Of a DNA stretch of 45,128 bases, positions 1-45,128 are shown one piece after another (positions within the stretch are counted from its first letter, which is position 1; each line of letters starts with the position of its first letter). The notes under the pieces are model-generated. The model saw only the letters and a list, made by a program, of their open reading frames with translations. It was not told the DNA's origin and searched no databases. Source of the stretch: Planctomycetota bacterium (GTDB lineage Bacteria; Planctomycetota; MHYJ01; JACPRB01); contig DATLZA010000107.1 in NCBI GenBank assembly GCA_035574235.1, positions 1-45,128 on the forward strand, read 5' to 3'. The translations under genes were made by a program, and so were the position numbers.

Positions 1-736
1 CGGCGGGCGCGCGCCCCTCATGGGGAACCCGGCCCGTCAGGATCTGGTAGAGCATCACTCCCAGGGCGTAGACGTCCGTGCGCGGCGAGAACGCCTCCGT
101 CCGGCCTTCCACCTGCTCGGGCGCCATGTAGAGCGGCGTCCCGACGGCGGTCCCCGTGCGGGTGAGCGTCCCGGCTCCTTCGGCCAGGTGGGCCAGCCCG
201 AAGTCGCCGACCTTGGGCTCGCCCGAGGCGGTCACGAGAACGTTCTGCGGCTTGAGGTCGCGATGGACGATGCCGCGCTCATGGGCGTGCGCGACGCCCC
301 GCGCGGCCTTTTCGAGAAGCTCCAGCGCCTTCCGGGAGCCGGGCTCCTCGCGCTCGAGGAGCTCGGAGAGCGGCCGGCCCTCCACGAGCTCGAGGATGAG
401 CCACGCCCCCTCCTCGCCGCCGCCCGCGTCGTAGACGCGCAGGACGTGGGGATGGTCCATGCGGGCCAGAGCCTGCGCTTCCCGGCTGAAGCGCTCGCGG
501 GCCGCCTCGTGTCCGAGCAGGACGTCCTTGAGGACCTTGACGGCGACCTCCCGGCGCAGTTCCCGGTCACGGGCCCGGTAGACCGCCGAGGTCGCCCCGT
601 GTCCCAGAAGCTCCAGGATCTCGTACCGCGGAGGCACGGGGAGCGCGCGCGCGGGCCGCGCCCGTTCGTGCCGCGCCAGGTCCGTCCGCAGGAGATCCGC
701 CAGACCTTCAGAGCCCGAGGAGGTTTCTCCACTCAT
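1..736 (-). CDS. Ser/Thr protein kinase, Hanks type (3' part cut by window edge)
   Basis: The first 245 residues of a eukaryotic-type Ser/Thr kinase are present; the frame is still open at base 1. A glycine-rich loop (LGHGATSAVY, residues 44-53) is followed by the ATP-anchoring Lys67 in VAVKVLK, the catalytic loop HRDLKPQN (158-165), DFG (178-180) and APE (205-207), so all visible catalytic residues are intact. The ATG at 734-736 is chosen because it opens this frame and lies inside the end of the upstream sigma factor gene, overlapping it by 29 bases. Such pairs are common in Planctomycetota, where the kinase is thought to act in the same signalling route as the sigma factor. Any C-terminal transmembrane or sensor domain lies outside the window. 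Confidence 0.93.
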   Translation of the reverse strand, partial: MSGETSSGSEGLADLLRTDLARHERARPARALPVPPRYEILELLGHGATSAVYRARDRELRREVAVKVLKDVLLGHEAARERFSREAQALARMDHPHVLRVYDAGGGEEGAWLILELVEGRPLSELLEREEPGSRKALELLEKAARGVAHAHERGIVHRDLKPQNVLVTASGEPKVGDFGLAHLAEGAGTLTRTGTAVGTPLYMAPEQVEGRTEAFSPRTDVYALGVMLYQILTGRVPHEGRAPA

Positions 737-1445
737 GTTCGAGGTCCCGGTCGTCTCCGGCCGTTTCGGCCAGGGCGGCGCGCAGCTCCCGGCGGAGGTC
801 TTCGCGCACCGCGTAGAGGGCTTTTTCCACCTCGCCCACGCCGAGCCCCAGGCGAGCGGCCAGCTCGGCGTACGACGGCCGCCGCGCCTCGGGAACGAGC
901 GCGAACTCCTCATAGGCGCGGAAGCGCAGGCCGCGCCCCGATTCCTCCCAGCGCCGCCGGACGCGGGCGAGCGCCGCGCGAACGAGCTCCTCGAACCAGA
1001 CGCGCTCGAACGCCCGCTCGGGATCCGCTTCAGGTCCCGCGCCGGGTTCCGGAAGAGCTCCCCGGACCTCGTCCAGGGAGAGGATCTTCACGCCGCCGCC
1101 CCGCTTGAGGCGCGCCACGTCGCGTTCCTCGCGGCTGACGAAATGGCGCAGGAGCGTCTTGAGAAAGGCGCGGAATCCGCCGCGCGCCGGATCGTACCGG
1201 CGGAGCGCCTCGCTCTCGAGAAGCCAGGCGAAAAAGGCCTGCGTGAGGTCCTTGGCATCCTCGTTGGAGCGGGCGCGGACGAGGCGGACGTAGGCGTACA
1301 CGGGTTTCCAGTAGCGGCGCGCGAGGTCCTCGAGCGCCCGGGCGTAGTCCGCGGCTTCAGGGCTCCGGAGGGCGCCGAGAAATCCGATCGTGGTCCGGGG
1401 GAACTCGCGCCCCGCGCCTCCGAGGCTCGTGTCGAGGAAGTGCAT
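708..1445 (-). CDS. ECF-like sigma-70 family RNA polymerase sigma factor
   Basis: A 245-residue sigma factor of the kind found beside protein kinases in Planctomycetota and Acidobacteria. Residues about 38-105 hold region 2 (RYWKPVYAYV, then DAKDLTQAFFAWLLE, then the RGGFRAFLKTLLRHF stretch). Residues about 180-220 hold a region-4-like helix-turn-helix (SYAELAARLGLGVGEVEKAL). It should direct RNA polymerase to a small regulon. A good Shine-Dalgarno (TAGGAGG) precedes the ATG at 1445. A TAGAAT hexamer lies upstream on the minus strand (1483-1488) and may be a -10 element. The 3' end overlaps the kinase start by 29 bases, so the two are co-transcribed and probably translationally coupled. No anti-sigma gene is visible nearby. 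Confidence 0.88.
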   Translation of the reverse strand: MHFLDTSLGGAGREFPRTTIGFLGALRSPEAADYARALEDLARRYWKPVYAYVRLVRARSNEDAKDLTQAFFAWLLESEALRRYDPARGGFRAFLKTLLRHFVSREERDVARLKRGGGVKILSLDEVRGALPEPGAGPEADPERAFERVWFEELVRAALARVRRRWEESGRGLRFRAYEEFALVPEARRPSYAELAARLGLGVGEVEKALYAVREDLRRELRAALAETAGDDRDLEHEWRNLLGL

Positions 1446-1588
1446 GGCCTCCTACTTTACGCGCGGCCGGTCCGGCTCTGAGATTCTACCCCGGCGGAGG
1501 CCCCATTTTTTCGGGAAGATCCGCCCGGAAACGGGCTATAGGAGATCGGAGCGGGGAGAAGCGAGGTCCCGGTGTGCAGGGGGTGTTC

Positions 1589-2710
1589 ATGAAGCTGCTT
1601 CTTCTCTGGGCGGTTCTGGGGGGCGGGGACGGTCTCGGCGAGGACGATTTCCGCAAACTCCATGAGGCGCTCCGCCCGCCCTCCCAGGAGGCGTGGCGCT
1701 CGATTCCCTGGAAGGTTTCCCTGGTCGAAGCGCAGAACGAGGCGGCCCGAAGGAAGAAGCCGCTCTTCCTCTGGTCGATGGACGGAAACCCGCTCGGTTG
1801 CGGCTGAAACAACGTCATCCTCGACCGTGCGTCGACCTTCAGCGATCCCGAGGTGATCTCGCTCGTGCGGGAGAAGTGCGTCGCCGTGGCGATCGATCAG
1901 TGGTATCACCGCCGCCAGAAGGACGCGGAGGGGGACTTCTACCGCAAGGTGGCCGCCCAGGCGCCTTACTTCAAGGACTTCAACCAGACCACCCAGGGGC
2001 TTTACCTCTGCGACGCGTCCGGAAAGCTCCTCGCGTGGACCAACCACCGGTCGCCCGAGCGGGTCAAGGAGATGCTGCGGCGCGGCCTCGACGCGTTCGT
2101 TCCCGCCGAAGCGCCGCTTCTGGAGAATCCGAGACCCGACCCGGACTTCAATTTCAGGCCCCCGGCGGGAGGGCTCGTGGTGACGGTGACCTCCAAAGTC
2201 CTCGAAGGCTACGAGCCCGCGGACGACGCCGTCACGCGGGCGTTTCAGGAGTCGCTCGGCCGCGACGTCCTCTGGGTGCGCAAGGACGAGCACGAGGCGC
2301 TGGCCCGCGGGGAGTTTCCGGCCACGCTCGGGCGGCGGATCGCGCGATATCATCTCTTCGACAACACCCGCGGAGAGCCTGCGCCCTGGCCGGCCGAAGC
2401 GGTCCGGGCGGCCGAGTTTTTCCTTCGGGACGGCGTCCTGACCGGCCGGGTTCATCTCGAAACGCCCGACGGCCGGCTCGGTTACCGCGCGGATCTGCGC
2501 GGCCGGATCGAAACGGCGGAAGGGCGCGTGACGCGTTTCGACCTTGTGGCGCGCGGCGCGGCCTGGGGCCACAGCGGATGCACCGAGGCGGCCGCGCCCA
2601 AAGACCGCTTCACTCTGGGGATCGCCTTCCGGCTGGCCTCCGGTCAGGACGAAGCGGATCGCGTGATGCCGCAGGGCGCCAAGGCGTGGTTGCCGGAGTA
2701 CCTCCGCTAG
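1589..2710 (+). CDS. Probable selenoprotein: exported thioredoxin-like protein with in-frame UGA (Sec73)
   Basis: Frame analysis gives 373 residues if the TGA at 1805-1807 is read as selenocysteine. The stretch before it is thioredoxin-like (KKPLFLW, residues 56-62) and leads into GNPLGC-G-U, so Sec73 sits two residues after Cys71 where a thioredoxin-fold protein carries its redox pair. Coding continues in the same frame after the UGA with unchanged composition for 300 residues, and there is no good start codon for about 45 bases after it. A 5-bp hairpin with a G in the second loop position follows at SECIS distance. The ATG at 1589 is preferred over an upstream GTG because AGGGGG lies just before it and MKLLLLW begins a short signal-like segment. 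The C-terminal 250 residues are not recognised. A nonsense mutation is the main alternative. Confidence 0.8.
1805..1835 (+). promoter_or_regulatory. Candidate bacterial SECIS element after the UGA codon
   Basis: After UGA (1805-1807) a perfect hairpin forms: UCGAC (1821-1825), loop CGUGC (1826-1830), GUCGA (1831-1835). The loop begins 18 bases after the UGA and has G as its second base. Published descriptions of bacterial SECIS elements require a short apical loop with a G in its first two positions about 16-37 bases from the UGA, and this hairpin meets them. The 5-bp stem is short, so chance formation in GC-rich DNA cannot be excluded by eye. Confidence 0.65.
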
Positions 2711-2828
2711 AGAGGGCGTCGAAAGGAGCCGGCGCCTCGGTCCGGATCCGTGTCCCGCGCCGGCGAAGGAAGGGCGCGGCCGTCGATCTTCCCGCGCCGA
2801 TGCTTCCGCGGGGGGGACCTCCATGCCC

Positions 2829-4085
2829 TTATTTTTTCACCGCCGCCCGAACCACGGCCGCCGCCGGCCCCAGCCCCGGTCCCGCGGGAACCGGCGTTCC
2901 CTCCCCGAACGGCAGCGCCGCCGCCCGCACCGCCAAATTCACGACGACAAACGAAAGCGCCGGCACCAGGAAATACATCGCCGACACCCCCAGGAAAAGA
3001 TTCTCGATTCCCCACCCGCCCGGCTCGAACGCCTCCAGCGACGACCGCCGCGACGTGAAGGCCGTCAGCGCCGACCAGCCCACCGGCCAGAGCTTCATCG
3101 AGACGAACACCTTCCCGTAACTCACCAGCGTCCCCCACCGGCCCGGCAGAAGCGCCCAGAGCCCCGCCACCGGAAAAAGCCCCGCCCACAGCATCAGCGA
3201 CAGCCCGTAGATCGCCGGTCCGTAGGAGACCGCGATGTAATACTTCTGCTTGGCCGAGAACCGGTCCGTCACGTCCTGCGAGAGCGCCGCCACCCCCGAG
3301 ACGACGAAATTCACCGCCTTTTCGAGAAAGCCGGGCGCCCCCTCCCCCACCGACTGCCCTTCCGCCGTCCACGAATAGCTCCCCAGCGCCTCCGCCGCCA
3401 GGCGCATCTCGTGCGTCGGACTCCCCGGATCGTCCACCGCCCGCCGCGCGACCTCCTCGAGGTACCGCTCGCGAAACTCCCGCAGGCGCTCCGGCTCGCG
3501 CCGCCGAACCGCCTCGAGCGTCGCGCGATGAATCGGGTCCCCGTCCACGTGTTCCCGGATCCGCTTCCACAGCTCCGCCCGCGCGCGCTCGCAGGGCTCC
3601 GTGTAGGGAAGCGCGCCCTCCCGGAAAAGATTCGCCCCCCGAGGCTCCGCGACCGCCAGCGCCGGCTTCGCGCAGGCCTCGAGGAATTCCGCCGCGTCGT
3701 TCCCGAGCCCCGGATCCACGATCCTCGCCCAGGCCGCCATCGCCGACACCCGCTCCCATTCGAAAGGAGCCGTCAGAAAGTCCTCGTTGATCGCCTTCAC
3801 CGCGCGCTTCTGGAGAACATCCGCCGCCTGCCCCAGATATCCCACGAACCGCGGGACTTTCATTTCCTGCATCGGGGCCGGCGAAAGAAGCCACCACGCC
3901 AGGAAAAGATAGAGAACATGCACCCCCAGACCGGATACGCCGCCCCGCTCCGCCATCCGCCATACCGACGCGGCCACTCCTCCCAGTCCGAGAAGCAGCG
4001 GCACCCCCGCCGCGGAGAAAAGCTCCATCAGGCGCCCGGCCAGCGAGTAGCCGGCGTACTCGAAAACGGTGTCGACCGTGCTCAC
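2829..4085 (-). CDS. traG: TraG N-terminal-domain-like inner-membrane protein of F-type T4SS
   Basis: A 418-residue membrane protein resembling the N-terminal half of F-plasmid TraG. Hydrophobic segments cluster at residues about 27-75 and in the last third (about 285-405), flanking a soluble middle with the family-like stretch from VPRFVGYLGQAADVL to FEWERVSAMAAWARIVDPGL. F TraG is roughly twice as long because it adds a C-terminal mating-pair-stabilisation domain; that part is absent here. The GTG start overlaps the end of the TraC-like gene (GTGA), so it is the last gene of the minus-strand Tra arm. It converges on the selenoprotein gene with about 118 bases between the two stop codons. 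The assignment to this family is good; the exact role is inferred. Confidence 0.75.
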   Translation of the reverse strand: MSTVDTVFEYAGYSLAGRLMELFSAAGVPLLLGLGGVAASVWRMAERGGVSGLGVHVLYLFLAWWLLSPAPMQEMKVPRFVGYLGQAADVLQKRAVKAINEDFLTAPFEWERVSAMAAWARIVDPGLGNDAAEFLEACAKPALAVAEPRGANLFREGALPYTEPCERARAELWKRIREHVDGDPIHRATLEAVRRREPERLREFRERYLEEVARRAVDDPGSPTHEMRLAAEALGSYSWTAEGQSVGEGAPGFLEKAVNFVVSGVAALSQDVTDRFSAKQKYYIAVSYGPAIYGLSLMLWAGLFPVAGLWALLPGRWGTLVSYGKVFVSMKLWPVGWSALTAFTSRRSSLEAFEPGGWGIENLFLGVSAMYFLVPALSFVVVNLAVRAAALPFGEGTPVPAGPGLGPAAAVVRAAVKK

Positions 4086-6424
4086 GCCCCCGCCAGCTCC
4101 CGGAGCGCCGCGCGCAGGTCTCCGCCCTTCTCCCGCACCGCCGCCTCCAGCCGCAGATTGTCCTTCGGGTCCGTGGTCGAAACCCAGTATCCCATCGGGT
4201 CCGGCACCAGCCGGGCCACCCCCCGCGTCTCCGTGGACTGAAGAAGCATTTCACTGAACTTCCCCTTCACCGTGCGGATCCGCCCGAGAAGCGCCTTCTC
4301 CTCCGGCGAAAGATCCAGCAGCTTCTCCATCGCCAGCACCGTCTCCGGCGTCTGCTGGAGAAACACCCGGTTCGGCGCGTTCGCCCGGATCGCCTCCCCC
4401 GTCCGCCCCTCGAAGTCCGTCACCTGCTGCGTCACCATGATCGCCGCCGCGTTCAGCTTCCGGTACGTCCGCAGCACGTCCTCCAAGAACTGCGCCGTCG
4501 TCGCGCTCTTCAGCAGCGTCCAGGCTTCGTCCACGATGAGATACTTCTGCACCTCCAGATGCGTCCGGGCGTACTCCGTGATCCGGTGGATGAGCGCCAT
4601 GAGAAGGACGCTCGCCACGTCCTTGCGCTTGGCCACATCCCCCAGCTCGTAGACGGTCAAGAGCCCCCCCTCGTCCGGCGCCGCGGGCCGGTCGAAGAAG
4701 CCCGCGTACGCCCCCTCCCCCGTGAACATCTCCAGGCAAATCGCCAGGTCCCGCGCCGCCGCTTCCGCATCCTCGGAAAGCGCGCGCCGCACGTCCCCGA
4801 TCCGCACCTCGCGGCCTCCCGCCCCCTCGAAGGCCCGCACGATCGCGCGCGCGACGAGGCTCCGCTCCTTCACGGTAAGCTCCCGCTGCCCCTGCGCGCA
4901 CATCTCGGCGACGATATCGGTGAGAAAGAGCTTCTTCTCCTCGTCCAAGGCCGTCCCGCAGGGATTGATGCTCCGCGGCGCCCGGGGATCGAACGCCACA
5001 TACGTCCCCCCGAGGATCGAACAGAGCTTCCGATAGCTGTTGCCGCGGTCCAGGACGAACACCCGCGCCCCGCGGCGCGCCGCCGAGAGGATGAGATGGT
5101 TGGCGAAGACGCTCTTGCCCGAACCCGACACGCCCGCCACGATCCCGTGCGGCGCCACCGTGGAGTCGAAAAACGAAAACGTCACCGGCTCCCCTCGGCG
5201 GTTGACGAGCAGGAGATCCGGCGTGGGCGTCCCCTTGAGCGCCCCGTAGAACGGCAGCAGGTGGGCGAGATTCAGCCCCAGGAGACGCCGGCCCCGGCGG
5301 AGCGCCCGGTCGTTGGCCGGATCGTACGCCAGGGGAAGCGCCTGAAGGAAAAGCGTGCCCGCCAGGGACGCCTCCCGCACCATCTCGACGCCCACCCGTG
5401 AAAAGGCGTTCACCGCTCCGTCCGCGCCGTCCCACGTCAGAAGATGCAGCCGCGCCGCATACACCCGCGCCCCTTCCGTGAAAATCTCCGCCTGGACCCG
5501 GTCCACCTCCTCCTTCATCGCGGCCACGTCCGCCTTGTCGTCCCCTCCGGACAGCTGGCAGAAGGCCAGGCGCTTCTTGGCCGCCAGGAACCGCCGCACC
5601 TCCTCGACCCGGCAGACCTCGACGTTGAACGCGAAAATCCCCTCCAGCGCCGCGTCCAGAGGCAGCATTCCCGCCCAGGTTTCCCGCGGAGCCTCCCGCG
5701 CCGTCAGCACCGAAAGCGTCCGGCCTCCCAGCCGAAGCGACGCCTCCTCGATCTCCGCAGGGGTGAACGCCAGGCCCTCGCGCAGAAGGGACGCCCCGTC
5801 CTCCGGCGGCGCGGGCGCCTCCCTCCCGGGATTGAGAATCCCGTAGACGAGCGCCCGGAACGCCCCGAGATCCAGGCGCGAGAAGCCCGCGCCCATCTGC
5901 GTCAGCAGATTCTCGAGCGCCTCGCCCCGCTCCAGAAGCGCTCCCTTCTCCCGCGCGTAGGCCCCGTGGAAGCGCGCCTCGATCGTCCGCTCGCCCCGCA
6001 GCGTGTACCGAAGCCCGTCCGCCAGTCCCGGCGCCCGCCAGGCCGGAAACGTCCGCAGCGTCACGAAAAGCCTGAGCGTCCGAGCCGCAAAGAGCGTCCC
6101 CTCGTGCCGGATCTCGAACGACCGCGTCGCCCGCGCGCGGGCCTCCGCCAGGTCCCGCAGAAGCCCGTCCCCGGTGGTCGCCGCCATCCACCGGCTCAGA
6201 TCCGGAGCCCGCGCGCTCACCAGCAGGAACTGCGCCGCCGCGCCCTCGGGGAAAAGCGCCAGAAGCGCCTCCACCCGCCGCGCCACCTGCCCGAGCGCCG
6301 TCTCGGAAGCCACCTCGCCTTCGGGCGGCTCCACGCGCCAGGCCAGGCCCAGCGACCCGTCGCGCTGGACGAAGACGGAGCCGTCCGGATCGTACGAGTG
6401 ATAAGGCAGAAGCTCGGGAAACAT
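4082..6424 (-). CDS. traC: TraC/VirB4-family conjugative ATPase
   Basis: A 780-residue TraC-like ATPase that powers pilus assembly in F-type type IV secretion. The Walker A motif GVSGSGKS lies at about residues 431-438, followed by FVLDRGNSYRKL, which is typical of VirB4/TraC. Walker B is YLIVDEAW at about 628-635. A MVTQQVTDF segment and the C-terminal region also match the family. The ATG at 6424 overlaps the TraV-like stop; a GTG one codon upstream would give the usual GTGA overlap and cannot be excluded. F TraC is about 875 residues, so this is slightly shorter but complete. It is the most secure member of the locus and the best query for defining its relatives. Confidence 0.93.
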   Translation of the reverse strand: MFPELLPYHSYDPDGSVFVQRDGSLGLAWRVEPPEGEVASETALGQVARRVEALLALFPEGAAAQFLLVSARAPDLSRWMAATTGDGLLRDLAEARARATRSFEIRHEGTLFAARTLRLFVTLRTFPAWRAPGLADGLRYTLRGERTIEARFHGAYAREKGALLERGEALENLLTQMGAGFSRLDLGAFRALVYGILNPGREAPAPPEDGASLLREGLAFTPAEIEEASLRLGGRTLSVLTAREAPRETWAGMLPLDAALEGIFAFNVEVCRVEEVRRFLAAKKRLAFCQLSGGDDKADVAAMKEEVDRVQAEIFTEGARVYAARLHLLTWDGADGAVNAFSRVGVEMVREASLAGTLFLQALPLAYDPANDRALRRGRRLLGLNLAHLLPFYGALKGTPTPDLLLVNRRGEPVTFSFFDSTVAPHGIVAGVSGSGKSVFANHLILSAARRGARVFVLDRGNSYRKLCSILGGTYVAFDPRAPRSINPCGTALDEEKKLFLTDIVAEMCAQGQRELTVKERSLVARAIVRAFEGAGGREVRIGDVRRALSEDAEAAARDLAICLEMFTGEGAYAGFFDRPAAPDEGGLLTVYELGDVAKRKDVASVLLMALIHRITEYARTHLEVQKYLIVDEAWTLLKSATTAQFLEDVLRTYRKLNAAAIMVTQQVTDFEGRTGEAIRANAPNRVFLQQTPETVLAMEKLLDLSPEEKALLGRIRTVKGKFSEMLLQSTETRGVARLVPDPMGYWVSTTDPKDNLRLEAAVREKGGDLRAALRELAGA

Positions 6425-6804
6425 CACGGGCTCCGATGGGGAACGACCACCCGATCCCACTCCAGTCCCCGGAGCGGCCGGAGCGCCTCCGCCGGCGCCT
6501 CGCCGTCCGCGGGCGGCTCGGGATCCATCCCGCGCTCGGTGAACCACTCCGCCTCCCGCAGCCGGAAGAAAATCCAGTGCTCCCCGATCAGGAGATCCCG
6601 GTCCGCGTGGGAAGGAACGTACGCCGCGAAAACCTCCGGGGCGGCCAGGACGGGGATCCGGGCCTCCCGCCTGAGAGGCGAAGGCGCGTCGAACACCCGG
6701 AGCTCGTGCCCCGATCCGTAGGCCTCCGCCACGGACCGCCCCGACGGCGCCGCCAGCCCGCATCCCGCCCCCAAAAGAAGAAGCCCGACCGGAAGCCCTT
6801 TCAT
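6424..6804 (-). CDS. traV: TraV-like outer-membrane lipoprotein
   Basis: A 126-residue predicted lipoprotein starting MKGLPVGLLLLGAGC, with the likely lipidated Cys at residue 15. The C-terminal half carries the pattern VFAAYVPSHADRDLLIGEHWIFFRL ending in EAEWF, which resembles the conserved end of TraV, where a segment with acidic residues precedes a short beta strand and a Trp. TraV anchors the TraK-TraB core complex in the outer membrane. The ATG at 6804 overlaps the TraB-like stop (ATGA) and its own stop overlaps the TraC-like start. Position between traB and traC matches the F plasmid order. TraV proteins diverge quickly, so part of this call rests on position. Confidence 0.72.
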   Translation of the reverse strand: MKGLPVGLLLLGAGCGLAAPSGRSVAEAYGSGHELRVFDAPSPLRREARIPVLAAPEVFAAYVPSHADRDLLIGEHWIFFRLREAEWFTERGMDPEPPADGEAPAEALRPLRGLEWDRVVVPHRSP

Positions 6805-7865
6805 CGCGCTCCTCCCTCCCGGCGATCCAGCCCCTCGAAGGGCGACGGCCCTCCTCCCTCGGGCGGCGGATAGCCCTCGAGCGTCGCCCCGCCGATGAAC
6901 GCCACCGTCACCCGCCGGGCGTTCGGCACGTAGATCGCCGGAACGATCTCCTCGAGCCTCCGCGAAACCGCCTCGCTCAGACGTCCGAACGCGCTCGAGA
7001 CCGCCCGGGCCCCCGCGAAGCGCACGGGGTCTCCCGTCACCGCTCCCTGAAAGCCTCCGAGAGGCGTGGCCTGAAGCGTCGTCTCCCGCTGCGCCGCCGC
7101 TTCCGCGCCCCCGGAGAGACCTCCCGTCAGAGCCGAAAGCGTCAGAATCTCCTCGGTGCGCCATACGTAGTGTCCCCGCAGTCCCTGGATGCCGTCCTCG
7201 TCCACCACCCAGCCGTTCACGCGCGCCTCGGAGGGTTTGCCGTCCGGCCGCACCGCGCTCAGCGTTTCAAGCTGCACCACGGCGCGGCGGGAATTGGCGT
7301 CCCCCTGGGCCTTGCCCACCAGGAACGCCCCCGCCAGCGGCACCCGCGAACGCTGCGGCCCGACGAGCGCGGCGTCGAGCCGGAGAAGCACCGGCAGCGC
7401 CTCGCCCGTCGTGGGGGCGAAGACGCCGGTCAGAAGCGTCGCTTCTCCGAAGCTTCCCGCGGGGACATGCACCGACCGTCCGGGGACCTTCTCGAACTCG
7501 AACGTCCGGAACCGCGGGGGCGGCGGCGCCGGCGGCTCGGACGGCGGCGCTTCGGGCCGAAGCTCCCGCAGAAGTTTTTCGAGGCTCGACGCCTGCTGCC
7601 GGCCGCTCTCCTCGAGGCGCTTGCGGGTCTCCTCGAGCTGCCCCCGAATCGCCGCGATCTCCCGTTCGGCGGCTTCCACGCGCTCGCCGTACACGGCCAG
7701 CATGTTGCGCACTTCCTGGGCGGTGGGAAGGCCCAGATCGAACGATCCCGCGCGGGAATCCGCCTTCGCGACCGGAGCCGGCGACCCGCCCCGCGGAGAG
7801 GCGAGGACCGCAGCCGCCCCGAGAAGAACCACTCCCGCCCCGCCCCAGAGAAGCCTTCGCTTCAC
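6801..7865 (-). CDS. traB: TraB/VirB10-like channel protein
   Basis: A 354-residue protein with the TraB layout: a short cytoplasmic start (MKRRLLW), one transmembrane helix (about residues 7-23), a coiled coil (about 48-100), a proline-rich spacer (PPSEPPAPPPPR, about 103-114) and a beta-rich C-terminal domain (about 118-350) with the family-typical VHVPAGSFGEATLLTGV and NGWVVDEDGIQGLRGHYVWRT stretches. In F-type systems TraB spans both membranes and forms the channel with TraK and TraV. The GTG start overlaps the TraK-like stop (GTGA). Length is shorter than F TraB (475 residues), mainly in the linker. A confident family call. Confidence 0.88.
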   Translation of the reverse strand: MKRRLLWGGAGVVLLGAAAVLASPRGGSPAPVAKADSRAGSFDLGLPTAQEVRNMLAVYGERVEAAEREIAAIRGQLEETRKRLEESGRQQASSLEKLLRELRPEAPPSEPPAPPPPRFRTFEFEKVPGRSVHVPAGSFGEATLLTGVFAPTTGEALPVLLRLDAALVGPQRSRVPLAGAFLVGKAQGDANSRRAVVQLETLSAVRPDGKPSEARVNGWVVDEDGIQGLRGHYVWRTEEILTLSALTGGLSGGAEAAAQRETTLQATPLGGFQGAVTGDPVRFAGARAVSSAFGRLSEAVSRRLEEIVPAIYVPNARRVTVAFIGGATLEGYPPPEGGGPSPFEGLDRREGGAR

Positions 7866-8518
7866 GGCGCCTTCCAGAAGACGAAGTAGAGGAGCGTCTC
7901 CTTCCCGGGCCCGAGCACCATCTCGCGAGCCCCCGCCAGAACGAGATCGCGCCCTGCGAACCGCGAGGGATCGAGCCGCCGCGTTCCTCCCGCCACATTC
8001 CGCGCCCGGAGCACGTATCCTCGGAAGGACGCCGTGTCGTACACCCAGGCGAGCCGAAGAGAAAGCTCCGGCGGCCCCTCGAGGGGCGCGTCCGCCTTCC
8101 ACACCGCGCCCTCGACCGGACGCCTTCCCAGGCGCATGGTCCGCAGAAGCTCGACCGGCTCCGGAACGCCGCGACTCCCCCGGGGAGCGGGGCGCACGAT
8201 CCGCACGTGGCCGTCGTACGACCCCGCCGCCGGCCGCACGGCCAGGCGATAGAGCGCGCCCGACGCGCCCAGAACGTGCAGATCCCCCTCGACCGGCCGC
8301 AGGAGCTTCAGGAACAGGTTCTCGCGCCGCCGCTCGATCGAGAGGTCCCCTTCGTTCCAGCCGGCCACGAGGGCCTCGAGCGCTTCTTCCGGAAAGCTCA
8401 CCACGGTCGCCGGATGGCGCCCCTCCGCCGACACGGGCACGCGAATCTCGACCGCGCCCCCGGAAGCCGCGACCTCGCGGGCCTCCTGCAAGAGCGCGAG
8501 AAGCGCCAGGGCGATCAC
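7862..8518 (-). CDS. traK: TraK/VirB9-like secretin-type core protein
   Basis: A 218-residue exported protein beginning with a hydrophobic segment (VIALALLALL) and continuing with an N-terminal beta domain resembling TraK (IRVPVSAEGRHPATVVSFP) and a C-terminal beta domain. TraK forms the outer-membrane ring of the F-type core and binds TraB and TraV. The GTG at 8518 is chosen because it gives the GTGA overlap with the upstream VKOR-fusion stop, as at neighbouring junctions; the next gene starts inside its own stop in the same way. Order K-B-V-C matches the F plasmid. Sequence similarity is moderate, and position adds weight. Confidence 0.78.
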   Translation of the reverse strand: MIALALLALLQEAREVAASGGAVEIRVPVSAEGRHPATVVSFPEEALEALVAGWNEGDLSIERRRENLFLKLLRPVEGDLHVLGASGALYRLAVRPAAGSYDGHVRIVRPAPRGSRGVPEPVELLRTMRLGRRPVEGAVWKADAPLEGPPELSLRLAWVYDTASFRGYVLRARNVAGGTRRLDPSRFAGRDLVLAGAREMVLGPGKETLLYFVFWKAP

Positions 8519-9228
8519 GATCCCGCCTCCCGGATCGCCGCCCGCAGGGTCTCCAGCGTCGGCAATCCCTCGATCACGCGTCCCGTCCGGTCTTGGCGCG
8601 CCGGGGCCACGATGAGGGTCGGCGTGCGGCGGACGGCCGGAAGATCCCGCGCGGGCCGCAGGACGATCTCCAAGCGGTCTCCGAATTCCTTCCGGAGCAC
8701 GGGAAGCACTTCGCGTTCCAGCTGATCGCAGTAGCGGCAGTCCGGCTGCGTGAAGACGGTCAGGCGCGTGGTTGCGGCGGGCGCGGATCCGGCGGGGCTG
8801 GACGAGAGCGCCGCGCGCGGCGCGCCGCCCCAGGCGAGAACGGCCAGCACGGACCAGGGCAGAAGGAGCGCCAGGCGCGCGAGATTCTCCCGATCGCAGG
8901 CCACCGAGAGCGCCGCCAGGGCCGCCGAAAGTCCCGCCGCCGAAAAGCAGATCCAGCAGGTCAGGCCGGCGGAGACCAGCTGAGCCACAAGGAGCACATG
9001 CACGCCGAATCCGAAAAGAAGCGCGGCGAAGAGGAAGCGCGTGGGCCCCGCGAAGACGGCGGCGAGGAAAAGCCCCGTGTAGAAGGCGAACCCGACCAGT
9101 CCCAGCGAGAATCCGCCGGCCCGGCAGGCGCCGCACGGGTAGGTCCATTCGAGCGTGGCCGCCGCGCCGGCCACGAGCGCCTGGACCGCCAGGACGGCCA
9201 CGAGCGCCTTCCACGCCCGGCCGTTCAC
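8515..9228 (-). CDS. VKOR-like disulfide oxidase fused to a thioredoxin domain
   Basis: A 237-residue membrane protein that probably makes and passes on disulfide bonds in the periplasm. Residues about 8-135 look like a vitamin K epoxide reductase (VKOR) domain of several transmembrane helices, with a loop pair C32-G-A-C35 and the active-site pair C91-W-I-C94. After a short linker, residues about 154-237 form a thioredoxin fold with FTQPDC-R-Y-C (C164, C167) and the cis-proline region RTPTLIV. Bacterial VKOR-thioredoxin fusions replace DsbB/DsbA. The gene lies between the pilin and traK with GTGA overlaps on both sides, so it is part of the Tra operon; F-type systems usually supply this function through TrbB/DsbC. 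The likely client is the Cys-rich TraU-like protein. Confidence 0.86.
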   Translation of the reverse strand: MNGRAWKALVAVLAVQALVAGAAATLEWTYPCGACRAGGFSLGLVGFAFYTGLFLAAVFAGPTRFLFAALLFGFGVHVLLVAQLVSAGLTCWICFSAAGLSAALAALSVACDRENLARLALLLPWSVLAVLAWGGAPRAALSSSPAGSAPAATTRLTVFTQPDCRYCDQLEREVLPVLRKEFGDRLEIVLRPARDLPAVRRTPTLIVAPARQDRTGRVIEGLPTLETLRAAIREAGS

Positions 9229-9506
9229 AGCGGCACCTGGAAGAGGGACGTCAGGAGCTTCGGGAAAAGGGCCAGCGCCACGGCCGCCAGCGTGCAGATG
9301 GCCGCCATGTCCCACTCGCCGCGCTTGACCCCCTTCCCGATGACGCCGTGCAGGAAACAGTACGCGGCGCAGACCGGAAAGATCCACTTCACGATCACCT
9401 TGAGAATGGAGCCGAAAACGCCGCCGGACGTGTTCGCCAGGTCGTCCGCGGCGGCGGTTCCCGCCGCGCCGAGCAGCGCCGCGGCGGTCCAGAGCGCGAG
9501 CTTCAT
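9225..9506 (-). CDS. VirB2/TraA-like pilin precursor
   Basis: A 93-residue protein with an N-terminal signal peptide (about residues 1-20, ending in AAA) and two hydrophobic helices (about 33-55 and 67-87) separated by a short basic loop (GKGVKRGEW), the layout of TrbC/VirB2/TraA pilins. Such pilins are inserted in the inner membrane and assembled into the conjugative pilus. It is the first gene of the minus arm, with a strong Shine-Dalgarno (AGGAGG) a few bases before the ATG, as expected for an abundant subunit. The next gene overlaps it by 4 bases. Pilins have little sequence conservation, so the call rests on architecture and position. Confidence 0.78.
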   Translation of the reverse strand: MKLALWTAAALLGAAGTAAADDLANTSGGVFGSILKVIVKWIFPVCAAYCFLHGVIGKGVKRGEWDMAAICTLAAVALALFPKLLTSLFQVPL

Positions 9507-9558
9507 GAGGTCCTCCTCTCGAGCCGTCCGTTCCGGCTGTGCGCCGCGGACGCGCCGA

Positions 9559-9584
9559 CTCGACGCCCGAAAATCCGCGTCGAG
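9559..9584. promoter_or_regulatory. Perfect 8-bp inverted repeat between the two Tra operons
   Basis: CTCGACGC (9559-9566) and its exact complement GCGTCGAG (9577-9584) flank a 10-base spacer holding the only A-run in the 116-base divergent region (GAAAAT). Its position between the start codons of the pilin and traL genes suggests an operator controlling both arms. No convincing -35/-10 pair was found for either arm. A transcribed hairpin is the alternative. Confidence 0.45.
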
Positions 9585-9622
9585 CCGGAAGGCGGTCCGC
9601 GCACCTGCCCCGTGGAGGCCGC

Positions 9623-9985
9623 ATGAGTTTCCGAAAGCCGTGCCCGCGGACGCTCGACCGGCCGATCGTCCTTTTCGGCCTGGAACCGGACGAGTTCGTG
9701 GCCGTGGGGCTCGGCGCGGGAGCGATCCTCTTCCTGTGGGACGGCGTGCCGGCGGTTCTGGCCGGGGCGGTCCTCTGGGTGGGTCTTGCCCGGATCAAGG
9801 CGGGAAAACCCCCCGGGCATCTCTATGAGCTTCTCTATCGATCCGGCCTGCTCGGCCGGATGCCGGGATTCCTGCGCGCTCCCCATCTGGTGCCGCGCCG
9901 GGTCCGCGCGCTCGATCCTTTTCCGGGAGCCGACGATGCCGCCGCCCGAGAGTACTGGTTCGACCGTCCCCTGCTGGATCCGTGA
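9623..9985 (+). CDS. traL: TraL/VirB3-like inner-membrane protein
   Basis: A 120-residue protein resembling TraL: a short polar start (MSFRKPCPRTLDRPIVLFGLE), a hydrophobic hairpin (about residues 25-55), then a basic segment (ARIKAGKPPGHLYELLYRSGLLGR) that matches the conserved TraL pattern in which the chain returns to the cytoplasm. TraL/VirB3 works with the TraC/VirB4 ATPase during pilus assembly. The ATG at 9623 is chosen over an upstream in-frame start because the TraL similarity begins there. It is the first gene of the plus arm; the next start follows only a few bases after its stop. Confidence 0.85.
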   Translation: MSFRKPCPRTLDRPIVLFGLEPDEFVAVGLGAGAILFLWDGVPAVLAGAVLWVGLARIKAGKPPGHLYELLYRSGLLGRMPGFLRAPHLVPRRVRALDPFPGADDAAAREYWFDRPLLDP

Positions 9986-9989
9986 GGAG

Positions 9990-10121
9990 GTGGACCGATG
10001 GAAGCGCCGGTGGCCCGCGGCGATTCTGGCGGCCGCTCTGGCGGCGCAGGCGCTGGCGTTGGCCGCGCTCTGGGCCGCTTTGGGCTCGGCGCCGCCGCCG
10101 GTCTTCTACGGCCTCCCGTGA
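9990..10121 (+). CDS. Small 43-residue single-pass membrane peptide between traL and traE
   Basis: A GTG-started frame of 43 codons begins 4 bases after the traL stop. The peptide has a basic amphipathic start (VDRWKRRW) and a long Ala/Leu-rich helix (residues about 9-30). Third codon positions are almost all G or C, as in neighbouring genes, whereas the competing frame starting with ATG at 9998 has many T-ending codons and gives a Gly/Arg-rich sequence unlike a protein. Its stop overlaps the traE GTG (GTGA), matching the coupling pattern of the locus. Its own Shine-Dalgarno is poorly placed for the GTG, so the start is uncertain. Function is unknown. Confidence 0.5.
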   Translation: MDRWKRRWPAAILAAALAAQALALAALWAALGSAPPPVFYGLP

Positions 10122-10624
10122 TCGTCGGAACGCTTCTCGTTTCCAACCTTCTTCTGGCGGCCGGACTGACGGCGCGGGCGCTCGCCCCCCGCCCGGTCCG
10201 GATCGTCCCGTCGGCGCGCGCCGAGGCGACGCTGTTCCCCGGCGTCGTTCCCCAGGAAGCGCTCCGGGAATTCGCTCTCCGGTATGTCCTTCACTTCGAC
10301 AACTACACGCCGGCCACGATCGAGGAGACGACGCGCACCCTCCGGAAGATGATCGCCGCCCGCTCCTGGAGCGGCGCCGCCGAAGCGCTCGAAAAGCGCC
10401 GCCAGGTGGCGCTCGAGGGGCGCATGTCGTCCCAGGTCCTGCCGCTGCGGGTGCAGGCGGAGGGATCGCGCGTCACGGTCGAAGCGATCCGGCGGACGTT
10501 CATCTCCGACCGGCTTTCGCGCGAAGCGCGCGTGCGCTACGAAGTGACGCTCGAACCGCAACCGCCGACGGACGCGAATCCGTTCGGACTCGGCGTCGTG
10601 GCGCAGGAGATCCATGAGCTTTAG
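10118..10624 (+). CDS. traE: TraE-like (VirB8-type) T4SS protein
   Basis: A 168-residue protein with an N-terminal membrane helix (VIVGTLLVSNLLLAAGL), then a periplasmic domain containing the TraE-like stretch FALRYVLHFDNYTPATIEETTRTLRKMI. TraE is a VirB8-type assembly factor of F-type systems (F TraE is 188 residues). The GTG at 10118 is chosen because it overlaps the preceding small gene as GTGA and the membrane helix begins there. A longer version from ATG 9998, which has an excellent AGGAGG 7 bases upstream, would add 40 Gly/Arg-rich residues with atypical codon use; that Shine-Dalgarno may instead serve the small membrane gene. The stop overlaps the next start by 11 bases. Confidence 0.78.
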   Translation: MIVGTLLVSNLLLAAGLTARALAPRPVRIVPSARAEATLFPGVVPQEALREFALRYVLHFDNYTPATIEETTRTLRKMIAARSWSGAAEALEKRRQVALEGRMSSQVLPLRVQAEGSRVTVEAIRRTFISDRLSREARVRYEVTLEPQPPTDANPFGLGVVAQEIHEL

Positions 10625-11093
10625 ACGCTTCGTTCCCTCGATTCTCGCCGCCGCGGCGGCGGTGGCGGCCGCGCGCGGAGAGTCCGTATGCCGTCACGGG
10701 ACAACCGGAGCGACCCGTCCCGTGTCGCTCGCGGCGGTGGCCCGGGCGCAGGAGGAAGTGACCCGAAAGCTTTCCGAGGCGTTCGGCGACGTGGGAAAGC
10801 TCGATCCGGCGGCGCCCTTCGATTCGGGCCTGCCGGCCTGCGCGGGACGGCGCGAGCGTCGCGCGGCGGTCCGGATGCCCCCGGAGCTCGTGGGGCGGAC
10901 GTTCGCCTTCGCTCCCGAGGGGCGTTTTCCGGCGGCCGACGTCCGGGTGGCGACCTCCTGCCGGCGGCTGATGGACGCGGAGGCGGACGCGCTGGCGGAC
11001 CCGGAGCTTGCGGGTCGGTTGGGCGTCCGGTGCACGCCCACGTGGGTGAGGGTGCGATCGGAGGAAGAGCTTGAGCTGGTGGAAGATCCTTAG
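10614..11093 (+). CDS. TraW/TrbC-like periplasmic conjugation protein
   Basis: A 159-residue exported protein with a signal peptide (about residues 1-22) and a Cys just after it. The C-terminal part (ADPELAGRLGVRCTPTWVRV) resembles the thioredoxin-like end of TraW and F-type TrbC, where a segment meaning 'the chain adopts the right form' ends in CTPT or VPT followed by a beta strand. These proteins act in pilus assembly together with TraU, whose homologue is the next gene. A Shine-Dalgarno (CAGGAG) precedes the ATG at 10614, which lies inside the end of traE. It could not be decided by eye whether TraW or TrbC is closer. Confidence 0.62.
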   Translation: MSFRRFVPSILAAAAAVAAARGESVCRHGTTGATRPVSLAAVARAQEEVTRKLSEAFGDVGKLDPAAPFDSGLPACAGRRERRAAVRMPPELVGRTFAFAPEGRFPAADVRVATSCRRLMDAEADALADPELAGRLGVRCTPTWVRVRSEEELELVEDP

Positions 11094-11895
11094 CGCGGCG
11101 GCGCTTCTGGGGCTTCAGGACCGCCTGCCGTACGAAGGTACGCTCACGGCGGCGACGCTCATTCCGAGGATGGACGTGACGTGCCTTCTTCGGACCTGGA
11201 AGATCAAGGGCATCCTGGTCTGTCCGTGGAGGGGGGACCGGTACGCGTGCCTCTGGGTGGAGAACGCGTATCCGTGCGGGATTCTCGAGGTGGTGCGGCA
11301 GCCGTTCCGGAGCCATCTTGCGGAATTTCCGAGACTCCCGGGGCGGATCGGATCGTCCGGCCATCGGGAAGGGAACCTGCAGTTCGCGGAAGGACGCGTC
11401 CTCACGTTCGTTCCGCCGCTCGTGCAGAATCTCGAAATCCCGATCGCCGCGCCGCGAAGCCGGTATCAGCTGAACTACGTCTCGGAGCTGGACGCCTTCG
11501 GGTGGAGGACGGGGCTCCTGGACCTTCTTTTCGCGCGGCCGGGCGACTGCATGGGAAACTGGGGCTGCGCGGTACCGCGCTCGGGGTTCGTGCTTCAGCA
11601 GAGCGAAGTCCTGGCGGCCCACCTTCAGGCGATCCGGGCTGGGAGGGTGGCGGCGCGGCCCTGGGGCCGCGTGGTGATCTATCCCTACGCGTACGAGCCG
11701 CGGCTGGGGCACTTCGTCCAGATGGCGGCGCCGGCCGTCAAGGCGTGCGTTTCCATCGGGCATCCCGATCTGGCGGCGCTGGAGCGGGGGTCCGGTTCCC
11801 GTCCCGGCGCGTATCTTTTCGTTCATTGGGGTCTTTTCGAAGCGTGCCGGCGGTGCCTGCCCGTGCGCTTCCTGCCCCCGAGGCCGCCGCGGTGA
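11071..11895 (+). CDS. traU: TraU-like Cys-rich periplasmic protein
   Basis: A 274-residue exported protein resembling F TraU (330 residues), which is needed for DNA transfer and is rich in disulfide bonds. About ten cysteines are spread over the chain, including pairs near DVTCLL, ILVCPW, GDCMGNWGC and EACRRC. The C-terminal pattern YEPRLGHFVQMAAPAVKACVSIG, followed by FVHWGLFEACRRC, matches the conserved end of the family. The start is a TTG (11071), supported by GGAGGAAGAGC directly upstream, and lies 23 bases inside the previous gene. The many cysteines make it a likely client of the VKOR-thioredoxin fusion encoded in the other arm. Confidence 0.82.
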   Translation: MSWWKILSAAALLGLQDRLPYEGTLTAATLIPRMDVTCLLRTWKIKGILVCPWRGDRYACLWVENAYPCGILEVVRQPFRSHLAEFPRLPGRIGSSGHREGNLQFAEGRVLTFVPPLVQNLEIPIAAPRSRYQLNYVSELDAFGWRTGLLDLLFARPGDCMGNWGCAVPRSGFVLQQSEVLAAHLQAIRAGRVAARPWGRVVIYPYAYEPRLGHFVQMAAPAVKACVSIGHPDLAALERGSGSRPGAYLFVHWGLFEACRRCLPVRFLPPRPPR

Positions 11896-13346
11896 GGTGG
11901 TGGGACGCTCGGGCGCGGGCGCACGCGGCGCTCCTGAGCGCCCATGCGGCCGCGGTGGGGGCGACGGCCGACGACGGGCCGCTGCGCTGGGGGGCCTGGT
12001 CGGGCGCGGCGCTCCTGGCCGGACTCGTCCTTCGACCGCCGGGAGGAGTCCGCGCGGGGAGCGATCCCTTGCTCCTCGGGGAGATCCCCTGTCGGTCCGA
12101 AGGTTTTCTCGTCGGCCGTGGGTACGAATGGACTTCCGCCGCCGCGCAGGAGGCGCTGGAGCAGGGCCGTGCGGCGCCGCGTCCGGAGGGGGATCTGGTT
12201 CTCCCCGCGTCCCTCTTCGAACAGCACGTTCTCATCCTCGGAACGACCGGAACCGGGAAGACGCGGCTTCTCGAACTTCTGGCGCTTCAGGCCGTGGCGC
12301 GCGGCGAGACGACGGTGGTGATCGATCCGAAGGGCGATGACGGCCTCGAAACGCGCATCCGTCGGGCGGCCGGGGACCGCTTTCGTCTTTTTTCCCTGCC
12401 GCACCCGCGGCGGAGCGTGCGGTACAACCCCATCGGCCGCTATCGGGACGTGCGCGAGGTGGCGGACCGGATCGCGGCGCTCCTGCCCTCCTCCGGGGAC
12501 GCGCTTCCCTTCCGGAATTTCGGCTGGGAGATCGTCCACACCGCGGCGCGCGAAATGCACGGGCGGACGCCCATGACGCTGCGGAATCTCAAGCGCGCGG
12601 CGATCGACCGGCCCGTGGGGCCTCTGGCGGCGCGCCCGCGGGAGCATTACCTCAAGACGGCCAGCGCGCTGATTCCCGTCCTTTCGAAGCTCGCGACGGA
12701 TCAGCTTTCGCCCGAGGACGGCGGGCTCACGTGGGAAGCCGCCGACGAGGGCCGCTGGGCGGTCTATTTCTCGCTTGGGAGCCTCCTCGGATACGAGACG
12801 GCCTCGGCGGTGGCGAAGATGGCGCTTCTGGATCTTCAGTCCTACGTGGGGGGCCGGTACGCCTATGCGAAAGGGCGGACTCCGATGTGGCTTTTCGTGG
12901 ACGAACTCGGGGACGTGGCGACGCCGGAGCTCGTGAACCTTCTTAATAAAAGCCGGGGCGCGGGGCTGCGCGTCGTGGCCTGCGGCCAGACGGCGGCGGA
13001 TCTCGAAGCGGCGCTCGGAAGCCGGGCGCGGGCGCTGCAGGCGCTGGGGAACGCGAACACGGTCTTCCAGTTCCGGGCCCAGAGCGCGCCCGACGCGGAG
13101 GTCTTCGCGCGGATGGCGGGCGAGAGGCTTCTTCGCACCCGATCCGAAGGGGCGGCGTACGAACCGGCGCTTCTCGGATCGGGGTTCCGGACGGTGGACG
13201 ACTTCCGCGCGCGGTTCTCGGAATCGTTCGAGTGGCGGGACCGGCCGCTTGTGCCGCCCGCGGCGCTCGTGGAGCTTCCGCGATTCCACTACTTCGCGCG
13301 CTGGGAGGGCCGGGTGTACCGGGGGCGCACGGCGCTCGTGTCATGA
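11892..13346 (+). CDS. traD: TraD/VirD4-type coupling protein ATPase
   Basis: A 484-residue FtsK-like ATPase of the type IV coupling protein family, which brings substrate to the secretion channel. Walker A is GTTGTGKT (residues 117-124), next comes VIDPKGDDGLE, Walker B is FVDELGDV around Asp337, and a VVACGQTAADLEAALG segment with the typical coupling-protein glutamine motif follows. The GTG start overlaps the traU stop (GTGA). It is shorter than F TraD (717 residues) and has at most a weak N-terminal hydrophobic segment (about residues 30-48), so the usual two-helix anchor may be reduced. A coupling protein implies that a substrate, DNA or protein, is handed to this machine even though no relaxase is visible. 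Confidence 0.88.
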   Translation: MRWWDARARAHAALLSAHAAAVGATADDGPLRWGAWSGAALLAGLVLRPPGGVRAGSDPLLLGEIPCRSEGFLVGRGYEWTSAAAQEALEQGRAAPRPEGDLVLPASLFEQHVLILGTTGTGKTRLLELLALQAVARGETTVVIDPKGDDGLETRIRRAAGDRFRLFSLPHPRRSVRYNPIGRYRDVREVADRIAALLPSSGDALPFRNFGWEIVHTAAREMHGRTPMTLRNLKRAAIDRPVGPLAARPREHYLKTASALIPVLSKLATDQLSPEDGGLTWEAADEGRWAVYFSLGSLLGYETASAVAKMALLDLQSYVGGRYAYAKGRTPMWLFVDELGDVATPELVNLLNKSRGAGLRVVACGQTAADLEAALGSRARALQALGNANTVFQFRAQSAPDAEVFARMAGERLLRTRSEGAAYEPALLGSGFRTVDDFRARFSESFEWRDRPLVPPAALVELPRFHYFARWEGRVYRGRTALVS

Positions 13347-13696
13347 TCTGGATCCCGTGGATCGCGGCGGCGGTGGGAGCCGGGTGGCTTTTCGGACGCG
13401 GAGACGCGGCGGAGAACTTCCGGCGGCTGGAGGAATCCGCGCTTCGGGAGGGACTTCTCGCCCTCCTCGGGGTGACGGGGGGCATGTGCCTTCGCGACCG
13501 CGTGCGGCTGGGAAGAACGTACGCCTCGCCGACGGCGGCTTATGTCGGGAAAGCGCTCTTCATGGCCGCGCTCGGAGGGGCGGCGGCGTACGCGTTCTCG
13601 CCGGTCGCCTGGCCGGCGCGCGTCCTGGACGCCCTGGCGGCCGCGGCGGCGCTGGGGTCGGCGCTCTGGCTGGGCAACCTCCCGCGGAGACTCTGA
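13343..13696 (+). CDS. Small membrane protein at end of Tra operon
   Basis: A 117-residue protein of unknown family with an N-terminal hydrophobic segment (MIWIPWIAAAVGAGWLFG), a soluble stretch with one Cys (MCLRDRVRLGRTY, about residues 50-62) and two further hydrophobic segments (about 70-85 and 90-108). The ATG overlaps the TraD-like stop (ATGA), so it belongs to the plus arm and could be a membrane partner for the coupling protein, whose own anchor looks reduced. That role is inference from position only. The glycosyltransferase gene downstream is separated by 55 bases. Confidence 0.72.
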   Translation: MIWIPWIAAAVGAGWLFGRGDAAENFRRLEESALREGLLALLGVTGGMCLRDRVRLGRTYASPTAAYVGKALFMAALGGAAAYAFSPVAWPARVLDALAAAAALGSALWLGNLPRRL

Positions 13697-13751
13697 AGCG
13701 GAAACGCGCCTTCGGCTTGCATCCCCCGCCCCGGCGGTGTTTCATAGCGCC

Positions 13752-14720
13752 GTGCGCGTGCTCATCCTCAGCCATCCCGTCGATACGCCCAGCACGAAGT
13801 ACCGCGTGCTGCAGCTTCTTCCCTTCTTCCAGAAGGACGGAATCGAGGTGGAGCGCCACGACATCCCGTCCGGCATCGCCGCCCGGTGGAAGCTCTTCCG
13901 GAAGGCCCGGGGGTTCGACGTGGTGATTCACCAGAAGCGTCTCCTGCCCGCCTGGCAGTTCCGGATGCTCCGCCGGCGCGCCCGGGCGCTTGTCTACGAC
14001 TTCGACGACCCCATGATCTACAGCCGCCGCGGGGACCGCGTGGAGCTCTCCGCCACGCGGGTGGCGCGCTTCCGGGAAATCCTGAGGCTGGCCGACGCCG
14101 TCGTCGTCAACCACGCGGGAACCGAGGCGCTCGCGCGGGAGCACGGCGCCTCGCGCGTCCATGTGGTGCCCACCTCGGTGCTTCTCGAGCGGTGGCGGAT
14201 GAAGGACTCGTGGAAGGCCGAGCGTCTCACGCTCGGCTGGGTGGGCTCCCCGGCCAATCTTCCCAACCTGCGCGAGATCGCCCCGGCGCTGCGCGGATAC
14301 CGCCTCAAGCTCGTCAGCGACGAGCCTCTGGAGCTTCCGGGCGTGCAGGTGGAATTCGTCCGCTGGGACTACGCGACCGAGCCCGACCACGTGCGTTCCT
14401 TCGACGTGGCCCTGGCGCCGCTTCCCGACGATCCCTGGAGCCGCGCGAAGATGCCCTTCAAGATCCTCTACTACTTCGCCGCGGGCGTGCCCGTCGTCGC
14501 CTCCCGGCGCGGCGCCGTGGAGACGGTCATCCGCGACGGCGAAAACGGGCTTCTGGCCGGCGACTGGCGCGCCCGGATCGAGGAGCTCGGCGACCCGACC
14601 CTGCGCGAACGGCTGGGCCGGGCGGGCCGCCGGACGGTGGAGGCCGAATACACCGCCGAGGCCGCCTACGGCCGGCTCCGGGCCGTCCTCCGGTCGCTCG
14701 TTCCGCGCCCGCCGGGGTGA
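13752..14720 (+). CDS. Glycosyltransferase, GT4-like
   Basis: A 322-residue glycosyltransferase of the GT-B fold. It starts VRVLILSHPVDTPSTKYRVLQLL, the usual first strand and loop, and has a C-terminal nucleotide-sugar half with MPFKILYYFAAGVPVVASRRGAVETVI, in which the E/K-rich donor-site region of GT4 enzymes appears as KILYYFAAGVPVV. It likely adds a sugar to a surface polysaccharide and may use the dideoxy sugar made by the facing rfb operon. The GTG at 13752 is chosen because homology begins at RVLIL; a second GTG two codons on is possible. It runs toward rfbH, with 31 bases between the two stop codons. Confidence 0.86.
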   Translation: MRVLILSHPVDTPSTKYRVLQLLPFFQKDGIEVERHDIPSGIAARWKLFRKARGFDVVIHQKRLLPAWQFRMLRRRARALVYDFDDPMIYSRRGDRVELSATRVARFREILRLADAVVVNHAGTEALAREHGASRVHVVPTSVLLERWRMKDSWKAERLTLGWVGSPANLPNLREIAPALRGYRLKLVSDEPLELPGVQVEFVRWDYATEPDHVRSFDVALAPLPDDPWSRAKMPFKILYYFAAGVPVVASRRGAVETVIRDGENGLLAGDWRARIEELGDPTLRERLGRAGRRTVEAEYTAEAAYGRLRAVLRSLVPRPPG

Positions 14721-14751
14721 CCGCCGGGCGCCTGCGGACGAACGAGGGCGG

Positions 14752-16056
14752 CTACCCCCGCGCCCGCCCGCGGGCGAAGGCGTGGAATTGGTCGACCACG
14801 TAGTCGATCATCGCGTCCGTCAGGCCCGGGTAGACGCCCACGAAGAACGTGTTCGTCATCACGAGGTCGCTCCGGGCCAGATCGCCCACCACCCGGCGGC
14901 GGATCTTCGTGTAGGCCGGCTGGCGGATGAGGTTCCCCGCGAAAATCATCCGGGTCTCGATCTTCCGGGACTCGAGGTGCGCCACGAGCTCCTGCCGGGT
15001 GAAGGGCGCGCCGGGGCGGACCGTCACCGGAAAGGCGAACCAGGAGACGTCCGCCCGCGGGTCCCAGCGCGGAAGGATGAGGTCCGGAAGGTCCCGCAGT
15101 CCGTCGTAGAGCCGCCGGAAGTTCGCCTGCCGCCGGGCGATGAAGGACGGCAGCTTCTCGAGCTGCGCCAGCCCCACCGCCGCCTGAAGGTCGGTCGGTT
15201 TGAGGTTGTAGCCGATGTTCGAGTAGATGTACTTGTGGTCGTAGCCCCGGGGGAGGTCCCCCAGTTGCCAGTCGAAGCGCTTGTTGCAGGTGTTGGACAC
15301 GCCCGGCGCGCACCAGCAGTCCCGCCCCCAGTCCCGGACGGACCGCGCCACGCGCGCGTGAAGCGCCCGGGAGGTCACGACCGCCCCGCCCTCGCCCATC
15401 GTGATGTGATGCGCCGGATAAAAGCTCACCGTGGCGTAGTCCCCGAACGTCCCCACGGGCTTCCCGTTCCAGCGGCTTCCGAGGGCGTCGCAGCAGTCCT
15501 CCACGAGGTACATCCCGTGGCGCCGGCAGAGCGCCGCCACGCGATCGAGATCGAACACGTTCCCGAGCGTATGGGGCAGGACCACCGCCCGCGTCCGGGG
15601 CGACACGGCCGCCTCGACCTGGTCGAGATCGGCGTTGTAGGTCCCGATCTCGCAATCGACGAAAACCGGCACCAGGCCGTTCTGGACGATCGGCGCGAGC
15701 GTCGTCGGAAAGGTCACCGCGGGCGTGATGACCTCGTCCCCGGGACGCAGGGGATTCTCGAGCATCTCCGACGTCAGCGACGTCAGCGCCACCAGGTTCG
15801 CCGAGGATCCCGAGTTGACGAGGATGACGTCCCGCACCCCCAGGAAGGCTTTGAGGCGCTCTTCGAACCGGTCCCCGAACGGCCCGAGCGTGAGCCAGCA
15901 CTCGAGCGCGGCCTCGACGAGAAGCGCCCGCTCCTCCTCCCCCACGACGCGTCCCGCGTAGGGCACCTTGTCCACGCCCGGCCGCCACGGCGCGGGGGCC
16001 TCCGCGCGCGCGTAGCGCCGCACGAGCTCAAGAATTTCCTTCCGGAGAGCGTCCAT
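14752..16056 (-). CDS. rfbH: CDP-6-deoxy-D-xylo-4-hexulose-3-dehydrase (E1)
   Basis: A 434-residue PLP enzyme that removes the C3 hydroxyl of CDP-4-keto-6-deoxyglucose, the key step to CDP-3,6-dideoxyhexoses. Unlike ordinary aminotransferases it has His in place of the PLP lysine ([13 protein letters not shown]). It has the exact iron-sulfur spacing of E1, C-X57-C-X1-C-X7-C, from the second Cys of EDCCDAL to CWC and then NTC. It is the last gene of the rfb operon and overlaps the reductase gene by 29 bases. No Shine-Dalgarno is seen; a TAGCAT lies 9 bases before the ATG (16066-16071), which may give an internal leaderless transcript. Confidence 0.95.
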
Positions 16057-16870
16057 AGGAGCGGTATGCTAGCTCAAGGGCCTCGTCCACCGAGAGCAAA
16101 TTCGTTCGCAGCTCCGACCTCGCCCGGTCCGTGCGCAGCCCCGCCCGCAGCGGCCGCGGCGCGCGCGGCGGCGCCTGCCGGATCGAGACCGGCCGGAACA
16201 GCCCCGGATCCAGCCCGAATCTCCGCGCCACCCGCAGGGCGAACGCGTACCGGTCCATCCAGTCCGTGCCGGCCACGTGCCAGACGCCCGTGCGGCCCGA
16301 GAGGACAAGCTCCGCCACGGCCTCGGCCAGGTTGGGCCCGTAGGTCGGCGTGCCGAACTGGTCCGTCCAGCAGGGCACCGGCGCCCGGGCCGAAAGGAGC
16401 CGCGCGAAGAAGCTCCGCCCGGACGGCGCAAAGACGAGCGACGTCCGCACCACGAGACTCCTGGGATGCACCGTCCGCACGATGCGCTCCGATTCCCGCT
16501 TCGTCCGGCCGTAGACGTTGATCGGATCGGGCCGGTCGTCCTCCGCATACGGGCCCGCCTTGCCGTCGAAGACATGATCGGTCGAAAAGTGGGTGAAGTG
16601 ACGGCCCCGAGCCGCCTCGGCGGCGCGCCGGGCGCCGTCCACGTTGACCGCATAGGCGTCCCCGGGATGGTCCTCGCAGAAGTCCGGATCCGCCAGACCG
16701 GCGGCGAGAATCACCGCGTCCGGATCGAAAGCCCCGACGGCCCGTTCGATCGAGGCGGGGTCGTGAAGATCCATCTCCGGACGGCGCACGCCGCGGACCT
16801 CGTGGCCCGGAAACGCGGAAAGCAGCAACCGGCCGACTTCCCCCGAGGCGCCCAGAACGAGAATCCGCAC
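16028..16870 (-). CDS. RmlD-like NAD(P)-dependent sugar reductase/epimerase
   Basis: A 280-residue extended short-chain dehydrogenase related to dTDP-4-dehydrorhamnose reductase (RmlD). It has the cofactor motif GASGEVG (residues 8-14), [14 protein letters not shown], the strand FSTDHVFDG and the catalytic YGRTK. It sits between rfbG and rfbH in the same operon, so it probably reduces a CDP-4-keto sugar, perhaps the final step to a 3,6-dideoxyhexose, rather than making rhamnose; no other rhamnose gene is present. The GTG at 16870 begins one base after the rfbG stop. Substrate assignment is inference. Confidence 0.85.
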
Positions 16871-16871
16871 G

Positions 16872-17804
16872 TCACGAAAGATGCCGACGGTACCAGGCGA
16901 TCGTCTCGGTCAGCCCGCGCTCCAGATCGTAGCGGGGCGTCCACCCGAGCCGCTCCCGCGCCTTGCGGCACGAAAGCCACTGCCGCGCGATCTCATGGGC
17001 GGCGTCGTTTCGGATCTCGGGCTCGAGACTGGAATTCATCAGGCGCAGGATCCGGCGGACGACGTCCAGAACCGACGTGGGGGTCTCCGTCCCGAAGTTG
17101 AACGCGCCGACTTCGTCCGACTCGCCGAGGGCGAGGTACGCGGAGACGGCGTCCTGCACGTACAGGTAGTCCCGCAGGGGAGTCCCGTCCGACCGGATCA
17201 CGGGCCGGCGTCCCTCGAGGACGGAGCGGATGGTGCCCGGCACGATACGGTTGTAGTTGCGGTCGCCGCCGCCGTAGATGTTGCCGCAGCGCACGATCGC
17301 GATGGGAAGCCCGTAGGTGGCGAGGTAGCACTGGGCCAGAAGGTCCGCGCAGGATTTGGAGGCGTCGTACGGATGGCGGCCCCGGAGCGGCATCTCCTCC
17401 GTGTAGGGCAGGGTCTCGAGATCCCCGTACGCCTTGTCGCTGGAGGCGAAGACCAGGCGCCGGAGGGGCTTATGCTGCCGGGCCGCCTCGAGCACGTTCC
17501 AGGAGCCGCGGATGTTGGCCTCGAAGGTCGAGACCGGGTGGCGGTTCCCCACCGCCACGATCGCCTGGGCCCCCAGATGGTAGCAGACCTCGATCTCGTA
17601 CTCGTTGAAGGCGCGAAGGACATCCTCCGCGCTCTCGAGGGCTCCGCGAACGGTGACCGTTTTGCGCTCCAGGCCGAGAAGATGGAAGTTCGAGTCGGGA
17701 ACTTCGTCGCGCACGAGGCACACGACCCGGCGGCCGCGTTCGACGAGCGCCTGGACGAGCCAGCTTCCGACGATCCCCGTGGCCCCGGTCACCAGGACGT
17801 TCAT
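16872..17804 (-). CDS. rfbG: CDP-glucose 4,6-dehydratase
   Basis: A 310-residue extended short-chain dehydrogenase. TGATGIVG (residues 7-14) binds NAD, FASSDKAYG carries the Asp-Lys pair typical of this subgroup, and YDASKSCADLL holds the catalytic Tyr and Lys. The DK pair after SS and the SKSCADL sequence are characteristic of CDP-glucose 4,6-dehydratases as opposed to dTDP-glucose enzymes. It is somewhat shorter than typical RfbG (about 355 residues). The ATG at 17804 overlaps the rfbF stop by 4 bases. It converts CDP-glucose to CDP-4-keto-6-deoxyglucose for RfbH. Confidence 0.88.
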   Translation of the reverse strand: MNVLVTGATGIVGSWLVQALVERGRRVVCLVRDEVPDSNFHLLGLERKTVTVRGALESAEDVLRAFNEYEIEVCYHLGAQAIVAVGNRHPVSTFEANIRGSWNVLEAARQHKPLRRLVFASSDKAYGDLETLPYTEEMPLRGRHPYDASKSCADLLAQCYLATYGLPIAIVRCGNIYGGGDRNYNRIVPGTIRSVLEGRRPVIRSDGTPLRDYLYVQDAVSAYLALGESDEVGAFNFGTETPTSVLDVVRRILRLMNSSLEPEIRNDAAHEIARQWLSCRKARERLGWTPRYDLERGLTETIAWYRRHLS

Positions 17805-18586
17805 TCCCAGACCACCCACGGGCGGCGCCCCTCCGCCCACATGCGGTTCAGGCGCTCCACGTCCTTGAACGTGTCCATGCACATCCAGAAATCCCGGTGC
17901 TCGTAGACCGCCAGCTGCCCGCGGCCCGCCAGCGTCCGGAGCGGGTCCTCCTCGAGCACCGAATCCTCCGTCAGGTAGTCGAAAATCTTCCGGTTGAAGA
18001 CGAAGAACCCTCCGTTGATGAGGCCCTCGAGGCGGGGCTTTTCCTTGAATGACCGCGCCAGGCCGTCCTCCGATTCGATCACGCCGAAGGGGCTCATGGG
18101 ATGGACGGCCGTCAAAGTGGCGATCTTCTTCTTGGCGCGGTGGAAGGCGACCAGCCGGTCGAGGTCCACGTTGGCCAGGCCGTCGCCGTACGTCACGCAG
18201 AAGTCGTCGGACTTGATGTACTTGCGGATCTTGGCGACCCGCCCGCCGGTGGGGGTGTGAAGCCCCGTGTCGGCGAAAGTGATCTGCCAGTCTTCCGGGG
18301 GACGCACCTCGTGGACGACCTGCCGGTGGTCCCGCAGGTGCAGCGTCACGTCGTTGGCCATCCAGGGGTAGTTGAGGAAAAACTCCTTGATGAGGTGTCC
18401 CTTGTATCCCAGACACAGAATGAACTCCCGGAAGCCGTAGCGCCCGTAGATCTTCATGATGTGCCAGAGGATGGGCATGTCCCCGATGGCGACCAGGGGC
18501 TTGGGCTTGAATTCGGTCTCCTCGCGGAGACGGGTCCCCAGACCGCCGCAGAGAATGACGACCGGAATCGAGGAGTTTCTACCCAT
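17801..18586 (-). CDS. rfbF: Glucose-1-phosphate cytidylyltransferase
   Basis: A 261-residue nucleotidyltransferase that makes CDP-glucose from CTP and glucose-1-phosphate, the entry step of the pathway. The signature CGGLGTRLREET (residues 13-24), the sugar-binding FKPKPLVAIGDMPILWHIMKIY and the metal-site VTYGDGLANVD are all present, and length matches the family (about 257). It is the first gene of the four-gene operon rfbF-rfbG-reductase-rfbH. The upstream gap to the divergent lipoprotein gene is only 47 bases and must hold promoters for both. Confidence 0.96.
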   Translation of the reverse strand: MGRNSSIPVVILCGGLGTRLREETEFKPKPLVAIGDMPILWHIMKIYGRYGFREFILCLGYKGHLIKEFFLNYPWMANDVTLHLRDHRQVVHEVRPPEDWQITFADTGLHTPTGGRVAKIRKYIKSDDFCVTYGDGLANVDLDRLVAFHRAKKKIATLTAVHPMSPFGVIESEDGLARSFKEKPRLEGLINGGFFVFNRKIFDYLTEDSVLEEDPLRTLAGRGQLAVYEHRDFWMCMDTFKDVERLNRMWAEGRRPWVVWE

Positions 18587-18633
18587 TCGGGAGAAGAGAT
18601 GGCAATATTAGGGGCCTTCCGGAAGGGGATCAA

Positions 18634-20283
18634 GTGAAAACGCGGGCGATGGCGGCGGGGGCGCTCCTTTGGGCCGCCGGATGCATGCCCTGGCCGCGAC
18701 CGGATCCCTTTCCCGAGCTCGTCCGCCTGCTGCACTCGGCCGGCACGGAGGACCACGAGAAGGCCTTTCAGGTCCTGCTCCACGCGGGATCCCAGGCGCT
18801 TCCTCTCCTCAAGGCGGCGCTTCCGCTCGGGGCGGCGCGCGGGTTTCCGCTCGTGGCGGTCCTGTACGCCCTGGGCGAGGGCGACGCGGTGCCCCTGGAA
18901 TTCCGGATCCGCCACGCGGCGCTCTTCGACTGGCCGCGCCCCTACGCCGTCGAAAACGCGGTGGTGGAGCCCTACGTGTGGGACGAGCTGGAGCGGGACA
19001 TTGTGCGGACGGGTCGGCCCGCCCTGAGGCCGCTGGCCGAGGCGCTCGCCCGCGAGGCGTCCACCGAGGCGCGCGCCCTGCGGCTGGCGCGGCTCATGAT
19101 CTGGATCGGGGGCTACGGCGCGGCGGAGGCGTTCGCGCGGCTCCTGGACACGCGGCGGGATCTGGGCGGACCGCGGGTGTGCGACGTGGCGGCGGCGGCG
19201 ATGCTTTATCTGGGGGAGCAAGAGCCGGCGCTGCGGGAGGTCCGCGCGGAGGCGCGCCTGGAGGCCGCCCGCGCGTGGTGGACCCAGGCGCGGGAGGAGC
19301 CCGAAGAGGAGTGGTCCCGCCGCGCGGCGCTCGCGCTGGCGGAGCGCGCCGCCGGCGGAGACGAAGCGGCGCGCGCGGTTCTCGAGCTCGTGGCGGGCGG
19401 GCCGGTGGAGGACCCCGCCCTCTGGCGTCCGGGTCCGCCGCGGGACGCGGAGCTCCCCCCCGAGCGGCACCTTCCGGCCCTCTCCGCGGGGCGCGCCCCC
19501 GCGTGGGCCGCGGAGCGCCGTCTCGAGCGCCTCACGGGGCTTCGACTCGCGCCGCCCCGCTGGCGCCGCCTCGGCGAGCTGACATCGGCGATCCGCCTGT
19601 GGCGCCCGGCTCCCGACCTCGAGCGCGCCTGGAAGCGGCTTCTCGAAGGGCGATCTCTTCGGCTCTCCGTGACCGCCGTGGGCCTGCATCCGAAGCGCGA
19701 GACCGCGGGGGTTCTGGGGGTCGAGGAAACGTACTTCCACGCCTCCGAGGACGGCTCCGTGGAACTGGCGCTCGAAGTGGAAGAGGGAACCTACGTCCTC
19801 TACGCGCGCGCCCGCCGCGCCGGCACGCGCCTCGTGGCGGCGGAGTACCTCAGCGCGGAGGGCGGCCAGCGCGGACGGGTGGAGGAGCACGCGGCGGACC
19901 GCCCCGCGGTTCTCTTCTCGGCGCCGCTCCGCGCCGCGCTTCTCGTCGAAGTGGCGGAGGTTCCCGGGCGGCTCCCGCCGCGCCCCCCGGAGGCCCTCCT
20001 GGCGGACATTCGCGCCCGGCTCCGCGCGGCCGCCGCCGAAGCGCCCGGAAGCCCTTCGGCGCGGCGCGCCCTGCGGGCGCTCGGGTATTGCCAGAACGAC
20101 CAGGACGCGGAATTCCTGCGGGAACGGGGGGCGTACGAAGCGCTTCTCCTTCTGGGCCACCCGGCCGCCCTCGAGGGCGCGCCCCGACTGGAGCCCTACG
20201 AGATCGAGATGGCGCTTCGCAAGGCGCGCGACCCCGCCGTCGTCCGGTACCTCGAAGCGCTCAGAACCGAAGGCCGGCGGTGA
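18634..20283 (+). CDS. Lipoprotein with HEAT-like helical repeats, unknown function
   Basis: A 549-residue predicted lipoprotein (LLWAAGC, Cys at residue 17). The first half is rich in Ala, Leu and Arg helices that look like degenerate HEAT repeats (for example ERDIVRTGRPALRPLAEALAREA and the segments to about residue 280). A beta-rich section follows (about 345-440, with DGSVELALEVEEGTYVLYARAR) and then a short helical end. No catalytic motif was recognised. The GTG start at 18634 has AAGGGG about 6 bases upstream. The 3' end overlaps the convergent barrel gene by 23 bases. The composition matches its neighbours. Confidence 0.78.
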   Translation: MKTRAMAAGALLWAAGCMPWPRPDPFPELVRLLHSAGTEDHEKAFQVLLHAGSQALPLLKAALPLGAARGFPLVAVLYALGEGDAVPLEFRIRHAALFDWPRPYAVENAVVEPYVWDELERDIVRTGRPALRPLAEALAREASTEARALRLARLMIWIGGYGAAEAFARLLDTRRDLGGPRVCDVAAAAMLYLGEQEPALREVRAEARLEAARAWWTQAREEPEEEWSRRAALALAERAAGGDEAARAVLELVAGGPVEDPALWRPGPPRDAELPPERHLPALSAGRAPAWAAERRLERLTGLRLAPPRWRRLGELTSAIRLWRPAPDLERAWKRLLEGRSLRLSVTAVGLHPKRETAGVLGVEETYFHASEDGSVELALEVEEGTYVLYARARRAGTRLVAAEYLSAEGGQRGRVEEHAADRPAVLFSAPLRAALLVEVAEVPGRLPPRPPEALLADIRARLRAAAAEAPGSPSARRALRALGYCQNDQDAEFLRERGAYEALLLLGHPAALEGAPRLEPYEIEMALRKARDPAVVRYLEALRTEGRR

Positions 20284-21031
20284 CGTAGACGCCGAAAAGG
20301 TCCACGTCCGCCATGAACTCCTCTTCCGAACGGCGGTCCGAGAAGTTGAGCCGCACGAACTTGTACCCCACGCCCGCGAAGACCGGACCGATCTGGCCGG
20401 TCGCCTCCACGTAGGCCTCCACATATCGGGCCGACATGTCCCCGGAGGAGAACGTCATCCCGACGACCTCCGCGTCGCCGCGGAGCCACGGCGTCACGCG
20501 GACCATCGCGTGAATCCCGACCACGGGGAGCCCGGCCACCCCGCTGTCCTCCCCGGACCCCAGATCGCTTTCCACGGAGCCTTCGCCCCGCAGAAGGCGT
20601 CCCCCGCCGATAATCCCGAGTTCCGCCTCCAGAAGGTCTCCCAGGGGCAGGGAGGGAAAGACGAACTCGTAGGAAAGGTAGTAAACGTCCAGCTCCATCT
20701 CGGATTTCACGCGGGTGCCGGTCGTGAACGTCTGGCCCGCGAACGTGAACGTGCGGGTCACGGTGGAGTCCCCCTCGTAGTCCACAAACCAGGCGCCGGC
20801 CGTGAGGCGTCCCAGCAGAGGCAGCGTCAGGGAGGCCTGAAGCTCGTGGGCGAGGTCCGGGCTGTCCACGCCCAGGTCCCGGTCCAGGTCAAGGTCGGTG
20901 CTCGGAATGGACTCGCCTTCGGCCTGAACGTGGCCGTCGATGTGGGCGTACCATTCGCGCAGGCGGAGCCCTACGGTTTCGTCGGACGCCGCGCTCGCCA
21001 GGAGCGCGGCCAGAGCGGTCACCAGCGTCAT
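20261..21031 (-). CDS. Outer-membrane beta-barrel protein
   Basis: A 256-residue exported protein with a signal peptide (about residues 1-17) and alternating beta strands ending in VYVTAGLRF, the aromatic C-terminal signature recognised by the BAM complex. Strands such as LTAGAWFVDYEG, LDVYYLSYEFVFPS and VFAGVGYKFVRLNF support a small barrel of 8-10 strands. The ATG at 21031 is preceded by GGAGGG. It lies 35 bases downstream of the MFS gene on the same strand. Ligand or function unknown. Confidence 0.78.
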   Translation of the reverse strand: MTLVTALAALLASAASDETVGLRLREWYAHIDGHVQAEGESIPSTDLDLDRDLGVDSPDLAHELQASLTLPLLGRLTAGAWFVDYEGDSTVTRTFTFAGQTFTTGTRVKSEMELDVYYLSYEFVFPSLPLGDLLEAELGIIGGGRLLRGEGSVESDLGSGEDSGVAGLPVVGIHAMVRVTPWLRGDAEVVGMTFSSGDMSARYVEAYVEATGQIGPVFAGVGYKFVRLNFSDRRSEEEFMADVDLFGVYVTAGLRF

Positions 21032-21065
21032 GAAGCCCTCCCCGGTCGGTTCGCCCTTCGGGAAA

Positions 21066-21071
21066 ATTATA
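21066..21071 (-). promoter_or_regulatory. Possible -10 element (TATAAT) for the barrel gene
   Basis: A perfect TATAAT on the minus strand overlaps the TAA stop of the MFS gene and lies 34 bases before the barrel gene start. No good -35 hexamer is found at 16-18 bases, so it may be a weak or regulated promoter, or a coincidence of the stop codon. Confidence 0.35.
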
Positions 21072-22341
21072 CCCCCTGGGGAACGAGGGTGGCGGCGCGG
21101 GTCTCGTCCCGGGCGGAGGTCCGGGCCGCCAGGAAACAGCACAGCGAGGCCGGAACGAGCGCGGCCGAGAAGATGAGGAACGCCTGGAGGCGTCCCAGGG
21201 AGTGATCCACGAGGCCGAAGACCGGCGGCGCCAGGGTGTCGCCCAGGAGATGCAGGACGAAGACCGCCAAGGCCCACGCCATGGCGCGCTGAGTGGGGTG
21301 GGTGACGTTCGCGATCTGCGTGTTGACCGCGGGCATGCAGAGGAAGATGAAGAACGCGCCCAGGGTGAGGACGGGCAGGAAGACCGCCGGCCGGGGCGCC
21401 AGGAAGCCGACCAGGAGGGAGGGGAGCGCCAGGAGGAAGCTGACGCCCGCCATGGCCGCATAGGCGCCGCGGAACCGGCGGGCCAGGCGGTCGCCGATCA
21501 CTCCGGAGAAGGTGTTGCCCAGGCCGCCGGCGATGAGCGCAATGACGCCGAGCGCGATGCGGGCGCGGCCCTTTTCCATGCCGCGCTCCTGCACGAAGAA
21601 CTCGACGCCGAAATGGATGAGGGGGACCAGGATGATGACCGCGAAGGCCTGCGCCAGGACGATCCAGAGAAGCGTCGGCGTCCGGAAGAGCCTCAGGTAC
21701 TCCCGCACGCCGCCGCCCCGGACCGGGGCGTGAGGATCGCCGGCGGGATCCGTGGCTCCGCGCGGCGGATCCGCCAGGAGCGCGATGAGGAGAGCCACCA
21801 CGAACCCCGGAAGGCCGGCCGCGTAGAACAGGGTGCGCCAGCCGAGCTCCAGCTTGAGAAAGATCCCGGCGAGAATGAAGGCCGCGGTTCCCCCGATGGG
21901 GAGCCCCAGGTAGAAGACCGAAAGCGCGCGGCCCCGGCTATCCCGCGGAAAGTAATCGCTGATGAGCGCCGATCCGACGATAAGGCAGCCGGCTTCGCCC
22001 AGCCCGATGAGCACCCGGGAGACGTACAGCACGCCCTTCGTGGGGGCCCAGCCGGACGCCAGCGTCGCCAGGCTCCAGACCACGATGCACGCCGCGAAAA
22101 GCAGCGGGCGCCGGAGCCGATCCGAGGCGTACCCGATGAAGGGCGAGCAGGCCATGTACCCCAGCGTGAAGAGCGTCCAGAGCAGGCCGAACTCCGCGCT
22201 CGTGAGCCCCACGTCCCGGCGGATGGGTTCTTCCAGCGCGCTGACGAGCTGTCGATCAAGGTAGCTCAGGAAGTTGGCCGAGAAGATGACCGCCAGGGCA
22301 TAGCGGGCGGAGCGAGGCGCGCGGGGGACGGATTCGATCAC
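21067..22341 (-). CDS. MFS transporter, spinster-like
   Basis: A 424-residue transporter of the major facilitator superfamily with 12 predicted helices. The loop 2-3 motif appears as GYASDRLRRPLLFA, and LSYLDRQLVSALEEPIRRDVGLTSAEFGLLWTLF at the start is typical of the spinster/hexuronate-like branch. The substrate cannot be deduced. The GTG at 22341 lies 43 bases after the LacI-PilZ regulator stop on the same strand, so the regulator probably controls or is co-expressed with this exporter. Confidence 0.9.
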   Translation of the reverse strand: MIESVPRAPRSARYALAVIFSANFLSYLDRQLVSALEEPIRRDVGLTSAEFGLLWTLFTLGYMACSPFIGYASDRLRRPLLFAACIVVWSLATLASGWAPTKGVLYVSRVLIGLGEAGCLIVGSALISDYFPRDSRGRALSVFYLGLPIGGTAAFILAGIFLKLELGWRTLFYAAGLPGFVVALLIALLADPPRGATDPAGDPHAPVRGGGVREYLRLFRTPTLLWIVLAQAFAVIILVPLIHFGVEFFVQERGMEKGRARIALGVIALIAGGLGNTFSGVIGDRLARRFRGAYAAMAGVSFLLALPSLLVGFLAPRPAVFLPVLTLGAFFIFLCMPAVNTQIANVTHPTQRAMAWALAVFVLHLLGDTLAPPVFGLVDHSLGRLQAFLIFSAALVPASLCCFLAARTSARDETRAATLVPQGV

Positions 22342-22384
22342 GCTGCGGGTCCTGTGGGCCTGCGTCCTCGCGGTCTCCGATACC

Positions 22385-22882
22385 TTATCCGTTGGCGATC
22401 CGCCGGAGCTTCTTCTCGAGCGCGGGCTCGAGGGGCGCGAACTGGACGCCGAAGCTGGCGTCCCCGTTCAGGTGGAAGCGCACGATGTGCCCGCGGATCT
22501 CGACGCCCTCGATGGGCTTCTGCATGGAGCGCAGGCCCACGGAGAAGGGTTCCACGGGCAGCGTTCCCGTCGGGAGCGTCACGTCGCTGATGCGGGCGCC
22601 GCCGAGCGAGATGTCGCGGATCGTGGCCATGCCGTGGTCGTAGAGGGTGCCGTCCTTCCGGTAGATGTAGAGCTCGGCTCCCAGGGAGAGGGCCCGGCGC
22701 GGGTGGCGGCGCCGGTGCTGGTGCTTGAGCTTGCCGAAGTCGTACCCCATTTCCCGGGCGGCCTTGAAGACCTTTCGGATCGTCTCCTTGCGGAAGACGG
22801 GCCCCGGGCGCCGGTTGAGGATTTTGTTGACGCTCGAGACGTCCAGGCCCACGCGGCGGGCGATCTCCACCTGAGTAACCAT
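22385..22882 (-). CDS. LacI-type HTH fused to a PilZ domain: putative c-di-GMP-responsive regulator
   Basis: A 165-residue protein. Residues 3-48 match the LacI-family DNA-binding head (TQVEIARRVGLDVSSVNKIL, then ETIRKVFKAAREMGY, the helix pair and hinge). The sugar-binding domain usual in LacI proteins is missing. Instead residues about 56-160 look like PilZ: R58-X3-R62 and D90-X-S92-X2-G95, the two motifs that bind cyclic di-GMP in PilZ proteins, followed by beta strands (GVEIRGHIVRFHL, FGVQFAPL). ATG 22882 is chosen over ATG 22888 because AAGGAGGG is 7-8 bases before it and only 2 bases before the other. A sigma-70-like promoter lies upstream. The domain combination is unusual and the c-di-GMP link is inference. 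Confidence 0.84.
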   Translation of the reverse strand: MVTQVEIARRVGLDVSSVNKILNRRPGPVFRKETIRKVFKAAREMGYDFGKLKHQHRRRHPRRALSLGAELYIYRKDGTLYDHGMATIRDISLGGARISDVTLPTGTLPVEPFSVGLRSMQKPIEGVEIRGHIVRFHLNGDASFGVQFAPLEPALEKKLRRIANG

Positions 22883-22932
22883 CAGCATTCCCTCCTTACG
22901 GCCCCCCCTCTCCCCTCTTCGGAGCCTGCCGC

Positions 22933-22961
22933 AGGATAAAGAGGACGCCCCCCTGCGTCAA
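22933..22961 (-). promoter_or_regulatory. Sigma-70-like promoter of the LacI-PilZ gene
   Basis: On the minus strand TTGACG (22956-22961) and TATCCT (22933-22938) are separated by 17 bases. Transcription would begin near 22926, giving a 5' leader of about 44 bases that carries the AAGGAGGG ribosome site of the regulator gene. Confidence 0.6.
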
Positions 22962-23026
22962 GGAGTTTCGAACCTCCCCGCCGCCCCCAGGCGGATTTTG
23001 TTTGCGCGCCGGCCTCTTTTTCCTTC

Positions 23027-23042
23027 TAATGGGTCCCCATTA
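23027..23042. promoter_or_regulatory. 16-bp palindrome upstream of the SWIB gene, operator-like
   Basis: TAATGGG (23027-23033) and CCCATTA (23036-23042) form a perfect inverted repeat with a 2-base centre, AT-rich against a GC-rich background. It overlaps a weak -10-like TCTAAT (23025-23030; TTTGCG lies 18 bases upstream) and ends 25 bases before the SWIB start. LacI-type heads bind short palindromes as dimers, and the divergent neighbour encodes one, so it is a candidate site for that regulator. Confidence 0.45.
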
Positions 23043-23067
23043 AACTTTTCCGCAGAGGGAGAAACGC

Positions 23068-23325
23068 ATGCCCAAGAAGGCCGAAAGCGCGTTCATGAAG
23101 CCGCTGCAGCCCAGCCCGGCTTTGGCCAAAGTGACCGGGGAGAAGCCCCTCCCCCGCAGCGAGGTCGCCAAGAAGCTCTGGGCCTACATCAAGAAGCACG
23201 GCCTGCAGGACCAGAAGAACAAGCGCATGATCAACGCCGACGACACCCTCAAGGAGATCTTCGGCGGCAAGAAACAGGTTTCCATGTTCGAGATGACCGC
23301 CCTGGTCAGCAAGCACCTGAAGTAA
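23068..23325 (+). CDS. SWIB/MDM2-domain protein
   Basis: An 85-residue protein that is essentially one SWIB domain: KPLPRSEVAKKLWAYIKKHGLQDQKNKRMINADDTLKEIFGGKKQVSMFEM carries the conserved Trp-Tyr-Ile-Lys helix and the LQD...R.I..D loop. SWIB domains are part of chromatin-remodelling complexes in eukaryotes; in bacteria they occur in Chlamydiae and some Planctomycetota, where a role in nucleoid organisation is suspected. GAGGGAG lies 7 bases before the ATG and a terminator-like hairpin follows the stop. The N-terminal 25 residues are basic and Pro-rich. Confidence 0.93.
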   Translation: MPKKAESAFMKPLQPSPALAKVTGEKPLPRSEVAKKLWAYIKKHGLQDQKNKRMINADDTLKEIFGGKKQVSMFEMTALVSKHLK

Positions 23326-23332
23326 TCGATTT

Positions 23333-23360
23333 TCCCCGGAGGACCGGGGATCTTTGATTT
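23333..23360 (+). terminator. Rho-independent-like terminator after the SWIB gene
   Basis: A 7-bp stem (TCCCCGG, 23333-23339, and CCGGGGA, 23344-23350) with an AGGA loop is followed by the T-rich TCTTTGATTT. It starts 7 bases after the SWIB stop. The T-run is interrupted, so efficiency is uncertain. Confidence 0.6.
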
Positions 23361-23387
23361 GACCGCGCGGCAATCCGGTGCTAGCAT
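23359..23387 (+). promoter_or_regulatory. Promoter giving a probable leaderless transcript
   Basis: TTGACC (23359-23364) and TAGCAT (23382-23387) are separated by exactly 17 bases. Transcription would start close to the ATG at 23396, and no Shine-Dalgarno is present, so the mRNA is probably leaderless. This excludes an alternative GTG start at 23378, which would lie inside the promoter. Confidence 0.62.
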
Positions 23388-23395
23388 TGGGTTAT

Positions 23396-24157
23396 ATGAC
23401 GGCTGGCACCTTGTATCTCGTATTGTCCCTGCTTCCCTGCGTCCAGTCGGCCGAGGAGTTCTACAAGGACCTCAAGGTCGGCGACCGGATCCGGGTGACG
23501 TTCCGCAGCGGAAACACGATCACGGGGCTCTTGGCGCCGCCTCCCACGGCGGAGCCGCCCAAGAAGGCCCCGCCCCGCTCCGGCAAGGCGGCTCCGGCCG
23601 AGGCGCCCGCTCCCGAGCCGGTCGATTTTTCCAAGCTTTCGGCCCTCACCCTCGACCTGAGCTGGGAGTACCCCGGTCTCAACGGAACGCTGACGATCGA
23701 GAAGAAGGACGTGCGCTCGATCGAAAAGCTCCAGAATCTGGACCCCGCCACGCTCAAGCGCCTCGCCGAAGAGAAGAAGAAAATCCAGGAGGACCTGGCG
23801 CGCCAGAACGAGGAGCTGCGCAAGGAAGCCGAGCGGCGCGAGAAGGAGGCCCGCGAACTGGCCGAACGCCTCCGCAAGGAGGAGGAAGAAAAGTTCAAGG
23901 CGCTCGGACAGGAAAAGGAGCTGGCCGAGAAACTCGACCGCGTGAAGAAGTACAAGGAGGTCCTGGCCCGGTTCCCGCCCTCGGCCGGGTGGGGCCCCGA
24001 GCGGCTTCAGGAGATCAGCCGGAAGGCTCAGCTCAAACTCCCCGTCACCCTCGAAGAGCGCGCCTTCGCCGAGAACTTCCAGCTCTGGAACGAAGCGGTC
24101 GCCGCCCAGAAGGAAGCGTCCAAGGAGGAGAAGAAGCCCGAAGAGAAGAAGCCCTGA
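23396..24157 (+). CDS. Exported coiled-coil protein, unknown function
   Basis: A 253-residue exported protein: signal peptide MTAGTLYLVLSLLPCVQSA, a small beta segment (VGDRIRVTFRSGNTITGLL, about residues 27-45), a Pro/Ala-rich linker, a second beta segment and then a long charged coiled coil (about 115-185, rich in EEKKK and REKEARELAERL). The C-terminus is Lys/Glu-rich. The start is chosen because a TTGACC-17-TAGCAT promoter ends 8 bases upstream and no ribosome site exists for any alternative. No enzyme motif seen. The helicase gene follows after 101 bases that hold a large inverted repeat. Confidence 0.78.
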   Translation: MTAGTLYLVLSLLPCVQSAEEFYKDLKVGDRIRVTFRSGNTITGLLAPPPTAEPPKKAPPRSGKAAPAEAPAPEPVDFSKLSALTLDLSWEYPGLNGTLTIEKKDVRSIEKLQNLDPATLKRLAEEKKKIQEDLARQNEELRKEAERREKEARELAERLRKEEEEKFKALGQEKELAEKLDRVKKYKEVLARFPPSAGWGPERLQEISRKAQLKLPVTLEERAFAENFQLWNEAVAAQKEASKEEKKPEEKKP

Positions 24158-24171
24158 CCCCGGCGCGGCCC

Positions 24172-24222
24172 GGCGGGTTAGAGGACACGGACCCCGCGTG
24201 GATCCTTCTCCCGTAACCCGCC
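24172..24222 (+). repeat. Long-range inverted repeat in the helicase leader
   Basis: GGCGGGTTA (24172-24180) pairs perfectly with TAACCCGCC (24214-24222), 33 bases apart; inside, CACG (24186-24189) can pair with CGTG (24197-24200) and GGA with TCC. It is followed by a C/T-rich tract to the helicase ATG (24259) with no Shine-Dalgarno. There is no T-run after it, so a simple terminator is unlikely; a structured leader is more plausible. Confidence 0.45.
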
Positions 24223-24258
24223 CCCGCCCCTTCCTCCCTCTTCGCGCTCCCCCCGCTC

Positions 24259-26292
24259 ATGGAGTATAAGGGCATCACCCTGGATCCGTTCCAGGAGCGC
24301 GCCATCGAGGTCGTCAACGCCGGCGAGTCCCTCATCGTGGCCGCCCCCACGGGCGCGGGCAAGACCCTCGTGGCCGAGTACGCCATCGAGCGCTGCCTGC
24401 GGGAAGGCGCCCGCGTCCTCTACACGGCCCCCATCAAGGCGCTCTCCAACCAGAAGTTCCGCGACTTCACCGCCCTCTACGGCGACCGCATCGGCATCAA
24501 GACCGGCGACGTCACGCTCAATCCGGACGCGCAGGTCATCCTCATGACCACGGAGATCTTCCGCAACACGATCTTCGAGTCCCCGGAAGCCTTCCACGAC
24601 GTCCGCTACGTCATCTTCGACGAGATCCACTACCTCGACGACATCGAGCGCGGCACGGTCTGGGAGGAGTCCATCATCTTCGCGCCCGAGCACATTCGGA
24701 TCCTGTGTCTGTCGGCCACCGTCCCCAACCTCGAGGCCCTGGCCCGCTGGATCCGCACCATCCGTCCGCACATCCCGCTGCACGTCATCGTCGAGGAGAA
24801 ACGCCCCGTCCCCCTGCGGCACGAGCTCTTCGTCCCCGGCCTGGGCCTGAAATCCATGGCCGACCTCAAGCGCCACGAGCAGGGAGACCTCCGCTCCTTC
24901 GTCCAGAAGATCGACCCGAACCTCAATCCGAACCGCTGGCGCGCCTCCCTCATCGACCACCTGGCCGAATCCCGGCGGCTCCCGGCCCTCTGGTTCGCCT
25001 TCAACCGCCGCGAGTGCGAGGAGTTCGCCTCGCTCGTCCACCGGCCGCTTCTTTCGGCCGACGAGCGCCGCCGGATCCTGGCCGCGTACGACGAGCTCCT
25101 GGCCCGCTTCGACCTTTCCGAGGACGCCACCACCGACCACCTGCGCCGGCTTCTCGAGAAGGGCGTGGCCTACCACCACGCGGGGCTCCTGCCCACCCTC
25201 AAGGAAGTGATCGAGCGCGTCTTCACGACGGGGCTCCTCAAGCTGCTCTTCGCCACGGAGACCTTCGCCGTGGGAGTCAACATGCCGGCCCGCACCGTGG
25301 TCTTCAACTCCATCTTCAAGTTCGACGGCCGCCGCATGGGGCCGATCAAGACGCGCGAGCATCACCAGATGTCCGGCCGCGCCGGGCGGCGCGGCATCGA
25401 CGAAATCGGCTACGTCTACAGCGTCGTCGAGTGGCCCCACGTGCGGGCGGCCGAGATCGAGCGCGTCCTCTTCGGACCCCTCGAACCCATCCGGTCCCAG
25501 TTCAATCTGTCCTACGCGACGCTTCTGACCCTCTGGGAGCGCCTGGGCAACCGCATCTACACGGCCGCGGAGAAGTCCTTCGCCAATTTTCTCGCCCTCA
25601 AGCGCGGCCAGCGCGTGGTCCAGAACAAGATCTCCCAGATCCGCAAGAAGCTCACCGTCCTGCGCCACCTCGGCTACATCCGCGACCACAAGCTGACGCC
25701 CAAGGGGCAGTTCGCCCGCCAGATCCAGGGCTACGAGCTTCAGGTCTCCGAGCTTCTCTTCCGCGGCGTCCTCAAGCAGCTCTCGGAGGAGGAACTGTGC
25801 GTTCTCTTTCACGCCATCGTCTACGAGGCCAAGAAGGGAGACTGGGCGCGCAAGCTCGAAGACGGCCGCTTCCGATGGATCCGCCGCGCGTCCCTGGGGG
25901 TCGTCGAGGACATCCTGCGGGCCGAGGACGCGCAGGAGATCGAGGACCGGATCAAACCGCTGGAGTTCAAGCTCGCCGCGGCGGTGCACGCCTGGGCGCG
26001 CGGATGCTCCTGGGCGGATCTGGAGTCCTACACGGGAGCTTCGGACGGCGACCTCGTGCGCTTTTTCCGGCTGGCGCTCCAGCTGCTGCGCAACACCCAG
26101 TACGCGCTCCCCGAGGGGGATCCCCTCCGCCAGAAGCTGCGCGGCGCGGCACGGCGCCTCAACCGGGACGTCGTGGACGCCGAACGCCAGCTCCGTCTGG
26201 GAACCCAGGAGCCCCAGCCCCAGGAAGTGCCCCCCGCGGCCCAGGCCGAACCCCCGGCGCCCCCCGCGATCGACACCACCCCCGAGGAGTGA
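24259..26292 (+). CDS. Ski2-like DExH-box RNA helicase
   Basis: A 677-residue superfamily 2 helicase of the Ski2/Mtr4 type. Motif I is APTGAGKT (residues 29-36), motif Ia TAPIKALSNQKF, motif II DEIH (121-124), motif III SATVPN, motif V around FAVGVNMPARTVVF and motif VI QMSGRAGRRG (370-379). A winged-helix and helical-bundle region follows (about 410-640), ending in a Pro/Glu-rich tail. Such enzymes unwind RNA 3' to 5' and feed degradation; bacterial members occur in Actinobacteria and scattered phyla. The start has no Shine-Dalgarno and sits behind a pyrimidine-rich leader. It converges on the small barrel gene, which begins 4 bases after its stop. Confidence 0.93.
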   Translation: MEYKGITLDPFQERAIEVVNAGESLIVAAPTGAGKTLVAEYAIERCLREGARVLYTAPIKALSNQKFRDFTALYGDRIGIKTGDVTLNPDAQVILMTTEIFRNTIFESPEAFHDVRYVIFDEIHYLDDIERGTVWEESIIFAPEHIRILCLSATVPNLEALARWIRTIRPHIPLHVIVEEKRPVPLRHELFVPGLGLKSMADLKRHEQGDLRSFVQKIDPNLNPNRWRASLIDHLAESRRLPALWFAFNRRECEEFASLVHRPLLSADERRRILAAYDELLARFDLSEDATTDHLRRLLEKGVAYHHAGLLPTLKEVIERVFTTGLLKLLFATETFAVGVNMPARTVVFNSIFKFDGRRMGPIKTREHHQMSGRAGRRGIDEIGYVYSVVEWPHVRAAEIERVLFGPLEPIRSQFNLSYATLLTLWERLGNRIYTAAEKSFANFLALKRGQRVVQNKISQIRKKLTVLRHLGYIRDHKLTPKGQFARQIQGYELQVSELLFRGVLKQLSEEELCVLFHAIVYEAKKGDWARKLEDGRFRWIRRASLGVVEDILRAEDAQEIEDRIKPLEFKLAAAVHAWARGCSWADLESYTGASDGDLVRFFRLALQLLRNTQYALPEGDPLRQKLRGAARRLNRDVVDAERQLRLGTQEPQPQEVPPAAQAEPPAPPAIDTTPEE

Positions 26293-26295
26293 CGT

Positions 26296-26886
26296 TCAGA
26301 ACCGCACGTCCAACCCCAGCCCCACCCAACCGGAGGATCCCCCCGCTTCCCGGTCGCCCTCGACGACCGGCTCCTCATAGTCGAATTCGATGAGGCGATA
26401 CTCGGCCACCAGGCTCAGCGCCACCGGCCGCGAAGGCCGCCACGTAAGCGCCAGCCCCGCCCGAAACCCGAAGCCGTCGTCGAAATCCCCGAAACCGCGA
26501 GCGTCCACCTCGAAGCGCCCCCAGATCCCGCCCGCGTAGATGAGGACCTCGTCCGGCACCCCCGGAGGATCGAACGGCTGCGCGAACTCCCGGTAGCCCA
26601 GCGAAAGGCCCGCGAGCTCCGAGCGCACGTCGTCCGTCCCGGCCGCCTCCACCGTCCCGAAAAGGACATAGTGCCCCAGGAAGGAGAACCCCGCGTCCAG
26701 CCCCCCCGAAGCGAGCGCGTCGTCGTCGGAATGGACTTTGAGGCCGCCCGGGCGGACCGCCTCGAAGTCGAAGCCGCGCGAGGCCCACACGCCCGCTCGG
26801 AGCCGCATGAAGGCCTCGTCGACCACGGGCGGCCCCTCCTCCTGGGAAAGGGCGGCCGCCAGCCAGAGCGCGAAGGGAAGCACCAT
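26296..26886 (-). CDS. Small outer-membrane beta-barrel protein
   Basis: A 196-residue exported protein with a signal peptide (about residues 1-15) and alternating strands (for example AGLSLGYREF, GGIWGRFEVDARG, VALSLVAEYRLIEF) ending GLGLDVRF, with the terminal Phe expected of BAM substrates. The ATG is preceded by AAAGGAGG. It resembles the other barrel at 20261-21031 in size class and ending but the two do not look closely related. Function unknown. Confidence 0.72.
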   Translation of the reverse strand: MVLPFALWLAAALSQEEGPPVVDEAFMRLRAGVWASRGFDFEAVRPGGLKVHSDDDALASGGLDAGFSFLGHYVLFGTVEAAGTDDVRSELAGLSLGYREFAQPFDPPGVPDEVLIYAGGIWGRFEVDARGFGDFDDGFGFRAGLALTWRPSRPVALSLVAEYRLIEFDYEEPVVEGDREAGGSSGWVGLGLDVRF

Positions 26887-26973
26887 CGTCCTCCTTTCAA
26901 CGGGCCTGGGATCCCGGGCGTTGGGCCGGCCTCGAATCTAAACCAGACCCCCGATCCGCCGGAAGGAAAAGGA

Positions 26974-28971
26974 CTACCGGGGTTCGACCGGTTGGGTGAA
27001 GGCGCCGTTCATCGCCGCGTCCCAGGCCTCCAGCCGGACCCACCGGAGATCCGCGCTCCCCAGCGGCCACTCGAACGCGCGGCGGCCGAACTCCTCCGTC
27101 TCCGGCAGGGGCAGCGTCCGATGCCGGACCTCCCGTCCATCCCAGAACGCGATCCGCACGTGGTCCAGGGGAAACGTCCACTCCAGCTCCGCCCGCGCCC
27201 GCCCGCCCGAGACCTCGAAGGAATGGATGAGCACCTCCCCCGTGGTGACGAAGAAATCGCCCCGCCGCAGCGCCTCCAGCACGGGCGAACCGTCGTCGAC
27301 CGTGGGGCGCCGGGAGAGCCTGAGATAATTCACGTTCATGTGGCCGTAGAGCTCGTGCGTCCGGTCGAGCTCGAAGGTGTCCACTTCCCCGAGGACATAC
27401 TTGCGCGCGCCCCAGGTGTTCATGTCGTCGAGAAGATCGAGCGACCGGACCCCGAGCCTGCCGTGCGACAGATCCGCCGGCATCGCCTTCCACGTGCCTC
27501 CGAGCCACAGGTCGCTCCGAAACCACTCCTTGTGCCGGTAGCTGTCCGGGCAGGCGAACGAAGCCTTGATCCGCGGATGCGCCGTCCAGGCGAGCGCTCC
27601 CTCGCGGCGGAGGATTTCCGCCATTTCCTCTTCGGTCCCGGCCCGATAGACCCGTCCGTACGGTTCCAGGCGCTCTTCGAACGGAGTGCCTTCCGGCCGC
27701 ACCCCGAGGAAATAAACGGGACGAGGAAAGAGGTAGACCCAGTGGCCGGGATGGGTCCCGGGAGGAGGCGGCATATTGAGCCTCATATTGGCTTCCTCCC
27801 CCGGCAGGAGGAGGATTTCGTCGTCCGAATACCGGCGGCAGAGGTCGAACATCGCCCGAAGCTCCGGGAGACGGCGCGGACCGGGATCGTCGGGCCGGTG
27901 GGCGCCGGGATCCCCGTGAAACTCCGCCAGATGGACGATCTCGACGCCCATGTCCTTGAAAACCTTCACCGCCTCGGGGGCGCGGGGGCGGCCCGACAGC
28001 TCGGCGACCGTCAGCCGCAGATGCCAGTGACTCGTGAACGTCGCGCGACCTTCGAGGCGCGCGAACCGGTCGCCTCGGGTGTATCGCAGGACGCGTTCGA
28101 GGGCTCCCTCCGCCCGGCCGGGGTGAAGAAGGACGAACATCCCCATCCGCTGAGCACGCCCCTCGGGAGCGTCGAACCACGGGACGAAGGCGTTCTTGCG
28201 GTCGGGATCCTGGCGCAGCCCGAAGCGGCGCCCGCCCGCCTGGACGAATCCGAAGTTGTCCGTGTGGTCGCGCGGGAAGAAGAACGCATGCGGCGGAGGG
28301 AAGACCGCCAAGGTTCCTCCTTCCGACTCCGCCAGGATCGTCCGGTGGCGCGCCACGATCGGCCGGGGCTCTCCGCCGGGCGCCTCGCGAACCCATCCGC
28401 CCGAGACGTCCTTCCAGGCGTACGCGCCGAAATCGCCCTCGAGGAGGGCGTCGTAGATGTACGCCCTCTGGGCCCGGTCGGGGGTGAGCACCGCTTCGAA
28501 ATGAACGAGCGGGCTTCCCGCGTACAGCGTGACGGCGAGCTCGCCGCGGAAGGGACCCGCCGAAAGCCCGGGGAACCGGATGCGGACGCGGCGACCGGCG
28601 CTCTCCACGCGCGCGCCGCCCGCGTCCAGGGACGCCTCGTGCCGGGTGTGCGGGCGCGAGGCGGGCTTGTCGAAGAAGACATAGCGCTCTCCCGGACGCA
28701 CGGCGCGAGAGCCGGCGGTCACGACGTAGACGGGACGGACTCCCCGCGCGAGGACGGATCCGCCCGCCGTCAGGCGCGCCACCAGGGGAGCGCCGGGCGC
28801 CGGGTCGAAGGCGGCGCCGCACGCGACGCCGCCGCCGTCCCAGGAAACCTCCAGGAGCGCGCCGCGCCGCTCGACGCGCACGCCGCAGGCCGGATCGTAC
28901 GCCGAAAGATCGACGGACGGCGCATCCTGCGGCGTCGCCGCAGCCAGGACCGCGAAGAAGACGGAACGCAT
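26974..28971 (-). CDS. Large secreted protein, possibly PHP-like (CehA/McbA-type) hydrolase
   Basis: A 665-residue exported protein (signal peptide about residues 1-18). The first 330 residues are beta-rich. The second half has scattered His and acidic motifs in an order reminiscent of PHP-type metallohydrolases of the CehA/McbA group: FTSHWHLRLT, VHLAEFHGDPGAH, LLPGEEANMRL, LAWTAHPRIKAS and a late GDFFVTTGEVLIHSFEV. The usual first motif DLHVH is changed to SHWHL, so metal binding may be altered or lost. The ATG at 28971 is preceded by GGAGG. It is transcribed away from the HEAT-repeat gene. Family assignment is tentative. Confidence 0.7.
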   Translation of the reverse strand: MRSVFFAVLAAATPQDAPSVDLSAYDPACGVRVERRGALLEVSWDGGGVACGAAFDPAPGAPLVARLTAGGSVLARGVRPVYVVTAGSRAVRPGERYVFFDKPASRPHTRHEASLDAGGARVESAGRRVRIRFPGLSAGPFRGELAVTLYAGSPLVHFEAVLTPDRAQRAYIYDALLEGDFGAYAWKDVSGGWVREAPGGEPRPIVARHRTILAESEGGTLAVFPPPHAFFFPRDHTDNFGFVQAGGRRFGLRQDPDRKNAFVPWFDAPEGRAQRMGMFVLLHPGRAEGALERVLRYTRGDRFARLEGRATFTSHWHLRLTVAELSGRPRAPEAVKVFKDMGVEIVHLAEFHGDPGAHRPDDPGPRRLPELRAMFDLCRRYSDDEILLLPGEEANMRLNMPPPPGTHPGHWVYLFPRPVYFLGVRPEGTPFEERLEPYGRVYRAGTEEEMAEILRREGALAWTAHPRIKASFACPDSYRHKEWFRSDLWLGGTWKAMPADLSHGRLGVRSLDLLDDMNTWGARKYVLGEVDTFELDRTHELYGHMNVNYLRLSRRPTVDDGSPVLEALRRGDFFVTTGEVLIHSFEVSGGRARAELEWTFPLDHVRIAFWDGREVRHRTLPLPETEEFGRRAFEWPLGSADLRWVRLEAWDAAMNGAFTQPVEPR

Positions 28972-29009
28972 GGCGGCCTCCGAGAGATACGTTGCCGGAA
29001 CGCGCGACG

Positions 29010-29021
29010 TTTTTCGAAAAA
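29010..29021. promoter_or_regulatory. 12-bp perfect palindrome TTTTTCGAAAAA
   Basis: A perfectly symmetric AT-rich palindrome in the divergent gap between the PHP-like gene (start 28971) and the HEAT-repeat gene, 16 bases before the -35 of the latter. It stands out against surrounding GC-rich DNA and looks like an operator or intrinsically bent site. Confidence 0.35.
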
Positions 29022-29036
29022 GCGCGCCGCGGGGTA

Positions 29037-29064
29037 TTGTGTTGCGCGACGCGACGTGTATAAT
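29037..29064 (+). promoter_or_regulatory. Sigma-70-like promoter of the HEAT-repeat gene
   Basis: TTGTGT (29037-29042) and a perfect TATAAT (29059-29064) are separated by 16 bases. It would give a leader of about 65 bases before the ATG at 29138, which carries AAAGGAGG. Confidence 0.58.
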
Positions 29065-29137
29065 CTTGCAGAGCGATCGATCCCGTGCGCGTGGCCGTTT
29101 TCGTGTTGGGACGAGTGGGATGAAAGGAGGGTACTCG

Positions 29138-29956
29138 ATGAGTGAGCCCGAACCGGAGAAGCCTGGAGGCTCGGCGAAGGAGAGGACCGGTTCCGCCGTT
29201 CTGACGCCCGAACGAAGAGAAGAAATCCAGAAGCACATCCGCGACCTGCTTTCCGACGACTACCACGTCCGCGCGCAGTCGATCAGCGAGCTGGGCAAAT
29301 ACGGCCAGGAGGCCGCCGAGGCGCTCGTCCACACGCTCCTGAAGAAGAAGCCCGATCACCCGCACGCCCTGGCGAACTTCTCCGACGCGCTCGCCGAGAT
29401 CGGAAAGCCCTCGCTCAACGTGATCCTTCACGCGCTCAACCACATCGCCGAGGTGCGCCGCTGCGAGGACGTCTATCTCCTCGAGAGCTTCGTGGATCTT
29501 CTCGGGGTCCTCCACGACCGGCGCGCCGCGGGGACGCTTCTCGAGCAGCTCGGAAAACTCAACCGCGCGATCCGGCGCAACCATGACCGCACGCTCGTCC
29601 ACTGCTGCGAGGCCGCCAAGGTCCGCATCCACCGGATCCTGATCGATCTGGGAGAGAAGGGCGGCGTGGACGACCTCCTCGAGATGCTCGGGGACGGCCG
29701 CCGCCGGGTCCGCGACGGCGTCGTGGACGCGCTCACGCGCGTCGGCGACCGCCGGGCGCTCGTACCCCTGGTGCGGCTCTACGACATCGAGGAGCACGTG
29801 TCCTTCTCGGGCGCGCAGTTCATCAAGGAGGCGATCCGCGAGATCGCGCGCCGGGAGCATGTGACGCCGGACGACAGGATGTTCCGGGACCTCGCGCCGT
29901 CGGAGCGCGCCGCCCTCGAGCGCGTGTTCCCGAAGTCGCGCGGATCCAGACACTGA
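29138..29956 (+). CDS. HEAT-repeat protein
   Basis: A 272-residue cytoplasmic protein of HEAT-type helical repeats: LSDDYHVRAQSISELGKYGQEAAEALVHTLL, then ALANFSDALAEIGKPSLNVILHAL, VDLLGVLHDRRAAGTLLEQLGKL and RRRVRDGVVDALTRVGDRRALVPLVRLY. These repeats usually bind other proteins. The ATG at 29138 is chosen over ATG 29120 because AAAGGAGG lies between them at the right distance. A TATAAT promoter lies upstream. No enzyme domain; partner unknown. Confidence 0.85.
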   Translation: MSEPEPEKPGGSAKERTGSAVLTPERREEIQKHIRDLLSDDYHVRAQSISELGKYGQEAAEALVHTLLKKKPDHPHALANFSDALAEIGKPSLNVILHALNHIAEVRRCEDVYLLESFVDLLGVLHDRRAAGTLLEQLGKLNRAIRRNHDRTLVHCCEAAKVRIHRILIDLGEKGGVDDLLEMLGDGRRRVRDGVVDALTRVGDRRALVPLVRLYDIEEHVSFSGAQFIKEAIREIARREHVTPDDRMFRDLAPSERAALERVFPKSRGSRH

Positions 29957-30023
29957 TCGGCGGCCGGGGAGAGAGGCGGGCCCGGGGATTCCCGAACGCG
30001 CCGCGGAGAGGGTCCGCCCGCCG

Positions 30024-30548
30024 CTATCCCCTCCGGAGGGCTTCCTCGAGCTTCGCGCGGAACGAACGCGGGTCCAGCGCGGGATATCGGATCAGATCCG
30101 GCTCGATCCGGACAAAAAGCTCCCTCAACCGGGACGGCTCGACGAGCCCCAGCGCCAGCATCTTCCGGACGTCCTCCCGGTCGCGTTCATGCCCGCGCTC
30201 GATTTTGGCCAGAGCCTGAGCGTAGAGGTCGTAATGAAACCACTCGACCGCTCCCTCGCGGCCCAGGGGAAGGCTGCGCTCCTCCCAGCCCGGAAGCGGC
30301 GGGATGAACTGATCCGGACTGGCCAGCTCGACGTTCAGGCGGAGTTCCTCTTTAAGCTCCGGGAGCGCCCGGAAGAAGTCGTCCCGCTCCGGGACGATCT
30401 TGAGGTCCACGTCGATCGTGCTTTCCCGCCACCCGAGAAGCACGGCCGTGGCGCCCCCCACCAGATAGGCCCGCGCCTCGCCGCGCACCGCCCGGCCGAG
30501 GCGGCTCATGAAGCGGCGGATCCGCTCTCCCGTGGCCGGCTCGCGCAT
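30024..30548 (-). CDS. Nucleotidyltransferase-fold protein (DUF6036-like)
   Basis: A 174-residue protein with a minimal nucleotidyltransferase fold: YLVGGATAVLLGWRESTIDVDLKIVP shows the GG signature and the D-X-D metal pair (DVDLK), as in DUF6036 and other MNT-like proteins. The rest is helical with ERGHERDREDVRKML. It overlaps the upstream small gene by 43 bases on the same strand, which suggests a two-gene module. MNT-fold proteins often modify a partner by adding nucleotides in toxin-antitoxin systems, but this is inference here. Confidence 0.8.
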   Translation of the reverse strand: MREPATGERIRRFMSRLGRAVRGEARAYLVGGATAVLLGWRESTIDVDLKIVPERDDFFRALPELKEELRLNVELASPDQFIPPLPGWEERSLPLGREGAVEWFHYDLYAQALAKIERGHERDREDVRKMLALGLVEPSRLRELFVRIEPDLIRYPALDPRSFRAKLEEALRRG

Positions 30549-30808
30549 TCCAGGCTCCGTTCGAAGCTGATCAGCCGCCGCACCAGGGCGTTGTACCGCG
30601 CATGGGCGTCGTCGCCGAAGCGCGCGGCCAGGAGCGCGTAGAGCCGCCGGTCCGCGTCCGGAACCGCCGGCGGGACCGCAAGCCCCGCCCGGCGGAGCCG
30701 CGACGCGCCGATCGAAACGAGCAGCGCCTCTTCCGTTTCCCGCCCCGCCGCGAGGTCGGCCAGCCCCCGGCCGACCAGGTCCCCGCCCGGAAGCTCCTCC
30801 AGCCGCAT
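30506..30808 (-). CDS. Small partner protein of the nucleotidyltransferase
   Basis: A 100-residue helical protein: LADLAAGRETEEALLVSIGASRLRRAGLAVP, then RRLYALLAARFGDDAHARYNALVRRLISFERSLE. It has no signal or membrane segment. From memory, similar short proteins occur next to DUF6036-type genes in other bacteria, usually in this order. The 43-base overlap with the downstream gene points to strict co-expression. Which of the two, if either, is a toxin cannot be said. Confidence 0.7.
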   Translation of the reverse strand: MRLEELPGGDLVGRGLADLAAGRETEEALLVSIGASRLRRAGLAVPPAVPDADRRLYALLAARFGDDAHARYNALVRRLISFERSLECASRPRESGSAAS

Positions 30809-30863
30809 GCTCTCATGATAGCGCGGCGGCGCCGCGCGGACCAGCGGCCTCCCCCTCCGGGCC

Positions 30864-32366
30864 TCACCGGATCCTCGGATCGGGCAGCTCCTTGCGGATC
30901 CCCTCGTCCCGAGGCATCCGGTCCGGATCCGCCCCCGTCTCCGCCAGAAGGCGCGCCAGCTCCGCCTCGAGCTCCCGGATCGTCCCGGTGTGCCGCGGAT
31001 CGGCCGCCACGTTGACGACTTCCTCCGGATCGCGCTCGAGGTCGAAAAGCTCCGGCGGATGGCTGTCCGTGCGGCCGTCCCCCCGCGGATAACGGACGTA
31101 CTTCCACCGCGCCGTCCGCACGCCCCGGATGTTGGGCGTGTAGGGAAACTGTTTCTCGTAGTTGTAGCAGTAGAGAAAACTCCGGCGCCAGGAGGGATCC
31201 TTCTCCCCCCGCGCCAGGCGCACCCAGCTCCGGCCGTGGAGCCGCTCCGGCGCCTTCAGGCCGCAGAGCTCCAGAAGGCTCGGAGCGAAATCCACCGTCA
31301 GAACCATCTCGTCCACGATCCTCGGCCGCGACGGCGGCGTCAGTCCCGGATACCGCACGAGAAGCGGCACGCGGATGCTCGGCTCGTGCATGGTGCGCTT
31401 GTCCACCATCCCGTGCTCGCCGTTGAGGAGGCCGTTGTCGGCGGTGAAAACGACGATCGTGCGGTCCAGCTCCCCGCGCTCCTGAAGAAGCCGCAGCAGC
31501 CGCCCCACGCTGTCGTCCACCGAGCGGATCGTGGCCCAGTAGGCGCGCGTCATCGCCGCGAACGCGGCCACGCCTTCGGGACTGCGGTCCGGCCATTTCT
31601 TCCGGAAGTCGAACAGCGGCCCGTACATTCCGTGCCAGGTGTCCAGCCGGTCCCGGTACCAGGATGGATTGTCGTCCAGCCGGAACGCCGACTCCGGATA
31701 GCGCACGTCCACGCCGTCGAACGCGCGTTCATACCTGGGCTCCGGCACGTAGAAACTGTGCGGCGCCTTGTGGCCCAGAAGGAGCGCCCACGGCCGGTCC
31801 CCGCGCCGCCCCCGGATCCAGCGCTCCGCCAGTTCCGTGACGACGTGCGTGTAGTACCCGCGGAGCACCCGCCGCTCGCCCCCGTTCTCCCGGAATTCCG
31901 TGTCCCAGTACTTTCCCTGCCCCCGGTGCGTGACGAAGAAATCGAAGCCCGGGCGGCGATCGTCGTTGTCCTCCCCCATGTGATACTTGCCCACGTAGGC
32001 CGTCTCGTAGCCGGCCTCCTGGAGCGCCCGGGGCCAGGTCGGAAGCGCCTCGGGGTACTCGGTGAAGTTGTCCATCACCCCGTGGGCGTGGGCGTACAGC
32101 CCGCTCAGGATCGACGCCCGGCTCGGCGAGCAGAGCGAGGTCGTGCAGAAGGCGTTCCGGAAATAGACCCCCTCGCGGCCCAGGCGGTCGATGTGGGGCG
32201 TCGGCACGACCGACCGTCCGCTCAGCCCCACGGTGTCCCACCGCTGGTCGTCGGTCAGAATGAAAAGCACGTTCGGCCGCCGGGCCTCCGGAGCGACGTC
32301 GCCGCCGCGTCCCGCGCACCCGCCGGCCAGAAGCGCCGCCGCCAACCCTCCCGCGAACCGTCTCAT
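30864..32366 (-). CDS. Sulfatase lipoprotein (S1 family)
   Basis: A 500-residue arylsulfatase-like enzyme anchored as a lipoprotein (LAGGC, Cys17). The metal site DDQRWDT (from residue 39) and the signature CSPSRAS with Cys79, which is converted to formylglycine, are intact, as are KYHMG and FTADNG. It likely desulfates a polysaccharide or related ester. Sulfatases are abundant in Planctomycetota. The ATG overlaps the mfd stop (ATGA), placing it as the third gene of an rnc-mfd-sulfatase operon, an odd mix of housekeeping and catabolic functions. A formylglycine-generating enzyme is not in the window. Confidence 0.94.
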
Positions 32367-35300
32367 CCGCCGTCTCCTTCCTTTTCCGGAGGCGCCAGGA
32401 GCGCCGCCGGGTCGCCGTCCACGATGAGCAGCGTCTCCTCGTCCACGAGGCGCACGGCCTCCGGACGGCGCCGGCGGAGCGCCTCGGCCTTGCGGCGATC
32501 CCGGTATTTGGCCACGAGGCCCTCCCGTCCCCGCGCCAGCGACGCCAGATCCCAGCGCGCCGCCCGCAGTTTTACCCTCACCGACCGGAGAAAGTTGCGC
32601 ACCGGCTCCGGAGGCGCGCCGAAGCGGTCCTCCAGCTCCCGCGCCGCCGCCTCCAGATCCTCCTCCGACCGGCATCCCGTCAGGCGGCGGTAGACCTCGA
32701 TCCGCGTGCGCACGTCCGGCACGTATTCCTCCGGCACCCAGGCCGGCTCCCCGAGATCGACGTGCGTCTCCAGAGGCTCCGCCACGGGCTCCCGGCGCGC
32801 CCGCCGCACCGCCTTCTCCAGCAGCTTGCAGTAGAGATCGTATCCGACCGCCGCGATGTGGCCGTGCTGCTCCCGGCCCAGCAGGTTCCCCACGCCCCGG
32901 ATCTCGAGATCCCGCAGCGCGATCTTGAAGCCCGCTCCCAGCTCCTGGAATTCCTCGATCGCCTTGAGCCGCTTGCGCGCCTGCGGCACGATCGGCCGGT
33001 CCCGCGGCAGGAGCAGGTAGCAATAGGCCTGCACCGTATAGCGCCCCACGCGGCCCCGAAGCTGGTGGAGATCCGCCAGGCCGAAGAGATCCGCCTGATC
33101 GATGAAGATCGTGTTGACGTTCGGAATGTCGAGTCCGCTCTCGATGATCGTTGTGCAGACCAGGACGTCCACCTCGCGCTCCAGGAAGCGCACCATCGTG
33201 CGCTCCAGCTCCTCCTCGTCCATCTGGCCGTGCCCCACGGCGAACCGCGCCTCCGGGACCAGAAACTCCAGGCGCCGTCGGACCTCGTCGATCGAGTGCA
33301 CCCGGTTGTGGACGAAGTACACCTGCCCGCCGCGCTCCAGCTCCCGCAGGATCCCCTCCCGGATCCGGCGCTCGTCGTAGGGAAGAATCTCCGTCTGGAT
33401 CGCCAGCCGGTCCTGCGGCGGCGTGGTCAGCGCCGAAATGTCCCGGATCCCCAGGAGCGCCATGTGGAGCGTCCGCGGAATCGGCGTCGCCGTGAGCGTC
33501 AGAACGTCCACCGTCGCGCGGAGCCGCTTGAGGAACTCCTTGTGCTCGACGCCGAAGCGCTGCTCCTCGTCCACGACGACCAGCCCCAGATCCCTGAAGC
33601 GCACATCCGGCTGGAGCAGCCGGTGGGTGCCGATGACGATATCGACCCGTCCTTCCGCCAGATCCCGCACCACCCGCGCCTGATCCGCGCGCGAGCGGAA
33701 GCGCGAGAGCACCTCGATCCGGATCGGGTAGTCCGCCATGCGCTCCCGGAACGTCTGGCCGTGCTGCTGGGCCAGGACCGTGGTCGGCACGAGCACGGCC
33801 ACCTGCTTGTGGGCCAGGACGGCCCGAAAGGCGGCCCGCATCGCCAGCTCGGTCTTCCCGTACCCCACGTCCCCGCAGACGAGGCGGTCCATCGGACGCG
33901 GGGAGTGCATGTCCCGCGCGATCTCCTCCGCCACCCGGAGCTGATCCTCCGTCTCCTCATAGGGAAAGGCCGCCTCGAACTCCCGCTGCCACTCGGGGTC
34001 CGGCGGGAACGCCGTGCCGAGCTCCATCTCCCGCAACGCCTGCACCCGCAGCATCTCCCGGGCGAGCTTTTCGACCGCCTGCTCGGCCCGCGCCTTGGCG
34101 GCTCCCCAGGCGGCGCCTCCCAGGACCGAAAGCGCCGGCGCCGCCTCGCCCCCGCCCACGTACTTCTGCACGAGGTCCAGGTTCGTCACCGGCACGAAAA
34201 GGCGCGCCCCGCCGGCGTACTCGATCGCGAGGAACTCCTTCCCGTCCCGGCGGTCGATGCCGACGAAGCGCCCGATCCCGTGGGTTACATGGACCACGAG
34301 ATCGCCGGGGCCGATTTCGAGCAGCGCGTCGATCGGGCGCGTCTCGGCCCGGCGGACCGGGCCCCGGCGCAGCCGGTACCGGTTGAAAAGCTCGTGATGC
34401 GAAACGAACGTGGCGTCGATCTCCTCGAAGACGAAGCCCTGGCCCAGACGGCCCCGGCGGATCTCCACCGGAAAGCGCACGAGCTCGCGCAGCCGGCGCT
34501 CCTCGCCTTCGTTGGCGCAGAAGACGACGGTCCGTCCGCGGCGGACGGCGGCCAGCTCCTCCTCGACGCGCGCGAGAACCCCGCTGAACCGCTGAAGCGA
34601 CCGGATCCGGAGGTTCTCCGCTTCCGGCTGCGGAAGCGCCGAGATCGAAAGGGTCGCCCGGCGCGCCCCTTCAGGCCAGGCGCGCGCCCACCCCGGCGAC
34701 CGCTGCTCCAGCTCGGCGGGCTCCTTCAGGACGACCGCCGCGCGGGCCGGCAGATAATCCAGGAGCGTCGCCTCCCCGGGAGCATCCAGGGGAACCAGGC
34801 TGATCTCCGCCCGCGCCAGCGCCTCCGTGGAAAGCTGGGAGGCCGGGTCGAACGCCCGCACGGACTCGACGGCGTTGCCCAGAAGCTCGACGCGCAGGGG
34901 CCGATCCGCGGTCGGCGGATAGAGATCGAGAAGGCCCCCGCGGACCGCGAACTCGCCGGGCCGCTCGACGGCGGCCGCGCGCTCGTAGCGCGCCTCGACG
35001 AGCCGCCGCGCGGCCTCCTGGAGGTCGAAGGGCATTCCGGGGACGAGGGTCCAGCGGGCCGCCTCGACCCGGCGGGGCGCAGGCAGCGGCGCCAGGGCGG
35101 CCGGCAGCGCCGCCACGAGAAGATCGATCTCCCCGGCCCGGAAGCGCTCGGCGTCCCGAAGGCCCCGGTGAAGCTCGGCGCGCGCCTCGAAACAGGCGAA
35201 GTCCTCCACCGCCTGTTCGGCCTCGACGGGCGTGGGGACGAGAACCAGCGCCGGACGGGGCACCCGGGCGGCCAGGAGGGCATACGAGGATCCCCATGCG

Positions 35301-35371
35301 CCGCCGACCCGCACGGAGCCCCCGCCGGCCAGCGCCGCGTCGATCCGCTCCAGCGCCGGGGAGACGGACAC
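32363..35371 (-). CDS. mfd: Transcription-repair coupling factor Mfd
   Basis: A 1002-residue Mfd, which removes RNA polymerase stalled at DNA lesions and recruits UvrA. An N-terminal UvrB-like part is followed by an RNA-polymerase-interacting domain ([20 protein letters not shown], about residues 355-375), then the helicase with [15 protein letters not shown], the DEEQRFG motif and [10 protein letters not shown], and the C-terminal TRCF domain. It is shorter than E. coli Mfd (1148), mainly in the N-terminal part. The GTG at 35371 is 18 bases after the rnc stop and overlap with the sulfatase follows. Confidence 0.97.
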
Positions 35372-35389
35372 CGGGGCACCGCCCCCCGC

Positions 35390-36112
35390 CTACGGGGCCT
35401 CGGCCTCCACGGTCAGAAGACCGAGCTGCTGGAGCGCGAGTTTCGCCGCGCGCTGCTCGGCTTCCTTCTTGTTGACTCCCCAGGCGGGACCGTACTGAAG
35501 CCCGTCGAGCTCGACGACGACCTCGAACATCTTCTTGTGATCGGGCCCGACTTCCTTGGTGACGCGGTAGCAGGGGATCTTCGCCATCGTCCGCTGCGCG
35601 TAGTCCTGAAGCAGCGACTTGTAGTTCTTCTCGTGCTCGTCCTTGAGGATCTCGTCCACTTTGCGCCGCAGGTTCGTCAGGACGAACTCCCGGGCCACGT
35701 CGAAACCGCCGTCCAGATAGAGCGCCGCCACGAGCGCCTCGAACGCGTTGCAGAGGATCGAGCGCGGAAGCGTCCGCTTCTCCGCCAGCCCGCGGCCCAG
35801 GATCACCACCCGGTCCAGCTCCAGCTCCCGCGCCCGCTCGGAAAGGGTCTTGGCCGAGACGATGATCGACTTCATCGTGGAGAGTTCCCCTTCCTCATAG
35901 GTGGGGAAGTGGTGAAAGAGGTATTCGCTGATCACCTGCCCCAGAATGGCATCCCCCAGGAACTCCAGGCGCTCGTTGCAGGGAAGGTCCTTGTCCTTGG
36001 CGGAGGAGTGCGTCAGGGCCTGGACCGCCAGGTTCGCGTCCCGGAAGCGGTACCCGATCTTGCCTTCGAGATGCCGGAGAATTTCTTCCTCGTTGGGGCG
36101 CGTCGTTTCCAT
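35390..36112 (-). CDS. rnc: Ribonuclease III
   Basis: A 240-residue RNase III that cleaves double-stranded RNA in rRNA processing. The signature NERLEFLGDAIL (residues 46-57) with the catalytic acidic residues, the second acidic site in NAFEALVAALYLDGG, and a C-terminal double-stranded RNA-binding domain (about 165-235, GVNKKEAEQRAAKLALQQL) are intact. It heads the rnc-mfd-sulfatase operon; the gap of about 220 bases to the protease gene holds a weak minus-strand TTGCTT/GATAAG pair as a possible promoter. Confidence 0.97.
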   Translation of the reverse strand: METTRPNEEEILRHLEGKIGYRFRDANLAVQALTHSSAKDKDLPCNERLEFLGDAILGQVISEYLFHHFPTYEEGELSTMKSIIVSAKTLSERARELELDRVVILGRGLAEKRTLPRSILCNAFEALVAALYLDGGFDVAREFVLTNLRRKVDEILKDEHEKNYKSLLQDYAQRTMAKIPCYRVTKEVGPDHKKMFEVVVELDGLQYGPAWGVNKKEAEQRAAKLALQQLGLLTVEAEAP

Positions 36113-36332
36113 GGAGTCCCCGTCTCGAAATCGAACCGCGCCCGACGGGAGCAGGGAGCTTTGCCGGTGATTCCGGGGATACCGTCTATCCGCGGGATCA
36201 GGGGCAAAACGCGTTCCCGGGTCCCTCTCGGCCGGGCGCCTTCGCTTCTCTTATCACACAGGGGCGGGAAAAGCAACGTCCGCGGAATCCCTGTAACGTC
36301 GAGCCGCCGGCCGGTTCCGCAGGGAGGACCGG

Positions 36333-37628
36333 ATGGGGCGGGGCGCTCCGATGAGGACGCGCCTCTTTCGAACGGCACTCCTGGCGGCGGGGCTGGCCCT
36401 GCCGGGATGCGGCGACGGGGACGGCGGAGGCCCCGGCCTGGGGGAGTCCCTGCCGGCCCCGGGCTCCTGAGACATCGCCTCGGACGCGGCGTGGACCGCG
36501 GCGGGGCCGGGCGGCGCGGCCGATCCTGCGCCTCCCCGGCGATTCCTGGCCCGACTCCGCCCGGGGGCGGCCGCCCGCGCGGAGGAATTCCTGGCCGGAA
36601 CCGGACTCCGCCGGCGGGAAGGGCTCGAAGCGATCGGCGTGTGGATTCTCGAGGCGGAACCGGGCGCCCCGGCGCCGCGCCTCGAAAAAGCGGTCGCCGC
36701 GGACGCCTTCGAATGGATCGAGTCCGACGGAGTCGCCCGGGCCGGCGCCGAGCCCAACGACCCCTGCTATCCGGCCCAGTGGCACCTTCGCACCCTCGAC
36801 GGGCCCGCCGCCTGGGCGCTCGCGGCGGGCCGCGAACCGGCGATCCTGGCCGTCGTGGACTCGGGCGTGGATCCCGCGCATCCGGACCTGCGCGGAGCCC
36901 TGGTTCCCGGCTGGAACTTCCTGAGGGAAACGCGGGACACCTCGGACGTGCTGGGGCACGGCACGTCCGTCGCCGGAACGGCCGCGGCCGCGGCGAACAA
37001 CGCCGTGGGCGGCGCGGGCGTCGCCCCCGGCGTCCGCGTGATGCCCCTCGTGGCGCTCGACGCGAACAACTGGGCCTCTTATTCGGACATCGCCCGCGCC
37101 ATCGTCTACGCCGCCGACCACGGGGCGCGCGTCATCAACGTGAGCCTGGGCGGGACCAGCCCGTCCTTCGGCCTGGACCGGGCGATCGAGTACGCCTGGG
37201 GCCGGGGATGCCTGGTCGTCGCCAGCGCCATGAACACGGGCGACTCCACCCCCCACTATCCGGCGGCTTCGCCGCGCGCCCTGGCGGTCTCGGCCACCAC
37301 CGCCGCCGACACCCTGGCGGGGTTTTCGACGACCGGCGACTGGATCGATTTCAGCGGGCCGGGCGTCTCGATCCTCACGACCGCCGCCGGCGGCCGCTAC
37401 GCCTGGCGCCATGGAACGTCGTTCGCCGCGCCCATGGTTTCCGGAACGCTCGCCCTGATGCTGGCCGTCCGCCCGCGCGCCTCGGCCGAGGAACTCGTCG
37501 CCCTCCTGGCCGAGTCGGCGGAGGATCTGGGAGCGCCGGGGCCGGACCCGTACTTCGGCCGCGGGCGCGTCCACGCCCGCCGCGCGGTGGAGCGGGCCTC
37601 CGCCGGGCCGCCGGGGACAAAACATTGA
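36333..37628 (+). CDS. Subtilisin-like S8 serine protease lipoprotein with an in-frame TGA at codon 46
   Basis: The frame holds a lipoprotein signal (LALPGC), a linker, an I9-type propeptide (FLARLRPGAAARAEEFLAGTGL onward) and an S8 catalytic domain with Asp in VVDSGVD, His in GHGTSVAGT, Asn in SAMNTG and Ser in GTSFAAPMVSGT. A TGA at 36468-36470 interrupts the linker between the signal and the propeptide. No ATG, GTG or TTG lies between it and GTG 36639, which would delete most of the propeptide. The ATG at 36333 has AGGGAGG upstream. So the gene is either broken, carries a sequence error, or is recoded; Sec is unlikely because the site is an unstructured linker. The intact domains argue for recent damage or an error. 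Confidence 0.75.
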
Positions 37629-37652
37629 ATCGTCCCCCGGACCCCGTAGAAT
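37625..37652 (+). promoter_or_regulatory. Promoter giving a probable leaderless oxidoreductase mRNA
   Basis: TTGAAT (37625-37630) and TAGAAT (37647-37652) are separated by 16 bases, and the ATG follows 9 bases after the -10. No Shine-Dalgarno is visible. The -35 overlaps the end of the protease gene. Confidence 0.55.
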
Positions 37653-37661
37653 AAGCGCCGC

Positions 37662-38792
37662 ATGGCGGACCGCCGCTACGACGTGGCCATCATCGGCGCG
37701 GGAATCATCGGCGCGTCCGTCGCGTACCACCTCGCCCGCCGCGGCTGCCGCGACGTGGCGGTCCTCGAAAAAGAGCCCGCCGCCGGAACCGGATCCACCG
37801 CCAAGGCGGCCGGAGGCATCCGCGCCCAGTTCTCCAGCGAAATCAACGTGCGCCTGTCGCTTCTGTCCCTGCCGGACTTCGAACGCTTTCCGGAGGAAAT
37901 GGGGGTCCCCACGACCTTCCATCAGGCGGGCTACCTCTGGATCGCGACGCGCCCCGACGACCTGCGCCTCTTCGAACGCAACGCGTCCCTCCACCGGCGG
38001 CTCGGTATGAACGTGGAACTTCTGGACGCCCGCGGAGTGGCCGCCCGCGCCCCCTTCGCCAGGACGGACGACGTCCTCGGCGGCGCCTTCCACGGCCGCG
38101 ACGGATACGGCTCGCCGGCGGACTTCCTTCAGGGATACGTGGCCCGCGCGCGCGACCTGGGCGTGACCTTTCTCTACGGCCACGAAGTCCTCGGCCGCGA
38201 GGGCGGGACGCTTCGGACGAGCGCCGGACCCGTCCGCGCGGCGCGCGCGGTTCTGGCCGCCGGCGCCTGGTCGGGCCGCGTGGGCCGCGCCCTGGGCTGC
38301 GAGATCCCCGTGGAACCTGTCCGCCGGCAATGCTTCGTCACGCAGCCGCTTCCCGAGCTGCCTCATCCCGTCCCCATGACGATCGATTTCGCCACCGGGG
38401 TCTACCTCCACAGCGAGTCGGGCGGCCTCCTCGTGGGACGCGCCGAATGGGAAGAGCCCCCCGGCTTCAACGAAACCCCGGACGACGGGTTCGTGGAACG
38501 CACGGCGGCTCTCGCCGTCCGCCGCGTGCCGATCCTGGAACGCGCGGAAGTCCGCACCGTCTGGGCGGGCCTGTACGAGGTCACCCCGGACCACCACCCC
38601 GTGCTCGGACCCGTCGGCCCCGGGCTCTACGCCGCCTGCGGATTCAGCGGCCACGGCGTCATGCACGCCCCCGCGGCCGGCCGCCTCCTGGCGGAACTCC
38701 TCACGGAGGGAAAGACCTCGCTCGACATTTCCTGCCTGCGGCTCGAACGCTTCCGCGAAGGCAAACTCATTCGGGAAACCAACGTCCTCTGA
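37662..38792 (+). CDS. FAD-dependent amino-acid/sarcosine oxidase-like oxidoreductase
   Basis: A 376-residue enzyme of the DAO family. The dinucleotide motif IGAGIIGASVAYHLARRG (about residues 9-26) opens the chain, followed by AAGGIRAQFSSEINVRLS, typical of the sarcosine oxidase beta-like group, and the FAD-site AAGAWSGRVGRALG; GFSGHGVMHAPAAGRLLAELL is the C-terminal flavin loop. Substrate likely a small amine or N-methyl amino acid, not determined. It lies 4 bases before fmt, so the two are probably co-transcribed. Confidence 0.92.
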   Translation: MADRRYDVAIIGAGIIGASVAYHLARRGCRDVAVLEKEPAAGTGSTAKAAGGIRAQFSSEINVRLSLLSLPDFERFPEEMGVPTTFHQAGYLWIATRPDDLRLFERNASLHRRLGMNVELLDARGVAARAPFARTDDVLGGAFHGRDGYGSPADFLQGYVARARDLGVTFLYGHEVLGREGGTLRTSAGPVRAARAVLAAGAWSGRVGRALGCEIPVEPVRRQCFVTQPLPELPHPVPMTIDFATGVYLHSESGGLLVGRAEWEEPPGFNETPDDGFVERTAALAVRRVPILERAEVRTVWAGLYEVTPDHHPVLGPVGPGLYAACGFSGHGVMHAPAAGRLLAELLTEGKTSLDISCLRLERFREGKLIRETNVL

Positions 38793-38796
38793 AGCC

Positions 38797-39735
38797 ATGA
38801 ACATCGTTTTTTTCGGAACGTCCGGGTTCGCCGTGCCGGCGCTCGAAAAGCTCCTGGCGTCTCCCCATCGCGTGATGGCCGTGGTGACCCAGCCCGACCG
38901 GCCCGCCGGCCGGGGACGCGAGCTCCAGGCCAGCCCCGTCAAGGAAGCGGCCGCGGCGCGGGGCGTCTTCCTCTACCAGCCCGAAAACTGCAACGAGTAC
39001 GAGTTCCTGCGGGAACTGCGGGCGCTTTCGCCGGACGTCATCGTCGTGGCCGCGTACGGGCAGAAGCTCGGCAACGAGATCCTCCAGCTCCCGCGCTTCT
39101 ACTGCCTGAACATCCATCCCTCCCTTCTGCCCAAGTACCGGGGAGCCGAACCCGTGGCCCGCGCCATCCTCCAGGGCGAAACCCATACGGGCGTGGCGAT
39201 CACGAAAATGGTGGAGAAGCTGGACGCCGGCCCCATCCTCGGAATCACCCGCGTCCCCATCCCGCCGGAGGCCACGACTCCGGAGATGGAGGACCGCCTC
39301 GCCGAGATCGGGGCCGATCTGCTTCTGGAGGTCCTCCAGGCGGTCCAGGAACGCCGGGCCGTCGAAGTGCCGCAGGACGAGCGGGAGGCCACCTACGCCA
39401 AAAAGTTCGATAAGGGCGAAGGACGCATCGACTGGCGCAAGCCCGCCCGGAAAATCCAGGACTTCGTGCGCGCGCTGATCCCCTACCCGGTCGCCTTCAG
39501 CCACCTGGGAGGCCGCCAGCGGATCCTCTTCTACAAGGTCCGCGGCCAGCGCTACCCGGAAAAGCCTTCCCACCGTCCCGGCACGATTCTGGCTGTGGAC
39601 AAGGACTCGTTCCGGGTGGCCTGCGGAGACGGCGACGTGACCGTTCTCGAGCTTCAACCGGAAAACAAGCGCCGCATGACGGCCGCCGAGTTCATCAGCG
39701 GCTACCAGCCCAAGGCCGGACAATTCTTCGCCTGA
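38797..39735 (+). CDS. fmt: Methionyl-tRNA formyltransferase
   Basis: A 312-residue enzyme that formylates initiator Met-tRNA. It has the folate-site NIHPSLLPKYRGAEPVARAIL with the catalytic His and the following Asp-containing GETHTGVAITKMVEKLDAGPIL, and the C-terminal tRNA-binding domain from about residue 205. The length matches the family (about 315). A terminator-like hairpin follows the stop. The presence of fmt next to an oxidoreductase, without def or the usual neighbours, is a local arrangement. Confidence 0.97.
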   Translation: MNIVFFGTSGFAVPALEKLLASPHRVMAVVTQPDRPAGRGRELQASPVKEAAAARGVFLYQPENCNEYEFLRELRALSPDVIVVAAYGQKLGNEILQLPRFYCLNIHPSLLPKYRGAEPVARAILQGETHTGVAITKMVEKLDAGPILGITRVPIPPEATTPEMEDRLAEIGADLLLEVLQAVQERRAVEVPQDEREATYAKKFDKGEGRIDWRKPARKIQDFVRALIPYPVAFSHLGGRQRILFYKVRGQRYPEKPSHRPGTILAVDKDSFRVACGDGDVTVLELQPENKRRMTAAEFISGYQPKAGQFFA

Positions 39736-39758
39736 AGCCTTCGAGCCCAACCCGGCCG

Positions 39759-39786
39759 ACGCCGGCGCGGCGTTCCGGCGTTTTAT
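39759..39786 (+). terminator. Rho-independent terminator after fmt
   Basis: A 7-bp stem (ACGCCGG, 39759-39765, and CCGGCGT, 39775-39781) with a 9-base loop is followed by TTTAT. It lies 23 bases after the fmt stop. Confidence 0.68.
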
Positions 39787-39787
39787 G

Positions 39788-39816
39788 TTGAAAGCGCTTT
39801 TCCGATCCGATACGAT
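39788..39816 (+). promoter_or_regulatory. Sigma-70-like promoter of the transporter operon, with internal palindrome
   Basis: TTGAAA (39788-39793) and TACGAT (39811-39816) are separated by 17 bases. The palindrome AAAGCGCTTT (39791-39800) overlaps the -35 and the spacer, so a repressor could block it there. It starts right after the fmt terminator. Confidence 0.58.
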
Positions 39817-39854
39817 CCGCCCAAACCTGCCGGCCGGACGGCAAGGGGGGATGG

Positions 39855-41768
39855 ATGGGAGACGCCGCGGAGCGCGAACGCTGGGGATCCCGAATCGGCC
39901 TCATCCTCGCCGCCGCCGGAAACGCCGTCGGCATCGGCAACCTCCTGCGCTTCCCCGGCAAGGCCGCCACCAACGGAGGCGGCGCCTTCATGATCCCCTA
40001 CGTCGTCTCCCTCCTCGTCTTCGGCCTGCCGATGATGTGGATCGCCTGGACGATCGGACGCTACGGCGGCCGGTTCGGACACGGCAGCCTTCCCGGACAG
40101 TTCGATCGGATGTGGAAGACCCCCCTGGCCAAGTACGTCGGCGTCCTCGGGGTGGCGATGCCCCTGGTCTTCTGCCTCTACTACACCTACATCGAGGCGT
40201 GGTGCCTGGGATACGGGTATTTCTCCCTGACCCGATTCTTCGAAAGCACCCCCGGCCGCACCGTCGATCTCGAAGTATTCCTCGCGGAGTTTCTCGGAGA
40301 CACCCCCACGCACTCCTACTTCGCCGGCCTTGTCCCGGCGTTCGTTTTCTTCCTCATCACGCTCTTCCTGAACATCTGGGTCCTCTACCGCGGCGTCGCC
40401 AAGGGCATCGAGCTTCTGGCCAAGATCGCGATGCCGCTCCTGCTCCTCTTCTGCGTCGTCCTGGCCGTGCGCGTGTTCACGCTGGGCCAGAAACAGGGCA
40501 CCGCCTGGCAGGGGCTCGACTTCCTCTGGACCCCGAACTTCAAGGCCCTTCTCGAACCGCAGGTCTGGATCGCCGCCGCGGGACAGATCTTTTTCACCCT
40601 CTCCATCGGCTTCGGCGCCATGGAGTGCTACGCGTCCTATCTGCGCGAGAACGACGACGTCACCCTCACCGGCCTGACGACCGCCGCCACGAACGAATTC
40701 GTCGAAGTCATCTTCGGAAGCATCATCGCCATTCCCGCCGCGGCCGTCTTCTTCGGCGCCGGCCGGATCCCCGAAATCGCCGGCTCCGGCACCTTCGCCA
40801 TCGGCATGGTCTCCATGCCCGAAATCCTCCGCAACACCCCCGGACTGGAGCTTTTCGGGACGATGTGGTTCCTCCTCCTCTTTTTCGCGGCCTTCACCTC
40901 CTCCGTCGCGGTGGCCCAGCCGGTCGTCGCCTTCTTCCAGGACGAGTTCAAGCTGCGCCGCGAAGGCTCCGCCCTCCTCGTGGGGCTCTTCTGGTTCCTG
41001 GGCACCCTGCCGGTCATCTGGTTCTTCAAGTACGGCGTCCTCGACGAAATGGACTTCTGGGCGGGCACCATCGGCCTGGTCGTGTGCGCCCTCATCGAAG
41101 TCGTTCTCTTCGCCTGGATCTTCGGCATGGACCGCGGCTGGGAAGAAATGCATCGCGGGGCCGATCTTCAGGTGCCCCGGTTTTTCTACTTCGTCATGAA
41201 GTACGTCACGCCCGTGGCCCTGCTGGCCATCCTGGGCGCCTGGTTCTACGACGCCGTGGCCAACGACACGCTGATCCCCTCTCCCAAGATCAGCTGGGGC
41301 GTCGAAAACCGCGCCCGGTACCCCGGAGAGTTCCGCAAAGGCCTCCCGCCGGGAACCCCTCCGGAAGAGCGGGAGCAGGCCCGGAAGGGCCTCGAAGGGA
41401 TCGAAAAATCCGTCCTCGACGCCGTCCGCGCCGCCCGGCGCGACCTGCGCGCGATGGCCGACGTGGAACTCGACGGCCAGGGCCGGGCCCGGGTGGTCTC
41501 TTTCTTCGCCGATCCCGCCCTGCGGGAAGTCCTGGACGCCGGCTCCTTCGAACGCTGGCTGGCGCTCCAGGGCTGGCGATACGAGGAGAAAAAAGACCGT
41601 CCCTCCCCCGCCCCCGCCCGGGTCACCCTCGTCTTCGAAGCCCTCCACCGCGCCCCCTATATCTGGGTCACCCGCATCCTCATGGCCGCCGTCTTTCTCG
41701 TTTTCCTCGTGCTCATTCATGTGGCCTGGAAGAACCGACCCGCGTCGCCTCGGGAGGTCCCCGCATGA
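39855..41768 (+). CDS. Sodium-dependent transporter, SNF/NSS family, with long soluble insert
   Basis: A 637-residue neurotransmitter:sodium symporter-like protein. The first helix GLILAAAGNAVGIGNLLRFPGKA is the sodium- and substrate-binding TM1, and later helices (IWVLYRGVAKGIELLAKIAMP, FTLSIGFGAMECYASYL) match the family. Typical bacterial members have 450-510 residues; here about 130 extra residues (about 465-597, charged and partly helical) lie before the last helix (TRILMAAVFLVFLVLIHV). Substrates of relatives are amino acids. A promoter lies upstream and AAGGGGGG precedes the ATG at 39855. The stop overlaps the small MetS-like gene. Confidence 0.92.
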   Translation: MGDAAERERWGSRIGLILAAAGNAVGIGNLLRFPGKAATNGGGAFMIPYVVSLLVFGLPMMWIAWTIGRYGGRFGHGSLPGQFDRMWKTPLAKYVGVLGVAMPLVFCLYYTYIEAWCLGYGYFSLTRFFESTPGRTVDLEVFLAEFLGDTPTHSYFAGLVPAFVFFLITLFLNIWVLYRGVAKGIELLAKIAMPLLLLFCVVLAVRVFTLGQKQGTAWQGLDFLWTPNFKALLEPQVWIAAAGQIFFTLSIGFGAMECYASYLRENDDVTLTGLTTAATNEFVEVIFGSIIAIPAAAVFFGAGRIPEIAGSGTFAIGMVSMPEILRNTPGLELFGTMWFLLLFFAAFTSSVAVAQPVVAFFQDEFKLRREGSALLVGLFWFLGTLPVIWFFKYGVLDEMDFWAGTIGLVVCALIEVVLFAWIFGMDRGWEEMHRGADLQVPRFFYFVMKYVTPVALLAILGAWFYDAVANDTLIPSPKISWGVENRARYPGEFRKGLPPGTPPEEREQARKGLEGIEKSVLDAVRAARRDLRAMADVELDGQGRARVVSFFADPALREVLDAGSFERWLALQGWRYEEKKDRPSPAPARVTLVFEALHRAPYIWVTRILMAAVFLVFLVLIHVAWKNRPASPREVPA

Positions 41769-41866
41769 AGCCCTCCGCCGCCGTCTTCATGATGCTCACC
41801 TGGGCCGCCGTCGTCTGGCTGAACGTGTACTGCGTCCTGAAACTTCTGTCGGGGCCCAAGAAGTAA
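41765..41866 (+). CDS. MetS-like small subunit of the NSS transporter
   Basis: A 33-residue protein consisting of one membrane helix (residues about 6-27, AVFMMLTWAAVVWLNVYCVL) with a short basic end. It overlaps the transporter stop as ATGA. Small single-helix partners such as MetS are known to be needed by some bacterial NSS transporters (MetP of Corynebacterium), and this is the same gene order, though shorter than MetS (about 60 residues). Too small for most gene finders. Confidence 0.72.
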   Translation: MKPSAAVFMMLTWAAVVWLNVYCVLKLLSGPKK

Positions 41867-41870
41867 ACCC

Positions 41871-42326
41871 GTGGACGCCCACTCCCGCGAACGCCTCCGC
41901 AAACTCCTCGAGCGGGAAATCGAACGCCCCGGCTCATACGGCTCCGCCCTGGAGGATCTCGCCGAGCTTTTCCCCGACCAGCGCCTCCTCTTCGAATTCC
42001 TCCGCGCGCGCGACGAGGAACACCGCCACGCTTTCTACGCCAAGTCCCAGCACGTCTGGTACCGCCGCTTCGGCTGGCGCATCATGCGGCCGCTTTTCAT
42101 CGTGGCGATCCTGGCGGGCGTCGGCTTCAGCCTCCAGCGGGCCGTGGACCCGACGCTCGGCGTCGCGTGCTTCCTGGCCGGCGCCGCGGCGCTTTACATC
42201 ACGATCCAGATCTTCGCCCACCGCTGGGCCCAGCGCGACCTCAAGCAGCTCGACGCCGTCCGCGAACGCTACCGGGAACGGCTCCGCGCCCTCCTGGGCG
42301 AACTCGGCGCCTCGGACGCCCGATGA
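41871..42326 (+). CDS. Membrane protein with two helices, unknown function
   Basis: A 151-residue protein with a charged helical start (RERLRKLLEREIERPGSYGSALEDLAELFPDQRLLFEFL), two transmembrane helices (about residues 73-90 and 97-113) and a charged helical end. The GTG start lies 4 bases after the MetS-like stop and its own stop overlaps the next gene as ATGA, so it belongs to the same operon as the transporter. Family not recognised. Confidence 0.75.
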   Translation: MDAHSRERLRKLLEREIERPGSYGSALEDLAELFPDQRLLFEFLRARDEEHRHAFYAKSQHVWYRRFGWRIMRPLFIVAILAGVGFSLQRAVDPTLGVACFLAGAAALYITIQIFAHRWAQRDLKQLDAVRERYRERLRALLGELGASDAR

Positions 42327-43411
42327 TCCCTCTGGTCTGCCCCCGCTGCGGCGCGGACCTGCGCGAGTCCGGGGCCCGCCTCCGCTGCTCCTGCGGCTCC
42401 TATCCCGTGGTCGAGGGCATCCCCCTCCTCACCGACGCGGCACGGGATCGCGAGTTCTCGCTGGGCGAACTTCTCGCCCTCCACCGGCCGCCCCCCCGGA
42501 CCCGCGCGGGAGCCTTCCTGCGGAGGCTTTTTCCGGGAACCGCGCGCCTGGCCCGCGCCGCCGCCCGCCGCGAAACCCGGTTCATCGATCTCGTCGCCCG
42601 CCTCGGGCGCGCCTCGGATCTCGATTACTTCCGGTACCGCTTCAGCGACCCGAGCTACATCGCCGCCCTGGCGTTCCTGGCGCCCCTCCGCGAAGGCCCG
42701 GTCCTCGACCTCTGCTGCGGCGCCGGCCACGTGACCCGCGCCCTGAGCCGCAAACTTCCCGGAGCCGCCGTCGTCGGGCTCGACCTCAACTTCGCGCTCC
42801 TTTACCTCGCCCGCCGATTCGTCGCCCCCGAGGCGATCCTCGTCTGCGCCGACGCGGCCGGAAAACTGCCTTTCCGGGACGGCGCCTTCGCCGCCGCCGT
42901 CTGCGCGGACGGCTTCTACTTCCTCCACGACCGCCTCCGGGCCGCCCGCGAGCTCCTGCGCGTGGCCCGCGGACCGGTGCTCGTGCCGCATCTCCAGGAT
43001 CCCGCCTTCCAGGGCCCCTCCGTGCAGCCTCCCCTCGCCTCCGCGCGGATTCTGGATCTCTTCCGGGAACGCTCGCCGAGCCTTCATTCGGAGCGGCGGA
43101 TCCTCGAGCGGTTTCTCGCGGAGCGCGTCCTGGATCTCTCCGGACCCGGACCCCATCCGGACGAGGCCGTCTCCCTGGCGGCGGGGGTCGATCCCCGCCT
43201 CTATCCGGAGGCCGACTTCTTCACCGGCGGCCGCTCGATCAACCCGATCTACGACGTTCGCGACGAAGGAGACGCTCTTTCGCTCGCCGCGCGGCGGCCG
43301 CACCCGTTTCTGCCCCCGACGCTCCGCGTCGAGCGCCGGAAGGTCGCCGAGGGGGACCCGGAACTCGCCCGGAAATTCGTCCTCCTCGATCTCCCGCCGA
43401 ACTACGCCTGA
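42323..43411 (+). CDS. Class I methyltransferase with N-terminal zinc ribbon
   Basis: A 362-residue protein. Residues 6-32 form a Trm112-like zinc ribbon (CPRCGADL, then CSCGSYPVVEGIPLL). A SAM-binding Rossmann domain follows with VLDLCCGAGHVTRAL (motif I) and VVGLDLNFALLYLARRF, then DAAGKLPFRDGAFAAAVC, as in UbiE/Methyltransf_11 members. The last 100 residues are less conserved. Substrate unknown. The ATG overlaps the previous stop, and its 3' end overlaps the convergent deacetylase-like gene by 10 bases. Confidence 0.88.
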   Translation: MIPLVCPRCGADLRESGARLRCSCGSYPVVEGIPLLTDAARDREFSLGELLALHRPPPRTRAGAFLRRLFPGTARLARAAARRETRFIDLVARLGRASDLDYFRYRFSDPSYIAALAFLAPLREGPVLDLCCGAGHVTRALSRKLPGAAVVGLDLNFALLYLARRFVAPEAILVCADAAGKLPFRDGAFAAAVCADGFYFLHDRLRAARELLRVARGPVLVPHLQDPAFQGPSVQPPLASARILDLFRERSPSLHSERRILERFLAERVLDLSGPGPHPDEAVSLAAGVDPRLYPEADFFTGGRSINPIYDVRDEGDALSLAARRPHPFLPPTLRVERRKVAEGDPELARKFVLLDLPPNYA

Positions 43412-44376
43412 GTCGCGCCGGCGGCCCGCGCCAGAAGGTCCGCCGTCCGGGCCACCCAAAGCTCGCCCGCGCGGTACCGCCGGGCCACGTCCTCGAGCGC
43501 CCGAAGACCCGCCGCCAGGCGCTCCGGCGTCTCGTCCCGCGAGGGTCCGATGTGAAGATAGACCACCATCGCTCCGCGCGAGGCGACCAGCCGATCGAGC
43601 GTTTCCGCGCTCAAGATCTCCGGGAGGAGCGAAATCGTGTCCCGTCTCCATCGGCCGTAGCGCAGAAAAGTCAGGACCTCGCGCCCGTCCCGGAGCCGCG
43701 CGGGACGCAGAAGGGCGTTCCCCGGATAAGGCTCCACGCCCAGGCGGCGCACGGCCGACGTCCCCAGAAAGTGCGCCCAGCGGGCCAGCCGGCGCTTCCC
43801 GGACGTCGCGTCCGGACAGGCGCGGTAATACTCGGCGGGCGTCGCTTCCCGGTCCTGGCCGACGAGGGGCGTCAGCACGCTCGGCCAGACGAATCGGATT
43901 CCGTACGCCGCGGCCAGATCCGCCAGATAGGCGGGCGAGCCCGGCACATCCCCCTGGGCGCCGGGACGCAGGAGGTTCTGGACGTTCTCCGGCCCGCCGT
44001 GGTTGGTCCAGACCGAAAGGCGGATCCCGTCGGCGGCCAGCGCGTCGAACGCGCGGGCGGCCAGCTCCCGCGTGCAGGGGGACGCGGGGCCGAAGTCTCC
44101 GAGGCCGTGAAGGCTGTCGATCCAGCCCCGCCGCCACGCTTCACGGAGGGCGTCGCGGTCTCCGTCGAGATACGCCGCCTGAGGCGGCGCGGCGGGATTG
44201 CGCGAGTAGACGAACATCGAGGAAGCCACGGGAAGTCCGAGCGCGGGGCCCCAGGGAGTGCGCCCGTCCCCGGCCCAATACCCCAGGACCTCCTCGAGGC
44301 GGCGGGCGGTGCAGCCGTCGCAGTCGATCGAAAGCGCCAGGGCGGCGCGATAGGGAGCCGGGCAGGGGAAAGCCAT
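43402..44376 (-). CDS. Polysaccharide deacetylase-like (NodB-type fold) protein
   Basis: A 324-residue cytoplasmic protein whose fold resembles NodB/glycoside hydrolase-deacetylase barrels: ALALSIDCDGCTARRL near the start carries the Asp pair region, and SLHGLGDFG and LSVWTNHGGPENV provide His-containing motifs. The classical H-X3-H metal motif is not clear, so activity may differ. The start at 44376 is preferred over ATG 44400 because a TATACT element lies 9 bases before it and the alternative overlaps the divergent gene. Family assignment is tentative. Confidence 0.72.
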   Translation of the reverse strand: MAFPCPAPYRAALALSIDCDGCTARRLEEVLGYWAGDGRTPWGPALGLPVASSMFVYSRNPAAPPQAAYLDGDRDALREAWRRGWIDSLHGLGDFGPASPCTRELAARAFDALAADGIRLSVWTNHGGPENVQNLLRPGAQGDVPGSPAYLADLAAAYGIRFVWPSVLTPLVGQDREATPAEYYRACPDATSGKRRLARWAHFLGTSAVRRLGVEPYPGNALLRPARLRDGREVLTFLRYGRWRRDTISLLPEILSAETLDRLVASRGAMVVYLHIGPSRDETPERLAAGLRALEDVARRYRAGELWVARTADLLARAAGATQA

Positions 44377-44384
44377 TTCCGGGG

Positions 44385-44391
44385 TAGTATA
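44385..44391. promoter_or_regulatory. Overlapping back-to-back -10 elements
   Basis: TAGTAT on the plus strand (44385-44390) and TATACT on the minus strand (44386-44391) share five bases. Each lies 8-9 bases before the start codon of the gene it faces, implying divergent leaderless transcripts. Good -35 hexamers were not seen on either side. Confidence 0.42.
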
Positions 44392-44398
44392 TCCCCGC

Positions 44399-45128
44399 AT
44401 GGACGAACCGCGCTGTGCGCTCTGCGGAGGCCGGGACGCCCCGCCCCATCACGAGGAGGCGGGCTGCACCTACCGGCGCTGCGCGCGCTGCGGGCTCGTC
44501 TTCCTGTGGCCGCTTCCGTCGGCGGAAGACCTGGAACGCCTCTACGAGGAGGAAGCGGGCGCCACGTTTCACCACGCGGCGGAAATCCGCGCGGCCTACG
44601 AGAAGCGGCTCGAGGCCCGGCTGCGCCTGGCCGTCGTGCAGCGCGCCCTCCGCGCGGCCCCCGAACGCTCGGCCCTCGAAGTCGGCTGCGGGGCGGGGTA
44701 TCTGCTCGACGAGCTCCGCCGCTGCGGCTGGCGCGTGGCGGGGACCGAGGCGGCGGAGGCCTACGTCCGGTTCGCCCGCGAGCGCCTCGGCCTGGACGTG
44801 CGCCGGGAACGCCCGCCGGGCCGGTTCGGCGCGGTGCTGCTCTTCAACGTCCTCAGCCACGTGCCGGACCCCGCCGGGGAATTCGCCCGCTGCCGCGAAG
44901 GACTTCTGCCCGGAGGCGTTCTGGCGCTCGAAACCGGCAACGCCGCCGAGGTGCCTCCCGGGCGGGTCGGCCCCTTCGGGGCGCCCGAGCACGTCTGGCA
45001 TTTCTCGGAATCGACCCTCCGGACGCTCCTCGAGCGCGCGGGCTTCCGCGATGTGCGGGTGCGCCGCTTCAACGTCGAGTGGCAGCGCGGCGCGCTGCGG
45101 CGGCTGGGGGCCCGGCGGCGGGTCCCGC
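44399..45128 (+). CDS. Class I methyltransferase with N-terminal zinc finger (3' part cut by window edge)
   Basis: The first 243 residues of a methyltransferase; the frame is open at the end of the window. An N-terminal zinc-binding part (CALCGG, then CTYRRCARCGLVFLWPLP) is followed by a SAM-binding domain with LEVGCGAGYLLDEL (motif I), GTEAAEAYVRFAR and LLFNVLSHVPDPAGEF (motif IV), and a Pro-Glu-His-Val-Trp segment typical of Methyltransf_23/UbiG-like enzymes acting in surface-polysaccharide or natural-product clusters. The start lies 8 bases after a TAGTAT element and without a Shine-Dalgarno. Substrate unknown. Confidence 0.9.
   Translation, partial: MDEPRCALCGGRDAPPHHEEAGCTYRRCARCGLVFLWPLPSAEDLERLYEEEAGATFHHAAEIRAAYEKRLEARLRLAVVQRALRAAPERSALEVGCGAGYLLDELRRCGWRVAGTEAAEAYVRFARERLGLDVRRERPPGRFGAVLLFNVLSHVPDPAGEFARCREGLLPGGVLALETGNAAEVPPGRVGPFGAPEHVWHFSESTLRTLLERAGFRDVRVRRFNVEWQRGALRRLGARRRVP

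What the first reader, a model, noticed from the sequence alone, without database searches (positions are those of the whole stretch)
2829..13696. Compact F-type secretion locus without relaxase, TraF, TraH or TraN
Seen: 14 genes in two divergent coupled arms encode pilin, TraL, TraE, TraK, TraB, TraV, TraC, TraG (N-terminal part), TraU, a TraW/TrbC-like protein, a TraD-type ATPase and disulfide chemistry, but no relaxase, oriT, integrase or partition gene. Flanks are chromosomal-type genes and GC is uniform. Inference: a domesticated or streamlined machine for DNA release or uptake, protein delivery, or a chromosomal element whose processing genes are elsewhere.
Basis: partly seen in the sequence, partly recalled or inferred. 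Interest (0 to 1): 0.85.

Follow-up and report, generated by a model that had tools for sequence, protein, structure and literature searches.

The report
Immobilised F-type secretion machine in Planctomycetota
A Planctomycetota bacterium carries an intact gene set for a conjugation-like export machine that has lost the DNA-cutting enzyme needed for conjugation; the locus seems to have sat in the chromosome since before several genera split, so it is probably a mobile element that became a resident (and in some relatives decaying) secretion system.

Summary
Window 2829-13696 carries 14 tightly coupled genes in two divergent arms (TraG-N, TraC, TraV, TraB, TraK, VKOR-Trx, pilin | TraL, small TM, TraE, TraW/TrbC-position protein, TraU, TraD, DUF4400/Yaa-like). 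TraC, TraB, TraL, TraE, TraU and TraD pass Pfam cut-offs; TraW and pilin are positional assignments only. The genome (99% complete) shows no MOBH, MOBF or MOBP relaxase, no TraH and no TraN by profile search, and a single TraC.

All four other held genomes of the same family have the locus. In G001 and G002 TraU also abuts TraD without a relaxase. A more distant family member, G004, has the same two-arm layout with a MOBH relaxase between TraU and TraD and a serine recombinase nearby, and also lacks TraH and TraN. TraC divergence tracks the species marker Mfd in G002 and G003, and shared flanks link the sites. So an ICE-like ancestor probably lost its relaxase before these genera split and was then inherited vertically.

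Relatives show damage (G003 lacks TraD and has an insertion; the G001 contig lacks the core), so decay is a serious rival. Export of protein by the intact copy is inferred. MOBless MPF_F loci are a known class (PMC3158045); this is a new variant.

The parts
2829..4085 (-). TraG N-terminal-domain protein (418 aa), inner-membrane channel component
   Evidence: NCBIfam PRK13735 only 0.11 alone; TraG_N in 4 of 6 aligned family members, best 2.2e-17
4082..6424 (-). TraC/VirB4-type ATPase (780 aa), Walker A GVSGSGKS
   Evidence: PF11130 4.7e-16, P-loop_TraG 1.2e-31, TIGR02746 6e-92
6424..6804 (-). TraV-like lipoprotein (126 aa)
   Evidence: PF09676 0.055, below cut-off; lipobox; same position in relatives
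6801..7865 (-). TraB/VirB10-like scaffold (354 aa)
   Evidence: PF03743 2.4e-20; PDB 7spb TraB 1e-10
7862..8518 (-). TraK-like outer-membrane core protein (218 aa)
   Evidence: PF23536 TraK_C 1.9e-4, below cut-off
8515..9228 (-). VKOR-like membrane protein fused to a thioredoxin domain (CGAC, CWIC, CRYC motifs): disulfide formation
   Evidence: PF13098 2.8e-5 for the Trx part; VKOR-like motifs by eye, Cys positions
9225..9506 (-). putative pilin (93 aa, signal peptide + two TM helices)
   Evidence: position; 65% identical over 69 aa to G003; no profile hit; weak non-significant fold match to H-pilus
9507..9622 (.). divergent intergenic region, presumed promoter region for both arms
   Evidence: 116 bp between divergent arms, a similar gap in G003; promoter activity not tested
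9623..9985 (+). TraL (120 aa)
   Evidence: PF07178 5e-9
9990..10121 (+). small single-TM protein (43 aa)
   Evidence: small TM ORFs of 61-75 aa at the same place in G002, G003, G004, G044; coordinates
10118..10624 (+). TraE (168 aa)
   Evidence: PF05309 5.9e-9 on the longer ORF; start chosen
10614..11093 (+). TraW/TrbC-position protein (159 aa), presumed periplasmic
   Evidence: position before TraU and conservation in relatives; no profile or fold match
11071..11895 (+). TraU (274 aa, 9 Cys)
   Evidence: PF06834 1.2e-6, TIGR03756 2.7e-7; Cys count
11892..13346 (+). TraD coupling ATPase of SXT type (484 aa)
   Evidence: TIGR03743 SXT_TraD 6e-81; Walker A GTTGTGKT
13343..13696 (+). DUF4400/Yaa-like small inner-membrane protein (117 aa)
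   Evidence: PF14348 0.021 alone, 0.003 best in family; follows TraD as in SXT-type elements

Best explanation
This is a chromosomally fixed, relaxase-less type IV secretion system of the F (MPF_F, SXT-like) kind. It descends from an integrative conjugative element whose MOBH relaxase sat between TraU and TraD. The relaxase (and presumably the recombinase) was lost before several genera of this Planctomycetota family separated, leaving TraU and TraD in one coupled operon. In this genome the channel, ATPase and coupling-protein genes are intact, so the machine can plausibly still assemble and be energised. Shown here: gene content, genome-wide absence of three relaxase families, orthologous relaxase-less loci, species-like divergence. 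Inferred: assembly, substrate and target. I hold the historical part at about 0.75 and the 'still selected, protein-exporting' part at about 0.5 or less.
For: No PF03432, PF07514 or PF08751 in the 99%-complete genome. G001 and G002 also have TraU abutting TraD (1-nt gap; 4-nt overlap) without a relaxase. G004 has TraI_2/MOBH (2.5e-20) between TraU and TraD plus a serine recombinase. TraC identity to the window is 63% (G002) and 62% (G003), the same as Mfd at 63% and 63%, whereas G004 is 44% against 59%. Linked sites: DegT and GT beside the locus in G001 (81%, 79%); OMP-MFS-HTH genes about 6.6 kb away in the window and beside TraG in G003; the ECF-AsmA-PolX neighbourhood in both G002 and G003. 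TraC tree groups window+G002+G003 at 99/99. TraC dN/dS about 0.30 against 0.31 for the flanking MFS gene, with dS near saturation, and no stop in any Tra ORF compared. A DUF4400/Yaa-like gene, a companion of MOBH systems (PMC4207684), is retained.
Against: Every other locus of the clade shows damage or is incomplete: G003 lacks TraD and has an insertion between TraV and TraC, the G001 contig lacks the TraC N-terminus to TraW, and TraB/TraK were not found in G002. TraF, TraH and TraW are required for transfer and piliation in F-type plasmids (PMC10939261) and TraH is absent here. No substrate or effector gene was identified. All the genomes appear to be fragmented MAGs.
Confidence: 0.5

Rival explanations
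1. A fossil ICE in slow decay: the relaxase and integrase went first, and the remaining Tra genes survive in this genome by chance with no present function.
For: Relatives show loss of TraD and an insertion flanked by an 11-bp repeat (G003), a core deletion (G001) and missing TraB/TraK (G002).
Against: All 14 window ORFs are intact with coupled starts, the relatives' Tra ORFs have no internal stops at 37-86% protein identity, and dN/dS is 0.09-0.68, in several genes near that of flanking chromosomal genes. Neutral decay over genus-level time should have left frameshifts.
Confidence: 0.32
2. A helper machine: it still transfers DNA, serving mobilizable elements or an unbinned plasmid that bring their own relaxase.
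For: TraD is retained and is of the DNA-coupling SXT type; mobilizable elements are thought to use T4SS in trans widely (PMC3158045).
Against: Three relaxase families absent from the genome; G003 keeps most of the channel but lacks TraD.
Confidence: 0.12
3. An ordinary ICE whose relaxase and integrase were missed because the assembly broke or because the relaxase family is unknown.
For: 203 contigs; only 2.8 kb of left flank on the contig; three relaxase families tested, not all.
Against: Chromosomal-type genes lie on both sides of the locus; the place where G004 has its relaxase is closed to a 4-nt overlap in window and G002; no flanking direct repeat longer than chance.
Confidence: 0.06

Closest known systems
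MOBless T4SS, including MPF_F members (Guglielmini et al. 2011, PMC3158045)
   Same: Chromosomal T4SS gene cluster without a relaxase, proposed there to be recruited to protein transport.
   Different: Here in Planctomycetota, compact without TraH/TraN, and with comparative evidence for vertical inheritance across genera and for a MOBH ancestor.
SXT/R391-type ICE (R997 locus fetched)
   Same: TraD of SXT type followed (one gene on) by a DUF4400 protein; TraL-E-K-B-V-A, TraC and TrbC-TraU components.
   Different: R997 has MobH and TraN; its genes are not in two divergent arms; TraC is only 28% identical.
Gonococcal Genetic Island T4SS (PMC4207684)
   Same: F-type, mostly MOBH-associated, Yaa after TraD, Dsb-type protein, genes in two directions.
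   Different: GGI keeps TraI, TraF, TraH and TraN, all needed for DNA secretion; here TraI, TraH and TraN were not found.
G004 locus of the same bacterial family (contig C149, L012/L016)
   Same: Same two-arm order with TraU, TraD, the DUF4400-like gene, VKOR-Trx and TraK-B-V-C-G; no TraH/TraN found.
   Different: Has a MOBH relaxase between TraU and TraD, a serine recombinase and two extra genes between the arms.

Membership tests
MPF_F type IV secretion system | At least five F-type-specific genes in one cluster (rule of PMC3158045) | tested here: met
   TraL, TraE, TraC, TraU above Pfam cut-offs, TraD by strong NCBIfam hit, TraK at 2e-4; Pfam/NCBIfam used, not CONJScan profiles
MPF_F type IV secretion system | Class I F-specific subunits TraF, TraH, TraW (PMC10939261) | tested here: inconclusive
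   TraH absent genome-wide; TraW-position protein unconfirmed; TraF not searched genome-wide
Integrative conjugative element | Relaxase | tested here: not met
   PF03432, PF07514, PF08751 absent from genome
Integrative conjugative element | Integrase and attachment-site repeats at the boundaries | tested here: not met
   No recombinase seen among the gene calls of the contig (by eye, not profile-scanned); longest flanking direct repeat 14 bp, within null
MOBless T4SS | VirB4 plus type-specific genes without a nearby relaxase | tested here: met
Protein-secreting T4SS (pT4SS) | Demonstrated protein substrate; in TXSScan only MPF_T and MPF_I types (PMC4793230) | not testable with these tools
   No effector known; MPF_F is not among the pT4SS types of that model
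Domesticated, vertically inherited locus | Shared chromosomal site and species-like divergence in relatives | tested here: met
   genera g1-g4 of one family
Domesticated, vertically inherited locus | Present function for the host | not testable with these tools
   Only indirect: intact ORFs and dN/dS below 1

The most novel reading that the evidence does not exclude
A domesticated F-type machine, without relaxase and without the TraH/TraN subunits, kept by selection in a Planctomycetota family for contact-dependent export of protein, the first such function for the MPF_F class.
Probability: 0.3. Interest if true: 0.75.

Novelty: new variant of a known kind. Interest (0 to 1): 0.52.

Why it matters
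Protein-exporting T4SSs recognised by TXSScan are of the T and I types only (PMC4793230), and recruitment of MPF_F has only been suggested (PMC3158045). A relaxase-less F-type locus that tracks its hosts across genera, with a relaxase-bearing relative in the same family, gives a before-and-after pair for studying how a conjugation machine becomes a resident one. It also suggests that F-type machines can exist without TraH and TraN, which are needed or important in F plasmids and the GGI.

Tried and rejected
TraW/TrbC identity of 10614-11093: no Pfam hit in five family members, hhalign to the R997 TrbC-family protein only a 19-column match, AlphaFold model of pLDDT 63 with no PDB match. Pilin: hhalign to R997 TraA nothing; model pLDDT 61; H-pilus match not significant. 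dS as a clock: third positions are near saturation, so only used as supporting. Attachment-site repeats: none beyond chance. The G044 424-aa protein (L014 15633-16907) looked TraH-like by eye but PF06122 does not match it. G005's locus (38% GC contig) was set aside as possibly foreign. Laying the whole genome in the Python box was not available, so genome-wide tests were limited to the twelve searches. The idea that lack of TraH/TraN marks domestication was rejected, because G004 lacks them too. In the tree the G355 row was a wrongly picked frame and should be ignored.

Full report
Gene content. The window is one whole contig (C107, 45,128 bp) of a 203-contig genome, 99.3% complete with 4.7% contamination. 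The locus 2829-13696 has two arms diverging from a 116-bp gap. Nearly all neighbouring genes overlap by 1-23 nt. Pfam and NCBIfam confirm TraC, TraB, TraL, TraE, TraU and TraD; TraK, TraV, TraG and the DUF4400-like last gene are weak alone but recur in order in relatives. The pilin and the protein before TraU are named from position only. A VKOR-like/thioredoxin protein in the operon fits a Cys-rich TraU (9 Cys).

What is missing. The genome has one F-type TraC and no match to PF03432, PF07514 or PF08751 relaxases, none to TraH and none to TraN. Other relaxase families and TraF were not searched genome-wide. No recombinase was seen among the contig's gene calls and no flanking repeat exceeds chance.

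Relatives. TraC-bearing loci occur in all five held genomes of the family and one other of the class, and in 12 of 392 sampled genomes of the phylum. The named records among them are Planctomycetota MAGs labelled NC_groundwater. G001: DegT and GT beside the DUF4400-like gene (with other genes between), TraD and TraU as in the window, but TraU runs into the last 118 codons or so of TraC followed by TraG; the core is absent, and TraB, TraK, TraE, TraL and TraW were not found elsewhere in that genome. This may be a deletion or a misassembly. G002: two contigs, one ending after TraG-TraC-TraV and a further gene, the other with DUF4400-like, TraD, TraU, TraW, TraE, small TM and TraL, TraU and TraD overlapping by 4 nt. 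G003: TraG-TraC at one contig end, TraV to TraU at another; both ends carry the 11-bp repeat ATGCGCTCTCC next to inverted-repeat-like ends, so an insertion sequence probably lies between TraV and TraC; TraD was not found. G004: same two-arm order with a MOBH relaxase between TraU and TraD and a serine recombinase beyond TraD. G044, from another family, has a fuller locus with a TraF-like protein.

History. TraC identities to the window (G002 63%, G003 62%) equal those of Mfd (63%, 63%); G001 is 85% over a fragment against 72%; G004 is 44% against 59%. The TraC tree joins window, G002 and G003 at 99/99 with G004 and G044 outside. Shared flanks chain the sites together: window-G001 by DegT and GT, window-G003 by an OMP-MFS-HTH group, G002-G003 by an ECF-AsmA-PolX neighbourhood; the last is read from translations by eye, the first two from BLAST. 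The simplest history is one ancestral site, relaxase loss with a clean TraU-TraD junction, then vertical descent with separate damage in some lineages. dN/dS values (TraC 0.30, flanking MFS 0.31) agree, though dS is near saturation.

Function. Intact ATPases and coupling protein argue for a working exporter in this genome. Without a relaxase, self-transfer is not expected. Protein export is the fate proposed for many MOBless T4SSs (PMC3158045), but no substrate was found, and F-plasmid work makes TraF, TraH and TraW essential (PMC10939261), so whether the machine assembles at all must be tested. The relaxase-bearing G004 locus lacks TraH and TraN as well, which suggests, without proving, that this lineage of machines works without them. 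Decay with no function is the main rival.

Noticed in passing
L014 9559-12594 (G044), also L064 (G251) and L066 (G160): TraC homologs in other Planctomycetota families carry an insertion of roughly 175-330 residues between window-TraC positions of about 464 and 567; its nature was not determined.
   Followed up: partly
L013 (G005 contig C72): A TraC locus on a 38% GC contig in a MAG of the same class; the same genome has a MOBF relaxase on another contig. Possibly foreign or misbinned.
   Followed up: no
L059 5771-6229 and L015 4793-5296: An ORF6N-domain gene (for L059) lies beside the Tra locus in G003, where TraD is missing, and a look-alike lies beside it in G001.
   Followed up: no
window 1853-2710: Protein without a Pfam hit with several diverged copies near the locus in G002 (L020, L010).
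   Followed up: no
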